A program made the position numbers and the translations under genes. Of a stretch of DNA of 64,000 nucleotides, positions 1-64,000 are shown piece by piece. Within the stretch, counting starts at the first letter, position 1; each line of letters begins with the position of its first letter. The stretch is from positions 124,001 to 188,000 of the forward strand of contig CACOLA010000001.1 of NCBI GenBank assembly GCA_902627935.1, read 5' to 3'. This DNA comes from an uncultured Pelagibacteraceae bacterium. GTDB lineage: Bacteria > Pseudomonadota > Alphaproteobacteria > Pelagibacterales > Pelagibacteraceae. The notes beneath the pieces are model-generated. The model searched no databases, had not been told where the DNA came from, and saw nothing but the letters and a program-made list of their open reading frames with translations.

Positions 1-2
1 AA

Positions 3-833
3 CCTGATTTAATTATTGGTATAGGTGGTGGATCTGTAATGGATATTGCTAAAGCTTGTTCTTGTCTTTTTAATAAGACTAATAAAACTAAAATAGAAAA
101 TGTTGATATCAAAAAAAAGATTAGAACTATATTGGTGCCAACTATCTTAGGATCTGGAGCTGAAAACTCAAGAGGAGCAATATTAAAATATAAAAATGAT
201 AAAAAAATTGCGATTAGACATGATTTAATAAAAGCAGACTATGTATATGTCGATTTAAATTTGACAAAATCAGCAAAAAATAAAATTAAATGTGAAGCAC
301 TTTATGATTGTCTTTCACATGCTGTAGAGACATATATTTCGAATTTCTCAAATAAAATTGTAAAAAAACGATCATTAAATGCAATACGGTTTTTAATGAA
401 TGTGAAGTCAGTTTCATTTTTTAAAAGCAAGATTAATTTAAAAAAATTAGCATTATGCTCTATATTTATGGGACAAAACCTTTCGGAAAGCACAACCTGT
501 TTGCCACATAGGATTCAATATTCACTCTCTGAATTTTCAAATACCACTCATGCTCAAGGAATAATTGCTTTACATAAAGGATGGTTATTGTGTTCAATTA
601 ACTCAATTAGTTTTAAAAAACTCAGTAAAGATCTCAATATAGAGAATATTAAATTTTATCAAAAAATAATTGATTTGAGAAAACGACTAAAGATTAATTA
701 CTCATTAGGAAATTTTAAAATAAAAAAAAAACATTTTAGAAAAATTTCAAGTAAAACAAATGGAAAATTAGAAGCAGATCCAATTTATGTAAATAAAAAA
801 ACAATTTTTAAAATTTTAGAAAAATCTTTATGA
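3..833 (+). CDS. Iron-containing alcohol dehydrogenase, 5'-truncated by window edge (possible phosphonoacetaldehyde reductase)
   Basis: The frame is open from the first bases, so the ATG at 39 is internal and the N-terminus lies outside the window. Counting codons from base 3, the dinucleotide-binding GGGS motif is at 8-11, followed by MDIAK. The four metal ligands of the iron-dependent alcohol dehydrogenase family appear intact: D102 and H106 (D-x3-H in YDCLSHAVE), and H169 and H183 spaced 14 apart. The segment STTCLPHRIQYSLS, followed by THAQG, resembles, from memory, the aldehyde reductases of phosphonate pathways more than FucO-type enzymes. The 4-base ATGA overlap with the next gene implies translational coupling. 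Inferred role: reduction of a small aldehyde, perhaps phosphonoacetaldehyde to 2-hydroxyethylphosphonate, for the cytidylyltransferase and LicD genes downstream. The family call is firm; the substrate is not. Confidence 0.8.
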   Translation, partial: PDLIIGIGGGSVMDIAKACSCLFNKTNKTKIENVDIKKKIRTILVPTILGSGAENSRGAILKYKNDKKIAIRHDLIKADYVYVDLNLTKSAKNKIKCEALYDCLSHAVETYISNFSNKIVKKRSLNAIRFLMNVKSVSFFKSKINLKKLALCSIFMGQNLSESTTCLPHRIQYSLSEFSNTTHAQGIIALHKGWLLCSINSISFKKLSKDLNIENIKFYQKIIDLRKRLKINYSLGNFKIKKKHFRKISSKTNGKLEADPIYVNKKTIFKILEKSL

Positions 834-1555
834 TAGGAGTTATATTAGCTGCAGGAAGAGGATCGAGACTTAAAAACTTTTCTAATGATAAACCAAAAGC
901 ATTTATAAATTTATATAAGTCAAAAAAAATCATTGATTATCAAATTTCAGTTCTTAGAAAAATTAAAGTAAAAAAAATTATTATAGTAGTTGGTTATAAG
1001 AAAAATTTTTTTTATAGAAAATTTAAAAAAGATAAGGATATATCTTTTCTATATAACAGAAATTGGAAAACTACTAATGTTCTTAAATCATTTTCTTTAG
1101 CATTAAATATATTAAATGATGATTTTATTTTTGTTCATGCAGACTCAATTGTAGAAATAAATTTATATAAAAGTTTCTTGGGTTCAAAATTTTCTATTTT
1201 ACCTTTTAAAAAAAAGAAAAAATATCCAACTGAAGATATGAAGCTGTATATAAGAAATAAAAAAGTTTTTTTAACAAAAAAAAATATTACAAATTTGTAT
1301 CCAAAAGGTGAATTTTTGGGAATCGCTTTTTTTAAAAAAAATTTGATTCATGAACTCAAAAAAAAAGTAAAGATATTAAAAGATAGTAAAGATTTTTCAA
1401 AAATGTTTTTTGAAGATCTGATAAATAAAGTTTCAAATAAATATCATTTTAAAAAACTTAATATTAAAAAATTAAAATTTGTAGAAATTGATTTCAAAGA
1501 TGATTTAGATCAAGCTAGATTAATATTTAAAAAATATTTTTCTAATTTTTTTTAA
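830..1555 (+). CDS. LicC-like nucleotidyltransferase (probable CTP:phospho- or phosphono-alcohol cytidylyltransferase)
   Basis: A 241-residue single-domain nucleotidyltransferase with a GT-A fold. The nucleotide-binding signature LAAGRGSRL is at residues 6-14, the KPK lysines at 21-23 and an HADS motif with the metal-binding Asp at about 103-106. The stretch WKTTNVLKSFSLA near 79-91 resembles the TN-x2-S-L-x-LA segment of LicC and PntC-type cytidylyltransferases, which bind choline-phosphate-like acceptors. It is therefore more likely to activate a small phosphorylated or phosphonylated alcohol than a sugar. It overlaps the alcohol dehydrogenase by four bases and is followed by a LicD homologue, the usual partner that transfers the CMP-activated group. 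The nucleotidyltransferase fold is clear; CTP and the acceptor are inferred. It is very rich in Lys and Phe, typical of SAR11 island genes. Confidence 0.75.
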   Translation: MIGVILAAGRGSRLKNFSNDKPKAFINLYKSKKIIDYQISVLRKIKVKKIIIVVGYKKNFFYRKFKKDKDISFLYNRNWKTTNVLKSFSLALNILNDDFIFVHADSIVEINLYKSFLGSKFSILPFKKKKKYPTEDMKLYIRNKKVFLTKKNITNLYPKGEFLGIAFFKKNLIHELKKKVKILKDSKDFSKMFFEDLINKVSNKYHFKKLNIKKLKFVEIDFKDDLDQARLIFKKYFSNFF

Positions 1556-1612
1556 ATAAATCTATGATACTAATTGATTAATAAATAAGATAATTATTAG
1601 AAAATAATAAAA

Positions 1613-2221
1613 TTGAATAACAAAATTAAAATTAGAACTACAGAAGAGCTTAGTGATAGAAAAGAGCGTTTTCTTGAAATATGTAAGCTTTTAGACGATT
1701 TAAATCTTACCTATTTTTTAATTGGAGGTGTTCTCTTAGGTGCCAAGAGAGACAAGAAGTTTATTGAGTGGGATTGGGATGTAGAAATTAACCTTTTTAT
1801 TGAAGATCTTAATCTAAATTTTAATAAGATTTTGTCTAAATTATTAAATAATAATTTTGAGATAGACTATTGCAGAAAAACTCAGACTGATTCAAAAATA
1901 AACTTTTTTAAGAATTATAGTAAGGAAATAACTGGTTATACTTTAAATGGTTGGACTTATGATAAAGATAATAAAAGATATTTTAGAAATAAGTTAAGTT
2001 TTCCTGATCATTTCCTAAAAGAATTTGAAATAATTGAATTTTATGGAAAGAAATTTAATGCCCCTAATCCAATTACAGAATATCTTACTTATCAATTTGG
2101 TGATTGGCAGGTTAGAAAGAGAACCGATAATAAATCAATTTACATGACGCCAAAATTTTATAAACGAGATAATTTTATTGTTTCATTTGTAAAATCAATA
2201 ATCAATAAATTCAAAAGATAA
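1613..2221 (+). CDS. LicD-family phosphotransferase
   Basis: A 202-residue protein with the LicD core: GGVLLGAKR at residues 38-46 and the acidic WDWDVE motif at 53-58, matching the usual GG-x-LLGA-x-R and WDDD pattern of phosphocholine transferases and fukutin-like enzymes. The family moves a phosphodiester-linked head group from a CDP-activated donor to a sugar. The start is TTG at 1613: an in-frame TAG lies five codons upstream and no ATG is available before the core. It follows the LicC-like gene by 57 bases on the same strand. Together they suggest decoration of a surface glycan with a phosphocholine-like or phosphonate group. The acceptor glycan and group are unknown. Confidence 0.78.
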   Translation: MNNKIKIRTTEELSDRKERFLEICKLLDDLNLTYFLIGGVLLGAKRDKKFIEWDWDVEINLFIEDLNLNFNKILSKLLNNNFEIDYCRKTQTDSKINFFKNYSKEITGYTLNGWTYDKDNKRYFRNKLSFPDHFLKEFEIIEFYGKKFNAPNPITEYLTYQFGDWQVRKRTDNKSIYMTPKFYKRDNFIVSFVKSIINKFKR

Positions 2222-2243
2222 TTTTCAATAAAATAATATAGTA

Positions 2244-3347
2244 TTATTTATTCATTATTCTGAAAATTAATTTAAAATACCTATTTAAATTAATTTTCTC
2301 ATCGTATCTAGATAATCTTTTTTGGGCAAATTTTGTTCTATGAATACATTTATTGTAATTATTTTTCATATATATTATTTTTTTTGAAAGAGTTTTGTAG
2401 TCGCCAACTTTAAAAAGAAGACCTCCTTTACCATTTAATAAAATCTCCCTTGGACCTGTAGGGCAATTAGATGAAATAATTGGTTTTCCCAAAGTTAAAG
2501 CTTCAAGTAAAACATTTGGCAAACCCTCATATTTTGAGGATAAAATTAATGCATCAGCTAATTTTATATAAGGATAGGGATTTTTTTTAAAATTTATTAT
2601 TTTGACATACTGGGTTAATTTATTATCTAAAATAAAACGTTTAATTTTAAACTTATTAATTCCACGTCCTATTATAAGTAATTCAATTTTATATTTTGGG
2701 GAAATTATTTTGATAGCTTTTAAAAGTGTAAGATGATCTTTTTGATCCACTAATCGTCCAACACTAATCAATTTTAGTGATGATTGTTGTTTAAAAATTT
2801 TTTTACTGATCTTCTTTTTAGAAAGTTTTAAAATTTTTGTTTTATTCAATGGATTGAATATACATTCTGAATTCACATTAAATTCTTTTTTCATCTCTTT
2901 TTTGAAATCAAGACTATTTACAATAACTGCCTTAGGATATTTAAGTAATAATTTAAAAGCATTATGCTTTAATTTATTTTTAGACCATCCTGAAGGAGAA
3001 GCATTAGATCGTGCTATTATTTTAGTATTAAAGATTTTACATATCAAAATTGCATAAAAATTTGCTTGAAAACTTAAAACAACCGACTGAGAATTAAAGA
3101 ATAGTTCTTTAGCAAGTAAAAACATACTATGTAAAATTTTAAATAATCTTGAATTATTCAAAATATAATTTTGCTTTGTTGTAATTATTTTTATTTTTGG
3201 ATCTAAATTTTTTGTATCTAAGGAGGAAGTTATCAAGTTCACATTTTTAAATTTTTGGGCTAGATAATTACTTATTAAAAAAAAATTTTTTTCAACACCA
3301 CCACCTTCAATTGATGGTATAAATATAATTAATTTTTTTGATTTCAT
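2244..3347 (-). CDS. Glycosyltransferase, GT4 family
   Basis: A 367-residue GT-B fold retaining glycosyltransferase. The N-terminal half has the glycine-rich EGGGVEKN loop at 14-21. The C-terminal nucleotide-sugar domain begins with SVGRLVDQKDH near 195-205 and carries the EGLPNVLLEAL motif at 274-284, where the glutamates contact the donor ribose and phosphate. No signal peptide or membrane segment is evident, so it probably acts at the cytoplasmic face on a lipid-linked oligosaccharide. It converges on the LicD gene with 22 bases between them and diverges from the next glycosyltransferase. Donor and acceptor cannot be read from the sequence. Confidence 0.85.
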   Translation of the reverse strand: MKSKKLIIFIPSIEGGGVEKNFFLISNYLAQKFKNVNLITSSLDTKNLDPKIKIITTKQNYILNNSRLFKILHSMFLLAKELFFNSQSVVLSFQANFYAILICKIFNTKIIARSNASPSGWSKNKLKHNAFKLLLKYPKAVIVNSLDFKKEMKKEFNVNSECIFNPLNKTKILKLSKKKISKKIFKQQSSLKLISVGRLVDQKDHLTLLKAIKIISPKYKIELLIIGRGINKFKIKRFILDNKLTQYVKIINFKKNPYPYIKLADALILSSKYEGLPNVLLEALTLGKPIISSNCPTGPREILLNGKGGLLFKVGDYKTLSKKIIYMKNNYNKCIHRTKFAQKRLSRYDEKINLNRYFKLIFRIMNK

Positions 3348-3468
3348 TTAAATTCAGCAGCAACGTATACTTTATCTTTTTATTTTGCTCAATTATATTC
3401 GTTTTGATTATAATTTGTTCTTGATCTCGATAAAAACTATTCCTACAAAAGATATCATATGGTAAAAT

Positions 3469-3495
3469 TTGACTATTCACTATAGATTGTATTAA
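3469..3495 (+). promoter_or_regulatory. Possible promoter for the plus-strand GT4 gene
   Basis: TTGACT at 3469-3474 and TATTAA at 3490-3495 are separated by 15 bases, placing a start site about ten bases before the coding region. The spacing is shorter than the optimum and such matches arise easily in AT-rich DNA, so this is weak. The surrounding 3348-3511 gap must carry promoters for two divergent genes; nothing else was recognised in it. Confidence 0.3.
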
Positions 3496-3511
3496 TCTTT
3501 AATTGAAGATA

Positions 3512-4684
3512 ATGACAAATCAAACCTCAAAAAAAAATGTTTTTATATGGTCCCCATTTACTTCAAAAATTGGAACTACTCAAAATATAATTAATAATTC
3601 ATACAGTTTAGTAAAATACAGTTATGATCACCAGTTTAATATAAAGATAATTAATGCTTTTGGAGAGTGGGATAATTATACGAATGAATTAAAAAAAAAG
3701 AAAATTGATATTCATAATTTCAAGTTAATAAGATTTTTAAAAAATTGGAAAAAAGTTGGTTTCTTTAAAAGTAGATTTGTGTATTTTATCATATTTTTAC
3801 TTTCTTTTATTCCAATGTTTTTTTTAATTAAAAAAAACAAACCTGATTTCTTAATCATACACTTAATAACATCACTTCCTTTGATCATTTTTTCAGTTTT
3901 TAACTTTAAAACCAAATTAATTTTACACATGGCAGGACATCCTAAATTAAACTTTATGAGAAAAACTGTCTTAAAGATTGCCTCAAAAAAAGTATTCAAA
4001 GTAATTTGCCCTTCAAATGAACTTAAAGATATTTTAATTAATGAAAATATTTTTGATGATAAACAAATTTCTGTAATTGAGGATTCACATATTGAGATTA
4101 AAAAAATACAATATTTAAAAAAAATCAAAATAGAGGACGACTTTTTTAGGGATACTAAAGTTTTAATATCGATAGGCAGAATGACAAAGCAGAAAGATTA
4201 TAATTTTTTAATAAAAAATTTTAAAAAACTTTCGATAAAATATTCAGACATAAAATTATTGATTATTGGTGATGGTGAAGAAAAAAATTCTTTAATAAAT
4301 TTGATTAAAAAACTTAATTTGGAAAACAAAATTAAACTTTTAAATTATGAGCCAAATATTTATAAATATTTAAGTAGATCAAATTTTTATATTTCTACTT
4401 CAATATGGGAGGGATCTAGTTTAGCTATGATTGATGCAGCTTTCATTGGAATTCCTATCTTATGTAGTGATTGTCCATCAGGTAGGAAAGAATTTATAGG
4501 AAATGATGAAAGAGGTTTTATATATAAACAAGGGAATGACGAAGATTTCTTAAAAAAATTTTCTATTATGTATTCTAAAAAGCCTGAAAATATTAAAGAC
4601 GTTTTAGTAAATGCAAAAAAAGAAACTAAAAAGTTTACTTTATTTAAAAATTTTTTAAGTTTTCAAGCGCTTTTAAAATACTAA
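3512..4684 (+). CDS. Glycosyltransferase, GT4 family
   Basis: A GT-B glycosyltransferase of 390 residues from the ATG at 3512; a TTG three codons upstream is a possible but less likely start. The C-terminal donor-binding domain has SIGRMTKQKDY near 220-230 and the EGSSLAMIDAA motif at 300-310, equivalent to the E-x7-E motif of GT4 (here the second acidic residue is D308). A hydrophobic run at about 89-106 could peripherally associate it with the inner membrane. It is the last island gene before the minus-strand tRNA-Thr, towards which it converges. It likely adds a sugar to the same surface polymer as its neighbours; the specificity is unknown. Confidence 0.85.
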   Translation: MTNQTSKKNVFIWSPFTSKIGTTQNIINNSYSLVKYSYDHQFNIKIINAFGEWDNYTNELKKKKIDIHNFKLIRFLKNWKKVGFFKSRFVYFIIFLLSFIPMFFLIKKNKPDFLIIHLITSLPLIIFSVFNFKTKLILHMAGHPKLNFMRKTVLKIASKKVFKVICPSNELKDILINENIFDDKQISVIEDSHIEIKKIQYLKKIKIEDDFFRDTKVLISIGRMTKQKDYNFLIKNFKKLSIKYSDIKLLIIGDGEEKNSLINLIKKLNLENKIKLLNYEPNIYKYLSRSNFYISTSIWEGSSLAMIDAAFIGIPILCSDCPSGRKEFIGNDERGFIYKQGNDEDFLKKFSIMYSKKPENIKDVLVNAKKETKKFTLFKNFLSFQALLKY

Positions 4685-4700
4685 TAGTAAAATATTAAAG

Positions 4701-4776
4701 TGGTGCCCCCGCACGGATTCGAACCGCGGACCTATTGATTACAAATCAATTGCTCTACCAACTGAGCTACAAGGGC
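4701..4776 (-). tRNA. tRNA-Thr (UGU)
   Basis: The minus strand folds as a standard cloverleaf of 76 bases with an encoded 3' CCA. The acceptor stem pairs GCCCTTG with CGGGGGC, the T arm contains TTCGAAT, and the anticodon stem ATTGA/TCAAT encloses loop TTTGTAA with anticodon TGT. It lies 33 bases downstream of rlmB on the same strand and may be co-transcribed with it. It marks the border between the surface-glycan island and the conserved core. Confidence 0.95.
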
Positions 4777-4809
4777 ATAAACAATAATTATTAACTATTT
4801 TATAATTAA

Positions 4810-5553
4810 TCAACTCTTTTTTTTTAAGTAATTTAAGTGATGAAAAACAATCGCAGCACTATTAGATATATTTAAACTTTCTATTTTTTTGTTGATGTCA
4901 ATCTTGACTAAAAAATCTGCATATTTTGATGTGTGCTTATGCATACCTGACCCCTCTGAACCAAATAAAAGTAATATATTTCCTTCCCACTCAATATTTG
5001 TAAAACTTTTATCACCATTTCCATCAAAACCATAAATCCAAAAGTTTTTATCTTTTAAGTTTTTAAGCGTTGAATTAATATTAGATACTTCAAATATATT
5101 TACATATTCCATTGCACCACTTGCAGCTTTATACATGAGTTTGCTTTCACTAGGAAAATGCCTTTCTTTAATTACTATTCCATCAATATTAAATGATGCA
5201 GCACTTCTTATTAAGGATCCAATATTTCTCGGATCCGATACTCCATCTAAACACGCTAAAGTAATTTGATCTTTTTCTTTAATGAATTTCTTTAGAGAAA
5301 GTTTTTCTAAATGTTCAATTTCAGCAACATAACCTTGGTGTAGTAAATTTTCTTTTGTGCAATATTTGTCTAGTTCTTTTTTGGTTTTAAAATAAACCTT
5401 TATATCTCGAAGCAAATTTTTTTGTGGGTTTTTTCTATGAATATTTTTTTTACTTTCCTCGGTTAAAAATACCCTCAATACCCTTCTATTGGTATTTTTC
5501 AACGCTTCGATTACAGCATGTTGGCCAACAATAAAAAAAGACGAATTATTCAT
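4810..5553 (-). CDS. rlmB: 23S rRNA 2'-O-methyltransferase RlmB (TrmH/SpoU family)
   Basis: A 247-residue SPOUT methyltransferase that by family would methylate G2251 ribose in the 23S rRNA P loop, using S-adenosylmethionine. The N-terminal substrate-binding domain starts with GQHAVIEAL at 10-18. The three SpoU motifs are present: LDGVSDPRNIGSLIRSA at 102-118, LFGSEGSGM at 196-204 and LNISNSAAI at 227-235; together they form the knotted cofactor site. The length matches the family. It is transcribed away from the tRNA-Tyr/tuf operon and towards tRNA-Thr. Assignment to RlmB rather than another TrmH paralogue rests on the N-terminal domain and length. Confidence 0.88.
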   Translation of the reverse strand: MNNSSFFIVGQHAVIEALKNTNRRVLRVFLTEESKKNIHRKNPQKNLLRDIKVYFKTKKELDKYCTKENLLHQGYVAEIEHLEKLSLKKFIKEKDQITLACLDGVSDPRNIGSLIRSAASFNIDGIVIKERHFPSESKLMYKAASGAMEYVNIFEVSNINSTLKNLKDKNFWIYGFDGNGDKSFTNIEWEGNILLLFGSEGSGMHKHTSKYADFLVKIDINKKIESLNISNSAAIVFHHLNYLKKKS

Positions 5554-5606
5554 AAATTTTAATAACTTTTACATAATTTTACTATATTTTCTTAACATTT
5601 CTCGTA

Positions 5607-5634
5607 TTGCAATTACACAAACAAAGTATATAAA
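5607..5634 (+). promoter_or_regulatory. Probable stable-RNA promoter for tRNA-Tyr-tRNA-Gly-tuf
   Basis: TTGCAA at 5607-5612 and TATAAA at 5629-5634 are 16 bases apart. The -10 box is followed directly by ACGCGTG, a GC-rich discriminator that stands out in this AT-rich genome and is typical of promoters under stringent control for tRNA and ribosomal genes. Transcription would start near 5641, about 44 bases before tRNA-Tyr. Predicted from sequence only. Confidence 0.6.
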
Positions 5635-5664
5635 ACGCGTGTTGTTTAAAGCTTTTATTGAACA

Positions 5665-5680
5665 AGGGGACACTTCCCCT
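5665..5680 (+). other. Short hairpin just upstream of tRNA-Tyr
   Basis: AGGGGA (5665-5670) pairs with TCCCCT (5675-5680) around a four-base CACT loop. It ends four bases before tRNA-Tyr and has no U-tract, so it is not a terminator; a role in 5' processing or leader stability is possible. Confidence 0.5.
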
Positions 5681-5684
5681 AAAA

Positions 5685-5770
5685 GGAGGGGTTCCAGAGC
5701 GGTCAAATGGGGCGGGCTGTAAACCCGTTGACTTCGGTCTTCGAAAGTTCGAATCTTTCCCCCTCCACCA
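5685..5770 (+). tRNA. tRNA-Tyr (GUA)
   Basis: An 86-base class II tRNA with a long variable arm and encoded CCA. The acceptor stem pairs GGAGGGG with CCCCTCC, the anticodon loop reads CTGTAAA with anticodon GTA, and the T loop TTCGAAT is intact. It is first in a plus-strand transcript with tRNA-Gly and tuf. Confidence 0.95.
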
Positions 5771-5816
5771 TTCAATGAATCTTTAAGTAATGCTGGAGTG
5801 TAACTCTTGGGGTTGT

Positions 5817-5890
5817 GCGGGTGTAGTTCAATGGTAGAACGCTAGCCTTCCAAGCTGGATGTAAGGGTTCGATTCCCTTTACCCGCTCCA
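5817..5890 (+). tRNA. tRNA-Gly (UCC)
   Basis: A 74-base cloverleaf with encoded CCA. The acceptor stem pairs GCGGGTG with TACCCGC, and the anticodon stem CTAGC/GCTGG encloses CTTCCAA with anticodon TCC. It lies 46 bases after tRNA-Tyr and 43 before tuf, an order (Tyr-Gly-tuf-Trp) also known from other proteobacteria with a tufB-type locus. Confidence 0.95.
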
Positions 5891-5933
5891 AGAAATAAAA
5901 TTATAAAAAAAAAGAATGTGAGGAAAATAAGTA

Positions 5934-7124
5934 ATGTCTAAAGAAAAATTTGTAAGAAATAAACCGCATTGTAACATTGGAACAATCGGACACGTCGACC
6001 ATGGTAAAACCACTTTAACAGCAGCGATAACTAAAGTATTGTCTGAAACAGGTGGAGCACAAGCTGTAGCTTATGATCAAATAGATAAAGCTCCAGAAGA
6101 AAAAGAAAGAGGAATAACAATCTCTACTGCACACGTAGAGTATGAAACTGAAAAAAGACATTACGCGCACGTAGATTGTCCAGGACATGCTGACTATGTA
6201 AAAAATATGATTACTGGTGCAGCTCAAATGGACGGAGCAATTTTAGTTGTTAATGCTGCAGATGGTCCAATGCCTCAAACAAGAGAACATATTCTTTTAG
6301 CAAGGCAAGTTGGTGTACCTGCAATTTGTGTGTATTTAAACAAAGTTGATCAGGTTGATGATAAAGAGATGATAGATCTTGTTGAGGAAGAAATTAGAGA
6401 GCTGTTAACGTCATATAAATTTCCTGGCGACAAAACTCCAATAGCAAAAGGTTCTGCCTTAGCAGCCGTAGAAGGAAGAGATGAGGAGATTGGAAAAAAA
6501 TCAATATTAGAATTAATGAAAAATGTTGATGAGTTTATTCCACAGCCTGACAGACCTAAAGATAAAGATTTTTTGATGCCTGTTGAAGATGTTTTTTCAA
6601 TTTCTGGAAGAGGTACAGTAGCAACAGGAAGGGTAGAGTCAGGTATACTTAAAACTGGTGATGAACTTGAAATCGTTGGAATAAGGGAAACAAAGAAATC
6701 TGTGTGTACTGGAGTAGAAATGTTTAGAAAGCTATTAGATTCTGGTGAAGCAGGTGATAACGTTGGAGTACTTTTGAGAGGTGTTGAAAGAACTGATATT
6801 GAAAGAGGACAAGTTCTTTGTAAACCTGGATCTGTCACACCACACACTAAATTTGAAGCTCAAGCTTATGTGTTGAAAAAAGAGGAGGGCGGAAGACATA
6901 CACCTTTCTTCACAAAGTATAGACCACAGTTTTACTTTAGAACAACTGATGTAACTGGAGAAGTAGAGTTACCATCTGGAACAGAAATGGTTATGCCTGG
7001 GGACGATGCTAAATTTACTGTTAAGTTAATTACACCGATTGCGATGTCAGAAAAGTTAAATTTTGCTATCCGTGAAGGTGGAAGAACTGTTGGAGCTGGA
7101 GTAGTAACTAAGATTATAGAGTAA
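5934..7124 (+). CDS. tuf: Elongation factor Tu
   Basis: EF-Tu, 396 residues, is the GTPase that carries aminoacyl-tRNA to the ribosomal A site. The P-loop GHVDHGKT is at 19-26, followed by DCPGHADY (G3) and NKVD (G4), then the two beta-barrel domains ending in [18 protein letters not shown] Shine-Dalgarno-like stretch sits about a dozen bases upstream of the ATG. It is embedded between tRNA-Gly and tRNA-Trp (tufB-type position). The str cluster at 18438-21364 has no second copy, so this may be the only tuf gene, at least in this window. Codon use and GC content are higher than average, as expected for a very highly expressed gene. Confidence 0.98.
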
Positions 7125-7132
7125 GCTCTATA
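7115..7132 (+). other. Hairpin spanning the tuf stop codon, next to tRNA-Trp
   Basis: TATAGAG (7115-7121) pairs perfectly with CTCTATA (7126-7132), leaving TAAG as the loop, which contains the tuf stop codon. The stem ends one base before tRNA-Trp. No U-tract follows, so it is more likely a processing or 3'-end protecting structure than a terminator. Confidence 0.5.
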
Positions 7133-7133
7133 T

Positions 7134-7209
7134 AGGAGTGTAGCTCAATTGGTAGAGCGCCGGTCTCCAAAACCGGAGGCTGAGGGTTCGAGTCCCTCCG
7201 CTCCTGCCA
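7134..7209 (+). tRNA. tRNA-Trp (CCA)
   Basis: A 76-base cloverleaf with encoded CCA. The acceptor stem pairs AGGAGTG with CGCTCCT, and the anticodon stem CCGGT/ACCGG encloses CTCCAAA with anticodon CCA. It lies between tuf and secE, the usual proteobacterial position. Confidence 0.95.
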
Positions 7210-7228
7210 ATTAGAGAAATATAAAATT

Positions 7229-7420
7229 ATGAAAAACCCTATTAAATTTATTCAAGAAGTTAAGCAGGAGGCCTTTAAAGTATCCTGGCCAACTAGTAAA
7301 GAAACTGTTCAAGGTGCTTTAATGGTTCTTGCAATGGCGGTTGTAATGTCTTTATTTTTTTTGCTTTTGGACCAAGTTTTTAAATTCTTTTTAGAGATGT
7401 TATTAAAGGTAAGTATATAA
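7229..7420 (+). CDS. secE: Preprotein translocase subunit SecE
   Basis: A 63-residue short-form SecE. The amphipathic N-terminal part has the family signature FIQEVKQEAFKVSWPTSKE (about 8-26), followed by a single transmembrane helix at about 31-56. It clamps SecY in the inner membrane. The short one-helix form is standard outside enterobacteria. The stop codon overlaps the nusG start by one base, so the two are probably translationally coupled. Confidence 0.93.
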   Translation: MKNPIKFIQEVKQEAFKVSWPTSKETVQGALMVLAMAVVMSLFFLLLDQVFKFFLEMLLKVSI

Positions 7421-7950
7421 TGAAAAACTGGTATATAGTTCAATCGCACTCAAGTTTTGAGAATAAAGTTGCAGGTTTAATAAAAGAGGAAGCTGAAAAA
7501 GCACAAATTTCTGATAAATTTGAAGAAATTGTGGTACCAACTCATGATGTTACAGAGGTTAAAAGAGGAAAAAGAATTCAAAGAAAAAAAAAGTATTTCC
7601 CTGGATATGTTTTAATTAAAAGTGAAATGGACAATAGTATTTATCATATGATTAAAAATATAAAGAGAGTTAGTGGGTTCTTGGGCACGAAAGGAATGCC
7701 TGTTCCTGTATCTGATAGAGAAATAGAAAAGATTTTAGGTCAAATAAAAGATGGTGTGGCCCAGCCAAAATCTGGTATAGAATATAGCGTTGGTGAAAAA
7801 GTACAAGTAGTTGATGGACCTTTTGCATCCTTCAGTGGAATGGTTGAAGGTATAGATGAAGAAAAATCTAGACTTAAGGTTTCAGTTTCTATATTTGGTC
7901 GTCCAACACCAGTTGAATTAGAATATAATCAAGTGGAGAAAGTAAGTTAA
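7420..7950 (+). CDS. nusG: Transcription termination/antitermination factor NusG
   Basis: A 176-residue NusG. The N-terminal NGN domain begins [17 protein letters not shown] and includes the [10 protein letters not shown] segment near 63-72 that contacts RNA polymerase. The C-terminal KOW domain (about 125-176) has the [18 protein letters not shown] loop. It couples RNA polymerase to Rho or the ribosome. It shares one-base TAATG junctions with secE before it and rplK after it. Confidence 0.96.
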
Positions 7951-8381
7951 TGGCTGCAAAAAAAGAAATTAGTGGATTTATAAAATTACAAATTAAAGGT
8001 GGACAAGCCAACCCAGCACCACCTGTAGGACCTGCATTGGGTCAGCGTGGAGTTAATATAATGGAATTTTGTAAAGCATTTAATGATAAAACTAAATCTT
8101 TAGCTGGAAAACCTGTTCCAGTAGAGATAACAGTATATAAAGATAAAAAATTTGATTTTAAGATTAAATCTCCACCAGCCTCTTTTTTTATAAGAGAAGC
8201 TGCAAAATTGAAAAGTGGTTCTAAAGAGCCAGGAAGAAATATTGTAGCTTCAATAACAAAAAAACAAGCTGAGGATATAGCTAAACAAAAAATGAGTGAT
8301 CTTAATGCAATAGATTTAGAACAGGCTGTTAAGATAATTGCAGGTTCTGCAAGATCAATGGGAATAGAGGTAAAAGATTAA
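7950..8381 (+). CDS. rplK: 50S ribosomal protein L11
   Basis: L11, 143 residues, forms the GTPase-associated centre base with 23S rRNA helices 43-44. The N-terminal domain holds [18 protein letters not shown] with the conserved prolines, and the C-terminal RNA-binding domain contains the [16 protein letters not shown] region. It overlaps nusG and rplA by one base each, indicating a tightly coupled operon. Confidence 0.97.
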
Positions 8382-9070
8382 TGCCATCAAAAAGATTTAA
8401 AAAACTTCCAAATAAAACATCTGAATTACAGTCAGATGTTATAGAGAAACTATTACCTTTAATAAAAAAAAATTGCACTACAAAATTTGATGAGTCTGTG
8501 GATTTAAATTTTCAAATTAACAATAAACAAAAAAAAAATGAAATTAATATAAGGACAGTTGTAAATTTGCCTGGAGGGAATGGAAAAAAAATTAAAGTAG
8601 CTGTTGTCTGTGAAGATACCAAGGCCTCAGAGGCTAAAGATGCAGGAGCTGATGTTGTAGGGAGCGATGATTTTATTGATAAAATAAAGAATGGTGAAAT
8701 GGACTTTGAAAAACTTATTTGTACTCCATCCATGATGGTAAAACTATCAAAGCTTGGAAAAGTTTTAGGTCCAAAAGGTTTAATGCCAAATCCTAAATTG
8801 GGGTCGGTAACTGATGACCTCAAAAAAGCAGTGACAGATGCTAAATCAGGTCAAGCTGAAATTAGAAATGATAAGGATGGAAATATTGGTGTAAGCATTG
8901 GAAAAAAATCATTCAATGATGATCAATTAATTAAAAATTATAACGCGGTATTAGATACCTTAGATAAAGAAAAATCTAATAATACTTTAAAAGGAGATTT
9001 AGTAAAATCAGCTTTTATAACATCTACAATGGGCGTTTCTTATAAAATCAAATTAGGTAAAAATATTTAA
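8381..9070 (+). CDS. rplA: 50S ribosomal protein L1
   Basis: L1, 229 residues, binds the mobile L1 stalk of 23S rRNA and in many bacteria represses its own L11-L1 mRNA. The central signature KLGKVLGPKGLMPNPKLG and the C-terminal KSAFITSTMGVS segment are intact. It follows rplK with a one-base overlap. The length agrees with other bacteria. Confidence 0.97.
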   Translation: MPSKRFKKLPNKTSELQSDVIEKLLPLIKKNCTTKFDESVDLNFQINNKQKKNEINIRTVVNLPGGNGKKIKVAVVCEDTKASEAKDAGADVVGSDDFIDKIKNGEMDFEKLICTPSMMVKLSKLGKVLGPKGLMPNPKLGSVTDDLKKAVTDAKSGQAEIRNDKDGNIGVSIGKKSFNDDQLIKNYNAVLDTLDKEKSNNTLKGDLVKSAFITSTMGVSYKIKLGKNI

Positions 9071-9074
9071 TATC

Positions 9075-9584
9075 ATGATGAACAAAGAACAAAAAAAAAA
9101 TTATATTAGTGAGATGACGTCTCAATTTGAGAACAGCAAAGCCGTTATGGTAACACATTATCAGGGTTTAACTATGCCTCAATTAGATGAATTGAGATCA
9201 AAAATGAGAGAGCATGGTATAGTATTTAAGATAACGAAAAACAGGATTACAAAATTAGCCTTAGAGAAAACTAAATGTAAAGAGCTTTCGAATTTATTCT
9301 CTGGTCCAACTGCTGTAGCGTTTGGGGAAGATGCAATTATGTCAGCAAGAATTCTGTCAAAATTTGCCAAAGAAAATCAAAATTTAAAGCTCATAGGTGG
9401 AATCATGGATAATGAGGTTTTGGATCAAGCCGGGGTTCAAAATGTTGCCAATTTACCAACTTTAGATGAGGCTAGAGCTAATATTGTAGGTATTTTAAAC
9501 GCTTCAGCGTCAAAAATAGTGAGTATTTTACTTGCACACTCGGAAAAAATGGGTAGTTTGACCCCAGAAAATTCTGAAAAATAA
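9075..9584 (+). CDS. rplJ: 50S ribosomal protein L10
   Basis: L10, 169 residues, anchors L7/L12 dimers to the ribosome. The N-terminal rRNA-binding domain shows VTHYQGLTMPQLDELRSKMR, and the C-terminal helix that holds L7/L12 follows after about residue 140. Two adjacent ATG codons at 9075 and 9078 could both serve as start. It lies four bases after rplA. Confidence 0.96.
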   Translation: MMNKEQKKNYISEMTSQFENSKAVMVTHYQGLTMPQLDELRSKMREHGIVFKITKNRITKLALEKTKCKELSNLFSGPTAVAFGEDAIMSARILSKFAKENQNLKLIGGIMDNEVLDQAGVQNVANLPTLDEARANIVGILNASASKIVSILLAHSEKMGSLTPENSEK

Positions 9585-9601
9585 CCTAAAGAGTAGACAT
9601 T

Positions 9602-9967
9602 ATGCCTGACCTAAATAAAATTATAGAAGATTTATCAAGTTTGACTGTAGCGGAAGCAGCAGATCTTTCAAAGCAATTAGAGGAAAAATGGGGAGTATCT
9701 CCAATGACTGCAGCGGCTCCCGCAGCAGCAGCAGCAGGGGAAGCAGCAGCTGAAAAGGATGATTTCTCGATCATGCTTGTATCAGCTGGTGATAAAAAAA
9801 TTAACGTCATAAAAGAAGTTAGAGCAGCAACATCGCTTGGACTTAAAGAAGCCAAAGATTTAGTTGAGGGTGCGCCAAAAGAAGTTAAAGCTGGTGTTCC
9901 TAAAAAAGAAGCTGAAGAAATTAAGGCTAAACTAGAGGCAGCTGGCGCAAAAGTAGAGCTTAAATAA
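9602..9967 (+). CDS. rplL: 50S ribosomal protein L7/L12
   Basis: L7/L12, 121 residues, is the flexible stalk protein that recruits translation GTPases. The N-terminal dimerisation domain is followed by an alanine-rich hinge at about 38-52, encoded largely by GCA/GCT repeats that produce a local GC peak, and a C-terminal domain containing [15 protein letters not shown]. It is the last gene before the rplL-rpoB gap with its hairpin. Confidence 0.97.
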
Positions 9968-9987
9968 ATAATTAGAAAGAATTCATA

Positions 9988-10011
9988 AACTGATTAATTC
10001 GTTGATCAGTT
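9988..10011 (+). other. UUCG-capped hairpin between rplL and rpoB
   Basis: AACTGATTAA (9988-9997) pairs with TTGATCAGTT (10002-10011) over ten base pairs, one of them G-U, closed by a TTCG tetraloop. No U-tract follows and rpoB starts ten bases later, so full termination is unlikely. By analogy with the enterobacterial rplL-rpoB gap, it may be an attenuator or an RNase III cleavage site that sets the ratio of L7/L12 to RNA polymerase. Confidence 0.65.
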
Positions 10012-10021
10012 AAAAATATAA

Positions 10022-13000
10022 ATGCAAATATCTTTTACTGAAAAAAAGAATATTAGAAAGAGTTTTGGTAAACTAAAAGAAAGTCTATCAATACCAAATC
10101 TTATTGAAGTTCAAAAAAATTCCTACGATGAGTTAACAGATTTTAAAAAAGAAGCAGAAGTTGCAAAAGGTTTTGATAGAGTATTTAAAAGTATTTTTCC
10201 TATTGAAGACCTAAATGATAAAGCAACTTTAGAATATGTATCTTACAGGCTGGAAAAACCGAAATTTGATGTTGAAGAGTGTATCGCTAGGGGTCTTACA
10301 TATTCATCTGCTTTAAAATGTACTTTAAGGTTAGTTGTTTATGAAATTGATCAAGAGAATAATACAAAAGATATTTTATCAGCTAAGGAGCAAGAAGTTT
10401 ATATGGGTGAAGTTCCAATGATGACAAACAGTGGTACCTTTATTACTAATGGTGTTCAAAGAGTAGTAGTTAATCAAATGCATCGAAGCCCAGGAGTATT
10501 TTTTGATCATGACAAAGGTAAAACGCATGCTAGTGGAAAATTATTGTTTAATTGTAGAGTTATTCCGAATAGAGGATCTTGGTTAGATTTCGAATATGAT
10601 GTAAAAGATTTTCTATATTTTAAAATTGATAGAAAGAAAAAAATTTTAGCATCAACTCTTTTATTAGCTTTAGGTTTTACTAAATCAGAAATTGTAAATG
10701 AGTTTTATGAAAAAGAAAAATTTATATATGACTCTAAAACTGAGAAATGGAAAACAAATTTTAATCCTGAAAACTATAAAGCTAAAAACTTTTCTGAGGA
10801 AGTGGTTGATGCAAAATCAGGTAAAGTTGTTATTAATTTGGGAGAAAAAATTAACTTTTTAAACGCAAAAAAACTATCAAATGATGGTTTAAAAGAAATT
10901 CTAGTATCAAAAGAGTCTCTATATGGAAAATTTTTACATAAAGATATTAAAGTTTCTGATGAAGAGGGAGGAACTTTTAAAATTGGTACTGAATTAAACG
11001 AAACTATTATAAAACAAATTTTAGATGCAAATATTCATTCTTTAGATATCTCAGTCACAAATTCAATAACTAAAGGACCTTACATATTAACAACTATTCT
11101 AAATGACAAAAATAATTCAAAAGATGAAGCAATAACTGAAATTTATAAGATGTTAAGACCTGGAGAGCCACCTACTATTGAAATTGCCACACAAATTTTT
11201 AACAACTTATTTTTTAGTTCTGATAGATACGATCTTTCAGATGTTGGAAGAGTAAAGATGAATTCAAGATTAAATCTTGAGTGTTCCGATAAAATCACAA
11301 TTTTAAGAAATGACGATATAATTGCAATTGTACATAAAATGTTAGATTTAAGAGATGGAAAAGATGATGTTGATGATATTGATCATCTTGGAAATAGACG
11401 AGTTAGATCAGTTGGTGAACTTGTTGAAAATCAAGCAAGAATAGGTGTTTATAGAATGGAGAGGGCAATCAAGGAGAAAATGACTACTCTTGATGTTGAG
11501 TCAGCTATGCCTCAGGATTTGATTAACGCAAAACCCTTAACAGTGTCATTGAAGGATTTTTTTGCAAGCTCACAACTTTCTCAATTTATGGATCAAACAA
11601 ACCCATTATCTGAAATAACTCATAAAAGAAGAGTTTCAGCACTTGGGCCTGGTGGATTAACTCGAGAAAGAGCTGGATTTGAAGTTCGAGATGTCCATCC
11701 AACGCATTATGGAAGAATATGTCCAATAGAAACTCCTGAGGGTCCAAATATTGGATTAATAAATAGCTTATCAACTTATGCAAAAATTAATAAATATGGA
11801 TTTATTGAAAGTCCTTATAAGAGAGTAAAGGATGGAGTGGTTCAAGATAAAGTTGAATATCTTTCTGCAATGGAGGAGACAAAATTTACAATAGCTCAGG
11901 CTAATACTAAAATTGATAAAAATGGAAAAATTGTAGAAGAACTTGTGTCATGTAGACAAAATTTAAATTTTCTTTTATCAAAACCAGAAACTATTGATTA
12001 TATTGATGTATCACCTAAACAACTTGTATCAGTAGCTGCCTCTTTAATTCCCTTTTTAGAAAACGATGATGCTAATAGAGCATTAATGGGATCTAACATG
12101 ATGAGGCAAGCAGTACCTCTATTGAAACCAGAATCACCTCTTGTGGGAACTGGTATTGAAAGTGATGTTGCTTTAGATTCAGGTGTAACAATTGTAGCCA
12201 GAAGAGAGGGTGTTGTTGATAGAATTGATGGTAAAAGAATTGTAGTAAAAGTTACTGAGGAGACTGATTTTACTAAATCAAGTGTTGATATTTATAATTT
12301 ACAAAAATTTAAAAGATCAAATCAAAACACATGTATCAATCAAAGACCCTTGGTAAGAGTCGGTGATAAAGTTAAAACTGGTGATATTATTGCTGATGGA
12401 CCATCAACAAGGTTAGGTGAGTTAGCATTAGGAAAAAATGTTACAGTCGCATTTATGCCATGGCAAGGATATAATTTTGAGGATTCAATTTTGATTTCTG
12501 AGAGGTGCGTTACTGATGATGTTTTTACGTCTGTTCATATTGTAGAATATGAAATAATGGCTAGAGATACAAAATTAGGAGAAGAGGAAATCACACGAGA
12601 TATTCCTAATGTTAATGAAGAAGCTTTAAAAAACTTAGATGAGTCGGGAATTGTTTATATCGGTGCCGAAGTGAATGCAGGAGATATATTAGTTGGAAAA
12701 GTTACTCCAAAAGGGGACTCAGCTTCAGGTCCAGAGGAAAAACTGTTGAGATCAATATTTGGTGAAAAAGCAATAGATGTAACTGATACATCTTTAAGAA
12801 TGTCAAGGGGAAGCAGTGGAACAGTTGTTGATGTGAAGGTATTCAACAGACATGGAATTGAAAAAGACGAAAGATCTATTACTATTGAACGTGCAGAAAT
12901 TGATCAAGTTCAACAAGATAAAATTGTAGAAGAGGAAATTTTAGAGAGAAGTATTAAACAAAGAGTAGCTCAAATTTTATCTGGAGCCTCATTAACAAAA

Positions 13001-14107
13001 AAAATTAAAGACCTTGATGTAGGTACAAAACTTGATTTCGATAAAATTAACACATTGTCGATCAATGATGTTTTTAAGATTAGTGTTGGCAAAAGTAATG
13101 ATGAAGCAACATTAAATCAATTAAAAGATCAATATAATAAAGCTAAACAAGATATTACAGAAAGATTTGAGGATAAAGTTTTAAAAATTAGAAGTGGCGA
13201 TGATCTATTACCAAGTGTCATGAAAATGGTGAAAGTTTTTGTAGCAATAAAAAGAAGGTTGAGACCAGGAGATAAAATGTCGGGTAGGCATGGAAATAAA
13301 GGTGTTGTAAGTAAAATTGTTCCTGTTGAGGACATGCCTTACAGGGAAGACGGAAGACCTGTTGATATAGTTTTAAACCCACTTGGAGTCCCAAGTCGAA
13401 TGAACGTTGGTCAAATTTTAGAAACACATTTAGGCTGGGCTTGCAAAGAATTTGGCGAGGAAGTAAAAAAACTAGTTAATGAAAATAATAAAAGAATTGA
13501 AAAAACCGAAAAAATTTCAAAATTTTTACAATCAGTTTATGGTGAAGAAATTTTTAATGAGAAAGTAGAAAAATTAAGCAAAACAGAATTTAGAGATTTG
13601 TGTGAAAATTTACAAAATGGTGTAGCAATTTCAACCCCTGTATTTGATGGTGCAAAAGAAAAAGATGTCACAAAAATGCTTGAGCTTGCAAAATTACCTG
13701 GTTCTGGACAAACATATTTATGGGATGGAAGAACAGGTGAGAAGTTTGATAGACCTGTAACTGTAGGAATTATTTATATGCTTAAGCTACATCACTTAGT
13801 AGAGGATAAAATTCATGCAAGATCAACTGGGCCTTACAGTTTAGTAACTCAACAACCATTAGGTGGTAAAGCTCAATTAGGAGGTCAAAGATTTGGAGAA
13901 ATGGAAGTGTGGGCTTTAGAAGCCTATGGAGCTTCTTATACTTTACAAGAAATTTTAACTGTAAAATCAGATGATGTTGCTGGACGTGTAAAAGTCTACG
14001 AAACAATAGTTAAAGGAGAAGAAAATTTTGAATCTGGAATACCAGAATCATTTAATGTACTTGTCAAAGAAATAAAATCGCTGGCATTAAACGTGGAGCT
14101 TAATTAA
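10022..14107 (+). CDS. rpoB: DNA-directed RNA polymerase subunit beta
   Basis: The beta subunit, 1361 residues, forms one side of the RNA polymerase active-site cleft. The rifampicin-binding region around 515-560 reads [19 protein letters not shown] then [10 protein letters not shown], the wild-type sensitive pattern. The C-terminal half holds [15 protein letters not shown] and the [20 protein letters not shown] segment. Length is as expected for proteobacteria. It is preceded by the hairpin-bearing gap after rplL and lies two bases from rpoC. Confidence 0.98.
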
Positions 14108-14109
14108 AA

Positions 14110-17100
14110 ATGAAAAAAGAATTAACAGATCTTTTTAAAAATTCAGAGATATCAGAGGCACAAAATTTTAATAGTATAAAAATATCTTTGGCTAGTCCTG
14201 AAAAAATAAAATCTTGGACATATGGAGAAATAAAAAAACCAGAGACTATCAACTATAGAACTTTTAGACCTGAGAAAGATGGTTTATTTTGTGCAAGAAT
14301 ATTTGGGCCAATTAAAGATTATGAATGTCTATGTGGAAAATACAAAAGAATGAAATTTAGAGGCATAATCTGTGAAAAATGTGGTGTTGAAGTAACAAAA
14401 TCAAATGTACGTAGAGAAAGAATGGGTCACATTAATCTTGCAACCCCGGTTGCTCACATTTGGTTCTTGAAATCTTTACCAAGTAGAATTGCCTTGGCCG
14501 TAGACATGAAGCTTAAAGAAATTGAGAGAGTTTTATATTTTGAAAACTTTATTGTTATAGAGCCAGGATTAACAGGATTAAAAAAGAATCAACTTCTTAA
14601 TGAAGAGGAATTAGCAAAATATCAGGATGAATTTGGTGAGGAGGCATTTACAGCAGGCATAGGTGCAGAAGCTGTGCTGGAAATGTTAAAAAATTTAGAC
14701 TTAGAGTCAGAAAGAAAGTACTTAGTCAACTACATCAAAGAAACTAAGTCTAAAGTAAATGAGGAAAGAGCAATAAAAAGATTAAAACTAGTTGAGTCAT
14801 TTATTGAAACTGGGCAAAAACCAGAGTGGATGATAATGACAGTAGTACCTGTGATACCACCAGAATTAAGACCATTAGTACCACTAGATGGGGGTAGATT
14901 TGCCACTTCAGATTTAAATGATTTGTATAGAAGAGTAATAAATAGAAACAATCGTCTGAAAAGATTAATGGATCTTAAGGCACCAGATATCATAGTCAGA
15001 AATGAGAAAAGAATGCTCCAAGAATCAGTAGACGCTCTTTTTGACAATGGTAGACGAGGAAGAGTAATCACTGGAACAGGGAAACGTCCTCTAAAATCTT
15101 TGGCAGAAATGCTGAAAGGTAAACAAGGGAGGTTTAGACAAAATTTATTAGGTAAGCGAGTTGATTATTCAGGAAGATCGGTAATTGTTGTAGGTCCTGA
15201 TTTAAAACTTCATGAATGTGGTCTACCAAAAAAAATGGCATTAGAATTATTTAAACCTTTTTTATATGCTAGACTAAATAAACTTGGTTTAGCCTCTACT
15301 ATTAAGCAAGCGAAAAAATTGGTTGAAAAGGAAACAAATGCTGTATGGGATGCTCTTGAGTTGATCGTAAGGGAACATCCTGTATTACTAAATAGAGCAC
15401 CAACCTTACACAGACTAGGTGTTCAAGCATTTGAACCAAAATTGATAGAAGGTGATGCTATTGAGTTACACCCATTAACTTGTGCAGCATTTAATGCAGA
15501 CTTCGACGGAGATCAAATGGCTGTTCATGTACCTTTAAGTTTGGAGGCACAATTAGAAGCCAGAATATTAATGCTTTCTACAAATAACATTTTATCACCT
15601 TCAAACGGAAAACCAATTATTGTTCCAAGTCAGGATATGATTTTAGGTATATATTATTTATCACAAGATCCATTAACAGATAAGCCCTCAGGATATTTCG
15701 TTGACGCAGATCAAATCGAATTTGCTTTATCATCTGGTCAGATAAAAGTTCATAGCACAATTATATCAAGATTTGAGACTGTTGATAAAGATGGTAATAA
15801 AAAATATGAAAAATATACCTCTACAGCAGGAAGATTTTTATTAGCTAATTTATTACCAAAAAATAAAGATATAAAGTTTTCTTTAATTGACAGATTATTA
15901 CCAAAAAAAGTTGTTTCAGAAATTATAGATATTGTATTTAGATTTTGTGGTCAAAAAACTACAGTAATTTTTTGTGATAAATTAAAAGATTTAGGATTTA
16001 AACATGCATTTAAAGCAGGTATTTCTTTTGGTAAGGATGATCTAGTTATACCAGAGAGCAAAACTCAACTTATAGATGATACAAAAAAATTAATTACTGA
16101 TTACGAAACTCAGTATGCTGAAGGCCTTATAACAAGGGGTGAAAAGTATAATAAAGTGGTTGATGCATGGTCAAAATGTACTGATCGAGTAGCAGGTGAA
16201 ATGATGAAAGGAATTTCAGCAACTGAAAAAACTTCTGAGGGATTAAAAATAAATTCTGTATTTATGATGGCTGATAGCGGAGCCAGAGGTTCTGCAGCAC
16301 AAATGAAACAATTGGCAGGAATGAGAGGATTAATAGCTAAACCTTCTGGAGAAATAATTGAAAGTCCAATAATATCAAATTTTAAAGAAGGTTTAACTGC
16401 GCTTGAGTATTTTAACTCTACTCATGGTGCTAGAAAAGGCTTGGCTGATACAGCACTGAAAACTGCAAGCTCAGGTTATTTGACTAGAAGATTATGTGAT
16501 GTTGCTCAAGATTTAACTATTACTAAAAATAAATGTGAGAAGCCAGGATTTATTGAGTTATCTGAAATTTTAGAGGGTGGTAATGTTGTTGTAAGTTTAT
16601 CTGAGAGAGCTTTAGGTAGAGTTACTGCTGGTGAGGTAAAAAATCCTATTACTGGAGAAGTAATAATAAAAAAATCCTCAATGATTGATGAAGCAGCTTG
16701 TGATCAGATTGATGCTGCAGGAATTAAATCACTTAAAGTTTTTTCAGTTATGACATGTAGCTCTAAAGAGGGTGTTTGTGCTACTTGCTATGGCCGTGAT
16801 TTATCAAGAGGAAAAATGGTTCATGTTGGTGAAGCTATAGGAATGATATCTGCACAATCAATTGGTGAGCCCGGAACACAGTTAACAATGAGAACATTCC
16901 ACGTTGGTGGTACAGCATCAGTAAAACAAGACTCACAAATAGTGACTAAAAACGAAGGGACTTTAAAAATTATAAATTCAAATATATTAGAAGACTCAAA
17001 AAAGAATTTGATAGTTATGGGAAGAAATACTCAATTATCAATTGAGGATGATAATAATGTTCAAGTTGCAGTATACAAAGTTGCTTATGGATCAAGATTA

Positions 17101-18273
17101 TTTTTTAAAAATGGTGATAAAGTTAAAGCTAACACTAAAATTTGTGAATGGGATCCTTACACAACACCAGTTATTGCTGAAAAAAGTGGTGTAGCAAGTT
17201 ACGTAGATTTAATTGATGGTATGTCAATTCAAGAAACGATTGATGATGCAACAGGAATTTCGTCTAAATCTGTAATTGATTGGAGATCTCAGTCAAAAAG
17301 TACAGATTTGAAACCAAGAATTACTTTAAGAGATGAAAGAGGCAATGTAATTAAAAAAGCTGATGATAATGAGGCAAGATATTATTTAGTACCTGACTCA
17401 ATTCTTTCTGTGAAAGATGGACAAAAAGTATCTGCTGGAGATGTTATAGCTAGACTTCCAAAAGAAACTACTAAGACTAAAGATATTACAGGTGGCCTAC
17501 CAAGAGTTGCTGAGTTATTTGAAGCTAGAAAAGCAAAAGATAGTGCTATAATAGCTGAAAATGATGGACAGGTTGTTTTTGGAAAAGAAGTAAGAGGAAA
17601 ACAGAGAGTTTCAATAGTTCCTGAAGACGGATCAGAGGCCTCTAATTACTTAATCCCTAAAGGAAAACATATCAACTTCAATCAAGGTGAGAAAATTAAA
17701 AAAGGAGAATATTTATTGGATGGCCAACCTCTACCTCATGATATTTTAAGAATTATGGGTATAAAAGATTTGACAGAGTATTTTGTAAATCAAGTTCAAG
17801 AAGTTTACAGATTACAGGGTGTAATAATTAATGATAAACATATCGAAACAATTTTGAGACAGATGCTTAAAAAAGTTGAAGTGAAAAATTCAGGAGACTC
17901 GTCTTATTTACCTGGTGAAATTATAGATAGAATTAAATTTGATAATAATAATGAGAAGTTAAAAGCTGATGGAAAAATACCTGCGACTGGAGAGAGAGTA
18001 TTAATGGGTATTACTAAAGCATCTTTACAAACTGAGTCATTTATTTCAGCTGCTTCATTTCAAGAAACAACAAGAGTTCTTACTGATGCTGCTATTAAAG
18101 GGAAAATTGATCCATTAAACGGACTAAAAGAAAATGTAATAGTGGGCAGGTTAGTACCTGCTGGAACAGGAAATATTAAGAATAAATGGAATAAAAAAGC
18201 TCTTGAGGATGATAATAAATTTTTGTCTGATCAAGAAAAGATAGAGGCTTCAGAAACCCCCGTAAATTCATAA
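14110..18273 (+). CDS. rpoC: DNA-directed RNA polymerase subunit beta'
   Basis: The beta' subunit, 1387 residues. The catalytic NADFDGDQ motif places the magnesium-binding aspartates at 464, 466 and 468. The N-terminal zinc site has four cysteines at 73, 75, 88 and 91. A second zinc site is formed around [16 protein letters not shown]. The trigger loop and C-terminal jaw are complete. It is the last gene of the secE-rpoC transcript; a 164-base gap with a predicted promoter and leader separates it from rpsL. Confidence 0.98.
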
Positions 18274-18302
18274 AAATCTGATAAATTCAGTCTAGTTTTA
18301 GT

Positions 18303-18330
18303 TTGACAAAATCTTATTAATAAGTATTTT
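18303..18330 (+). promoter_or_regulatory. Probable promoter for the rpsL (str-S10) operon
   Basis: A perfect -35 hexamer TTGACA at 18303-18308 and TATTTT at 18325-18330 are 16 bases apart, in the only sizeable gap between secE and rpoA. It would drive the long ribosomal protein cluster. The predicted leader structure begins immediately after the -10 box, so either the true start is close to it or part of the structure is not transcribed from here. Confidence 0.6.
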
Positions 18331-18403
18331 GGCGGTGTTTTTGGTTGGAATGTAGTGTTAATCACAGACACTAAACGCTGCCACTAATAACCTGTCAGTT
18401 ATT
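18331..18403 (+). ncRNA. Putative structured 5' leader RNA of rpsL
   Basis: GGCGGTGTT (18331-18339) pairs with AACGCTGCC (18374-18382), nine pairs with two G-U wobbles. It stacks on an inner stem, TAGTGTT (18353-18359) with GACACTA (18367-18373), with a 13-base one-sided bulge. A second hairpin, AATAAC/GTTATT, lies at 18386-18403. The local GC content is above background. It could bind a ribosomal protein such as S12 or S7 to repress the operon. No U-tract follows, so it is not an intrinsic terminator. No known riboswitch was recognised. Confidence 0.4.
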
Positions 18404-18437
18404 TCATTCAAAAACTAATAATATAAAAATTATAATT

Positions 18438-18809
18438 ATGCCGACTATTAATCAGTTGTTAAAAAATAAGAGAACTAAACAAACTAAAAGGAATAAAGTT
18501 CCTGCTCTGCAAAAGCAACCACTCAAAAGAGGTGTTTGTGTCAAAGTTTATACAACCACCCCAAAAAAACCTAATTCAGCGTTGAGAAAAGTTGCTAGAG
18601 TAAGATTGTCTAATGGTTTTGAGGTTACTGCATACATACCTGGAGAAGGTCATAATCTACAAGAACACTCAGTTGTCCTTATAAGAGGAGGACGTGTTAA
18701 AGATTTACCTGGAGTACGATATCATATTCTTAGAGGTAATCTAGATACACAAGGTGTTGCGAACAGAAAAAAAAGAAGATCTTTATACGGAACTAAAAAA
18801 GGTAAATAA
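18438..18809 (+). CDS. rpsL: 30S ribosomal protein S12
   Basis: S12, 123 residues, lies near the decoding centre. The [18 protein letters not shown] segment carries K43/K44 and [11 protein letters not shown] carries K88, the wild-type residues at streptomycin-resistance positions. First gene of the str cluster, with a one-base overlap into rpsG. Confidence 0.98.
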
Positions 18810-19279
18810 TGTCTAGAAAAAAAACCCAACCCAAAAAAAATGTTATTCCTGATCCTAAATTTAATTCAACGATAATTCCTAAGTTAATTAATAATATAAT
18901 GTATGATGGAAAAAGAGGTGTTGCAGCAAAAATAGTTTATGATGCTATAGAGAAAATCAAAACAAAATCGAAAGATGAACCAATTAATATTTTTAATGAA
19001 GCAATAAATAACATTAAACCTACTGTTGAAGTTAGATCACGAAGAGTAGGAGGAGCAACCTATCAGGTACCAGTAGAAGTAAAAAGTAAAAGAGCTCAAG
19101 CACTGGCAATAAGATGGTTAGTAGACTCTGCTCGAAAAAGAAAAGATAAACATATGTCAGATAAAATATTTAATGAACTTTATGATGCATATGAAAAAAA
19201 AGGTGCTGCAGTAAAAAAAAGAGAGGATGTGCATAAAATGGCAGAATCGAATAAAGCCTTTGCACATTTTAGGTGGTAA
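18809..19279 (+). CDS. rpsG: 30S ribosomal protein S7
   Basis: S7, 156 residues, nucleates assembly of the 30S head. VEVRSRRVGGATYQVPVEV and the following ALAIRWLVDSARKR are the family signature. It overlaps rpsL by one base and lies six bases before fusA. In enterobacteria S7 represses the str operon; whether it does so here is unknown. Confidence 0.97.
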   Translation: MSRKKTQPKKNVIPDPKFNSTIIPKLINNIMYDGKRGVAAKIVYDAIEKIKTKSKDEPINIFNEAINNIKPTVEVRSRRVGGATYQVPVEVKSKRAQALAIRWLVDSARKRKDKHMSDKIFNELYDAYEKKGAAVKKREDVHKMAESNKAFAHFRW

Positions 19280-19285
19280 CACATC

Positions 19286-21364
19286 ATGGCTAGAACTCAC
19301 AGTTTAGACAAATATAGAAATATAGGAATTATGGCGCACATAGACGCTGGTAAAACTACTACCACTGAAAGAGTTTTATATTACACAGGCAAAAGTCATA
19401 AGATTGGAGAAGTTCATGATGGAGCTGCAACAATGGATTGGATGGAACAAGAACAAGAAAGAGGTATAACAATTACTTCTGCTGCAACAACTTGTTTTTG
19501 GCAAGACCATAGAATAAATATTATTGATACACCTGGACATGTCGATTTTACAATTGAAGTAGAACGATCGTTAAAAGTTTTAGATGGAGCAGTGGCCGTT
19601 TTTGATGGTGTCGCAGGCGTAGAACCTCAATCAGAAACTGTTTGGAGACAAGCTGATAAATATAAAGTTCCAAGAATTTGCTTTGTAAATAAATTAGATA
19701 GAACTGGTGCAGATTTTTTTAGATGTGTAGATATGATTAGAGAAAGATTAGGTGCTAAACCATTAGTAATTCAAGTTCCTATTGGGATTGAGGCTTCATT
19801 GGTTGGAGTTGTTGATTTAGTTAAAATGAAAGCCCAAGTTTGGAAAAATGAGGCTTTGGGTGCTGAGTGGGAATATAAAGATATTCCAGAAGATTTAAAG
19901 GAAATTTCACAAAAATATAGAACTGAATTAGTTGAGATGGCAGTTGAACAAGATGAAAAATTGATGGAGTCCTACTTAAATGGTGATGAAATTAAAGAAG
20001 AAGATTTAATTAAATGTATAAGAAAAGGTACTCTAAACTTTGATTTTGTTCCAGTTTTAACTGGCTCAGCTTTTAAAAATAAAGGAGTTCAACCTTTACT
20101 AGATGCAGTTGTAAATTATTTACCGAGTCCAGTTGATATTGGTTCAATAAAAGGAACCAAATTAAATAGTGAGGACGACTTAGAAATGAAATTTGCAGAT
20201 GATGAACCATTTTCAGCTTTAGCCTTTAAAGTTGCAAATGATCCTTTTGTAGGTTCTCTAACATTCATAAGAGTTTATTCAGGAACTATTAAAACAGGAA
20301 CTGCTGTTTACAATTCCTCAAAAGAAAAAGAAGAGAGAGTTGGAAGAATGCTTTTAATGCACGCCAACTCAAGAGAAGATATTAAAGAGGCAAATGCAGG
20401 AGATATAGTTGCCCTAGCCGGACTGAAAAATACTATTACTGGCCATACATTGTGTGACAAGGATAATGCTATTTTGTTAGAACCTATGGAATTCCCAGAT
20501 CCTGTAATTGAAATTGCAGTTGAACCAAAAACAAAAGCTGACCAAGAAAAAATGGGTGAAGCATTAGGACGACTTGCTAAAGAAGATCCTTCATTTAGAG
20601 TAACTTCAGATGAGGAGTCAGGTCAAACTATAATAAAAGGCATGGGAGAATTACACTTGGATATTATTGTTGATCGAATGAAAAGAGAATTTAAAGTGGA
20701 GGCTAATGTGGGAGCTCCTCAAGTAGCTTATAGAGAAACTTTGGAGAGTGCTTCAGAAGTTGAATACACGCATAAAAAGCAAAGTGGAGGTGCAGGTCAA
20801 TTTGCAAAAGTAAAATTATTAGTTGAGCCACAAGAACCAGGTAAAGGAAGAGAAGTAGAAAGTAAAATTAAAGGTGGGGCAATACCAAAGGAATTTATTC
20901 CTGGTGTTGAAAAAGGGATTGAAACAGTATCTGATAGCGGAATTTTAGCTGGATTTCCAATGATTGACTACAAAGTAACAATTTTAGACGGTTTACATCA
21001 CGATGTAGACTCAAGTGTTTTAGCATTTGAATTAGCAAGTAGAGCATGTTTTAAAGAAGCTTGTACAAAGGGTGGTTTGAAATTACTTGAACCAGTAATG
21101 AGAGTTGAAGTAGTAACCCCAGAAGATTATATGGGAGATGTTATAGGAGATTTAAATAGTAGAAGAGGTCAAATAAGTACCCAAGAGCAGAGAGGTAATG
21201 CAACTGTCATTACAGCCATGGTCCCTTTGGCAAATATGTTTGGTTACATTAACAATTTAAGATCAATGTCTCAAGGAAGAGCTCAGTATTCAATGTTTTT
21301 TGATCATTATTCTAAAGTACCACAAAATGTTCAAGATGAAGTAACTAAAAAGATTGCAGGATAA
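19286..21364 (+). CDS. fusA: Elongation factor G
   Basis: EF-G, 692 residues, is the translocation GTPase. The P-loop AHIDAGKT is at 17-24, the switch II region reads DTPGHVDF and the G4 motif NKLD follows. Domains II to V are complete, ending with the domain [18 protein letters not shown] and LEPVMRVEV segments. In many proteobacteria tufA follows fusA; here rpsJ starts two bases after the stop, so tuf has been lost from this position. Confidence 0.98.
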
Positions 21365-21366
21365 TT

Positions 21367-21675
21367 ATGGAAAAGCAAAATATTAGAATTAAACTTAGAG
21401 CTTACGATAATAAGATTTTAGATGCTTCCACTGAAGAAATTGTTAATACAGTAAAAAGGACGGGCGCTACAATTAAAGGACCGATTCCTCTACCGACAAA
21501 GATAGAAAGATATACAGTTCTTAGATCTCCTCATATTGACAAAAAAAGTAGAGAGCAATTTGAGTCAAGAACTCATAAAAGATTGATTGATATTGTGGAA
21601 CCAACGCCTCAGACAGTTGAAGCTTTAATGAAATTGGATTTAGCCTCAGGTGTAGACGTAGAGATAAAGATATAA
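21367..21675 (+). CDS. rpsJ: 30S ribosomal protein S10
   Basis: S10, 102 residues, with the signature [20 protein letters not shown] and the C-terminal [10 protein letters not shown]. It works in the 30S head and pairs with NusB in antitermination. Directly joined to fusA without tufA, fusing the str and S10 operons into one run. Confidence 0.97.
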
Positions 21676-21677
21676 TT

Positions 21678-22388
21678 ATGAATGATATAGCATTAATAGG
21701 TAGAAAAATAGGAATGACTAGAGAGTTCTATAAAACAGGCCAATTAGTACCTGTAACTGTTTTAAAGATGGAAAAAGCTAGGGTGATACAAGTTATTAAT
21801 GAGCAAAACAGAGGATATAAGGCTGTTCAACTGGGTTATGGCAAAATAAAAAATTCAAAGCTTACAAAAGCAATGAAAGGTTTTTTTGCAAAGAAAAATA
21901 CTGAAGCTAAAAAAACGTTGAAAGAATTTAGAGTAGAAAATACAGAAACATTTAAAGAGGGCAATGAATTTGGGCTTGAAATTTTTAAAGATATTAAATT
22001 CGTTGATACAAAATCAAAAACTATTGGAAAAGGTTTTGCTGGAGCAATGAAAAGACATAATTTTGGAGGCTTACGAGCAACACACGGTGTATCTATTTCT
22101 CACAGATCTCATGGCTCAACTGGTCAAAGACAAGATCCAGGTAAGGTGTTCAAAGGAAAAAAAATGGCTGGACACATGGGTGATAAGTTAAGAACTATGC
22201 AAAACATCGAAATCATTAAAACAGATCTCGATAATGCATTATTATACTTGAAAGGATCGATTCCAGGTTCGAGAAATTCAGAAGTCCTAGTAAAAAAATC
22301 AGTAAAAAATATTAATAAACTTACTATTGAGGAAAAAATTCAAGCTGCGGAACAAGCAAAAAAAACACCTGAGAAAAAGAAGAAATAA
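21678..22388 (+). CDS. rplC: 50S ribosomal protein L3
   Basis: L3, 236 residues, binds near the 23S 3' end and reaches the peptidyltransferase centre through the GSTGQRQDPGKVFKGKKMAG loop, which includes the glutamine methylated by PrmB in other bacteria. The protein is somewhat longer than the usual 205-215 residues because of a Lys/Glu-rich C-terminal tail (about 212-236). One-base overlap with rplD. Confidence 0.96.
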   Translation: MNDIALIGRKIGMTREFYKTGQLVPVTVLKMEKARVIQVINEQNRGYKAVQLGYGKIKNSKLTKAMKGFFAKKNTEAKKTLKEFRVENTETFKEGNEFGLEIFKDIKFVDTKSKTIGKGFAGAMKRHNFGGLRATHGVSISHRSHGSTGQRQDPGKVFKGKKMAGHMGDKLRTMQNIEIIKTDLDNALLYLKGSIPGSRNSEVLVKKSVKNINKLTIEEKIQAAEQAKKTPEKKKK

Positions 22389-23011
22389 TGAAATTAAATA
22401 AACTAAATTTAGACGGAAAAAAAGATTCTATTGAAGTTTTGGACAAGATTTTTTCAGCCAAAGTGAATAAAATTCTTGTGAACAGTGTGTTATACAAAAC
22501 TAATGCAAATTATAAAGGTAGACATGCAAAAACAAAACAACAAAATGAAGTTTCTGGGCCTACTTCAAAAATTTATGCTCAGAAGGGAACAGGTGGAGCT
22601 AGACATGCAAGTAGAAAAGCTCCTATCTTTGTTGGTGGTGGTATAGCTCATGGACCAAAAGGTGAATTAGCATACAAAAAAAGAAAACTTAATAAAAGTG
22701 AAAAAAAACTGAGTATTGCATCATTAATTACTGAAAAGAATAATAATAAAGATTTATTAATTTTTAATGATTTTAATAATGAAATCAAAAAAACTAAAGA
22801 GATGCAATCCATATTGAGAAAATTTGAAATCAATAATGCACTAATAATCCTAGATAAATCCTCAAAAGATAAAGTTGAGAAATCTGCTAGAAATATTCCC
22901 AATATAAAAACTACAGATATAAATCATTTTAGTGCATATGATATTATCAAATTTAAGAAAATTGTTTTTACAGAATCATCAATTAAAGAATTAGAAAAGA
23001 GATATTCATAA
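22388..23011 (+). CDS. rplD: 50S ribosomal protein L4
   Basis: L4, 207 residues, lines the nascent-peptide exit tunnel with its extended loop, seen here around VSGPTSKIYAQKGTGGARH. In enterobacteria it also controls the S10 operon; no equivalent leader is seen directly upstream here since the operons are fused. It shares one-base overlaps with rplC and rplW. Confidence 0.95.
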   Translation: MKLNKLNLDGKKDSIEVLDKIFSAKVNKILVNSVLYKTNANYKGRHAKTKQQNEVSGPTSKIYAQKGTGGARHASRKAPIFVGGGIAHGPKGELAYKKRKLNKSEKKLSIASLITEKNNNKDLLIFNDFNNEIKKTKEMQSILRKFEINNALIILDKSSKDKVEKSARNIPNIKTTDINHFSAYDIIKFKKIVFTESSIKELEKRYS

Positions 23012-23304
23012 TGGACAAAATACATTTATACGACAAAATTTTATTTCCTCTTGTGACTGAAAAAACAACTAATTTATCTGAACAAAATAAAATTGTTTTT
23101 AAGGTACCAGCAAATTCAAATAAAAAAATTTTAAAGAAAAATATTGAAAAAATTTTTAAAGTAAATGTTACTAAAGTTAATATTATAAACAAACAAAATA
23201 GAACTAAATTAACTAGAGGAAGAAAAGTCAAAGTTTCAGGATTTAAAAAAGCAATAATAACATTAAAAAAGGGTCAAAGTATTGATTTGACAACAGGAGT
23301 TTAA
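23011..23304 (+). CDS. rplW: 50S ribosomal protein L23
   Basis: L23, 97 residues, sits at the tunnel exit and docks trigger factor and SRP. The segments LVTEKTTNLSEQNKIVFKV and NRTKLTRGRKVKVSGFKKA match the family. It follows rplD with a one-base overlap. Confidence 0.94.
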   Translation: MDKIHLYDKILFPLVTEKTTNLSEQNKIVFKVPANSNKKILKKNIEKIFKVNVTKVNIINKQNRTKLTRGRKVKVSGFKKAIITLKKGQSIDLTTGV

Positions 23305-23308
23305 TTAA

Positions 23309-24142
23309 ATGGCTTTAAAAAATTTCAAACCCTATACAAAATCAACTAGAGGAACTATTTTAGTAGATAGATCAGGATTATGGAAAGGCAAACCTTTTAA
23401 AGCGTTAGTTTCTCCTAAAAATGCGATGAAAGGAAGAAATAGTAATGGTCACATAACTTCTGTCAATAGAGCAGGTGGACATAAAAAAATGTATCGTCAT
23501 GTCGATTTTTACAGAAAAAAATTTGATATGCCAGCTAAAGTTGAAAGAATTGAGTATGATCCAAATAGATCTTGTTACATAATGCTTGTTAAGTTTACTG
23601 ATAATAGCTTTGCATATTATTTAGCGCCACAAAAAATCAAAGTTGGTGACGTAGTAGAAAACGGAACAAAAAAAGAAATTAAGCTTGGTAATTGCATGCC
23701 GCTTCAAGATATTCCTGTTGGGATAGATATTCATAACGTAGAAATTCAACCTGGTGGTGGTGGAAAAATAGCAAGATCAGCAGGTACATCAGTCACAATA
23801 AGTGGTTTGGATGGAAATTATAGCTTAATTAAATTGTCATCTGGAGAAGTAAGAAAAATAGACTCTAGATCATTGGCCACGATTGGTGTTCTAAGTAATC
23901 CAGATCAAAAAAATATTAAAATTGGAAAAGCCGGTAGATCTAGATGGTTAGGAAGAAGACCTCATACAAGAGGAGTGGTAAAAAATCCTGTTGATCATCC
24001 TCATGGTGGTGGTGAGGGAAAAACTGCAGGAGGAAGACATCCAGTATCACCTACAGGACAGTCTGCTAAAGGCTTAAAGACCAGAGATAATAAAAGAACT
24101 GATAAATTTATAGTAAGAAGACGGAAAAAAAGAAAGGATTAA
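23309..24142 (+). CDS. rplB: 50S ribosomal protein L2
   Basis: L2, 277 residues, is a primary 23S rRNA binder needed for subunit association. NPVDHPHGGGEGKTAGGRHP near the C-terminus includes the conserved histidine near the peptidyltransferase centre. The N-terminal GRNSNGHITS motif and the SH3-like core are present. Confidence 0.98.
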   Translation: MALKNFKPYTKSTRGTILVDRSGLWKGKPFKALVSPKNAMKGRNSNGHITSVNRAGGHKKMYRHVDFYRKKFDMPAKVERIEYDPNRSCYIMLVKFTDNSFAYYLAPQKIKVGDVVENGTKKEIKLGNCMPLQDIPVGIDIHNVEIQPGGGGKIARSAGTSVTISGLDGNYSLIKLSSGEVRKIDSRSLATIGVLSNPDQKNIKIGKAGRSRWLGRRPHTRGVVKNPVDHPHGGGEGKTAGGRHPVSPTGQSAKGLKTRDNKRTDKFIVRRRKKRKD

Positions 24143-24145
24143 TTA

Positions 24146-24445
24146 ATGGCAAGAGCAGTTTGGAAAGGACCATTTGTTGAAGATAGCTTAATGAAGAAAG
24201 TTGATAAGTATAAAGTTGATCCTAAAAAAATTCCTATTAAAACGTGGTCTAGAAAATCGACAATAATTCCAGATTTTGTTGGTGTGAGCTTTTTGATTTA
24301 TAATGGTAAAAAATTTATTCCAATTACTGTTTCTGAAGACATGGTTGGTCATAAAATGGGTGAATTTGCACCAACTAGAACTTTTTTTGGTCATACGCCA
24401 GCTGACAAAAAGGCTAAACCTGCAGAAGCAGAAACTAAAAAATAA
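24146..24445 (+). CDS. rpsS: 30S ribosomal protein S19
   Basis: S19, 99 residues, in the 30S head beside S13. [18 protein letters not shown] and the [16 protein letters not shown] signature are intact. A short C-terminal tail rich in Ala, Lys and Glu extends beyond the core. Confidence 0.97.
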
Positions 24446-24447
24446 TT

Positions 24448-24846
24448 ATGAATAAAAAAAAGAAAATCGACAAAAATATTGATAAAACAGTAAAATCAAT
24501 AAATAATAATATAAGGTCTAGCGTGAGAAAACTAAATCCAATATTAAAAAATATTGTAGGCAAAAAAGTTGATGTTGCTATTAGAGATTTACAATTTTCT
24601 GAAAAAAGAATTTCAAAAGATATAAAAAAAACAATCAGTTCGGCAGTAGCAAATGCAGAAAATAACTTTCAATATGATATTGATAACTTAATTGTTAAGG
24701 AAGCCTATTGTGGAAAAAAAATAACTATGAAAAGATTCAGACCAAGAGCCAAAGGAAGAGCAGCTCCAATATTGAAGCCATATTCAAGTGTAACAATAAT
24801 TTTATCAGAATCAAAAAAAATGGAGAGTCATGGGACAAAAAGTTAA
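24448..24846 (+). CDS. rplV: 50S ribosomal protein L22
   Basis: L22, 132 residues, spans the exit tunnel with a beta-hairpin. The C-terminal [18 protein letters not shown] matches the family loop. The N-terminus has a Lys/Asn-rich extension of about 20 residues before the core ([19 protein letters not shown]). Its 3' end overlaps rpsC by 17 bases, one of the longest same-strand overlaps in the cluster. Confidence 0.93.
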
Positions 24847-25510
24847 TCCAGTAGGTTTTAGATTAGGTGTCAATAGGGGCTGGGACTCAGTTTGGTATGC
24901 TAAAAAAAAAGATTTTGGCAATTATCTAATCGAAGATTTTAAGATAAGAGAATACATAAAAAAAAATGTGATCAATTCTGGAGTTTCTAAAGTGATGATT
25001 GAGAGGACTTCAAATAAATGTTATGTAACTATTTATACATCAAGACCTGGATTTGTTATTGGAAAAAAAGGAAGTGACATAGATAAAATAAAAAATAATT
25101 TATCAAAGTTTACTAAAAATGAAGTTACATTAAATATTAAAGAAGTAAAAAAACCAGAGACAAATGCTTACCTAGTGGCAGAGAATATTGCCCAACAATT
25201 AGTCAAAAGAATTTCTTATAGAAGAGCTATGAAAAGAGCAATGCAGTCATGTATTAGGCTAGGCGCAAAAGGTATAAAAGTATCATGTAGCGGTAGATTG
25301 GGTGGAAATGAAATAGCGAGAACTGAATGGTTAAGAGATGGCAGCATTCCCTCTCATACACTCAGAGCAGATATAGATTATGCTGAAGCTGAGGCCTTAA
25401 CAACTTATGGAATTATAGGAATTAAAGTATGGATCTACAAAGGTGAAGTTTTTGCAAAAGAGTTTAGCCAGGAAACAAATAAAATAACTCCCAAAGAAGG
25501 TAAAGATTAA
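24830..25510 (+). CDS. rpsC: 30S ribosomal protein S3
   Basis: S3, 226 residues, forms the mRNA entry channel. It starts [20 protein letters not shown], has the KH-domain [14 protein letters not shown] loop and the C-terminal [16 protein letters not shown] domain. The ATG lies inside the end of rplV in another frame; the conserved N-terminus supports this start. Confidence 0.97.
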
Positions 25511-25511
25511 A

Positions 25512-25922
25512 ATGTTACAACCAGTAAGAACTAAATGGAGAAAAGCTCATAAAGGTAGAATTCACGGAACTGCCTCCAGAGCTAATTTTATAAATTATGG
25601 TGCTTTTGCCCTTAAAGCAATGTCTCCAGATAGAGTGACCGGAAAGCAGATAGAGGCTGCAAGAGTAGCTTTAACAAGACATATGAAAAGACAGGGAAGA
25701 GTTTGGACAAGAATTTTCCCAAATATTCCTGTTTCAAAAAAACCTATTGAAGTTCGTATGGGTAAAGGTAAGGGTTCACCTGAATTTTATGCATGCAGAG
25801 TAAAACCTGGTAGAATTTTATTTGAAGTTGACGGAGTTTCAGATCAAATTGCTAAAGAAGCTTTATATAAAGCTTCTGCTAAATTACCAATTAAAACTAA
25901 AACAATTAAAAGATTTTCATAA
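25512..25922 (+). CDS. rplP: 50S ribosomal protein L16
   Basis: L16, 136 residues, organises the A-site tRNA region of the 50S subunit. The start [16 protein letters not shown], and [19 protein letters not shown] are typical. It sits one base after rpsC and overlaps rpmC by one base. Confidence 0.97.
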
Positions 25923-26113
25923 TGAAAAAAAAAGAAATTAAAAAATTATCTAAAGATGAAATCTTGAAGAATATCGACAAATTTAAAAAAGATTTGTTTA
26001 ATTTCAGGTTCCAAAAAATAAATTCTCAAATAACCAATCCAGCAAAAATTGGAGAAACTAAAAAGACAATTGCAAGATTAAAAACTATTCTAAAGGAAAA
26101 GATAAATGCCTAA
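25922..26113 (+). CDS. rpmC: 50S ribosomal protein L29
   Basis: L29, 63 residues, two long helices at the tunnel exit. [20 protein letters not shown] and the [11 protein letters not shown] end are the family pattern. Its 3' end overlaps rpsQ by eight bases. Confidence 0.93.
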
Positions 26114-26342
26114 AAAAATTTTAACTGGAATTGTTGTTAGTGATAAACCTAATAAAACCATCACTGTTATGGTTGAGAGAAAATTTTCACACCCAGTCTT
26201 AAAAAAAGTTATCAAAGTAAGAAAAAAATATAATGCGCACGATGAAAATAACAAATTTAAAAATGGGGATAAAGTTTCAATTATTGAAAGTAAACCTTTT
26301 TCCAAAAATAAAAAATTTCAAGTGATGGAGACTAATAAATAA
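26106..26342 (+). CDS. rpsQ: 30S ribosomal protein S17
   Basis: S17, 78 residues, OB-fold primary 16S rRNA binder. [20 protein letters not shown] and the [16 protein letters not shown] segment mark the family. It begins within the end of rpmC and overlaps rplN by one base. Confidence 0.94.
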
Positions 26343-26710
26343 TGATACAGGTACAAACAGAGTTACAAGTTGCTGACAACACTGGAGCAAAAAAAATTGA
26401 ATGTATAAAAGTATTAGGTGGATCAAAGAGACGTTATGCAAGTATTGGCGATACGATAGTCATAGCTGTTAAAGAAGCAATACCAAAAGGTAAGGTTAAG
26501 AAGGGTACTGTCCATAAGGCTGTTGTTGTCAGAGTAAAAAAAGGTATTCACAGAGATGATGGATCAAAAGTAAAATTTGATAATAATGCTGCAGTTTTAG
26601 TTGATGATAAAGGTGAACCAGTTGGAACAAGGATTTTTGGCCCAGTCACAAGAGAACTTAGAAGTAGGGGTCAAATGAAAATAATCTCTTTAGCACCGGA
26701 GGTACTATGA
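26342..26710 (+). CDS. rplN: 50S ribosomal protein L14
   Basis: L14, 122 residues, at the intersubunit face. It starts [20 protein letters not shown] and ends with [13 protein letters not shown] then SLAPEVL, the complete family signature. It overlaps rplX by four bases (ATGA). Confidence 0.98.
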
Positions 26711-26955
26711 TGATTAAAAAAGGACTTAAAGTCAGAGTATTAGCAGGAAAAGATAAAAAAAAAGAGGGTGAAGTCATTGAAATTGACAGACCTGCCAATA
26801 GAGCAAAAGTAAAAGAAATAAATATGGTTAAAAAACATGTTAAAACAACAAAAGAAAAAAAAGGTGGAATAATTTCAAAAGAAAGTTTTATCCACATCTC
26901 TAATTTAAAATTAATTAGTGAAAAAAAAAAAGAAAAAACTGAGGTTAAAAAATAA
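26707..26955 (+). CDS. rplX: 50S ribosomal protein L24
   Basis: L24, 82 residues, assembly initiator at the 50S tunnel exit. The N-terminal KOW motif [20 protein letters not shown] is clear. It is shorter than the E. coli protein (104) and ends in a Lys-rich tail. Two adjacent start codons are possible. Confidence 0.93.
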
Positions 26956-27509
26956 TGATACCTAGATTAAAAGAATTGTATCAAAAAGAAATCCAGTTGG
27001 CTCTAAAAGATCAATTCGGTTTAAAAAATATTTATATGGGTCCTAAAATAGAAAAAATAGTTTTAAATATGGGTCTAGGTTTAGATGGTAATGATGCAAA
27101 AATTTTAAAATCCTGTGAAGAGGATTTGTCAAAAATTACAGGCCAAAAACCCGTGATTACTAAATTTAAAAAATCAGTTGCAAATTTTAAAACCAGAAAA
27201 GGTTCTAATGCTGGGTTGAAGGTAACTTTAAGAAAAAATAAAATGTATGAATTTTTAGATAGGTTAGTAAATATAGCCTTGCCTAGAATTAAAGATTTTA
27301 GGGGATTGTCTTCTGATGGATTCGATAAATTTGGTAATTATACATTTGGTGTAAAAGAACACATTATTTTTCCAGAGGTAAGTTTTGATAGAGCTGATAA
27401 AGTCAGAGGTTTAGATATTGTAATAGTAATTTCATCTAGAAATAAAGAGCAAAGTTTTGCTTTATTAGAAAAATTAAATTTTCCATTTATTAAAAAAGGA
27501 GATAATTAA
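26955..27509 (+). CDS. rplE: 50S ribosomal protein L5
   Basis: L5, 184 residues, binds 5S rRNA and forms a bridge to the 30S head. KIVLNMGLGLDGNDAK, TGQKPVITKFKKSVANFKTR and DIVIVISSRNKEQSFALLE-like C-terminus match the family. Confidence 0.97.
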   Translation: MIPRLKELYQKEIQLALKDQFGLKNIYMGPKIEKIVLNMGLGLDGNDAKILKSCEEDLSKITGQKPVITKFKKSVANFKTRKGSNAGLKVTLRKNKMYEFLDRLVNIALPRIKDFRGLSSDGFDKFGNYTFGVKEHIIFPEVSFDRADKVRGLDIVIVISSRNKEQSFALLEKLNFPFIKKGDN

Positions 27510-27510
27510 A

Positions 27511-27816
27511 ATGGCTAAGTTGAGTTCAATAAATAAAAATAACAGGCGCATAAAACTTTCAGATAGATATTATAAAAAAAGAGAAAAATTAAAAAAAATT
27601 GTTATGAATAAAAAACTTTCTTTAGAGGAAAGATTTAAAGCTCAACAAAAATTATCAAAATTACCCAGAAATTCTGCAAAAAGTAGAGTTATGAACAGAT
27701 GCCAAATTACTGGAAGACCCCATGGTGTTTATAGAAAATTAAAGATATCAAGAATTGCGTTAAGACAACTTGGTTTACAAGGCAAAATACCAGGTTTAGT
27801 TAAATCAAGTTGGTAG
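27511..27816 (+). CDS. rpsN: 30S ribosomal protein S14, zinc-independent type
   Basis: S14, 101 residues, in the 30S head. The C-terminal NRCQITGRPHGVYRKLKISR has a single cysteine and lacks the two C-x2-C pairs of the zinc-binding short form, so this is the long zinc-free version. Confidence 0.96.
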   Translation: MAKLSSINKNNRRIKLSDRYYKKREKLKKIVMNKKLSLEERFKAQQKLSKLPRNSAKSRVMNRCQITGRPHGVYRKLKISRIALRQLGLQGKIPGLVKSSW

Positions 27817-27826
27817 AAAGGAAAAT

Positions 27827-28222
27827 ATGAGTTTAAGCGACCCGATAGGAGATATGATAGCAAGAGTTAAAAATGCTCAAGCTCGAAATCATAAAAAAGT
27901 AGAATTACCTTCATCTAATTTTAAAGCTAAAATTGCTGATATACTTAAAAATGAGGGTTTCATTAAAGATTTTAAAGTTGATGAACAAGATAAGAAGTCT
28001 GTATTATTACTTGAGCTTAAGTACCATTCAGGAAATCCTGTTATAAGTAATTTTGAAAGAGTATCAAAGCCTGGAAGAAGAATTTTTTCTAGAGCTGACA
28101 GTTTACCAAGAATTAATAATGGTTTAGGCATCGCAATCATATCAACACCCAAAGGTGTAATGACAGATATGGATGCGAGAAAACAAAAAATTGGTGGAGA
28201 AATAATTTGTAAGGTATTTTAA
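27827..28222 (+). CDS. rpsH: 30S ribosomal protein S8
   Basis: S8, 131 residues, central-domain 16S rRNA binder and, in enterobacteria, repressor of the spc operon. DPIGDMIARVKNAQARNHKKVE at the N-terminus and GLGIAIISTPKGVMTDMDAR at the C-terminus are typical. Confidence 0.97.
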   Translation: MSLSDPIGDMIARVKNAQARNHKKVELPSSNFKAKIADILKNEGFIKDFKVDEQDKKSVLLLELKYHSGNPVISNFERVSKPGRRIFSRADSLPRINNGLGIAIISTPKGVMTDMDARKQKIGGEIICKVF

Positions 28223-28224
28223 TT

Positions 28225-28764
28225 ATGTCTAAAATTGGTAAAATAAATATTACTATTCCAGAAAAAGTAAAAGTTGCTTTAGCTGGCAACATTCTCAATA
28301 TAGAAGGACCACTTGGTAAAAAATCTTTAGATATTGATTTGGATATTTTCAATTTAGAAATAAAAGAAGGAAAAGAAATATCAATTAAACCAAAAAAAAA
28401 CGATCAAAATACAAAACGTCTTTGGGGGATGAATAGAAGTTTAATAAATAATGCTGTAATTGGATCAAGCTCTGGATATGAAAAAAATTTAGAACTTGTT
28501 GGAGTTGGTTATAGAGCAGCTTTAAAAGGAAATCAGTTAAATTTACAATTAGGCTATAGTCATGATATAGATTTTGATATTCCTGAAGGTATTAAAATAA
28601 CTGTTGAAAAACAAACTAATTTAAAAATATCTGGTTCTGATAAAGAACTAGTTGGCGTTGTAGCCTCAAAACTAAAAGCATTAAGAAAAATTGAACCATA
28701 TAAAGGTAAAGGGATAAGAGAAAAAGGACAATATATTCTAAAAAAAGAAGGAAAGAAAAAATAA
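28225..28764 (+). CDS. rplF: 50S ribosomal protein L6
   Basis: L6, 179 residues, two repeated domains near the factor-binding site. The C-terminal signature [20 protein letters not shown] is intact, and the N-terminal domain begins [16 protein letters not shown]. One-base overlap with rplR. Confidence 0.97.
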
Positions 28765-29120
28765 TGAAACTCTCTACTAGTATTAGAAAACGTTTTAGAG
28801 TGAGTAACAAAGTGAAAAAATTTGCTCCACAAAATAGATTTAGATTATGTATATCGAGATCCTCAAAAAATATTTCAGCTCAAATTATTGATGATAAAAA
28901 AAATATAACTTTATTATCAGCTTCTTCCATAGAAAAGGATATTAAATCTGGAGCAAAAGTGAATAAAACTGAACTTTCAAAAATAGTAGCAGAAAAATTA
29001 GCAAAAAAAGCTCAAGAAAAACAAATTACTAAAATATTTTTTGATCGTGGAATTTATAAATATCATGGGCGTGTAAAAATATTTGCTGAAACTTTACGTA
29101 AAAATGGAATGGATTTTTAG
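28764..29120 (+). CDS. rplR: 50S ribosomal protein L18
   Basis: L18, 118 residues, 5S rRNA binder. [19 protein letters not shown] and the ending [20 protein letters not shown] fit the family. Confidence 0.96.
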
Positions 29121-29122
29121 TT

Positions 29123-29635
29123 ATGGATAATAAAGATAAAAAAAATGACGAAATATTGGAAAAGTTAGTTCATATTAACCGTATTACTAAAGTTGTAAAA
29201 GGTGGTAGAAGATTTGGTTTTTCAGCTTTAGTAGTTGTTGGAAACCAAGCAGGTAGAATTGGTATTGCCCATGCAAAAGCAAAGCAGGTTCCAGATGCAA
29301 TAAAAAAAGCTAATGAAATGGCAAGAAGAAAACTTATTCACATACCCTTAAGAGAAGGAAGAACTATTCATCATGATGTAAAAGCGAAAGATGGTTCTGG
29401 AAGAATAGTATTAAGGGCTGCTTCAAAAGGAACTGGAATAATTGCCGGAGGTCCAGTCAGAGCCGTTTGTGAAGTTTTGGGTGTTAAGGATATTGTAGCT
29501 AAATCGATGGGAACATCTAACGCTCATAACGTGATAAGAGCAACAATCAAGGCATTAATGAAACAAAATTCACCAAAACAAATTTCTGCTATTAGAAATA
29601 AAAAAATTTCTGAAATTATAGAGAAAAGAGGATAA
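29123..29635 (+). CDS. rpsE: 30S ribosomal protein S5
   Basis: S5, 170 residues, at the mRNA entrance. The N-terminal double-stranded-RNA fold includes NRITKVVKGGRRFGFSALVV, followed by the GTGIIAGGPVRAVCEVLGV motif. It is joined to rplO through a one-base overlap; the rpmD gene for L30 normally found here is absent. Confidence 0.97.
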   Translation: MDNKDKKNDEILEKLVHINRITKVVKGGRRFGFSALVVVGNQAGRIGIAHAKAKQVPDAIKKANEMARRKLIHIPLREGRTIHHDVKAKDGSGRIVLRAASKGTGIIAGGPVRAVCEVLGVKDIVAKSMGTSNAHNVIRATIKALMKQNSPKQISAIRNKKISEIIEKRG

Positions 29636-30090
29636 TGATAACATCTTTAAATAATAGGACAAAAATAAATAAAACTAAAATTAGAGTAGGACGTGGCATA
29701 GGTTCGGGTAAAGGCAAAACATCAGGTAGAGGTGTTAAAGGACAAAAATCTCGTTCTGGAGTTGCAATTAAAAGCTTTGAAGGTGGACAAATGCCTCTAT
29801 ATAGACGTTTACCAAAAAGAGGATTTAATTCTATTTCAAAAGATAAAGTTGCTATTCTTAATTTAAATAAAATTCAAACGTATATTGAAAAAAAAACTAT
29901 CAATTCATCTGATTTATTAAATGTGGATCTATTAAAAAAACTTAATATTATAAGTAAAAAATCAACGAAATTAAAAATTCTAGGTACTGGAGAAATAAAA
30001 AGTAAGATTAATATACAAGCAAATTTAGCATCAAAATCAGCAGTTGAAAAACTGGAAAAAATTGGTGGATCAATTCAATTAAAAAAATAG
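29635..30090 (+). CDS. rplO: 50S ribosomal protein L15
   Basis: L15, 151 residues, a late 50S assembly protein. The glycine-rich N-terminal RVGRGIGSGKGKTSGRGVKG and GGQMPLYRRLPKRGF are diagnostic. It starts on the last base of the rpsE stop codon. Confidence 0.96.
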   Translation: MITSLNNRTKINKTKIRVGRGIGSGKGKTSGRGVKGQKSRSGVAIKSFEGGQMPLYRRLPKRGFNSISKDKVAILNLNKIQTYIEKKTINSSDLLNVDLLKKLNIISKKSTKLKILGTGEIKSKINIQANLASKSAVEKLEKIGGSIQLKK

Positions 30091-30101
30091 ATCATTAAAA
30101 A

Positions 30102-31382
30102 ATGAGCTCCTCATCTACTTCTAATGACCTAAGAAATAGAATAATCTTTACTATAGGTGTGTTAGCAGTTTATAGATTTGGAACATTCGTTCCTTTACCA
30201 GGTATTGATCCAGAACAATTGAAAATTTTAATGGAAGGTAATCAAAAAGGATTACTTGGTATGTTTAATGTTTTTGCGGGAGGAGCAATTAGTAGAATGG
30301 CAATTTTTGCTTTAGGTATCATGCCATATATCTCATCAGCTATTATAGTTCAGCTCTTAACTGGTGTTTCAGATTATTTTAAAAATTTAAAATCTCAAGG
30401 TGAAATTGGTAGAGCAAAGATTACCCAAATTACAAGATATGGAACAGTTTTGCTTGCAACAGTTCAGGGTTATGGATTAGCAGTAGGTTTAGAGTCATCA
30501 GCAAATCTTGTTATTAACCCAGGCATATTTTTTAAAATTTCAACAGTAACAACAATTGTTGCAGGTACCATATTTCTAATGTGGCTTGGTGAACAAATAA
30601 CTCAGAGAGGCATAGGAAATGGTATATCATTAATTATTTTTGCTGGGATTGTTGCTGAAATTCCTAGAGCTTTAGTAGCAACATTTGAACTTGGAAGAAC
30701 TGGCGCTATATCAACAGTGATGATTTTGGGTATATTCATATTATTAGTTCTTACTGTCTTGTTTGTGGTGTTTATGGAAAGAGCCTTAAGAAAGATTTTA
30801 ATTAATTATCCAAAAAGACAGATGGGCAATAAAATGTATGGTGGAGAATCATCACATTTACCACTAAAAATAAATCAAGCTGGAGTTATACCAGCAATTT
30901 TTGCCTCCGCTTTGTTGTTATTGCCAGTTACATTTTCTAATTTTAATTTTTCTGATAATGAAACTTTTTTAAATCTAAGTTCATATTTTACTCAAGGACA
31001 ACCTCTATATATGATACTTTATGCATCTGGAATTATCTTTTTTACTTTTTTTTATACGTCAATAACTTTTAATCCAACTGAAACAGCCGATAATTTAAGA
31101 AAATATGGTGGGTTTGTTCCTGGCATAAGACCAGGAGAGAGCACTGCATTATATATTGAAACTATTTTAACAAGATTAACTACAATAGGTGCATCATATT
31201 TAGCTCTGGTTTGTTTAATGCCTGAATTTCTTATTGCAAACTATCCAATTCCTTTTTATTTAGGAGGAGCTTCAATTTTGATTGTAGTAGTTGTTGCAAT
31301 TGACACAGTAACACAAATTCAGACTAGAATGATGAGCGCTCAATATGAGCAATTAATTAAAAAGACAAAATTTGGAAGATAA
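30102..31382 (+). CDS. secY: Preprotein translocase subunit SecY
   Basis: SecY, 426 residues, is the ten-helix channel of the Sec translocon in the inner membrane. The N-terminus includes RFGTFVPLPGID, the plug region GMFNVFAGGAISRMAIFALG and the cytoplasmic loop around NPTETADNLRKYGGFVPGIR with the conserved arginine-rich segment. SecE is encoded at 7229. It ends six bases before adk. Confidence 0.97.
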   Translation: MSSSSTSNDLRNRIIFTIGVLAVYRFGTFVPLPGIDPEQLKILMEGNQKGLLGMFNVFAGGAISRMAIFALGIMPYISSAIIVQLLTGVSDYFKNLKSQGEIGRAKITQITRYGTVLLATVQGYGLAVGLESSANLVINPGIFFKISTVTTIVAGTIFLMWLGEQITQRGIGNGISLIIFAGIVAEIPRALVATFELGRTGAISTVMILGIFILLVLTVLFVVFMERALRKILINYPKRQMGNKMYGGESSHLPLKINQAGVIPAIFASALLLLPVTFSNFNFSDNETFLNLSSYFTQGQPLYMILYASGIIFFTFFYTSITFNPTETADNLRKYGGFVPGIRPGESTALYIETILTRLTTIGASYLALVCLMPEFLIANYPIPFYLGGASILIVVVVAIDTVTQIQTRMMSAQYEQLIKKTKFGR

Positions 31383-31388
31383 TTTTTT

Positions 31389-31952
31389 GTGAATATAATC
31401 TTATTCGGTCCTCCTGGTGCTGGCAAAGGTACCCAAGCAAAATATTTGGTAAAAAAAATAAATGGTTTTCAAATTTCTACTGGTGAGATGTTAAGAGATG
31501 AAATTAAAAAAGATACAAATATAGGTAAAAAGATAATTAACGACATGAATGATGGCAAATTTGTAAGTGATGAAATTGTAAACAAATTAATAATGTCTAT
31601 CATTTCTGACCCTCAAAAAAAAAACAAACTTATATTTGATGGATATCCAAGAACATTAAGTCAGGCTAAAAATTTAGATTTATTGTTAAATAAATCAAAC
31701 CAAAAGATAGAATTTATTTTTTTTCTTAATGTAAATAAAGAGACAATTATTAAAAGAATTGAAAAAAGAAGAATTATTGAAAATCGATCTGATGATGATT
31801 TAAATACTATTCTAAGAAGGTACGATACGTATATGGACACAACTAAACCTGTATTAGATTTCTACTCTAAAAAAGAAAATTTTCATGAGATTGATGGATC
31901 GTACGAAATTGATGAAATAAAGAGGAAAATAGACACTTTTCTAAGGGTTTAA
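31389..31952 (+). CDS. adk: Adenylate kinase
   Basis: Adenylate kinase, 187 residues, interconverts ATP + AMP and 2 ADP. The P-loop GPPGAGKGTQ is at 7-16, FDGYPRT lies in the AMP-binding part and the lid is the short form around KRIEKRRIIENRSDD, lacking the zinc-finger insertion, as in other alphaproteobacteria. The start is GTG at 31389, which places the P-loop at the usual distance from the N-terminus. It takes the place of rpmJ between secY and rpsM. Confidence 0.95.
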   Translation: MNIILFGPPGAGKGTQAKYLVKKINGFQISTGEMLRDEIKKDTNIGKKIINDMNDGKFVSDEIVNKLIMSIISDPQKKNKLIFDGYPRTLSQAKNLDLLLNKSNQKIEFIFFLNVNKETIIKRIEKRRIIENRSDDDLNTILRRYDTYMDTTKPVLDFYSKKENFHEIDGSYEIDEIKRKIDTFLRV

Positions 31953-31956
31953 GACA

Positions 31957-31984
31957 TTGACTTTAAAAGATCTTCTTATATAAA
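31957..31984 (+). promoter_or_regulatory. Probable promoter for rpsM-rpsK-rpoA-rplQ
   Basis: TTGACT at 31957-31962 and TATAAA at 31979-31984 are 16 bases apart within the 56-base adk-rpsM gap, giving a start site roughly 15-20 bases before rpsM. This would allow the alpha operon to be transcribed separately from the upstream cluster. Confidence 0.5.
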
Positions 31985-32008
31985 AGGCACAAATTTATCA
32001 CATTATAT

Positions 32009-32392
32009 ATGGCTCGTATCGCAGGTATTAACATTCCACAAAATAAGCTTGTTCATGTAGGCTTAACTTACATTTATGGAATAGGTGATAAATTTTCTAA
32101 ACGAATCTGTTCATCTCTAGAAATACCAAAAGAAAAAAGAATAAATGAGTTAACTGATGATGAGATACTAAAAATAAGAGAATTTATTGATCAAAACTTT
32201 AAAGTAGAAGGTGACCTAAGAAGAGATTATTCATTAAGTATTAAGAGATTGATTGATCTTGCATGTTATAGAGGTTCAAGACATAGAAAAAAATTACCAG
32301 TAAGAGGACAAAGAACCAGATGTAATGCGAGAACAAGAAAAGGTAAAGCAATAGCTATTGCTGGAAAAAAATTAACACCACTTAAAAAATAA
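32009..32392 (+). CDS. rpsM: 30S ribosomal protein S13
   Basis: S13, 127 residues, contacts P-site tRNA and L5. [20 protein letters not shown] and [20 protein letters not shown] are the complete family ends. First gene of the alpha operon, with its own predicted promoter. Confidence 0.97.
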
Positions 32393-32394
32393 AA

Positions 32395-32844
32395 ATGTCA
32401 AAAGTTGAAAAAACTGATAATAAAGATCAAAAAGTTGAAAAGTCTTCAAAAAAATCTAACAAAAGTACTTATTCAAAAAAGAAAAAAATTAAAAAAAATA
32501 TTCTGAATGGTATTGCTTATGTTCAATCAACATTTAATAACACAATCATTTCGATAGCAGATACAAACGGCAATGTAATTTCATGGGCTTCTGCTGGTCA
32601 AAAAGGTTTTAAGGGATCTAGAAAATCCACACCTTATGCTGCGCAAATAGCAGCTGATGCTGCGGCTTCTAAAGCTTTAGATTTTGGAATGAAAACCTTA
32701 TCTGTAGAAGTTAAAGGTCCAGGCTCTGGTAGAGAAACTGCGTTAAGAGCTTTACAAGCAAGAGGATTTAAAATTTTATCTATTAAGGATACAACGCCGA
32801 TGCCACACAATGGTACACGGCCACCAAAAAAAAGGAGAGTTTAA
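32395..32844 (+). CDS. rpsK: 30S ribosomal protein S11
   Basis: S11, 149 residues, on the 30S platform. The core [16 protein letters not shown] and [20 protein letters not shown] is complete. The first 30-35 residues form a Lys/Ser-rich extension, making the protein about 20 residues longer than in E. coli (129). Confidence 0.96.
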
Positions 32845-33872
32845 TGGAAACTGAAAATGTAAACATCAAAAATTGGAAATCTTTAATTAAACCTGCAAAA
32901 CTTGACGTAAAGTTAAGTGATGATCTAACACATGCTAAAATTATAGCTGAACCTTTAGAAAAAGGTTACGGACTTACTTTAGGTAATTCATTAAGAAGAA
33001 TTTTATTGTCTTCTATTAGAGGAGCAGCAGTAACTTCAATTCAAATTGATGGAGTTCTTCATGAGTTTACATCTATAAAAGGCGTTAGAGAAGATGTGAC
33101 TGATATTGTTTTAAATGTGAAGTCTCTTGCATTAAAATCATCAGCTGAAGGAACAAAAAAATTAATTTTAGATGCAAAAGGACCAGGTGAAATAAAAGCC
33201 TCTGATATCACTCCTGTTACTGATGTAGAAATTCTAAATCCTGATTTAGTAATCTGCAATTTAGATGAAAATACAAATTTTCATATGGAAATGAATGTTA
33301 ATACTGGTAAGGGGTATGTTCCTGCTGAATTAAATAAACCCGAGGAACCACCATTAGGATTAATTGCAATCGACTCATTGTATAGTCCTGTTAAAAAAGT
33401 TTCCTATTCAGTTAGCACTGCTAGAGAGGGTAAAGCATTAGATTACGATAAATTAACAATGGAAGTAGAAACTAATGGTTCAATTTCTGCTGAGGACGCA
33501 GTTGCATACTCAGCAAGAATTTTTCAAGACCAACTTAAAATGTTCATTAATTTTGATGAACCTGTTGAGGCTCCAATTAAAGAAGTTTCTACAGAACCAG
33601 AATTTAATAAAAATCTTCTCAGAAAAGTTGATGAACTAGAACTATCAGTGAGATCAATGAATTGTCTTAAAAATGATAATATTATTTATATTGGTGATTT
33701 AGTTCAAAAATCTGAAGGAGAAATGTTAAGAACACCAAATTTTGGTAGGAAATCTTTAAATGAAATTAAAGAAGTCCTGACTGGAATGTCATTATACTTA
33801 GGAATGGAAATCCCTAATTGGCCCCCTGATAATATAGCTGAAATGTCTAAAAAATTAGAGGAAGCAATATAA
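32844..33872 (+). CDS. rpoA: DNA-directed RNA polymerase subunit alpha
   Basis: Alpha subunit, 342 residues. The N-terminal assembly domain includes [20 protein letters not shown]; a linker near 235-255 leads to the C-terminal domain, which has two helix-hairpin-helix motifs around [14 protein letters not shown] and [17 protein letters not shown] and contacts UP elements and activators. One-base overlap with rpsK. Confidence 0.98.
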
Positions 33873-33874
33873 TA

Positions 33875-34318
33875 ATGAGACATGGTATTGCTAACAAAAA
33901 GTTAAATAGAACTTCTGAGCACCGTAAGGCACTTTTAAAAAATTTGCTTAATTCACTTATAAAGTATGAGCAAATAAAGACAACATTACCAAAAGCAAAA
34001 TTTTTAAAACCACAAGCAGAAAAAATTATAACTCTTGGAAAAAAAGAAACTTTACAGACGACAAAACTTTTAGTTTCAAAACTTCAGGATATTAAATCAG
34101 CCAATAAAGTTAAAAAAACTTTATCGAAAAGATATGAAAAAAGAAAAGGTGGATATACAAGAATTGTAAAGGCAGGGTTCAGATATGGGGACAATGCTCC
34201 AATGGCAATTCTAGAGTTTGTTGATAGAGATATAGAGGCAAAAAAACAAGATAAAAAGAAAAAACAAACAACAAAAGATATTGAAAAAAAAGAAGACAAA
34301 AAGCTAGCTACAGCTTAG
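33875..34318 (+). CDS. rplQ: 50S ribosomal protein L17
   Basis: L17, 147 residues. MRHGIANKKLNRTSEHRKAL and the RYEKRKGGYTRIVKAGFRYGD segments are typical. The last 25-30 residues form a Lys/Glu-rich tail beyond the E. coli length. It closes the ribosomal cluster; rluC begins 15 bases later. Confidence 0.96.
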   Translation: MRHGIANKKLNRTSEHRKALLKNLLNSLIKYEQIKTTLPKAKFLKPQAEKIITLGKKETLQTTKLLVSKLQDIKSANKVKKTLSKRYEKRKGGYTRIVKAGFRYGDNAPMAILEFVDRDIEAKKQDKKKKQTTKDIEKKEDKKLATA

Positions 34319-34333
34319 TATAATTTTTCAAAT

Positions 34334-35251
34334 ATGAATAAGAGATTTATCGTTGACTCAACGTGCAATAATATGCGCGTAGACCGATGGTTAAGATCAA
34401 AATTAGGAAATATTCCTCAAAGTTTAATTGAAAAAACATTAAGAGCTGGAAAAATAAAAATTAATAAAAAAAAAGCTAAAAGTTCATTTAAAATTAAAAC
34501 TGACGATGAAATAGATTTATTTAATTTTGAATTTCAGGAAAGAATAATTCAAAAAAAAATTAAATTTGAACCAACTGATGAAGTAATTAAGTCAAATGAA
34601 GATTTAATAATTGATAATAACGAAAATTTTGTAGTTTTAAATAAAAAATCAGGTATCTCTGTTCAAGGCGGGACTAAATCAAAAAAAAATCTAATTGATA
34701 TATTTTCAAAGAGCCAAATTTTTCATAACAGCAAACCTTTTACGGTACATAGGTTAGACAAAGATACTTCAGGTGTTTTTATTATAGCAAAAAATAGACA
34801 AACCGCACAACTATTAACCACCCTTTTTAGATTAAGAAAAGTGCATAAAACTTATTTAGCTATCTGTAATGGAGAATTAGAAAAAAATTCAGGTGAGTTA
34901 ATAGATGAACTAATAAGATTTGAAGGTAAAAAAAAAATTGTGGAAAAAGCAACAACTTTTTTTAAAGTTATTGATAAAAATTCTAAAGCAAGCTTAGTAG
35001 AAATGAAACCAATTACAGGCAGAAAACATCAATTAAGAAAACAGTTATTTAATATAGGTCATTCTATATATGGTGATAAAAAATACAAATCTTATAATTC
35101 AACAATAGGTTTGAATAAAAATCTTATGCTTCATTCATATAAAGTAAGATTTATTATAAATAAAAAGAAATATACTTATAAAGCTTTACTTCCTGATTAT
35201 TTTAAAAAATTATTAGAAATTAAAAGACTTGATTTTTCAAATTTGAAATAA
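34334..35251 (+). CDS. rluC: 23S rRNA pseudouridine synthase, RluC/RluD family
   Basis: A 305-residue RluA-family synthase that converts specific 23S rRNA uridines to pseudouridine. An N-terminal S4 RNA-binding domain (about 13-65) precedes the catalytic domain. HRLDKDTSG at 139-147 contains the catalytic Asp142, and [13 protein letters not shown] is the motif III region. RluC rather than RluD is suggested by length and position after the ribosomal cluster, but the target uridines cannot be read directly. Its last 32 bases overlap the convergent lipB gene. Confidence 0.88.
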
Positions 35252-35849
35252 AGTTTTTAATTAATATTTTTTCTAAATTATTATAATTTTGTTTTTTAAT
35301 TTTGTTTAAATTTGTGACTCCTCTATCTTTAATACCGCAAGGTATTATCGCATTGTATTTATTTAGATCATTATTTATATTTATTGAAAAACCGTGATAT
35401 GCAATCCACTTGCTTACTCTTATACCAATAGCTGCAATTTTTTTTATATTTGAATTGTCTCTGTACCAGACACCAATATTATCTCTATCAGCAAATGATT
35501 TAATTCCATAAAATGTCAAAGTATCTATTATTGTTTTTTCTATCAAGTTTACAAATTTTCTTATATCTTTTTTTCTCTTTTTTAAATCGATAACAAAATA
35601 ACAGATTAGTTGACCAGGTCCATGATAAGTAATTTTTCCACCACGATTAGTTTTAACTATTTCAATAGATTTGTTTAAAATTTCATTTTCCTTATAACTT
35701 TTTCCTCCAGTAAAAATTTCTTCATGTTCAAGAATCCATATCAAATCTGTTGATTTATTTTGACTTAAATCTAATAGACGATTTTCCATAAATTCGATAG
35801 CATCTTTATATTTTATTGGTTTTTTTGACTTTTTAATCTCTATATTCAT
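35220..35849 (-). CDS. lipB: Lipoyl(octanoyl) transferase LipB
   Basis: LipB, 209 residues, transfers octanoate from acyl carrier protein to the lipoyl domains of 2-oxoacid dehydrogenases and the glycine cleavage H protein. [12 protein letters not shown] at 69-80 is the signature; the predicted catalytic pair is K137 and C171 (IIPCGI). It is transcribed towards rluC with a 32-base tail-to-tail overlap and diverges from mgtE. Confidence 0.93.
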
Positions 35850-35909
35850 TAATAAATTGTATTCTTCTCATTATGTATTAAAAGATCCGATTTAATAACA
35901 GGAATATTT

Positions 35910-37283
35910 ATGACTTTAATCAAAAAAATTAAAGATAAAAAAGTTAATTTTGAATTTAATAAAGAATTTATCAAAGTTGTAACTGATAAAATCGCATCAA
36001 ACGATGCTCCATTTATAACTAGTTCTTTTAAAGAAATGCACCCAGCTGATGCAGCTGATATTGTTGAGCATTTAAGTCAAAATGATAGAGAGAACTTAAT
36101 TAAACTTAATAATTTCAATATTGATCCAGAGGTTTTTATAGAACTAAATGAGTCAGTACAATCTGAAATTATAAAATTTTTATCTTCTGAGGCCATAGTA
36201 AGAATACTTAAAAATCTTGAATCTGATGATGCAATTGCAATTTTGGAAAATGTTGAGGAAAAAGATAAAAATTCTATTTTAGGTGCTTTACCTCCTAAAG
36301 ATCGTTTTGCATTACTTGAGGGTCTTAGTTATCCAGAAGATAGTGCTGCAAGACTTATGCAAAGAGAATTTACTGCGATTCCAAGTAATTGGTCTGTTGG
36401 ACAAACTATAGATTATCTTAGAGAAAATAAAGATTTACCAGATCAATTTCTTGAAATTTATATTGTAGATGAAAATTTTACACCAATTGGTGTTGTTCCT
36501 TCATCAAAAGTCTTAAGAACACCAAGAGAAAGTAAAATGTCATCAATAATGGAAGAAATAATTTTTTTAGTACCTGTTGATATGGATAGAGAGGAAGTTG
36601 GTAATTTATTTGAAAATTATAATTTAAATTCTGCTTGTGTTATAGACAAAAATAACAAACTTGTTGGTATGATAACCTCAGATGACATACTAACAGTTTT
36701 AAAAGAGGAGGCAGAAGAGGATGCTTTAAGATTAGCCGGAGTTGGTGATGAAGAAATTACTGATGGCGTAATTACTAAAACAAAAAGAAGATTTAATTGG
36801 CTATTATTAAATCTTTTCACTGCTTTCTTAGCAACCTATTGTATAAGTTTGTTCGGCGCTACTATTGAACAAATGGTTGTATTAGCATTTTTGATGCCAA
36901 TTGTAGCATCAATGGGTGGAAATGCAGGAATGCAAACATTAGCTGTAACAGTAAGAACTTTAGCAACAAATGATTTAACAAAAAATAATTTTAATCAAAA
37001 TATCTTAAAAGAATTTAACATTGGTGTTTTAAATGGAATTATATTTGCCATAATTAGTTCTTTGATTGTTCAAGCTTGGTTTCAGGATGCTAAATTATCA
37101 TTAATAATTTCAATATCTATGGTTATAACAATGGTGGTTGCGGGTTTATTTGGAATATTAGTTCCTGTTACATTAAAAAAAATGAAAATTGATCCAGCTA
37201 TCGCATCTAGTGTATTTGTTACAACAATAACAGATGTAATTGGCTTTGTTTCCTTTTTGGGTGTAGGAGCATATTTTTTATAG
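35910..37283 (+). CDS. mgtE: Magnesium transporter MgtE
   Basis: MgtE, 457 residues. The cytoplasmic N domain contains MHPADAADIVEHL, followed by paired CBS domains (about 145-265) that sense magnesium, and five C-terminal transmembrane helices beginning near 300, with FLMPIVASMGGNAGMQTLA carrying the conserved GNxG-type pore segment. It imports Mg2+ across the inner membrane. Its end overlaps panC tail-to-tail by six bases. Confidence 0.95.
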   Translation: MTLIKKIKDKKVNFEFNKEFIKVVTDKIASNDAPFITSSFKEMHPADAADIVEHLSQNDRENLIKLNNFNIDPEVFIELNESVQSEIIKFLSSEAIVRILKNLESDDAIAILENVEEKDKNSILGALPPKDRFALLEGLSYPEDSAARLMQREFTAIPSNWSVGQTIDYLRENKDLPDQFLEIYIVDENFTPIGVVPSSKVLRTPRESKMSSIMEEIIFLVPVDMDREEVGNLFENYNLNSACVIDKNNKLVGMITSDDILTVLKEEAEEDALRLAGVGDEEITDGVITKTKRRFNWLLLNLFTAFLATYCISLFGATIEQMVVLAFLMPIVASMGGNAGMQTLAVTVRTLATNDLTKNNFNQNILKEFNIGVLNGIIFAIISSLIVQAWFQDAKLSLIISISMVITMVVAGLFGILVPVTLKKMKIDPAIASSVFVTTITDVIGFVSFLGVGAYFL

Positions 37284-38090
37284 ATTATCAATTAGTCTAA
37301 CTTTATTGATGTAATAAGCAATAAATAAATTTGCATTTTTAGTATTAAAAGATTTTTTTAAATTATCTAATTTTCTTAGTTCAAGATATTCAATATCAAT
37401 TTTATATCTTTTTTCCAAATCTTTTATCTTATTTTTAAAAATTAAATTTATTTTTTTTTGTTTATTAATATTTTTTTTAAATAGAAATAACTCATTAACA
37501 ATTTTTGAAACATTTTTTAAATGATTTTTTTTTAATAGTAAATTTCTTGATGAAAGAGCTATATTTGCTTTGTTCCGTATAGTGTTACATTTAATTATCC
37601 TTGTCTTATATTTATTTTCTATATATCTTTTTACCAAAAAAACCTGTTGATAATCTTTTTTACCCATATATATTTTTTTAGGCTTTATTAAATTTGTTAG
37701 TCTATCCATTACGTCTAATACCCCTTCAAAATGTCCTTTCCTATATTTTGCACAAAGTATTAAATCCTTCTTTTTTAATTTAATTATTTTCTCTCTTTTA
37801 TGATGATAAATATCTTTAACTGTAGGAATAAATACATAATTTACTTTTAATCTTTTAAGAATATTAAGGTCTTTTTTGACATTTTTTGGATATTTTTTAT
37901 AATCTTTTAAATTATTGAATTGGGTGGGATTAATAAAAATACTCACTAAAGTTTTTTTGCATTTTTTTTTTGAGTTTTTGATCAAGTATTCATGTCCTTT
38001 ATGAATACTTCCCATAGTAGGCACAAACCCTAAATTCCTATTATTACTTAATTCTTTTTCTAGTTCTTTGCTATTTAATAAAATTTTCAT
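37278..38090 (-). CDS. panC: Pantothenate synthetase
   Basis: PanC, 270 residues, joins pantoate and beta-alanine with ATP in the coenzyme A pathway. PTMGSIHKGH at 24-33 is the nucleotidyl-transferase HIGH-type motif, FINPTQFN follows, and MGKKDYQQ and SSRN mark the binding sites. It is extremely Lys- and Asn-rich. No panB neighbours it, so the rest of the pathway must lie elsewhere. Confidence 0.93.
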   Translation of the reverse strand: MKILLNSKELEKELSNNRNLGFVPTMGSIHKGHEYLIKNSKKKCKKTLVSIFINPTQFNNLKDYKKYPKNVKKDLNILKRLKVNYVFIPTVKDIYHHKREKIIKLKKKDLILCAKYRKGHFEGVLDVMDRLTNLIKPKKIYMGKKDYQQVFLVKRYIENKYKTRIIKCNTIRNKANIALSSRNLLLKKNHLKNVSKIVNELFLFKKNINKQKKINLIFKNKIKDLEKRYKIDIEYLELRKLDNLKKSFNTKNANLFIAYYINKVRLIDNL

Positions 38091-38124
38091 TTGTATTAGT
38101 TATTTTAATAAGTAAAACATTTAA

Positions 38125-38940
38125 ATGATTAAACAAGCTATTATTCCTCTAGCTGGACTTGGTACAAGATTGTTACCCTTAACTAGTGTGTTTCCTAAGG
38201 AGCTTTTGCCTATAAATGGTAAACCAGGTATAGAATACATATTGGATGAGTGTATAGATTCAGGCATTAAAGAAGTAATATTTATAATTTCAAAAAAAAA
38301 AGAAATAATAAAAAAATATTTTCATAATGATAAATTTTATAAAAAAATTATTAAAAAAAAAAAAGATAGAAGAATTATAGATGAATATAAAAAAATATTA
38401 AAATATAAAAAAATGATAAAATTTGTTTATCAAAATAAACCGAAAGGCACCGGAGATGCTCTTCTAAAAACAAAAAAATTAATTAAAGGCAAATTTTTTT
38501 TGATGATGTTGCCAGATGATTTGATTATTAAAAAAAATTGTTCAAAGTCTATGATAAAAATTCATAATCGTTATAAATCATCAGTAATAGCTAGCATGAA
38601 TGTTAAAAAAAAAACTGTTTCAAGATGGGGAATATTTAAGTTAAAAAAAAAAATTAACAAAGATAATTCATTAATTGAAGATGTTTTTGAAAAGCCTAGT
38701 ATAAAAAATGCACCATCTAATAAAGCTGTTATCGGAAGATATATTTTACCTTATAAAATTTTTTATAAGTTATTACATCTAAAACCAGGAAAGGGTGGTG
38801 AAATTCATATTACTGATGCAATAAGATCATTAATAAATGAAAATGAGTCTTTCATAGCGCATAGTTTTTCAGGAAAATATTTAGACTGTGGTACAATGAA
38901 TGGTTATATAAAATCAACTTTAGAAATTGCTAAAATATGA
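38125..38940 (+). CDS. galU: UTP-glucose-1-phosphate uridylyltransferase
   Basis: GalU, 271 residues, makes UDP-glucose from UTP and glucose-1-phosphate. GLGTRLLP at 11-18 and FPKELLP at 23-29 are the nucleotide-binding signature, and PKGTGDALL with the LPDDL metal-binding segment follow. The C-terminal GKYLDCGTMNGYIKS is typical. Its stop overlaps the ugd start by four bases, so the two enzymes are coupled and supply UDP-glucose directly to Ugd. Confidence 0.95.
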   Translation: MIKQAIIPLAGLGTRLLPLTSVFPKELLPINGKPGIEYILDECIDSGIKEVIFIISKKKEIIKKYFHNDKFYKKIIKKKKDRRIIDEYKKILKYKKMIKFVYQNKPKGTGDALLKTKKLIKGKFFLMMLPDDLIIKKNCSKSMIKIHNRYKSSVIASMNVKKKTVSRWGIFKLKKKINKDNSLIEDVFEKPSIKNAPSNKAVIGRYILPYKIFYKLLHLKPGKGGEIHITDAIRSLINENESFIAHSFSGKYLDCGTMNGYIKSTLEIAKI

Positions 38941-40238
38941 GATTGTGTATGATAGGAACAGGCTATGTTGGACTAGTAAGTGGTGTCTGTTTTTCAGATC
39001 TTGGAAATAATGTTATTTGTGTAGATAAAAATATTAATAAAATTAACAATCTTCAAAAAGGAATAATACCAATATATGAGCCTGGACTTGAAGAATTAGT
39101 TGAAAAAAATATAAAGAATCAAAGATTATCTTTTTCCACTGATCTAAAAAGTTCAATAAAAAAGTCAGATATTATTTTTATCTGTGTTGGAACACCAACC
39201 AAAAAAGGAAGTAGTAACGCGGACCTAAAATTTATATTTGATGTTGCAAAAGATTTAGCAAAAAATATTAATAAATTTAAAATTATAGTTACTAAATCAA
39301 CTGTACCATTAACTACAGGTGATGATATTGAAAAAATTTTATTAAAGAAAAATTCTAAAAACAAATTTGCAGTTGTATCAAATCCTGAATTTTTGAGAGA
39401 GGGTGACGCAATTAGAGATTTCATTTATCCTGATCGGATAGTAGTTGGCGCTAATGATACAAAGTCCAATAGAATCCTAAAAAATTTATATTCCCCATTA
39501 ATTGCAAAAGGTGCAAAATATCTCTCTACATCTCGAAGAGCAGCGGAACTAATTAAATATGCATCTAATGCGTTTCTAGCAACTAAAATTACATTTATAA
39601 ACGAAATAGCTAATTTATGTGAAAAAACTAAAATAAATATTGAGGATATAGCTATAGGTATGGGTTTAGACGAAAGAATAGGCAGTCGTTTTTTAAGAGC
39701 AGGTCCTGCATATGGTGGCTCTTGTTTTCCAAAAGATACAAAAGCAATTACATCAACAGCTGACAAATTTAAGACAAATCTAACTGTAATTAAATCAGTT
39801 ATTAAATCAAATGAAAATAGATCACAATTATTACTAAAGAGAGTTTATAAAATTTTTAATAATAAGATTAAAAATAAAAAAATTAGTTTTTTAGGTGTTA
39901 CTTTTAAAGCAAATACAGATGATATGAGAGACTCATCAAGCTTAACAATGATACCTAAATTATCCAAAATGGGGGCATATATAAGATATTTTGATCCAAC
40001 TGGTTATAAAAAAGAGTTTAAGGAATACAAAAATGTCAGTTATTCGAAATCAATATCAAGATGTTTATATAAGACAGATTTGATTATTATTCATACAGAA
40101 TGGAATGATTTCAAATCACTTGATTTTACAAAATTAATTAAAAATAAAAAAACAATTATTTTTGATATGAGAAATCTATACTCTCCTCAAAAAATGTTGA
40201 AAAAAAATATAAGATATTTGAGTGTTGGAAGAGGATGA
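38937..40238 (+). CDS. ugd: UDP-glucose 6-dehydrogenase
   Basis: A 433-residue enzyme oxidising UDP-glucose to UDP-glucuronate with two NAD+. The NAD-binding GTGYVG is at 7-12, the catalytic cysteine C263 lies in AYGGSCFPKDTKA, and the C-terminal UDP-binding domain includes GVTFKANTDDMRDSSS. Coupled with galU, it provides a surface-glycan precursor that could feed the glycosyltransferases at either window edge. Three bases separate its stop from that of the convergent ridA. Confidence 0.95.
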   Translation: MRLCMIGTGYVGLVSGVCFSDLGNNVICVDKNINKINNLQKGIIPIYEPGLEELVEKNIKNQRLSFSTDLKSSIKKSDIIFICVGTPTKKGSSNADLKFIFDVAKDLAKNINKFKIIVTKSTVPLTTGDDIEKILLKKNSKNKFAVVSNPEFLREGDAIRDFIYPDRIVVGANDTKSNRILKNLYSPLIAKGAKYLSTSRRAAELIKYASNAFLATKITFINEIANLCEKTKINIEDIAIGMGLDERIGSRFLRAGPAYGGSCFPKDTKAITSTADKFKTNLTVIKSVIKSNENRSQLLLKRVYKIFNNKIKNKKISFLGVTFKANTDDMRDSSSLTMIPKLSKMGAYIRYFDPTGYKKEFKEYKNVSYSKSISRCLYKTDLIIIHTEWNDFKSLDFTKLIKNKKTIIFDMRNLYSPQKMLKKNIRYLSVGRG

Positions 40239-40241
40239 AAA

Positions 40242-40703
40242 TTAATTTAACTCGAAAATTGCGTCAACTTCAACGGCAACCCCAAGTGGTAAACTATTTG
40301 TGCTCACTGCAGCTCTAGTATGCATTCCTGCTTCTCCAAAAATTGAAGCAATCAAATCTGAAGCTCCATTAATTACTTTTGGTTGATCAGTAAATGTATC
40401 TATAGAATTAACATAACCAGTTAATTTTACACAAGATTTTATTTTTGATAGATCTCCACCACATGCGTTTTTTGCGTGAGTTATTAGACTTAGTCCACAT
40501 CTTTTTGCAGCTTCATAAGCTAAATCAGTATTAAGATCTTTTCCCACTTTTCCTTTTATCAATTTACCATTTTCATCAATTGATATTTGTCCAGAAATGT
40601 AAAGCAACTTATTAACTATTTTGGCTGCAACGTAATTACCAGCTGGAGCTTTAGGCTCTGGCAGTTTAATATTCAAATCATTGATTTTTTTTTCATAACT
40701 CAT
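40242..40703 (-). CDS. RidA/YjgF-family protein
   Basis: A 153-residue RidA-superfamily protein. LYISGQISIDENG, the AAKRCGLSLITHAKNACGG region and a conserved arginine in MHTRAAVS near the C-terminus fit the family, which in some members hydrolyses reactive 2-aminoacrylate imines. It is longer than canonical RidA (about 130), with an N-terminal extension, so it may belong to another subgroup. It is the terminal gene of a minus-strand run with the small lipoprotein and topA. Confidence 0.85.
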   Translation of the reverse strand: MSYEKKINDLNIKLPEPKAPAGNYVAAKIVNKLLYISGQISIDENGKLIKGKVGKDLNTDLAYEAAKRCGLSLITHAKNACGGDLSKIKSCVKLTGYVNSIDTFTDQPKVINGASDLIASIFGEAGMHTRAAVSTNSLPLGVAVEVDAIFELN

Positions 40704-40715
40704 AATTAAACACCA

Positions 40716-40850
40716 TTATTTTTTACAAATAATATCAGTAATAGTATTATTTTCGCCTGTACAAGCCTTTCTCTTTGGCAATTTATCTCCAATAGTTGAA
40801 CAGCCAGTAAAAACAAATATTAAAGTAATTAATAAAATTTTTTTTATCAT
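40716..40850 (-). CDS. Small lipoprotein, 44 residues
   Basis: An ORF too short for usual cutoffs, found between ridA and topA. Its start codon overlaps the topA stop as ATGA. The protein has a Lys pair after Met, a hydrophobic stretch (about 5-14) and a lipobox ending VFTGC with Cys17, followed by STIGDKLP and two later cysteines (residues 30 and 42). This is the structure of a small inner- or outer-membrane lipoprotein. No function is known to me. The coupling to topA and the lipobox argue against chance. Confidence 0.7.
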   Translation of the reverse strand: MIKKILLITLIFVFTGCSTIGDKLPKRKACTGENNTITDIICKK

Positions 40851-43438
40851 TTTTTTCTTTTTTTATTTTTCTTAGTCTTATCGTATTCTCTTCTTTTCTC
40901 AATTAAAATCAATGCTTCATCCATATTTATTTCTGTTGGATCTTTTTCCTCTGGTATAGTTGCATTTAATGATTTGTACTTTATGTATGGTCCATATTGA
41001 CCCTTCATAATTCTTACAGGTTTTTTATCTTCGGGATGATCACCTAATTCTTTAATAATTGATGATGATATTCTTCCTGGTTTTGCCTCTGCTATTAGAG
41101 TTATCGCTCTATTTAAACCTATTGAAAAAATTTCCTCTATATTTTCAATTCGTGCTGATTTATTTTCACACTTTAGGTAGGGACCAAATCTTCCAGTATT
41201 TAAAGTAATTTCTTTTTGATTATCAGGATTTATCCCTAAAGATTTTGGTAGTGAGCATAAAAATTTTGCTTTTTCTAAATCTATACTCTCTAGTTCCAAA
41301 CCCTTTGGAATAGATACATTTTTTAAAAGTTCATTTACATCTGATTTAAGTTTGTTTGATTTCTTTTTTTTCTTTGGTGTTTTTTCAATTTCTATATCTT
41401 CTGGAATTTTTTCATATTGTAAATATGGACCGAACCTTCCATTTTTAAGATATATATCATTGCCGTTCTCATGTTTTCCAATAAATTTAGGTTCAGCTAA
41501 CTGTGCTTGTGCCGCTGCTTTAGCTTTTGACAAAGGTCTTGTAAATTTACATTCAGGGTAATTTGAGCACCCTATAAACGCACCACCCCTAAAGCTATTT
41601 TTTAAGCTTAGTGTCCCTGAATTACATAATTGACATTTTCTTACAATATTTCCTTTATCATCTTTATCGAAAACTAAATCTCCCAAACTATCATTTAAAA
41701 GATCTAAGACCTCCCTTGTTCTTTTCTCCTTTACTTCAGCCACATTATTATTGAAGTCTTTCCAGAACAGCTCCAAAACTTTTATCCAGCTTTCTTTACC
41801 AGTTGTAATCTCATCTAATTGATCCTCTAAACCAGCTGTAAAATTATAATCCACATATTTTGAGAACAATTTTTCAAGAAAAGCTGAAATAAGTTTTCCT
41901 CTATCAGTAGGAAAAAATCTTTTATTCAATATCTCTGCGTAACCTCTATTTGCTATTGTAGAAATTATACTTGCGTAAGTAGATGGTCTTCCTATTCCTA
42001 ATTCTTCTAGTTTTTTTACTAAGCTAGCCTCAGAATATCTTGGAGGGGGTTGAGTAAAATGTTGTTCATCTATTAAGGACTCAATATTTACAAGTCCTTT
42101 AGTTACAGAGGGTAGAATGTTTTCATCATCATCCTTACCTTGATTATTATATATCTTTAAAAATCCATCAAATTTGAGAACTGATCCACTTGCTTTGCAT
42201 ACTGTATCATTATTATTTGATGTAATCGTTATAGTATTTCTATCAAATTTAGCAGATTGCATTTGAGAAGATAAAGCTCTACTCCATATTAAATCATAAA
42301 GTTTATTTTGATCTGTACTCAAATACTTTTTTACACTTTGAGGAGTTCTGATAATATCTGTAGGCCTTATCGCTTCATGTGCCTCTTGTGCATTTTTTGC
42401 TTTTTTACCAGAGTAATTTAAAGCACTTTCCGGTAAATATTCGTTTCCTATCTTTTCTTTAATATAGTTTCTAAAAGCAACAACAGCATCTTTTGACAAA
42501 TTAGTACCATCCGTTCTCATATATGTTATTAAACCTACAGTTTCGCCCTCGATCTCCACCCCTTGGTAAAGCTTTTGAGCAATTTGCATAGTTCTTGAAG
42601 CACCAAAACCTAATCTACTTGAGGATGTTTGCTGAAGAGTAGATGTAGTAAATGGTCCTGATGGATTACGATTTATAACTTTACTAGATATATCAGTTAT
42701 ACTAAATTTTTTTTGATTAATATTTGATATGGCTTTATCTATTTCATTTTTATTTCTAAAAGAAAATTTTTCAATTTTATTATTATCAAGCTGACTAATA
42801 CTTGCTACAATATTTTGATTTTTTTTATCTTTAAATTTGACACTTAAAGTCCAAAATTCTTCTGGATTAAATGATTCAATTTCATGTTCTCTTTCGGTTA
42901 TTAATTTAAGAGCTACTGATTGAACTCTCCCCGCAGATTTCGAACCTGGAAGCTTTGTCCATAATATTGGAGAAATATTAAAGCCAACTAAATAATCTAA
43001 AGCTCGTCTAGCCATGTAGGCATCAACTAAAAGAGGTTCAATTTGTCTTGGATTTTCAATGCCATGAATTACAGCTTTTTTTGTAATTTCATTAAATACC
43101 ACTCTCTCAATTTCTTTATCTTTGAGAAGTTTTTTTTCATTAAGATATTCTTTTACATGCCAAGCTATTGCCTCACCTTCGCGATCAGGGTCGGTTGCTA
43201 ATATTATTTTTGAGGAATCCTTGGCAGCATCAGTTATTTCTTTAAGATATTTTTTTGAAAAACTATCAATTTCCCATTCCATTTTAAAATCTTGATCTGG
43301 ATTAACAGAACCATTTTTAGAAGGTAAATCTCTTATATGTCCATAACTAGCTAATACCTTATAATTATCCCCTAAATATTTATTTATAGTTTTGGCTTTA
43401 GCTGGACTCTCTACAATGACCAAGTTCATAAATGACAA
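40847..43438 (-). CDS. topA: DNA topoisomerase I
   Basis: TopA, 863 residues, relaxes negative supercoils. The Toprim domain begins LVIVESPAKAKTI and has DPDRE at 83-87; the catalytic Y306 is in GLITYMRTDG. Downstream is one C4 zinc ribbon (CQLC ... CSNYPEC) and then three GRFGPYLQYE / RFGPYLKCE / GQYGPYIKYK repeats, the alphaproteobacterial C-terminal form. A start at the fourth codon (MNLVIVES) is also possible. It ends in a four-base overlap with the small lipoprotein gene. Confidence 0.96.
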   Translation of the reverse strand: MSFMNLVIVESPAKAKTINKYLGDNYKVLASYGHIRDLPSKNGSVNPDQDFKMEWEIDSFSKKYLKEITDAAKDSSKIILATDPDREGEAIAWHVKEYLNEKKLLKDKEIERVVFNEITKKAVIHGIENPRQIEPLLVDAYMARRALDYLVGFNISPILWTKLPGSKSAGRVQSVALKLITEREHEIESFNPEEFWTLSVKFKDKKNQNIVASISQLDNNKIEKFSFRNKNEIDKAISNINQKKFSITDISSKVINRNPSGPFTTSTLQQTSSSRLGFGASRTMQIAQKLYQGVEIEGETVGLITYMRTDGTNLSKDAVVAFRNYIKEKIGNEYLPESALNYSGKKAKNAQEAHEAIRPTDIIRTPQSVKKYLSTDQNKLYDLIWSRALSSQMQSAKFDRNTITITSNNNDTVCKASGSVLKFDGFLKIYNNQGKDDDENILPSVTKGLVNIESLIDEQHFTQPPPRYSEASLVKKLEELGIGRPSTYASIISTIANRGYAEILNKRFFPTDRGKLISAFLEKLFSKYVDYNFTAGLEDQLDEITTGKESWIKVLELFWKDFNNNVAEVKEKRTREVLDLLNDSLGDLVFDKDDKGNIVRKCQLCNSGTLSLKNSFRGGAFIGCSNYPECKFTRPLSKAKAAAQAQLAEPKFIGKHENGNDIYLKNGRFGPYLQYEKIPEDIEIEKTPKKKKKSNKLKSDVNELLKNVSIPKGLELESIDLEKAKFLCSLPKSLGINPDNQKEITLNTGRFGPYLKCENKSARIENIEEIFSIGLNRAITLIAEAKPGRISSSIIKELGDHPEDKKPVRIMKGQYGPYIKYKSLNATIPEEKDPTEINMDEALILIEKRREYDKTKKNKKRKK

Positions 43439-43465
43439 ACTACCTAAAAGAGTTAGATAGTCAAA

Positions 43466-44044
43466 TTAATAAATTTTTGTCTTAGTTTCCTCTTTATTTT
43501 TCAATCTTTTAATATTTTCTCGATGGGTAAAAAATATTAACACAAACATGATTATAAAAAAAAATATATTTTTAAATTGACCTGTGACCAATAAATAAAC
43601 AGGAACTGATACAGAGGCAATTAATGAAGATAAAGATGAAAATTTTGTTATAGCAAAAATTACAAACCAAGATAAAGCAAAAATAATTCCAAAATAAATA
43701 TCTAAAGCAAATAGAATACCAACGTATGTTGCAACACCTTTCCCTCCTTTAAATTTAAGCCATACAGGAAATACATGACCTATAAATGCACATAATGATG
43801 CTAAATATAATAAATCTGTATGATAAATTTTAACAAATATTACAGGAATAACAGCTTTTAAAATATCAAGAGACAACGTGATGTAACCAACTGCCTTGTT
43901 ACCAGTTCTAAGTACATTTGTGGCTCCTATATTTCCAGATCCAATATCCCTTATATCTTTTTTCAAAAAAATTTTTGTTAGTATTAATCCAAATGGAATT
44001 GAACCCATCAAATATGAAATTATACCTATGATTAAAATATCCAT
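43466..44044 (-). CDS. plsY: Acyl-phosphate glycerol-3-phosphate acyltransferase PlsY
   Basis: PlsY, 192 residues, acylates glycerol-3-phosphate from acyl-phosphate in phospholipid synthesis. SGNIGATNVLR, GHVFPVWLKFKGGKGVAT and five or more hydrophobic segments fit the integral membrane family. It lies one base after the pyrC-like gene on the same strand. Confidence 0.95.
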   Translation of the reverse strand: MDILIIGIISYLMGSIPFGLILTKIFLKKDIRDIGSGNIGATNVLRTGNKAVGYITLSLDILKAVIPVIFVKIYHTDLLYLASLCAFIGHVFPVWLKFKGGKGVATYVGILFALDIYFGIIFALSWFVIFAITKFSSLSSLIASVSVPVYLLVTGQFKNIFFFIIMFVLIFFTHRENIKRLKNKEETKTKIY

Positions 44045-44045
44045 G

Positions 44046-45341
44046 TTATAGCTTAAATAATTCTTTACCGTTTACAAATGTATTTGTGACTTTGCCTTGT
44101 AGTTTTTTATCTTCAATAGATGTATTTTTTGATTTTGAGATAAGTTTGTCTTTTTTTACAATCCATGGTTTATCTATATCTACTATACAAAGATCTGCAT
44201 CATTGCCAATAGACAGATTCCCTTTATTTATTTTCAATATTTTAGCAGGGTTTGATGTTAATGCTTTAATTATTGTTTCTAACTTGAGTGATCCATTATG
44301 ATACAATTCTAAACTTAGGGACAGCAGAGTTTCTATCCCTGACGCACCAGTTGCTGCTTGAGCAAATGTTAATCTTTTTGACTCTTCATCCTCGGGTTTG
44401 TGATCTGAAACTATTACATCAATTAAATTGTCCTTCAAACCTTGCACTAAAGCTAGTCTATCTTCCTCTCTTCTTAATGGTGGAGACAATTTCAAAAATG
44501 TTTTGAAATCTCCTATATCGTTTTCATTTAAAGATAAGTTATTTATTGAAACACCACATGTAAATTTTACTATTTCCTTTCTTGATTTAATTACTTCGAC
44601 AGACTTTTGTGATGACAATTGAGAGATATGATATCTACATTTAACCTTTTCTAGTAATGTTAAATCTCTCTCGATCAGAATACGCTCAGCGATTTCAGGT
44701 ATACCAGATAGACCTAATTTTGAAGCAATTATTCCAGAGTTAATCATACCATTTTTTGATAGCTCGTAATCTTCAGCGTGCTGCATTATTAAACTACCTA
44801 AATCTTTAGCAGAGTTCATTATTCTAGACATCAATCTTGGATTTTGAATTGTTTTAACCCCATCAGTGAATGCAATAATTCCTTTATTTTGTAACAAACC
44901 AAATTCAGTCATATTTGTACCTTCAGTATTTTTTGTTAAGGAGGCACATGGAAAAATATTTATCTTTGATTTATCTCTTCCTCTTCTTTTTAGAAAATCT
45001 ACTATAGAAACGTTATCAATTACTGGATCTGTATTAGGCATTGTTACAACTGAAGTGACACCACCTGATAAAGCTGCATTACTCAGAGTCCTAAAATTTT
45101 CTTTATACTCATAGCCTGGTTCACCAACAAAAACTCGCATATCGACTAATCCAGGGAAAATATACTTACCTTTTAAATCAATTGGTTTCTCTCTACTTGG
45201 TAAATTATTAATATTTACTTTTTTTCCTATGGCTTCAATTTTTCCATCTTCACTTATAATCAGACCCCCATTCTCATTCATGGAGTTAAAAGGATCAACT
45301 ATATTTGCGTTTATAAAATATTGTTTTTTCATTATGTACAA
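44046..45341 (-). CDS. pyrC: Dihydroorotase-like protein lacking the HxH metal motif
   Basis: A 431-residue amidohydrolase closest to type I dihydroorotase. The conserved [13 protein letters not shown] at 64-76 has R69 and F71 in place of the HxH zinc ligands expected as DMHVH. Later ligand regions are kept: [17 protein letters not shown] and VSDHKP. Loss of HxH suggests it may not be catalytic, comparable to the inactive PyrC' subunits that hold aspartate transcarbamoylase in a complex in Pseudomonas. It starts inside pyrB with a 10-base overlap, which fits a structural partnership. Whether it still has activity is open; a second, active pyrC would be expected elsewhere. Confidence 0.85.
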
Positions 45342-46282
45342 AATATTTTAAGACAAGCCATCCTCACCGCGACACCTAATTCAACTTGCTCTTTAATCAC
45401 ACTTTTGTTGATATCATCTGCTAGCATTGTATCTATTTCTATACCTCTGTTCATTGGACCGGGATGCATAATTAAAGCATCAGATTTGGCATGTTCTAAC
45501 TTATCAGGAGTTAATCCATAATATTCATAATATTCTCTATTGGATGAAAGATATGAACTCGTCATTCGTTCATTTTGTAATCTCAACATCATAACAATAT
45601 CACAATCTTTCAATCCTTTTTTCATATCTGTAAAAGTATTAACACCAAATTTTTCAATTGCTTTTGGCATAAGATTCGTTGGAGCAATTATGTTCACCTC
45701 TGCTCCTAACATACTAAGTAAATAAATATTTGATCTAGCAACTCTTGAATGAAGTATATCTCCACAGATTGCTATTTTTAATCCTTGGATCTTTTTCTTA
45801 CGAGTAATAATTGTTAATGCATCTAATAAAGCCTGAGTAGGGTGTTCTCTTCTTCCATCACCAGCATTAAGAACTGCACAGTTTACTTTTTGTGAAAGTA
45901 GATTACATGCTCCAGAATCTTGATGTCTAATTACAATAATATCAGGATGCATTGCATTAAGTGTCATTGCTGTATCTATTAATGTTTCACCTTTTTTAAT
46001 TGCTGAGTTGCTAATATTCATTGACATAACATCAGCCCCAAGTCTTTTACCAGCTAATTCAAAAGAGCTTTGAGTTCTAGTGGAAGGTTCAAAAAATAAA
46101 TTAATTTGAGTTTTACCTCTTAAAACATCAACTTTTTTATTTTTACCTTGATTTACTTTAATAAATGAATTTGCTTCATCAAGTATTAAGTTAACATCAT
46201 TAATTGATAAATCTTGAATTCCTAATAGGTGTTTTTGGGATATTTTAACAGCTTGATTTGTTTTAATTGCCATTAAAACCAA
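45332..46282 (-). CDS. pyrB: Aspartate carbamoyltransferase catalytic subunit
   Basis: PyrB, 316 residues, makes N-carbamoyl-aspartate in pyrimidine synthesis. The carbamoyl phosphate-binding STRT motif is at 67-70, [16 protein letters not shown] and [13 protein letters not shown] follow, the latter typical of class B enzymes. No regulatory pyrI is present. It overlaps the dihydroorotase-like gene by ten bases. A start at the fourth codon is also possible. Confidence 0.95.
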
Positions 46283-46315
46283 CTCTATAACTATAAACCT
46301 CTATAATAGCAAGTA

Positions 46316-46771
46316 TTAATTATTCAAAAAATCTAAAGCTCCTTGTAATATAAAAGCAGCAGCGTTTTCATCTATCTTTTTTTCTCTTTTACTCACATTA
46401 ATATCTAATTGACTAGATAGATTGAAAGCACCAACAGTTGAGAGTCTTTCATCCCAGAGACAAATTGGAATATCTAAGTTTTTTTCAATATTTTCAATTG
46501 TATCTTTTACTGATTGAGCTGATCTACCTGAGGATCCATCCATATTTAAAGGATTTCCAACAATGATTCCTTTTATATCATTTTCATTAATAATTAATCT
46601 TAGATCATTTACTAGATCTTTAAGTGAATTTCTATTTATTGTCTTTAGCGGTGTGGCTATTAATTGTTTGTCATCACAGATTGACACACCAATTCTTTTA
46701 GATCCAAGGTCTAAACCTATTAATCTACACTTATCTGAGTGTTTTTTTTTAAATTCTTCTAAAGTGATCAT
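46316..46771 (-). CDS. ruvX: Putative pre-16S rRNA nuclease RuvX (YqgF)
   Basis: An RNase H-fold protein of 151 residues implicated in maturing the 16S rRNA 5' end. LIGLDLGSKRIGVSICDD, IVGNPLNMDGSSGRSAQ, LWDERLSTVGA and the KIDENAAAFILQGALD end form the family signature with the acidic catalytic residues. It is divergent from gatC with 50 bases between. Confidence 0.92.
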   Translation of the reverse strand: MITLEEFKKKHSDKCRLIGLDLGSKRIGVSICDDKQLIATPLKTINRNSLKDLVNDLRLIINENDIKGIIVGNPLNMDGSSGRSAQSVKDTIENIEKNLDIPICLWDERLSTVGAFNLSSQLDINVSKREKKIDENAAAFILQGALDFLNN

Positions 46772-46821
46772 ATTGTATATTTTAAACTTAAGTGATACTT
46801 TGCCTTTTATTTAAATAGCAT

Positions 46822-47109
46822 ATGAGTATAGATCTTAAAACAATAAAACATATATCTAAATTGGCAAGAATTTCAGTTGACGAACAAAGAGCTGAAAAAT
46901 TAGCTGGTGATTTAAATTCTATTTTTGATTTTATTGAAAAACTGAATGAATTAAAAACTGATAATGTAGAACCATTAACCTCTATTGCTGAAACAACCTT
47001 AAAATTAAGATCTGATGAAGTAAAAAGTAAAAATATTAGAGAACAAATTATTAAAAATTCTCCTCAGGATAATGAGGATTATTTCGTAGTACCCAAGGTA
47101 ATTGAATAA
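46822..47109 (+). CDS. gatC: Aspartyl/glutamyl-tRNA amidotransferase subunit C
   Basis: GatC, 95 residues, stabilises the GatA-GatB interface. IKHISKLARISVDEQ, LNSIFDFIEKLNELKTDNVE and the SIAETTLKLRSDEV segment fit the family. First gene of gatCAB with a one-base overlap into gatA. Confidence 0.93.
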   Translation: MSIDLKTIKHISKLARISVDEQRAEKLAGDLNSIFDFIEKLNELKTDNVEPLTSIAETTLKLRSDEVKSKNIREQIIKNSPQDNEDYFVVPKVIE

Positions 47110-48566
47110 TGTCAGATATAACTAAACAATCTCTTACAGAGTTAGTTGAAAATATTAAAAATAAAAAACTCTCATCAACAGACGTAACAAAAGCATTTAT
47201 TGATAGATCTGAAAAGTCCATGGAATTGAATGCTTATATTACAAATGATTTTACATCAGCCTTAGATAAAGCAAAAAAATTTGATCAAAAACCTAATTTA
47301 GATTTAAAACTGCCTGGTATACCGATGGCTGTAAAGGATTTATTTTGTACAAAAAATATTAAAACAACTGCTGGTAGTAAAATTTTGAATAACTTTGTTC
47401 CAACTTACGAGTCAACAGTAACAGAAAATATTTGGAATGAAGGTGCAATACTTCTAGGAAAATTAAATTGTGATGAGTTTGCAATGGGTTCATCAAACGA
47501 AACAAGTTTTTTTGGGAATGTTCAAAGCCCTATTGATAAAAATTTAGTTCCGGGTGGATCATCTGGTGGTTCAGCTTCTGCTGTGGCTGGACAATTGACA
47601 CCTGTTACAATTGGTACTGATACTGGTGGATCAATTAGACAACCAGCTTCTTTTACAGGGATTGTCGGATTGAAACCTACATATGGGAGTTGCTCAAGAT
47701 ATGGAATAGTAGCTTTTGCATCATCATTAGATCAAGCAGGACCAATGGCACAAAATGTTAAAGATTGTGCTTTACTGCACGAAGTAATTAGCTCCTATGA
47801 TCCTAAAGACTCCACTTCAATAGATTTTAAAAGAAATCATTACAGTAAAGAACTTACAAATAATATTAAAGGAAAAAAAATTGGAATACCCAAAGAATAT
47901 AGAGTGGATGGTATGCCAAAAGAAATAGAGGATCTTTGGCAAAAAGGTATTCAGTACATAAAAGATTGTGGTGCTCAAATTATTGACATTTCTCTACCAA
48001 ACACAAGTTATGCCTTACCGACATATTATATAGTTGCTCCTGCGGAAGCATCTTCAAACTTAGCAAGATATGACGGTGTTAAATACGGATTTAGAGCTAA
48101 AGGTGAAAATTTAATTGATATGTACGAAAAAACTAGATCTGAAGGTTTTGGAGCTGAAGTTCAAAGAAGAATTATGATTGGAACTTATGTTTTGTCATCT
48201 GGTTATTACGATGCTTATTATCTTAAAGCTCAAAAAGTAAGAAAACTTATAAAAAATGATTTTGATGATGCGTATAAAAATGTTGATGCAATTTTAACAC
48301 CCTCTACACCTAGCTCTGCATTCAAAATAGGTGAAAAAACAAATGATCCTGTTTCAATGTATTTAAATGATATATTTACTGTTCCTGTTAACTTAGCTGG
48401 ACTTCCAGGTATATCAATACCTGCAGGACATGACTCAAAAGGTTATCCTTTAGGTTTACAAATTATAGGCAAAGCTTTTGATGAACAAAATATATTGAAT
48501 ATAGCTTATGCTATGGAAGAAAAGATAAATTTTAAAAATAAGATTACTGATTGGTGGATAAAATGA
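47109..48566 (+). CDS. gatA: Aspartyl/glutamyl-tRNA amidotransferase subunit A
   Basis: GatA, 485 residues, is the glutaminase that releases ammonia to amidate misacylated Glu-tRNAGln or Asp-tRNAAsn. The Ser-cis-Ser-Lys triad is predicted as K76 (PMAVKDLFC), S151 (GGSSGGSAS) and S175 ([11 protein letters not shown]), with the family's exact spacing. It overlaps gatC by one base and gatB by four. Confidence 0.97.
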
Positions 48567-50038
48567 GTAAAAAAAATTTAGAATATTTAATTAATCGAAA
48601 AGACAATCAGTACGAGGTTGTAATTGGTTTAGAAGTTCATGCTCAAGTTTTATCGGAGTCAAAATTATTTTCTTCTTCAGCAACCAAATTCGGAGCAGAA
48701 CCTAATACACAGGTTAGTTTGGTTGATGCTGCATTTCCAGGAATGTTACCAGTAATAAATGAATTTTGTGTTAAACAAGCAATTAAAACTGGTATTGGCC
48801 TTAACGCAAAAATTAATAAACGTTCAGTATTTGATAGAAAAAATTATTTTTATGCTGATTTACCTCAAGGATATCAAATATCACAATTTAAGGATCCAAT
48901 AGTAGGTGAGGGTAAAGTAATTTTAGATATGCCCAGCGGTCAAAAAGAAGTTGGTATAGAAAGGTTACATCTAGAACAAGACGCTGGAAAAAGTATTCAT
49001 GATCTTGACCCACAAAATACATTTGTAGATTTAAATAGATCAGGGGTAGCTTTGATGGAAATAGTGAGTAAGCCTGATCTAAGATCACCAGATGAGGTTA
49101 ATGCTTATATCAAAAAATTAAGATCTATAATGAGATACCTAGGGACTTGTGACGGAAATATGCAAGAGGGCTCTTTAAGAGCAGATGTGAATGTTTCAGT
49201 AAGACTAAAAGGTTCAAAAGAATTTGGTATTCGATGTGAAATTAAAAATGTTAATTCAATTAAGTTTATGCAAATGGCAATAGAATATGAGGCTAATAGG
49301 CAAGTTGATTTAATAGAAGAGGGCAAAATTATTGATCAAGAAACAAGACTTTTTGATACGAAGAAAAATGAGACAAGATCAATGAGATCTAAAGAAGATG
49401 CTCATGATTACAGATATTTTCCTGACCCTGATTTATTACCTTTGGAGGTTTCGGAAAAATTTATTGAAGAACTTAAAAATGATATTCCAGAACTCCCAGA
49501 TGATAAGAAGAAAAGATTTATTGAAGAGTTTAAACTGTCTCCTTATGAAGCAAATATTTTAGTGTCTGATATTGATACAGCGAAATATTTTGAGGAAGTT
49601 GTAGCTAAAATGGGTAAGAACAAAGATATTAAGTTGGCAGTAAATTGGATTACAGGAGAATTATTTGCTGTTTTAAATAGCAAAGGTTTAGAAATTTCTC
49701 AAAGTCCAGTGAGTGCTAAGAATTTCGCCATTTTGATAAATCTTATTAAGAATGGAACTATCTCAGGAAAGATAGCAAAAACTGTTTTTGAATTGATGAT
49801 CGATGGTGATAAAGATCCACAAAAGATTGTAGAAGAAAAAGGATTAAAACAACAAAGTGATCCAAAGGCTTTGGAGGCTTTAATTGATAAAATAATTAAT
49901 GATAACAGAGAAAAGGCTATTGAATATAAACAAGGTAAAGAAAAATTATTTGGTTTTTTTGTTGGTCAAGCAATGAAGGCATCAGGTGGAAAAGCTAATC
50001 CTCAATTAATCAATGAGATCCTAAAGAAAAAGTTATAA
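48563..50038 (+). CDS. gatB: Aspartyl/glutamyl-tRNA amidotransferase subunit B
   Basis: GatB, 491 residues from the ATG at 48563, which overlaps the gatA stop as ATGA; an upstream GTG would give a four-residue longer form. [28 protein letters not shown] and [13 protein letters not shown] are family signatures; the C-terminal tRNA-binding tail domain ends [19 protein letters not shown]. It phosphorylates and amidates the tRNA-bound acid. Confidence 0.97.
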
Positions 50039-50042
50039 GGTT

Positions 50043-50693
50043 ATGGGTTCAGACCTTAATATAACAAAACATTTACAAGATTATATTTTAAAAAATGGTT
50101 TGAAGTTACATCCAATTCAGAAAGAAATAATAAATTATAACTTATCACTTGGTGACTCAAAAAGAATGCAAATCTCTATTTCTCAATGTCAATTTCTACA
50201 TTTGATTATTAAAGTTTCCAAAATTAAAAAAGTCCTAGAGATAGGAACTTTTACAGGTTTAAGTACGTTGTCTATGTCTCTGGCTTTACCAGATGATGGT
50301 AGCATAGTTGCGTTAGATAAAAATGAAAAGACAAATAAAATTGCTCAAAATTTTTTTAAAAAAGCTAATCAAGGTCATAAGATTAAAACAATAATTAAAC
50401 CGGCTTTAGAAAGTTTGATGAGTATTAGAAATGAAAAATTTGATTTAATCTTTATTGATGCAGATAAAATGAATTACCAAAAATATTATGAAATTTCTCT
50501 AGATTTATTGAATAAAGAGGGTTTAGTGATAATCGATAATGTATTATGGCATGGAGAAGTTGTTAACAAAGATATAAATGACAAATATACGAAAAGTATA
50601 AGAGATTTAAATAATTTTATTTCTAAAGATAAAAGAATTGAAAAAGTCATGGTACCTTTTGGTGATGGTATGACTGTTTGTAGGAAGATTTAA
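50043..50693 (+). CDS. SAM-dependent O-methyltransferase, class I (COMT-like)
   Basis: A 216-residue methyltransferase of the Methyltransf_3 type. VLEIGTFTGLSTLSMSLALP is motif I, followed by IVALDKNEK and FDLIFIDADKMNYQKYYE; NVLWHGEV continues the metal-binding site. Family members methylate catechols or other small hydroxylated aromatics and some modify tRNA (TrmR). The substrate here is unknown. It lies four bases after gatB and overlaps trhO by one base. Confidence 0.85.
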   Translation: MGSDLNITKHLQDYILKNGLKLHPIQKEIINYNLSLGDSKRMQISISQCQFLHLIIKVSKIKKVLEIGTFTGLSTLSMSLALPDDGSIVALDKNEKTNKIAQNFFKKANQGHKIKTIIKPALESLMSIRNEKFDLIFIDADKMNYQKYYEISLDLLNKEGLVIIDNVLWHGEVVNKDINDKYTKSIRDLNNFISKDKRIEKVMVPFGDGMTVCRKI

Positions 50694-51601
50694 TGTTCAC
50701 TGTATTTGGTTTTTATAAATTTCAAAAAATAAAAAATTTAAAAAAAAACCAAAAATTATTGAACAATCTTTTAATCAATAAAAATATAAATGGATCAATT
50801 ATTATTTCAGAGGAGGGTTTAAATGGATCTATATCGGGAAAAAATAAAGATATTAATGCTTCCATTATTAGATTAAAAAAAATTTTAAGTATTAAAGAAT
50901 TTGATAGTTTCAATAATTCAAAAAGTGAATTTAACCCTTTTCATAAACCAAAAGTGAAAATTAAAAAAGAGGTTGTTCCAATGGATCTTAAAATGTTGAA
51001 TAGAGTTAAAAGAAAGAATACTCATGTTGATCCAATAAAGTGGAATAAATTGATAAAAAACAAGAAAACTTTTTTATTAGATGCCAGAAAACCTTTTGAA
51101 CATAAAGTTGGATCTTTTAAAAAATCAGTAAATCCAAACATAGGCAACTTTAGAGATTTCCCAAAATATTTAAAAAAATTAAAAAAAGATCTGCCAATAG
51201 CAATGTTTTGCACTGGTGGAATTAGGTGTGAAAAAGCTTCAGTATTTTTAGAAAAAAAAGGTTTTAAAAATATTTATCAATTAAAGGGTGGAATTCTAAA
51301 TTACTTAAAGAAAATCAAAAAAAAAAACAGTTTATGGAAAGGTGAATGTTTTGTATTTGATAACAGAGTAAGTTTAAAACATGGACTGGAACAAGGCACA
51401 TATTCCATTTGTGGTGGATGCAGAGAACCAATCTCGATTAAAGATAAAAAAACAAGAGAATATGAGGAGGGTGTGACTTGTCCTAATTGTTTTGATAAAC
51501 TCTCAAAAAATCAAAAATCTCGTTTTAGAATGAGACAAAGTCAGATATACAAGGCAAAGCTATCAGGAAAAAAATATAATTTTCAAAAAGAATTTAACTA
51601 A
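50693..51601 (+). CDS. trhO: tRNA uridine(34) hydroxylase TrhO (rhodanese-like)
   Basis: A 302-residue YceA/TrhO protein. By family it makes 5-hydroxyuridine at position 34 of certain tRNAs. A ferredoxin-like N-terminal domain (1-90, with SEEGLNGSISG) precedes a rhodanese domain whose loop MFCTGGIRCEKA carries C173. The C-terminal region has CGGC and CPNC pairs that could bind zinc. It is coupled to the methyltransferase, which raises the possibility of a shared role in tRNA modification. Confidence 0.88.
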   Translation: MFTVFGFYKFQKIKNLKKNQKLLNNLLINKNINGSIIISEEGLNGSISGKNKDINASIIRLKKILSIKEFDSFNNSKSEFNPFHKPKVKIKKEVVPMDLKMLNRVKRKNTHVDPIKWNKLIKNKKTFLLDARKPFEHKVGSFKKSVNPNIGNFRDFPKYLKKLKKDLPIAMFCTGGIRCEKASVFLEKKGFKNIYQLKGGILNYLKKIKKKNSLWKGECFVFDNRVSLKHGLEQGTYSICGGCREPISIKDKKTREYEEGVTCPNCFDKLSKNQKSRFRMRQSQIYKAKLSGKKYNFQKEFN

Positions 51602-51609
51602 GGATTTAT

Positions 51610-52980
51610 TTGTCACAATCTTTCAAATTAACTAAAGATCCAATATGGTTTTTATTGAGAAAAGTTACTATTCCAGCAAGTGTTGGTTCATTATTTCAAA
51701 CCTTTTATAATCTTGTAGATACTTGGTTCGCAGGAAGAATATCTGCTGAAGCAATAGCAGCGATTGCAAAATCTTTTCCAATTTATTTTACTATAATTGC
51801 CATAGGTGTTGGATTAACTGCTGGTACAAATACTTTAATAGGTAATAATTTAGGTGCTAATAATAAGAGGAAGGCATCGCTATTTGTTGCTCAATCAATT
51901 ATTTTTGCAATTTTTTTATCCATACTAGTTACTTTTTTTGGTTTGAATGTTTCAGATTTTTTACTTTCTCTTATGGGATCAGACCAAGAGGCAATTATAT
52001 TAACTAGAAAATATCTAGATGTTATTTTTTATGGAACAATAATTGTTTTGATACAAATTTCTTTAAATGGAACACTAAATGCGCAAGGTGACACAAAAAG
52101 TTACAGAAATGTTTTGATTTTTAGTTTCTTTTTAAATATTATTTTAAATCCGTTATTTATTTTTGGTTATGGTTTTATTCCAGCATTTGGTATAGCTGGA
52201 CTTGCAATAGCTACCGTAGTTGCGCAGTTTATTGGTCTTTTATATTTGGCTTACAAAGTTTATTGTTGTGAGTTAAAACAATATCTTAAGCCTGAGTGTT
52301 TTATTCCAAAATTTGATCTTCTAGGAGAACTTTTGTATCAGACAATACCTGTAATGTTTAGCATGTTGTTAATTGGTGTAGGTTTATTCAATATCCTTTA
52401 CTTCATTGGTCAATTTGGAGACTTAGCTACTGCTGGCTATGGTGCTGCTTTAAGAATTGAACAAGTTTTTTTACTTCCTGTAATTGGATTAAATACAGCA
52501 GTATTATCTATTGGAGGACAAAATTTTGGTGCAAAAAATTATGATAGATTGAGAGAATTATACAGAAAAGCTTTAATGTTTGGGTCATCTTTTATGATCT
52601 TTGCAGGAATAATAATATTTTTAGGTGCAGAGTTTTTAGTATCATTATTTACGGATAACCAAGAGGCAATAAACCATGGTGCAATATATCTAAAGGTTGC
52701 TGCATTAATTGGCCCAATTTATCCTGTTTTTTTTATAACCACTGCAGTATTTCAAGCAGTGAAAAAACCATTGTACAGTCTTTATCTAAGTATTCTTCGA
52801 TTAACAGCTCTTCCATTTTTAAGTTTATGGTACGTAATTAATATTAAAGGAGGGGATTATGAGGATATTTTCTATACAATTTTAGTAACAAATTGGTTTA
52901 TGGGAATTGCAGTTCTAATATTTATTGGGTATTTTTTGAATAATGTTTTCAAACAAAATAAAAGTCTTTTTACTTACTAG
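51610..52980 (+). CDS. MATE-family efflux transporter
   Basis: A 456-residue multidrug and toxin extrusion-type carrier with about twelve predicted hydrophobic helices. The N-terminal TIPASVGSLFQTFYNLVDTW and the ALNAQGDTKS-like NGTLNAQGDTKSYRN motif typify the family, which exports organic cations or drugs against H+ or Na+. The start is TTG at 51610; an AAGGA sits five bases upstream and no ATG is available. It overlaps the nuclease gene by 38 bases. Confidence 0.9.
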   Translation: MSQSFKLTKDPIWFLLRKVTIPASVGSLFQTFYNLVDTWFAGRISAEAIAAIAKSFPIYFTIIAIGVGLTAGTNTLIGNNLGANNKRKASLFVAQSIIFAIFLSILVTFFGLNVSDFLLSLMGSDQEAIILTRKYLDVIFYGTIIVLIQISLNGTLNAQGDTKSYRNVLIFSFFLNIILNPLFIFGYGFIPAFGIAGLAIATVVAQFIGLLYLAYKVYCCELKQYLKPECFIPKFDLLGELLYQTIPVMFSMLLIGVGLFNILYFIGQFGDLATAGYGAALRIEQVFLLPVIGLNTAVLSIGGQNFGAKNYDRLRELYRKALMFGSSFMIFAGIIIFLGAEFLVSLFTDNQEAINHGAIYLKVAALIGPIYPVFFITTAVFQAVKKPLYSLYLSILRLTALPFLSLWYVINIKGGDYEDIFYTILVTNWFMGIAVLIFIGYFLNNVFKQNKSLFTY

Positions 52981-53422
52981 TATTTGCCTAATATTTTTTT
53001 TGTTCACATACTTTGATGTAAAATTTAGTAAAGTAAAAGTTGTTGATGGAGATACCATTCATTTAAATAACGAAAAAATTCGTTTTAGTGGCATTGATAC
53101 TCCCGAAATTAAACAAATTTGTAATAGGAATGAAGAAATTATTGAATGCGGAATACAAGCAAAAGAATTACTTATTAACAAAATAGGTAATAATAAGGTT
53201 AAATGTGTTAAAGAAGGTGTAGATCGATATAAGAGAATTTTAGCTGAATGTTTTGTAAATAATCAAAGTTTATCTAAATATCTCGTACGAGAGGGATATG
53301 CTTTTGCTTACAGGAAATATTCGTTAAAATTTGTTGAAGATGAAAACCATGCCAAAAAGAATAAAAATGGCATGTGGGGTATGACTTTTGAATATCCTTG
53401 GGAATATAGAAAAAAAAATTAA
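52943..53422 (+). CDS. Staphylococcal nuclease-like (thermonuclease) protein
   Basis: A 159-residue SNase-fold protein. An N-terminal hydrophobic segment (about 7-23) looks like a signal anchor or signal peptide. The nuclease core has KVVDGDTIHL, RFSGIDTPEIKQ, DRYKRILAECF and LVREGYAFAYRKY, giving the arginine, acidic and lysine residues of the site. Such proteins cut DNA or RNA outside the cytoplasm, here probably periplasmic. It begins inside the MATE gene and converges on the ABC permease with a four-base overlap. Confidence 0.88.
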   Translation: MFSNKIKVFLLTSICLIFFLFTYFDVKFSKVKVVDGDTIHLNNEKIRFSGIDTPEIKQICNRNEEIIECGIQAKELLINKIGNNKVKCVKEGVDRYKRILAECFVNNQSLSKYLVREGYAFAYRKYSLKFVEDENHAKKNKNGMWGMTFEYPWEYRKKN

Positions 53423-54150
53423 TCTTTTTGTAGTTTTTTTTCTAATTTTCTAACAAGATAAGAAACAATTAATATCAAAACTAAATATTCTATAATTAGA
53501 AATGTATATATTTCCAATGGTCTATAAGTTGTCACAACTAATTCATTAGCTTTTCTTGTTAAATCTCCAATACCAATTATGGAAACAAGAGATGACATTT
53601 TGAGTACATAAACAAATTGATTGCCAATAGCCGGTAAGATATTTTTTATCGCTTGAGGAAGAATAACTAATTTTAATTTTCTAAAAAAACCTAATCCTAA
53701 AGAACTTCCAGCTTCCCATTGAGATTTTTTTATTGAATTAATTCCAGCCCTAAATATTTCTGCCTGGAAAGCACTTTCGCTAATTGATAGAGCTATGATA
53801 CCAGAAACAAATGGACTAAAACTAATACCTGTCATGATCGGTAGACCATAATAAATCCATAAAATCAACACTAGCAAAGGTACTGCTCTTACAATTTCAA
53901 CATAACCAATATTAAGATAGGTTAAGAATTTATTTTTAGCTAACGATGGAATTGCAACTAGTAGACCAATTATTATTGAAATAACAATCGAAACTACACT
54001 GATGTATATAGTAGTTGTTAAACCACTTAATAAAAACTTTAAATTTGTTAATCCTTCAACATTGTTTGGTGTTAAGATTAGCCAGTTTAATTCATTTTTA
54101 CCACATGAAGTTAATAGAAAAAATAAGATTAATAAAAATAGATTTTTCAC
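53419..54150 (-). CDS. Amino-acid-type ABC transporter permease (HisM/GlnP family)
   Basis: A 243-residue inner-membrane permease. The EAA-loop segment EAGSSLGLGFFRKLKLVILP followed by QAIKNILP is the polar amino acid uptake signature, and YVEIVRAVPLLVLILWIYYG precedes it. About five helices are predicted. Oddly, the N-terminus (LFLLILFFLLTSC) ends in a lipobox-like LTSC with C16, resembling a lipoprotein signal. It lies 40 bases downstream of the binding-protein gene. No ATPase gene is present nearby. Confidence 0.9.
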   Translation of the reverse strand: MKNLFLLILFFLLTSCGKNELNWLILTPNNVEGLTNLKFLLSGLTTTIYISVVSIVISIIIGLLVAIPSLAKNKFLTYLNIGYVEIVRAVPLLVLILWIYYGLPIMTGISFSPFVSGIIALSISESAFQAEIFRAGINSIKKSQWEAGSSLGLGFFRKLKLVILPQAIKNILPAIGNQFVYVLKMSSLVSIIGIGDLTRKANELVVTTYRPLEIYTFLIIEYLVLILIVSYLVRKLEKKLQKD

Positions 54151-54190
54151 TCTTTAACTTATAAAGAATAAAAAATTAATTACTAATTCT

Positions 54191-54958
54191 TTATAAGCTC
54201 TTTAGATTATATTTAGCTAATAACTTAGTGAAGAAGCCTGAAGATTTTTTATCCTTAATCCATTTATTTACATAGTCATTCCACTTGGTATCACCTTTTG
54301 GCACCATCATTGCTAAAAATGCTGGATTTTTTCCACCATCTGGAACAATCGCTAACTGGGGATATTTAATAACCAATTTATTTGCTTCTGTTGAACTTGT
54401 AATATTTCCATCAGCTCTACCTGCTAAAACTTCTTGGAAGTCTCTTGCTGGTGCTTCTACCGAATTTAATTTTGATTTAGGAAAAAATTCTTTTGCTTTT
54501 TCTTCTTGAGAAGTACCAAGAGTAGTTGCAATTGTTACATTTGAATTATTAAGCGAGTCCCAAGTTGAGAACTTTTTTAAATTCTTTTTAAGAACAAGTG
54601 GTACAGTAGCATATTTGTAATATGTATCAGTGAAACCAGCTACTTCAGCTCTTTTTGGTGTCTTTGTAACACTTGTAGAAATATCATATCTCTCAGATGT
54701 TATTCCTGACACAATAGTTTTCCATTCTGCAGGTACAAACTCAATTTTAACACCCATATCTTTTGCAAGTTGGTTCATGACATCAATATCAAAACCCTTA
54801 TATTTATTAGTCGCAGGGTCTTTGACTGTCATAGGATCCCAATCTCCAGTTGTACCAACTTTTAGTACTCCAGAAGATAAAATTTTATCTAGATTAGATT
54901 CCGCATTAAGTGAAAAGGGTAAAAGAGCAAATATTGCTATTAAAAATAATTTTTTCAT
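54191..54958 (-). CDS. ABC transporter substrate-binding protein, family 3
   Basis: A 255-residue periplasmic binding protein. The start at 54958 gives a clean signal peptide ([19 protein letters not shown]) with cleavage after A19; a start eight codons upstream would spoil it. The mature form starts near [19 protein letters not shown] and has the [20 protein letters not shown] motif and [20 protein letters not shown], typical of amino-acid binders. The sequence also resembles PheC-like cyclohexadienyl dehydratases that share this fold, so a catalytic role is not excluded. It follows soxG by 34 bases, suggesting one transcript with the sarcosine oxidase. Confidence 0.85.
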
Positions 54959-54992
54959 AATTTTTAATAACTTATTTAGCATCTAAATGAGA

Positions 54993-55556
54993 CTATAATC
55001 TTGACGCACTATCATTCATCCATGAGAATAAATGTTGTGAAAATGAACGTCTTACAAAAAGATTTACCTCATTTTGATTTTGATTATGTATAATAACATC
55101 AATTCTAGCGAGAATTGTTTGAGTGACAGCGCCTTTTTTGTCTCTAAAAATATTGAAATTAAATGGAGAGCCTGTTTCAAATAAATCAAAAATCTTATCA
55201 CCTTTCATATTAATTAATACAAATTGATCACTGACATCTGTTACAGCTCCTAGACCTATGTTAGAAATTTTTTTATTTAGTAAATTTTCAGTCTCGTAAT
55301 TATTAGTGTCAGGATTAGAAATTTCATTTGAGTAAATAATCCATTCATCTGGACTTAACCAAAGAGCTGATAATTTTTCACTTCTCGATGAGGTATTTGG
55401 TTCTGTAGGTAATAATAAATTTAGTGATTTACCAATTGCAGATAAAAATTCTCTTTTTTTTCCTCTTATAATTAATTTCATAACAGGTTTAATTTCTTTC
55501 ATTTGTAAACCTGAATAAGATTTTTCTTTGGTTATTACATTGGTATAATCAAGCAT
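54993..55556 (-). CDS. soxG: Sarcosine oxidase subunit gamma
   Basis: SoxG, 187 residues. It is a GcvT-like subunit of the heterotetrameric oxidase: LSALWLSPDEWIIYS, LGAVTDVSDQFVLINMKG and the RRSFSQHLFSWM end are typical. It overlaps soxA by eight bases and is the last of the four sox genes. Confidence 0.88.
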   Translation of the reverse strand: MLDYTNVITKEKSYSGLQMKEIKPVMKLIIRGKKREFLSAIGKSLNLLLPTEPNTSSRSEKLSALWLSPDEWIIYSNEISNPDTNNYETENLLNKKISNIGLGAVTDVSDQFVLINMKGDKIFDLFETGSPFNFNIFRDKKGAVTQTILARIDVIIHNQNQNEVNLFVRRSFSQHLFSWMNDSASRL

Positions 55557-58551
55557 TTAATCTTTTGTTCTCCTTATCTAAAAAAACTGGGTCTGCGACA
55601 ATTACATTAATTTTTTTGTTTTCCATTGGAATAATCAGCTTTTGACCCATCATATTTTTTCCACCCCTCACAACTCCTAGTGCAATAGATTTTTTTAAGT
55701 TTGGACTGTAATAGCTTGAAGTTACGTGACCTAACATTTCAATTGGTGATTTAATATCAGCTACAATTTGCGCACCTTCCTCTAAAACTTCTTTTGGGTC
55801 TTCAGTTAGTAGACCAACTAATTGTTTTCTATCTTCCTTAATAGTATCTGATCTATATAAGGACCTTTTTCCGATAAAATCATATTTCTTTTTACTAACT
55901 ATCCAGTCCATTTGTAAATCTATAGGAGTCATAGTTGCATCAGTATCTTGACCAACAATGATAAATCCTTTTTCAGCTCTTAATAAATGCATGGTTTCAG
56001 TTCCATATGGAGTAATATTAAATTCTTTTCCTACTTCCATACATTTTTCCCATACTGATTTACCGTAATTAGCTTGAATATTTATTTCGTAGCTATGTTC
56101 ACCTGTAAAACTTATTCTCATGACTCTGCATTTGATTTTACCAATTTTTGTATTTTTAAAGGACATATGAGGAAAACTTCCATCTGAAAAATCAAGATCA
56201 GGAATTACTTGTGATACAATTTTCTTACTATTAGGTCCACAAACACTGACTGTTGCATAGTGGTCAGTTACTGATGTTAAATAGACATCTAGTTCAGGCC
56301 ATTCAGTTTGTAAATAATCTTCTAGCTTTCCTAAAACAGTTGCAGCTCCACCAGTTGTAGTGGTCATAATATAGTGATTTTCACCTAATCTTGTTGTAAC
56401 TCCGTCATCATAAACCATACCATCTTCATTAAGCATTAATCCATATCGGCATTTTCCAACAGCAAGTTTTGACCAAGCATTAGTATAAACTCTGTTTAAA
56501 AATTCAGATGCATCAGTTCCTTGGATATCAATTTTACCTAAAGTGGATGCATCTAAAATACCAGCACTATCTCTTGCTGCTTTACTCTCTCTTTGAACTG
56601 CGTCGTGCATATTCTCACCATCTTTTGGATAATACCAGGCTCTCTTCCATTGACCCACATTTTCAAATTCAGCTTTATTTTCAACATGCCATTCATGAAT
56701 AGGAGTTTTTCTAAATGTATCAAAATACTCACCAACATTTCTACCAACAATTGTTCCAAAAGTAAGAGGAGTGTAAGGTGGTCTAAAGGTTGTTGTACCA
56801 CTCTCACCCATTTTAGTACCTGCTGTTTCAGAAATAATTCCTAATGCATGCATATTACCAAGTTTACCTTGATCAGTTCCCATACCTGTAGTTGTGTATC
56901 TTTTTACATGCTCGATAGATCTAAAACCTTCTCTCAATGCTAATTTAATATCTTTTGCTGTAGCATCATTTTGATAATCAACAAATGGTTTTGTTTTTCC
57001 AATAATCTTGTCTGATGGTAGTAACCATATGTTTCTTTTTGATTTATTAAATGAAGATTGAATTTCTAGATCTTCATAATCTGTTTTTTTTAGATTTAAA
57101 AATTCTTTAAGTGTTTTTGGTGTAGTTGTTAATATTTCATCTAGTGTAAATTCTCCATTACATGAACCAATACTAATTTGATCTGATGGATATATATTTG
57201 GTATGAAAACTTGATCTTCATCTCTAAATTTTAATTTACCACCTGATTGTGTAAAAAGATGTACAGCTGGTGTCCATCCACCAGAAATACCAAGACAGTC
57301 ACAATCAATAGATTTTTTAGTTCCTATTACCTTTTGACCATCTTTAGAGAGTTGCATTATTGACACTTGATTAACTCTTTTATAACCTGACGTATTAACA
57401 ACAGTATAACCTTTATATATTTTAATATTATTATTTTCAGCTTCTTTAATTAATTTTGAGTCAATTTCCTCTCTATTATCAATTATAGCCTCAACATTAA
57501 TTCCTTTTTGATTTAAACTAATTACTGTTTCGTATGCGCTGTCATTATTTGTAAATAAAACATTTTTTTCCCCACAAGCCACACCATATAAATTTGCATA
57601 TTTTTCTATAGCTGATGAAAGTAAAATACCAGGTCGATCATTATTATCAAAGATTAATGGTCTTTCTAATGATCCAGTAGCATTTATAACTTTCTTTGAT
57701 CTAATTTTTAATAGTCTGTGGCGAATTTTATTATTTCTTTGATTTAATGGTAGATGATCTGTTAAATTTTCTCGAGCTAATAAAAAATTATATCCATGAA
57801 AAGCGGACACACTTGTTCTTGTTTTAACTTCTAAATTTTTAATCTTCTTAATTTCATTTATTTCTTTATCTAACCAAGAGCTAGAGATTTGATTGTTAAT
57901 TTTGAAATGTTCAGAATTTTGATAAATTGTAGAGCCACCTAGATAAGGTTTTTCATCAACCAGAAGGGTTTTGAAACCACTTTTTGCAGATGTTTTAGCT
58001 GCAATAATCCCTGAAATACCAGCACCAATAACTAAGACATCACAATGAACGTATTTATGTTCATAAATATCAGGATCAGGTTCTGTAGGAGATTTTCCCA
58101 GTCCTGCAGATTTTCTTATAAAATATTCATATTTCTCCCAAAAGCTAGCTGGCCACATAAAAGTTTTGTAATAGAAACCAGCAGGTAAAATTGGACTTAA
58201 AAAGTTGTTTATTCCCCCAATATCAAAATTCACACTTGGCCAACAATTTTGACTTGAAGCTTCAAGACCCTCGTAAATTTCTATTTCTGTTGCTCTTACA
58301 TTGGGTTCTGTTCTTGATGAATTTTTATGTAGTTGGACTATAGCGTTAGGCTCTTCAGAACCTGCTGTCATTATTCCACGAGGGCGATGATATTTAAAGC
58401 TTCTTCCAACTAAATGGATATTATTTGCTAGAAGGGCAGAAGCTAAAGTATCTCCCTTATAGCCATAATAAGTAGTTCCATTAAATTTGAATGAAATTTT
58501 ATAAGTTTCATCAATATATTTACTTGTTTTAACTCTTAAATTTTTAGTCAT
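55549..58551 (-). CDS. soxA: Sarcosine oxidase subunit alpha
   Basis: SoxA, 1000 residues. An N-terminal 2Fe-2S-fold-like domain (about 15-90, GYKGDTLASALLANNI) precedes a dinucleotide-binding domain with VLVIGAGISGIIAAKTSAK near 174, where NAD+ binds. The C-terminal 400 residues are a GcvT-type aminomethyltransferase domain that captures the methylene group on tetrahydrofolate, seen in FTGEHSYEINIQA and the KGFIIVGQDTDATMTPIDL region. With soxB it oxidises sarcosine to glycine, H2O2 and 5,10-methylene-THF. Length matches the family. Confidence 0.95.
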   Translation of the reverse strand: MTKNLRVKTSKYIDETYKISFKFNGTTYYGYKGDTLASALLANNIHLVGRSFKYHRPRGIMTAGSEEPNAIVQLHKNSSRTEPNVRATEIEIYEGLEASSQNCWPSVNFDIGGINNFLSPILPAGFYYKTFMWPASFWEKYEYFIRKSAGLGKSPTEPDPDIYEHKYVHCDVLVIGAGISGIIAAKTSAKSGFKTLLVDEKPYLGGSTIYQNSEHFKINNQISSSWLDKEINEIKKIKNLEVKTRTSVSAFHGYNFLLARENLTDHLPLNQRNNKIRHRLLKIRSKKVINATGSLERPLIFDNNDRPGILLSSAIEKYANLYGVACGEKNVLFTNNDSAYETVISLNQKGINVEAIIDNREEIDSKLIKEAENNNIKIYKGYTVVNTSGYKRVNQVSIMQLSKDGQKVIGTKKSIDCDCLGISGGWTPAVHLFTQSGGKLKFRDEDQVFIPNIYPSDQISIGSCNGEFTLDEILTTTPKTLKEFLNLKKTDYEDLEIQSSFNKSKRNIWLLPSDKIIGKTKPFVDYQNDATAKDIKLALREGFRSIEHVKRYTTTGMGTDQGKLGNMHALGIISETAGTKMGESGTTTFRPPYTPLTFGTIVGRNVGEYFDTFRKTPIHEWHVENKAEFENVGQWKRAWYYPKDGENMHDAVQRESKAARDSAGILDASTLGKIDIQGTDASEFLNRVYTNAWSKLAVGKCRYGLMLNEDGMVYDDGVTTRLGENHYIMTTTTGGAATVLGKLEDYLQTEWPELDVYLTSVTDHYATVSVCGPNSKKIVSQVIPDLDFSDGSFPHMSFKNTKIGKIKCRVMRISFTGEHSYEINIQANYGKSVWEKCMEVGKEFNITPYGTETMHLLRAEKGFIIVGQDTDATMTPIDLQMDWIVSKKKYDFIGKRSLYRSDTIKEDRKQLVGLLTEDPKEVLEEGAQIVADIKSPIEMLGHVTSSYYSPNLKKSIALGVVRGGKNMMGQKLIIPMENKKINVIVADPVFLDKENKRLNA

Positions 58552-58554
58552 TAG

Positions 58555-58830
58555 TTATTTAGTCGGAGGTTTTTCTCCCATTTTATAAACTGCTTTAATT
58601 ACATCATTAGATGTATCACGTACTAAATTAAACCATTTTCTACACCCATGTGCATGCACCCATCTCTCAAATTGTATACCTTTAATATTTTTTCTCATAA
58701 AAAGATATTCTGCCCATTCATCATCACTTAATTCAGTAGGCTGTTTTGGCCTTACAATATGTGCTTCACCACCAGCTTTGAATTCACTTTGTTCTCTCTC
58801 ACCACAGTATGGACAATTTATTACAAACAT
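58555..58830 (-). CDS. soxD: Sarcosine oxidase subunit delta
   Basis: SoxD, 91 residues. Zinc ligands are predicted as C6, C9, H59 and C63 (INCPYCGERE and VHAHGCRKWFN). The delta subunit stabilises the complex. It overlaps soxB by one base and precedes soxA by three. Confidence 0.93.
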   Translation of the reverse strand: MFVINCPYCGEREQSEFKAGGEAHIVRPKQPTELSDDEWAEYLFMRKNIKGIQFERWVHAHGCRKWFNLVRDTSNDVIKAVYKMGEKPPTK

Positions 58831-60083
58831 TAATGTGCTACAGCCGCTGCACCATGTTCATCTACTAGATCACCACTTACAAATCTGTTAATATTAAAAG
58901 CAGCATTTAATTTGTGGGGCTGGTCGTTTGCTATGGTATGAGCAAATAAGTCTCCTGAACCTGGTGTTGCTTTAAATCCACCAGTTCCCCAACCACAATT
59001 AAAATATAATCCTTGAATTGAAGTTTTACTTATTATTGGACTAGCATCTGGACAAATATCTACAATACCTCCCCATTGTCTCAACATTCTCATACGACTA
59101 AATATTGGATATAATTCTAAGATTGCATTCAGAGTTCCCTCAACAATATCATGACTCCCTTTTTGGGAATATGACACATAATCATCTGTACCAGCACCTA
59201 TAACTAACTCACCTTTGTCTGATTGACTTACATATGCATGAACTGCATTAGACATTACCACAGTGTCTATGATTGGTTTTACAGGTTCAGAAACAAGAGC
59301 CTGTAGTGGTTTACTTTCCAAAGGAAGTTTTAATCCAGCCATGTTTGCTATTACACTTGAATGCCCAGCAGCAACTACACCAATTTTTTTTGTTTTAATA
59401 AAACCTTTTGTTGTTTCAACTCCTTCAACACTGTCGCCATTTCTTTTTATTCCTTTAACCTCACAATTTTGAATTATATCAACTCCCATTTGATCTGCAC
59501 CTCTAGCATATCCCCAAGCAACTGCATCATGACGAGCTGTGCCAGCTCTTCTTTGTAAAGTTCCACCCAGAACTGGATAACGAATATTAGGAGATGTATT
59601 AATAATCGGACAAAATTTTTTAACTTCTTCAGTATTTAAATAAACAGCGTCAATTCCATTAAGTCTATTAGCATGAGTTCTTCTTTTTAAATCTCTAACA
59701 TCTTGGAGATTATGAGCTAAATTCATAACTCCCCTTTGACTAAACATTACATTATAATTTAATTCTTGAGATAATCCTTCCCAGATTTTCAAGGCATGAT
59801 CATAAAGACCTGCACTTGCATCCCATAAGTAATTTGATCTTATAATCGTAGTATTTCTTCCTGTGTTACCACCACCAATCCATCCTTTTTCTATAACTGC
59901 AATATTTTTCATATCATGTTTTTTGGCGAGGTAATAAGCTGTTGCAAGGCCATGACCACCTCCACCAACTATAACAGCATCATACTCTTTTTTTGGTTCT
60001 GGGTCTTTCCAAGTTTTCTCCCAATTTTCATGGTAAGAAAATGCATTTTTAATAAGAGAAAATATTGAATACTTTTTTTTCAT
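58830..60083 (-). CDS. soxB: Sarcosine oxidase subunit beta
   Basis: SoxB, 417 residues from the ATG at 60083; an in-frame ATG 11 codons upstream is less likely since the conserved sequence starts later. The FAD-binding [18 protein letters not shown] is near 37-54, and H185 in [16 protein letters not shown] matches the histidine that covalently carries FMN in characterised enzymes. The C-terminal [14 protein letters not shown] segment closes the FAD site. Sarcosine is oxidised here. First gene of soxBDAG, divergent from tRNA-Ser. Confidence 0.95.
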
Positions 60084-60146
60084 AGAATTCTGAATAATTA
60101 CTTTATAAATATACAATTATCAATACAATCTAATGTATCAAAATAA

Positions 60147-60238
60147 GGAAGAGTGGGTGAGAGGCTTAAACCAGTCGTTTGCTAAATGACCGTGCGAGGA
60201 AACTTGTACCGAGGGTTCGAATCCCTCCTCTTCCGCCA
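60147..60238 (+). tRNA. tRNA-Ser (GCU)
   Basis: A 92-base class II tRNA with long variable arm and encoded CCA. The acceptor stem pairs GGAAGAG with CTCTTCC, and GTCGT/ATGAC encloses TTGCTAA with anticodon GCT. A glycosyltransferase gene unlike the surrounding core genes starts 36 bases downstream. Confidence 0.95.
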
Positions 60239-60274
60239 AAATTTTGAAAAAACATTCAATTGTTTATAAAAACT

Positions 60275-61096
60275 ATGAAATCAGCAGATATTTCCATTAT
60301 TTTACTATTGTACAAAACACCTCCAGAAAAAATTCAAAACTTAGTCAATTATAAAGATTTTAATGTTTATATATTAGATCAAAGCAATGACTATTTCACA
60401 AAAAAAAAAATTCTTAAATTATTACCTAAAATTAAATATTATGGATTATCAAAAAAAAATAAAGGATTTGCTAAAGGAATTAATTTTTTAGTTAAAAAAG
60501 TAAATACTAAATTTTTCTTCTGTACCCAAATTGATGTATTAATTAAAAAGAAATCAATCATAGAATTAAAAAAACCATTTTTAAAAAGAAGAGATTGTAT
60601 TATCTCAATTCCAAATTTTCAAAAACAAAATCATTATAAAAATGAATTTGATTTAACAAATAAATTTATTGGAGCAGTATTTCTAGCAGATAAATATAAA
60701 TTTAATAAAATAGGTAAATTTAATGAGGACTTCTTTTTTTATTGGGAAGATGTAGATTTGTCAAAAAGAATTAAGGAGTTTAGTAAATTTAATATTTACA
60801 AATCTAATAATTCATTTGCAAATCATTTTAATGGTACCTCAACAATAATTACAAGTAAGACTGAATATATAAGATATTCAAATTTTAAATTTGGAGAATA
60901 TTTATTTCAACATAATCATAAAAAATTAAAAAAGATTAAGATTATAAGAGAGCCATTATTAAGATTATTCTCTATATTGATAAATATTATTTTTTTTAAC
61001 AAAGCAAAATTAATGATTAATTTTTATTATTTAATTGGTATTATAAATTTTTATAAATTTTTAATTTATAAAAAAAAATTTAAAAAAAGTTTTTAA
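60275..61096 (+). CDS. Glycosyltransferase, GT2 family (rhamnosyltransferase-like)
   Basis: A 273-residue inverting GT-A glycosyltransferase from the ATG at 60275; a TTG at 60260 would add five residues. SIILLLYKTPPEKI opens the Rossmann-like part, KNKGFAKGINFLVKK and the QIDV metal-binding Asp follow, and the acceptor-side FFYWEDVDLSKRIKE contains the catalytic acidic residue. The C-terminal 50 residues include hydrophobic stretches that may tether it to the membrane. Very rich in Lys, Asn and Phe, more than its housekeeping neighbours, and isolated from any other sugar gene, next to tRNA-Ser: perhaps a transferred surface-glycan gene. Substrate unknown. Confidence 0.82.
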   Translation: MKSADISIILLLYKTPPEKIQNLVNYKDFNVYILDQSNDYFTKKKILKLLPKIKYYGLSKKNKGFAKGINFLVKKVNTKFFFCTQIDVLIKKKSIIELKKPFLKRRDCIISIPNFQKQNHYKNEFDLTNKFIGAVFLADKYKFNKIGKFNEDFFFYWEDVDLSKRIKEFSKFNIYKSNNSFANHFNGTSTIITSKTEYIRYSNFKFGEYLFQHNHKKLKKIKIIREPLLRLFSILINIIFFNKAKLMINFYYLIGIINFYKFLIYKKKFKKSF

Positions 61097-61104
61097 ATTT
61101 AAAA

Positions 61105-63321
61105 TTAATACAAAGGTTCGTTTTTAAAAAAGTCTTTCATTTGAATTGGTCTCTGCTCTAGTATGTATCTGTAAACATTATAATTTTCTAAAACTCTTTG
61201 TACATAATTTCTAGTTTCTTTAAATTTAATTAATTCTATCCAGTCCACATAATTAACTTGTTTTTTCTGAGGATCCTTATTAATTTTTTTCCAATATTTT
61301 ACCCTTTTAGGACCCGCATTGTAAGCTGCTACTGCAAATGGATAAGCACCATCATAATTTAATATAAGCCCAGCAATATAATGAGACCCCAAGTTAATGT
61401 TATATTCAGGATCTGTTGTTAATTTTGATCTTACATAAGGTAGTTTTGCTTGTTTAGCCACTAATTTTGCAGTGTAAGGCATTAATTGCATTAAACCTTT
61501 TGCACCTGCATGACTATTTGCTGCCAAATCAAATTCACTTTCTTGTCTGATAATTGATAAAATAAATGCACTCTCTGGAATTTTTCTTTTATTTATAAAC
61601 TTTGGTGTACTTATAATTGGATAATTATATTTATTATGAAATCTTTTTTCATAAGATGCTAATTTTGCTATTTGAATTGCAAAATCAAATCTACCAATGT
61701 CTGTTGAAAGTTCTGCTGCTAATAATTCACTTCCATTGGTTACATCATCGTTAGCTATATGTCTTAATATGAACTTTGAGTATTTATCTTCGTTTAATTC
61801 ATCTAATAGATAAATTATTTTAACAAGCTCTTTTGAGTAAAAATATTCTCTATATTTTTTACTGACCTCCATTTCTTTTGGGAGTTCAAAATTACTATTT
61901 GGATTTATTTCTAGAAATGCAAGTTGTCCATAATAAGTTGTTAAAAATTTTGATGCTTCGGTAAACCATTTTTGAGAATTTTCTTTATCACCCAAAGATT
62001 TGTATGTCCTAGCAAGCCAATAAGCTCCTCTAGACAAACTTATTGGATAACCCACATTGTTATAGAAATTTTGAAAATGATCTTTAGCTAAAAGAGGGTC
62101 TTTTAAAAAACTTAATGCAATCCAGCCACTCATCCATTCTGCTGCTGCAAAATCTGGGCCTTCTGTTAAGGCGTGATTACTAGATATCTTGTAAGCTAAT
62201 TCAAATTTTTTTTTGTAAATTAATGATCTAGAAATAATTTCCCTTTCCACCCACCATTTATCTGGTCGAACTAAATAATCTTTTGTATTTTTAATTTTTA
62301 GTAATATTTCAACTGAGCTATCAACCCTTCCTCGTTTACGCCTCCACTTTAATCTATCGTAGTTTAAACCGGAATCATCTTTGAATTTTTGTGGCACCTT
62401 TTTAATAGCTTGATCAACACCATATGATTTGCTCATTAAAAGTTGGCGAGCATTATAAAGAAGTTCATAGTCTTTTGGTAAGTACCTTAACATTCTTTTT
62501 AAATCCCAATATTTATTATTCCAAGCTAAATAATCAGCTCTATTAATATGATCTTCGGCATTTAGATATTTTTTAAATTTTTTTCTAAAGAATCTTAAGT
62601 CAGATTTACTAAGCTCTGCATGCACCCAGCCTTCTTTAATTAAATTTATACCTTTATTGGTCTCACCAACTAAAATAAAACTTTCTCCTAATATCATCTT
62701 TCCATATCCACTTAAGGGATCTTTAGATTGAAACCAATCAATTATTTTTTCTGATGAAATTTTCTCATTAGATAATTTATGCTCTGCTAGGTATCTTATT
62801 CTACCCATCCTTGGATAATTTTCGTTACGATTTATAAAGTTTAGGTAATCGTAAAATGATGCCTTATTACCTTTTTTAAGTAAGTGATTCCATTGTATGA
62901 AATTATATATTGATTTATCTTTTGCTTTCTTTGAAATACTAATAGCAGTTTTCCAGTTAGAATTTTTCATTTCTAAAATAGCTTTTCTAGCAAGATTAAA
63001 ATCTTTTTTGCTATAAAATTTTGACTTATTTATTTTAATCTTTGTCGTAGTTCCTGATATAAGTGGTTTCTTTTTCGGTATTAAAAAATTAAATTTAACC
63101 TTCTCTGTTTTTGCTATTTCTTCTTGTGAAATTTCATTATTAATAATTTTTGGTTTTGGTAGAGGTTTAAGAATATTTACCATTACCTTTTTTTTAAGTT
63201 CAAATTCTGACAATTTTGGTTTTTTTTGTGGGACTATGTTATTTTCACTTGCGACTAATAAACTAGGATAAGATAATATAATAATCAGAAAACAGATTAA
63301 ATATATTAACTTTTTTCTCAT
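61105..63321 (-). CDS. slt: Soluble lytic murein transglycosylase
   Basis: A 738-residue Slt-type enzyme from the ATG at 63321, which gives a signal peptide (MRKKLIYLICFLIIILSYP...). A long helical superhelix (U and L domains) precedes the C-terminal lysozyme-like domain, where IRQESEFDLAANSHAGAKGL contains the catalytic Glu and MQLMPYTA, NLGSHYIAGLI and PFAVAAYNAGP follow. It cleaves peptidoglycan glycan strands, forming 1,6-anhydro ends, in the periplasm. An upstream ATG seven codons earlier would push the signal peptide inwards. Confidence 0.93.
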   Translation of the reverse strand: MRKKLIYLICFLIIILSYPSLLVASENNIVPQKKPKLSEFELKKKVMVNILKPLPKPKIINNEISQEEIAKTEKVKFNFLIPKKKPLISGTTTKIKINKSKFYSKKDFNLARKAILEMKNSNWKTAISISKKAKDKSIYNFIQWNHLLKKGNKASFYDYLNFINRNENYPRMGRIRYLAEHKLSNEKISSEKIIDWFQSKDPLSGYGKMILGESFILVGETNKGINLIKEGWVHAELSKSDLRFFRKKFKKYLNAEDHINRADYLAWNNKYWDLKRMLRYLPKDYELLYNARQLLMSKSYGVDQAIKKVPQKFKDDSGLNYDRLKWRRKRGRVDSSVEILLKIKNTKDYLVRPDKWWVEREIISRSLIYKKKFELAYKISSNHALTEGPDFAAAEWMSGWIALSFLKDPLLAKDHFQNFYNNVGYPISLSRGAYWLARTYKSLGDKENSQKWFTEASKFLTTYYGQLAFLEINPNSNFELPKEMEVSKKYREYFYSKELVKIIYLLDELNEDKYSKFILRHIANDDVTNGSELLAAELSTDIGRFDFAIQIAKLASYEKRFHNKYNYPIISTPKFINKRKIPESAFILSIIRQESEFDLAANSHAGAKGLMQLMPYTAKLVAKQAKLPYVRSKLTTDPEYNINLGSHYIAGLILNYDGAYPFAVAAYNAGPKRVKYWKKINKDPQKKQVNYVDWIELIKFKETRNYVQRVLENYNVYRYILEQRPIQMKDFFKNEPLY

Positions 63322-63363
63322 AATCTTTGGTATGTGAATCAATAATTTATGTTATAAGTTCTT

Positions 63364-64000
63364 ATGTTTAAAGGTTCAAATGTTGCGTTAATTACTCCAT
63401 TTAAAGATAATGAACTTGATGTTGATAATTATATCAAGTTAATACATTTTCATATGGAAAATGGAACAAATGCCCTTGTTCCAGCTGGTACAACTGGTGA
63501 ATCACCGACATTAAGTCATGATGAACATCAAAAAGTAATAGATTTATGTATTCAAGAAAGTAATGGCAAAATGCCAGTAATCGCTGGCACAGGTTCAAAT
63601 TCAACAGAAGAAGCTATTTCTTTAACCTCTCATGCTGAAAAAGCAGGTGCTAGTGCTGCTCTCGTAGTTACACCTTATTATAATAAACCAACACAAGAAG
63701 GACTGTTTCAACATTATAAGGCTATTAATGATAAATGTGGCATCCCAATTTTAATTTATAATATTCCGAGTAGATCAGTAATTGATATGTCAGTTGAAAC
63801 TATGGCAAGATTATTTGAATTAAAAAATATTGTTGGAGTAAAGGATGCAACTGGAAATCTAGATAGAGTTGATGAGCAATTAAAAGCTATGGGAAAAGAA
63901 TTTATTCAGCTTACAGGTAATGATGATAATGCTTTAGAGTTTAATAGAAGAGGTGGAATTGGCTCTATTAGTGTTACAGCTAATATAGCTCCCAAACTTT
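63364..64000 (+). CDS. dapA: 4-hydroxy-tetrahydrodipicolinate synthase, 3'-truncated by window edge
   Basis: The first 212 codons of DapA, which condenses pyruvate with aspartate semialdehyde in the lysine and diaminopimelate pathway. VALITPFKDNELD, AGTTGESPTL with the Thr pair at 43-44, YNIPSR with Y132, and the Schiff-base lysine K160 in IVGVKDATGN are all present. It diverges from slt with only 42 bases between starts. The C-terminus lies beyond the window. Confidence 0.97.
   Translation, partial: MFKGSNVALITPFKDNELDVDNYIKLIHFHMENGTNALVPAGTTGESPTLSHDEHQKVIDLCIQESNGKMPVIAGTGSNSTEEAISLTSHAEKAGASAALVVTPYYNKPTQEGLFQHYKAINDKCGIPILIYNIPSRSVIDMSVETMARLFELKNIVGVKDATGNLDRVDEQLKAMGKEFIQLTGNDDNALEFNRRGGIGSISVTANIAPKL

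Follow-up and report, generated by a model that had tools for sequence, protein, structure and literature searches.

Genes and surroundings of the cassette

We analysed a 64,000-nucleotide stretch of DNA (the window, C1:124001-188000) from a SAR11 genome of 1.04 Mb, which comprises 14 contigs and is 87% complete. The window opens with the tail of a plus-strand run of five genes, ordered aldolase, FGGY kinase, iron-dependent alcohol dehydrogenase (Fe-ADH), nucleotidyltransferase and LicD-like transferase. The FBA-type class II aldolase (274 aa, about -2498 to -1674, C1:121502-122326) and the FGGY kinase (485 aa, about -1670 to -213, C1:122330-123787) lie wholly upstream of the window, whose edge cuts the Fe-ADH frame. 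The full Fe-ADH gene encodes 349 aa and begins 217 bases ahead of the window (position about -216); its 3′ part occupies positions 3..833 and matches the Pfam models Fe-ADH (4e-25) and ADH_Fe_C (4e-10). It is followed by a nucleotidyltransferase of the LicC/PntC type (830..1555, 241 aa; Pfam NTP_transferase, 3e-13), a putative CTP:alcohol-phosphate cytidylyltransferase (CT), and by a short LicD-like transferase with a TTG start (1613..2221, 202 aa; Pfam LicD, 41 bits with a cutoff of 22.6). Open frames and Pfam matches bear out the three plus-strand genes that a sequence-only reading had described at 3-2221, and the ATGA overlap by which it had coupled the first two is indeed present at 830..833. 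Kinase and Fe-ADH are joined by an ATGA overlap as well, the aldolase ends 3 bases before the kinase, and a gap of 57 bases separates the CT from the LicD-like gene.

Two GT4 glycosyltransferase genes, a convergent neighbour on the minus strand (2244..3347) and a second one on the plus strand (3503..4684), come next and are context outside the claimed pathway. On the 5′ side, the upstream DNA contains an FkbM-like remnant, then opposite-strand genes and a surface-glycan region. The remnant (L006:5166-5440), which lies some 2.6-2.8 kb before the window begins, is a short open stretch similar to the N-terminus of FkbM-type methyltransferases, and its presence before the cassette suggests that genes have turned over here. 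The GC content of the cassette genes is 19-25%, that of the window 29.5% and that of the tuf-rpoB region 33%. AT-rich hypervariable regions of SAR11 are rich in surface genes (PMC2217521).

The four-gene module in other genomes

We scanned genome contigs for the Fe-ADH and found, among the matches listed, the aldolase, FGGY kinase, Fe-ADH and CT genes in the same order and on the same strand in a rumen Lachnospiraceae MAG (RUI154, locus L101) and in a Chloroflexi MAG (MnB_4, locus L097). The module is known from at least three genomes in three phyla, two of these genomes being MAGs. Kinase and Fe-ADH genes overlap by four bases in all three cassettes, and the proteins of the two additional cassettes share 22-32% identity with the window proteins. 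Because the first four genes are syntenic in two other phyla, their grouping is not a matter of chance. The LicD-like gene lies outside the four genes conserved elsewhere. In the Lachnospiraceae genome, a TarF-like Glyphos_transf gene is located directly upstream of the aldolase and a gene for a capsule-type glycosyltransferase (Gly_transf_sug/Caps_synth) directly downstream of the CT. The 14.7 kb examined around the Chloroflexi cassette contain no glycan gene or polyol-phosphate transferase.

We searched overlapping samples of the genus (399 genomes), family (147), class (289) and phylum (398), as well as 177 genomes of the class to which the Chloroflexi MAG belongs, and met the cassette kinase in no further genome. 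A search of 299 Lachnospiraceae gave no additional copy either, the next-best kinase reaching 296 bits compared with 916 bits for the cassette enzyme of RUI154. Nothing was found in viral contigs, or in genome contigs when the kinase served as a single-protein query. SAR11 glycerol kinases were discarded as candidates, being different kinases in other contexts; the FGGY or aldolase matches on Rhizobium, Enterococcus, Shinella and Persicobacter plasmids were likewise other kinases or aldolases in other contexts. As the distribution is patchy and the GC content low, the cassette has probably been acquired by horizontal transfer.

An FGGY kinase adjoins a class II aldolase also in a set of Lachnospiraceae operons (L204-L211), which contain a GatY-type aldolase, an FGGY kinase, a Zn dehydrogenase, an aldo-keto reductase and a PfkB kinase, and in one case a GatZ-like gene. 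These operons probably serve the use of polyols or ketohexoses by ketose-bisphosphate catabolism. The pairing of the two enzymes with a polyol dehydrogenase and further sugar-metabolizing enzymes there raises the possibility that our kinase, aldolase and Fe-ADH perform a fucose- or rhamnose-like breakdown, CT and LicD-like genes being unrelated neighbours. However, the position of the CT is the same across the three phyla, and in the sequence examined none of the cassettes has a transporter, isomerase or regulator next to it. The best of the catabolic kinases reaches 296 bits, compared with 858-916 bits for the kinases of the Chloroflexi and Lachnospiraceae cassettes, which themselves helped build the profile. 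The operons also differ from the cassette in their PfkB kinase, Zn dehydrogenase and aldo-keto reductase, and have no Fe-ADH of the cassette clade, CT or glycan transferase alongside. We consider sugar catabolism an unlikely function of the cassette.

Reductase clade and cytidylyltransferase pocket

The sequence-only reading had favoured 2-hydroxyethylphosphonate as the head group and had pointed to the upstream DNA as the place to look for pepM and ppd; the aldolase and the FGGY kinase are found there in their place. In the genome as a whole (87% complete), the only PEP_mutase-domain matches are a methylisocitrate lyase (PrpB), which sits in a prpD-prpB-prpC run, and an isocitrate lyase (AceA). 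The phosphonopyruvate decarboxylase (ppd) model yields at best 24.9 bits in this genome, compared with a cutoff of 312.5.

The nearest Fe-ADHs in other SAR11 genomes (about 30% identity) are members of pepM-ppd-Fe-ADH clusters. In a tree of 42 Fe-ADHs, 13 of the 14 pepM-linked enzymes fall into one clade (support 100/99); a separate clade (99/99) unites the window protein, its counterparts from the other two cassettes and a Kocuria Fe-ADH. The branch of the window protein is long, and its position inside this clade is therefore unsure. The metal ligands D175, H179, H242 and H256 are conserved in the Fe-ADH alignment. The second ligand is a histidine in the cassette clade, whereas the aligned SAR11 pepM-linked proteins have a glutamine; at the third ligand, the cassette clade has a PHRxQ motif in common, which is carried by 6 of 129 distinct Fe-ADH-like ORFs. 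AlphaFold models of the Fe-ADH and the LicD-like protein (mean pLDDT 70 and 38) were not used as evidence.

Fe-ADH genes with a PHRxQ motif are also found directly 3′ of a phosphoglycerate-kinase-like gene in the actinobacteria Kocuria, Umezawaea and Nocardia (L108:5583-8643, L099:5535-7858, L100:1383-3679), and in Kocuria a LicC-like CT follows the Fe-ADH. These pairs look like another supply module for the same reductase type. A region of another SAR11 genome (G007, L045:3321-17493) seems to contain two pepM-like genes, ppd, Fe-ADH, aminotransferase-like, CT and LicD-like genes, which would fit the synthesis of two phosphonate head groups. In a Woesearchaeota MAG, an Fe-ADH of the pepM-linked clade adjoins a LicC-like CT, followed by a putative CDP-alcohol-phosphatidyltransferase-like gene (L115:1513-4131); no pepM was detected on this 8.9-kb contig.

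We compared a profile of the three CT sequences with the PDB and obtained the best full-length matches for PntC (6pd1, 87.6 bits) and LicC (1jyk, 83.9 bits), the next best scoring 58. The LicC-like identity proposed from the window alone thus holds, with both enzymes ranking ahead of all sugar-1-phosphate enzymes. The CT reaches 25.4 bits with the IspD model, below the cutoff of 27, and is not of the IspD/TarI type. The CT tree was weak. A GxG(T/S)R...PK motif is invariant in the three cassettes (GRGSRL...KPK in the window), and the enzyme is predicted from its LicC/PntC family to use CTP. In Tde-PntC, E104 and E196 contact the amine of aminoethylphosphonate, the LicC equivalents being D105 and D192 (PMC6697681). 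The first of these positions is His103 in all three cassettes, such that the acidic residue is not kept, and the second is Glu195 in the window CT and is invariant in the cassettes. Given His103 in place of the acidic amine contact, a neutral alcohol is likelier than choline or aminoethylphosphonate. A polyol phosphate and hydroxyethylphosphonate would fit this pocket alike.

A LicC-like CT with a LicD-like gene next to it recalls the Lic-1 system (LicA-LicC-LicD), in which case choline phosphate would be activated and attached. The cassette, however, contains an FGGY kinase rather than the choline kinase LicA and replaces LicC Asp105 by histidine; the sugar kinase and the added aldolase and Fe-ADH have no part in phosphocholine synthesis. 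We regard phosphocholine decoration as extremely improbable. The relation to PntC likewise links the cassette to Pnt clusters (pepM, ppd, PntC; PMC6697681), some of which use Fe-ADH carbonyl reduction followed by a PntC/LicC-family CT, near surface-glycan genes. A 2-hydroxyethylphosphonate cassette with pepM and ppd elsewhere in the genome would agree with this relation, with the pepM-ppd-Fe-ADH clusters of SAR11 relatives and with the pocket histidine, which also fits a hydroxyl head group. It is nevertheless very unlikely, given that we find no PEP mutase and no ppd above cutoff in the 87% complete genome, that an aldolase and an FGGY kinase are present instead in three phyla, and that the Fe-ADH belongs to another clade than the pepM-linked enzymes. 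The earlier idea is thus partly supported: a reductase, a LicC-type CT and a LicD-type transferase together fit the making, activation and attachment of a phospho-alcohol, but its phosphonate part finds no support.

A candidate sugar-fed route to a CDP-alcohol

We next consider how the aldolase and kinase may supply the head group. Aligned with the tagatose-bisphosphate aldolases 8q58 and 1gvf, the aldolase keeps the LDHC, EAE, GNxH, HGGSG and NIS[ST] segments. These segments are those of ketose-bisphosphate aldolases, and the enzyme therefore probably acts on a ketose 1-phosphate or on DHAP. The protein misses every NCBIfam equivalog cutoff widely. As it is the sole class II FBA homologue in the 87% complete genome, a housekeeping role is possible. 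Among named models, the kinase comes closest to xylulokinase, with a score far under the cutoff, and FGGY kinases act mostly on ketose and polyol substrates (PMC3245297). In the LicD-like protein, the domain model is matched at residues 31-82 only; a WDxD motif is present, and G39, R46, W53, D54 and D56 are invariant with SAR11 LicD relatives. Enzymes with a LicD domain use CDP conjugates as donors and transfer the phosphate too, and their family includes polyol-phosphate transferases (PMC4873967).

We propose a surface-glycan cassette in which sugar is the starting material for a small neutral alcohol phosphate or polyol phosphate, activated as its CDP derivative and with C-O-P rather than C-P linkages, a reading that we hold to be evenly balanced between right and wrong. 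Acting together, the FGGY kinase and FBA-type aldolase would generate a carbonyl compound that bears a phosphate; the likeliest is a short phospho-aldehyde, split off a phosphorylated ketose in an aldol cleavage. Reduction by the Fe-ADH would yield a phospho-alcohol, which the LicC/PntC-type CT would convert with CTP to a CDP-alcohol. Finally, the LicD-like protein may move the phospho-alcohol onto the glycan, forming an ordinary phosphate ester. All of these reactions, the direction in which the aldolase works and the identity of the product are predicted from gene families, gene order, conservation and the pocket residue; family and pocket evidence point to the reduce-activate-attach half, and we infer the supply half. 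The FGGY-aldolase pairs known from the related catabolic operons (L204-L211) argue for the proposal. Against it, one kinase and a DHAP-type aldolase give a phospho-aldehyde only with an already phosphorylated ketose or a second kinase. Furthermore, the LicD-like gene is outside the conserved four and is matched in part, and the Chloroflexi cassette is without a glycan gene in the sequence examined. We favour a small head group, since the CT groups with small-head-group enzymes and the neighbour in the Lachnospiraceae genome is TarF-like. Our weakly held guess is the phosphate of a C2-C3 diol or triol, namely ethylene glycol phosphate or an isomer of glycerol phosphate.

The same genes could instead form a route to a CDP-pentitol or a larger CDP-polyol, in which a ketose, assembled or remodelled by the aldolase, is phosphorylated at its end by the kinase and reduced by the Fe-ADH to a polyol phosphate for CT and LicD-like protein, in the manner of ribitol-phosphate attachment. 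The genes would then stand in the order of the pathway steps. The usual ketose and polyol substrates of FGGY kinases and the xylulokinase match of our enzyme would be in line with such a route, as would the TarF-like gene of the Lachnospiraceae genome and the transfer of ribitol phosphate by the LicD-family proteins fukutin and FKRP (PMC4873967). However, with DHAP-type segments the aldolase product would be a ketose 1-phosphate, leaving the extra kinase unexplained, and the CT misses the IspD cutoff and groups with LicC and PntC, whose known substrates are small. We thus see the pentitol route as possible but doubtful.

Systems with a CDP-polyol supply (TarF/TarL teichoic acids and capsules; ISPD with fukutin/FKRP in dystroglycan; PMC4873967, PMC11666461) would share with the cassette the CTP activation of a phospho-polyol and its transfer together with the phosphate; a LicD-like or TarF-like transferase gene is seen beside two of the three cassettes. 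The cassette differs from them in that its CT is not of the IspD type. In the literature found, no kinase-aldolase-Fe-ADH supply is described for CDP-polyol systems, and no account unites four of FGGY kinase, nucleotidyltransferase, alcohol dehydrogenase, aldolase and LicD. We read the cassette as a candidate form of CDP-alcohol surface tailoring that has not been described before. A bolder version, which we rate as rather unlikely, is that the four genes form an undescribed route to a CDP-activated head group so far not known to occur in nature. One example would be CDP-ethylene glycol, obtained when a phosphorylated pentulose undergoes aldol cleavage; on surface glycans, such a head group would take the place of 2-hydroxyethylphosphonate as its neutral phosphate-ester counterpart.

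If our sugar-fed CDP-alcohol proposal is true, the reduce-activate-attach logic of phosphocholine and phosphonate surfaces would have a further supply route, from sugar via a kinase and an aldolase. The head group is directly testable, with four clonable genes available from three phyla. An Fe-ADH beside a LicC-like CT would by itself be no marker of phosphonate synthesis, which matters for counting ocean phosphonate producers by gene neighbourhood.

Follow-up and report, generated by a model that had tools for sequence, protein, structure and literature searches.

The ribosomal stalk and RNA polymerase are needed at very different levels, yet one operon encodes both, so how do bacteria keep the two outputs apart? 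L7/L12 is the one ribosomal protein required in several copies per ribosome. The question is posed here by the rplL-rpoB junction of a genome from SAR11 (Pelagibacterales), 1.04 Mb in size and 87% complete, whose closest named relatives are Pelagibacteraceae. In a 64,000-nucleotide stretch of this genome (the window), the operon reads nusG-rplK-rplA-rplJ-rplL-rpoB-rpoC, with gene names read from the translations. Its intergenic gaps are -1, -1, 4, and 17 nt from nusG to rplL and 2 nt between rpoB and rpoC, with 54 nt between rplL and rpoB. An earlier note, made from the sequence alone, placed in this gap a long ten-pair hairpin with a very stable UUCG loop and no U-tract, at the point where other bacteria attenuate or cleave the transcript to give more L7/L12 than polymerase, and suggested looking for RNase III-like cleavage ends. 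The features of the junction are as follows.

9602 to 9967, plus strand: rplL (ribosomal protein L7/L12), the upstream gene; ORF of 121 aa, name read from the translation
9968 to 10021, plus strand: rplL-rpoB intergenic gap, 54 nt, from the sequence
9974 to 9979, plus strand: purine-rich AGAAAG 5' of the stem, from alignments
9988 to 9997, plus strand: 5' arm of the hairpin, AACUGAUUAA
9998 to 10001, plus strand: UUCG loop, closed by A-U and unconserved, from the sequence
10002 to 10011, plus strand: 3' arm of the hairpin, UUGAUCAGUU
10022 to 14107, plus strand: rpoB (RNA polymerase beta), the downstream gene; ORF of 1,361 aa, name read from the translation

Sequences compared

The rplL protein was used as the query to collect loci in which a relative of rpoB comes next downstream. 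Such loci were sampled from the genus, family, and order of the source genome and from contigs of named genomes; the wider rplL matches were fetched in part, with 59 places chosen to cover other genera and the second family. The order-level search covered 149 SAR11 genomes with completeness of 90% or more and contamination of 5% or less; no rplL match came from 19 of them, probably because of assembly gaps. The resulting 246 sequences comprise 192 SAR11 loci (window included), two duplicates of the window, one locus (L066) with no rpoB within reach, and 51 loci from other bacteria. The SAR11 loci contain 178 distinct rplL-rpoB gaps, from 35 to 69 nt in length, of which 177 were used and one, containing an N, was dropped. 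Nearly all of the 51 non-SAR11 loci are named as Alphaproteobacteria; the set is uneven, with many Bradyrhizobium, and includes one locus named as Deltaproteobacteria and some named as Proteobacteria only. What we call the close set consists of 117 distinct gaps from the window's own genus and from near named loci, the genus assignment of the latter being unchecked.

The hairpin and its surroundings in the window

The hairpin occupies positions 9988 to 10011, as described in the earlier note, and has ten pairs, including one U-G, and a minimum free energy of -9.0 kcal/mol. It follows the rplL stop codon (TAA, 9965 to 9967) and precedes the rpoB ATG at 10022, with no visible Shine-Dalgarno-like run between the stem and the ATG. 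Directly 3' of the hairpin comes AAAAAUAU, with only 2 T residues in the next 8 nt, and a terminator scan returned no entry within the gap. Taken singly, the hairpin is modestly unusual, and it is the cross-species comparison that raises it far above chance. Of 200 shuffled sequences, 10 folded as well in a 76-nt context and 2 in a 41-nt context. When genes are taken mechanically as ATG ORFs over 264 kb of this contig, 6 of the 29 co-directional gaps of 30 to 130 nt contain a stem of at least 10 pairs. The longest two of the stems in such gaps are terminator-like, with T-rich tails. The ten-pair stem of the note is real. As to the loop, it is the form C(UUCG)G that makes an extra-stable tetraloop, whereas the window's UUCG is closed by an A-U pair, so that the special stability of cUUCGg does not apply here.

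A pattern search for a second copy in the source genome returned two places, the junction itself and a match with a 2-nt loop on contig 3; the backwards control of this search gave one forward and one reverse match. A covariance model run with E values up to 10, with 150 of the 2,773 first-look candidates scored, found the junction alone. Rfam covariance models, applied to positions 5000 to 19000 of the window with E values up to 1, gave three tRNAs and the rpsL motif as their sole matches and left the hairpin unmatched. The rpsL match is the SAR11 rpsL RNA motif (RF01823, 90.2 bits) at 18329 to 18418, between rpoC and rpsL and 8.3 kb downstream of the hairpin. A gene whose translation reads as tuf lies within 5685 to 7209, ahead of nusG and between tRNA-Tyr/tRNA-Gly and tRNA-Trp.

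According to PMC10931766, the L10(L12)4 complex of Escherichia coli autoregulates rplJL, and rpoBC is under separate autogenous control; PMC5371410 and PMC5179076 provide further operon context. The Rfam search of positions 5000 to 19000 found no L10 leader before rplJ, and the rplA-rplJ gap (9071 to 9074) is only 4 nt long, so the usual rplJL autoregulation seems to be absent or different in the window's genome. A promoter scan of positions 6000 to 19000 listed no sigma-70-like plus-strand promoter in the rplL-rpoB gap; a minus-strand promoter-like match at 10044 to 10015 overlaps the end of the gap, in a scan that was at chance overall (53 matches found versus 52.3 expected).

Conservation and covariation in SAR11

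Poor conservation of the stem would have spoken against the earlier note, and the stem proved well conserved: the fold z-score is below -2 in 150 of the 177 distinct SAR11 gaps, with a mean of -3.18. Control stretches of 54 nt at the same loci gave +0.60 when taken from the end of rplL and +0.04 when taken from the start of rpoB. Between genera, the letters of the stem are almost wholly replaced, and a stem persists. It is not retained everywhere in SAR11. The exceptions are one genus (labeled g2; L187 to L193), in which all seven loci stay above a z of -2, with values between -1.96 and +0.99, and two single loci of other genera with a weak fold (L220 and L231). In g2, the stem has been replaced, weakened, or lost, some loci having GGTAC...GTACC, which makes this genus a case of natural loss.

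Covariation was assessed in an alignment, made from sequence only, of 65 gaps of the close set with less than 86% identity, from which one poorly aligned gap (L138) was excluded. Paired cells account for 90.5% of this alignment versus 77.1% after shuffling. Two-sided changes, for which the earlier note had suggested looking, occur at all 12 modeled pairs (shuffled mean, 8.4; 12 reached by 1 of 500 shuffles) and in 102 cells versus 32.2. The covariation score is 0.440, compared with 0.200 (standard deviation [SD], 0.014) for shuffled alignments and 0.036 to 0.145 for structures slid along the alignment. The compensatory changes go beyond both the shuffled and the slid controls, the mark of a conserved structured RNA. 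From the same alignment, RNAalifold recovered ten of the 12 pairs unaided, with a compensatory change in each of the ten. In the window's stem, the two pairs next to the loop are missing from its consensus and are also the least kept, being unpaired in 11 and 16 of the 65 gaps. A FastTree phylogeny built from the coding DNA on the flanks requires a minimum of 49 changes from one Watson-Crick pair type to another over the 12 pairs, a figure that has no shuffled control.

The mismatches that are tolerated point to the strand on which the structure acts. At the nine core pairs, G-U or U-G occurs 70 times and A-C or C-A 7 times, versus 81.5 and 28.2 after column shuffling; A-C is thus depleted four-fold, and none of the shuffles had fewer than 20. 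A stem in sense-strand RNA allows G-U but not A-C, a pattern not expected of a DNA palindrome or of an antisense RNA, so the structure acts in the sense-strand RNA. The sequence comparison thus shows that the hairpin is under selection for pairing and not for particular letters, and that its site of action is the sense RNA.

Variable parts of the element

The loop is among the parts that vary. UUCG is found in just 1 of the 177 distinct SAR11 gaps; U-rich loops are the commonest, with TTTT seen 27 times, and loop length is 3 to 7 nt (10th to 90th percentile). The UUCG of the window is incidental, and the earlier emphasis on a very stable loop is not supported. The absence of a U-tract, on the other hand, extends well beyond the window: at least 5 T residues in the 8 nt after the stem are seen in 8 gaps and are absent in 169 of the 177. 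The median stem length is 11 pairs.

In many gaps of the close set, AGGA/AAGGA or AGAAAG lies 5' of the stem; distant genera are mostly without them. Ignoring kinship, AGAAAG is present in 42 of 174 5' flanks versus 3.3 expected from shuffles; AGGA, present in 57 of the 174 versus 55.8 in shuffles, shows no excess. At the other end of the gap, a stop codon stands in frame immediately 5' of the rpoB ATG (10019 to 10021 in the window) in 97 of the 177 SAR11 gaps; among the 280 genes called mechanically on the window's own contig, 35 have such a stop, again with kinship ignored.

Position of the structure relative to rplL and rpoB

The median distance from the rplL stop to the stem is 18 nt in the close set (n = 117) and 18.5 nt in the second SAR11 family (n = 14), whereas the median distance from the stem to the rpoB start is 9 nt in the former and 19.5 nt in the latter. 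In 36 mutually dissimilar SAR11 gaps, the distances to the stop and to the start vary equally (SD, 6.0 and 5.8), so the case for anchoring at rplL comes from the second SAR11 family and from the other Alphaproteobacteria.

Over the 70 nt that follow rplL, the mean z of the 51 non-SAR11 loci is -3.08, and 36 of them fall below -2. For the 43 of these loci with gaps of at least 140 nt, the mean z is -2.71 in the first 60 nt and -0.08 in the last 60 nt; the end of rplL is mildly structured (-0.97), and the start of rpoB gives +0.60. The middle of the 29 gaps of at least 200 nt is mildly structured as well (-1.30), and the rplJ-rplL gap, used as a control at the 49 of 51 loci where it is at least 30 nt long, gives +0.28. 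An uninterrupted stem is found at 43 of the 51 loci, and just one of the 43 (L067) has a T-rich tail. The rule used considers stems without interruption, and inspection by eye showed at least one U-tract that it overlooks, after a stem with a bulge (L105). In the sampled Alphaproteobacteria other than SAR11, strong structure thus adjoins the 3' end of rplL and not the start of rpoB. Since the structure lies in the first 60 nt and not in the last 60 nt, the element belongs to the rplL 3' end. Structure near the rplL stop is common in the sampled loci, and SAR11 has a small form of it.

Possible functions of the hairpin

From its position and conservation, we infer a boundary role for the hairpin at the rplL/rpoBC junction. 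Our preferred reading, to which we give a probability of roughly 0.45, is that it lets rplL message exceed rpoBC message, likeliest by serving as a barrier at the 3' end. The AU-rich RNA downstream would be cut by endonucleases, or transcripts would be incomplete, either of which would leave rplKAJL RNA with an end at or near the hairpin; the stem might then slow 3'-to-5' exonucleases, so that rplL RNA would outlive rpoBC RNA. The anchoring of the stem, its indifference to sequence, and the missing U-tract all fit such a barrier. Among 11 SAR11 genomes, RNase E is encoded in 10, RNase III (PF14622) in all 11, and RNase J in all 11; RNase E was not found in the window's own assembly, which is 87% complete. 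RNWUU, which we take to be an RNase E-type motif, occurs in the 36 dissimilar gaps 90 times upstream of the stem versus 52.8 expected and 12 times downstream versus 15.5. This upstream bias is the opposite of what a 3' barrier would lead one to expect, but the reverse-complement control is enriched alike (79 versus 52.1).

A similar output could be reached during transcription. The hairpin may aid pausing or partial termination, possibly together with NusA, NusG, or Rho, and so lower the number of polymerases that go on into rpoBC; it would then be what is left of an attenuator, the stem alone. A pause or a partial, possibly Rho-assisted, release of polymerase would give the same result as a 3' barrier. 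We hold this to be possible but doubtful. It has in its favor the E. coli hairpin with a U-tract at the same junction and the presence of Rho in the window's own genome. In the close set, about 9 nt separate the stem from the ATG, close to the distance at which hairpin-stabilized pauses occur. That distance is not conserved, however, being about 20 nt in the second family, as would not be expected if the start codon fixed the place of the pause, and the U-tract is missing from 169 of the 177 gaps, whereas the two terminator-like stems on the window's contig do have T-rich tails. Somewhat more doubtful still is translational control of rpoB, with the stem limiting or shaping ribosome loading or else looping out the spacer and so bringing a distant Shine-Dalgarno sequence (AGGA, AAGGA, or AGAAAG) nearer to the AUG. 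A Shine-Dalgarno-like run, defined as 4 or more letters of AAGGAGG, is indeed rare at the usual place, being found at a spacing of 3 to 14 in 2 of 117 rpoB genes of the close set versus 48 of 280 genes of the contig, and frequent before the stem, at 27 to 50, in 55 of 117 versus at most 54 of 280 (30 at 27 to 38 and 24 at 39 to 50). Yet the spacing with the stem looped out is inconstant (n = 56; median, 10; range, -1 to 17), and its SD of 5.7 exceeds the 4.0 of the linear spacing. A fixed effective spacing was rejected on this ground, and translational control is accordingly weaker than the boundary reading. AGGA is also no commoner in the 5' flank than in shuffles, the stem persists in other genera of the family, where an upstream Shine-Dalgarno sequence accompanies it in just 2 of 46 cases, and the non-SAR11 structure sits at rplL and not at rpoB.

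Typical RNase III substrates span roughly two helical turns, or about 20 pairs. The window's single stem of 10 pairs, like the SAR11 median, is well short of this, and the gap of about 54 nt has no second arm that would extend it. Stem length therefore makes an RNase III processing site, of the kind known at the E. coli junction, improbable, even though the enzyme is encoded in all 11 SAR11 genomes and a review (PMC2777011) lists the rplL-rpoB region of E. coli among its substrates; the RNase III-like cleavage for which the earlier note suggested looking is unlikely on these anatomical grounds. Least probable by far is a DNA-level palindrome (an operator) or a hairpin that acts in an antisense RNA. 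Any inverted repeat is also a palindrome in DNA, and a minus-strand promoter-like match overlaps the end of the gap, though such matches are at chance level. Against this candidate, the letters change freely between genera while pairing persists, loop length varies, and the depleted pair is A-C, whose counterpart on the opposite strand is G-U. The G-U and A-C counts contradict this candidate. The hairpin does not qualify as a canonical intrinsic terminator, and it is not a typical RNase III site either. Attenuation or processing that yields more L7/L12 than polymerase, as the earlier note had it, remains plausible and, judged from the sequence comparisons, would be the favored general explanation, with the boundary element acting as a 3' barrier as its likeliest form.

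More tentatively, and with odds below even, a sequence-independent boundary hairpin at the rplL 3' end may set the ratio of L7/L12 to polymerase without intrinsic termination throughout the Alphaproteobacteria, SAR11 having shrunk it to a bare stem of about 25 nt in genomes that rank with the most streamlined of any known. At this junction, a gap of tens of nucleotides with a covarying stem is retained in SAR11, in an operon where, in the window, none of the gaps from nusG to rplL or between rpoB and rpoC exceeds 17 nt. How so streamlined a cell, with no recognizable terminator here, sets the ratio thus becomes a question open to direct testing, whether in SAR11 cultures or in any other alphaproteobacterium.

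Comparison with known systems

The surveys of SAR11 RNA motifs by Meyer et al. in 2009 (PMC2704228) and Stav et al. in 2019 (PMC6429828) ranked gaps by length and GC content. The motifs described there are, like the hairpin, SAR11 cis-elements, and the rpsL motif comes from the first of them. Neither main text mentions rplL or rpoB, and the literature within reach of our search, which lay outside most subscription papers, yielded no description of a SAR11 or alphaproteobacterial rplL-rpoB hairpin. This suggests that surveys favoring long, GC-rich gaps miss short conserved RNA elements.

In the other Alphaproteobacteria, the first hairpin after rplL is, as in SAR11, mostly without a U-tract by the rule of our script; unlike in SAR11, the stems are mostly GC-rich and the gaps mostly 80 to 500 nt long. 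We infer the homology of these hairpins with the SAR11 stem from position, not from sequence.

The rplL-rpoB junction of E. coli reportedly contains an attenuator and an RNase III region, described by Barry, Squires and Squires in 1980. In E. coli K-12, used here as a yardstick, three hairpins are predicted in the first 70 nt after rplL, the last of which, GGCTGGTGAC...GTCACCAGCC, begins about 40 nt after rplL and is followed by TTTTT. Common to E. coli and SAR11 are the junction itself and strong hairpins lying no more than about 70 nt from the rplL stop. They differ in that E. coli has an 11-pair stem with TTTTT in a 319-nt gap, whereas the SAR11 window has an AU-rich stem in a gap of 54 nt; of two features of an attenuator of the E. 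coli kind, the position between rplL and rpoB is present and the U-tract straight after the stem is not.
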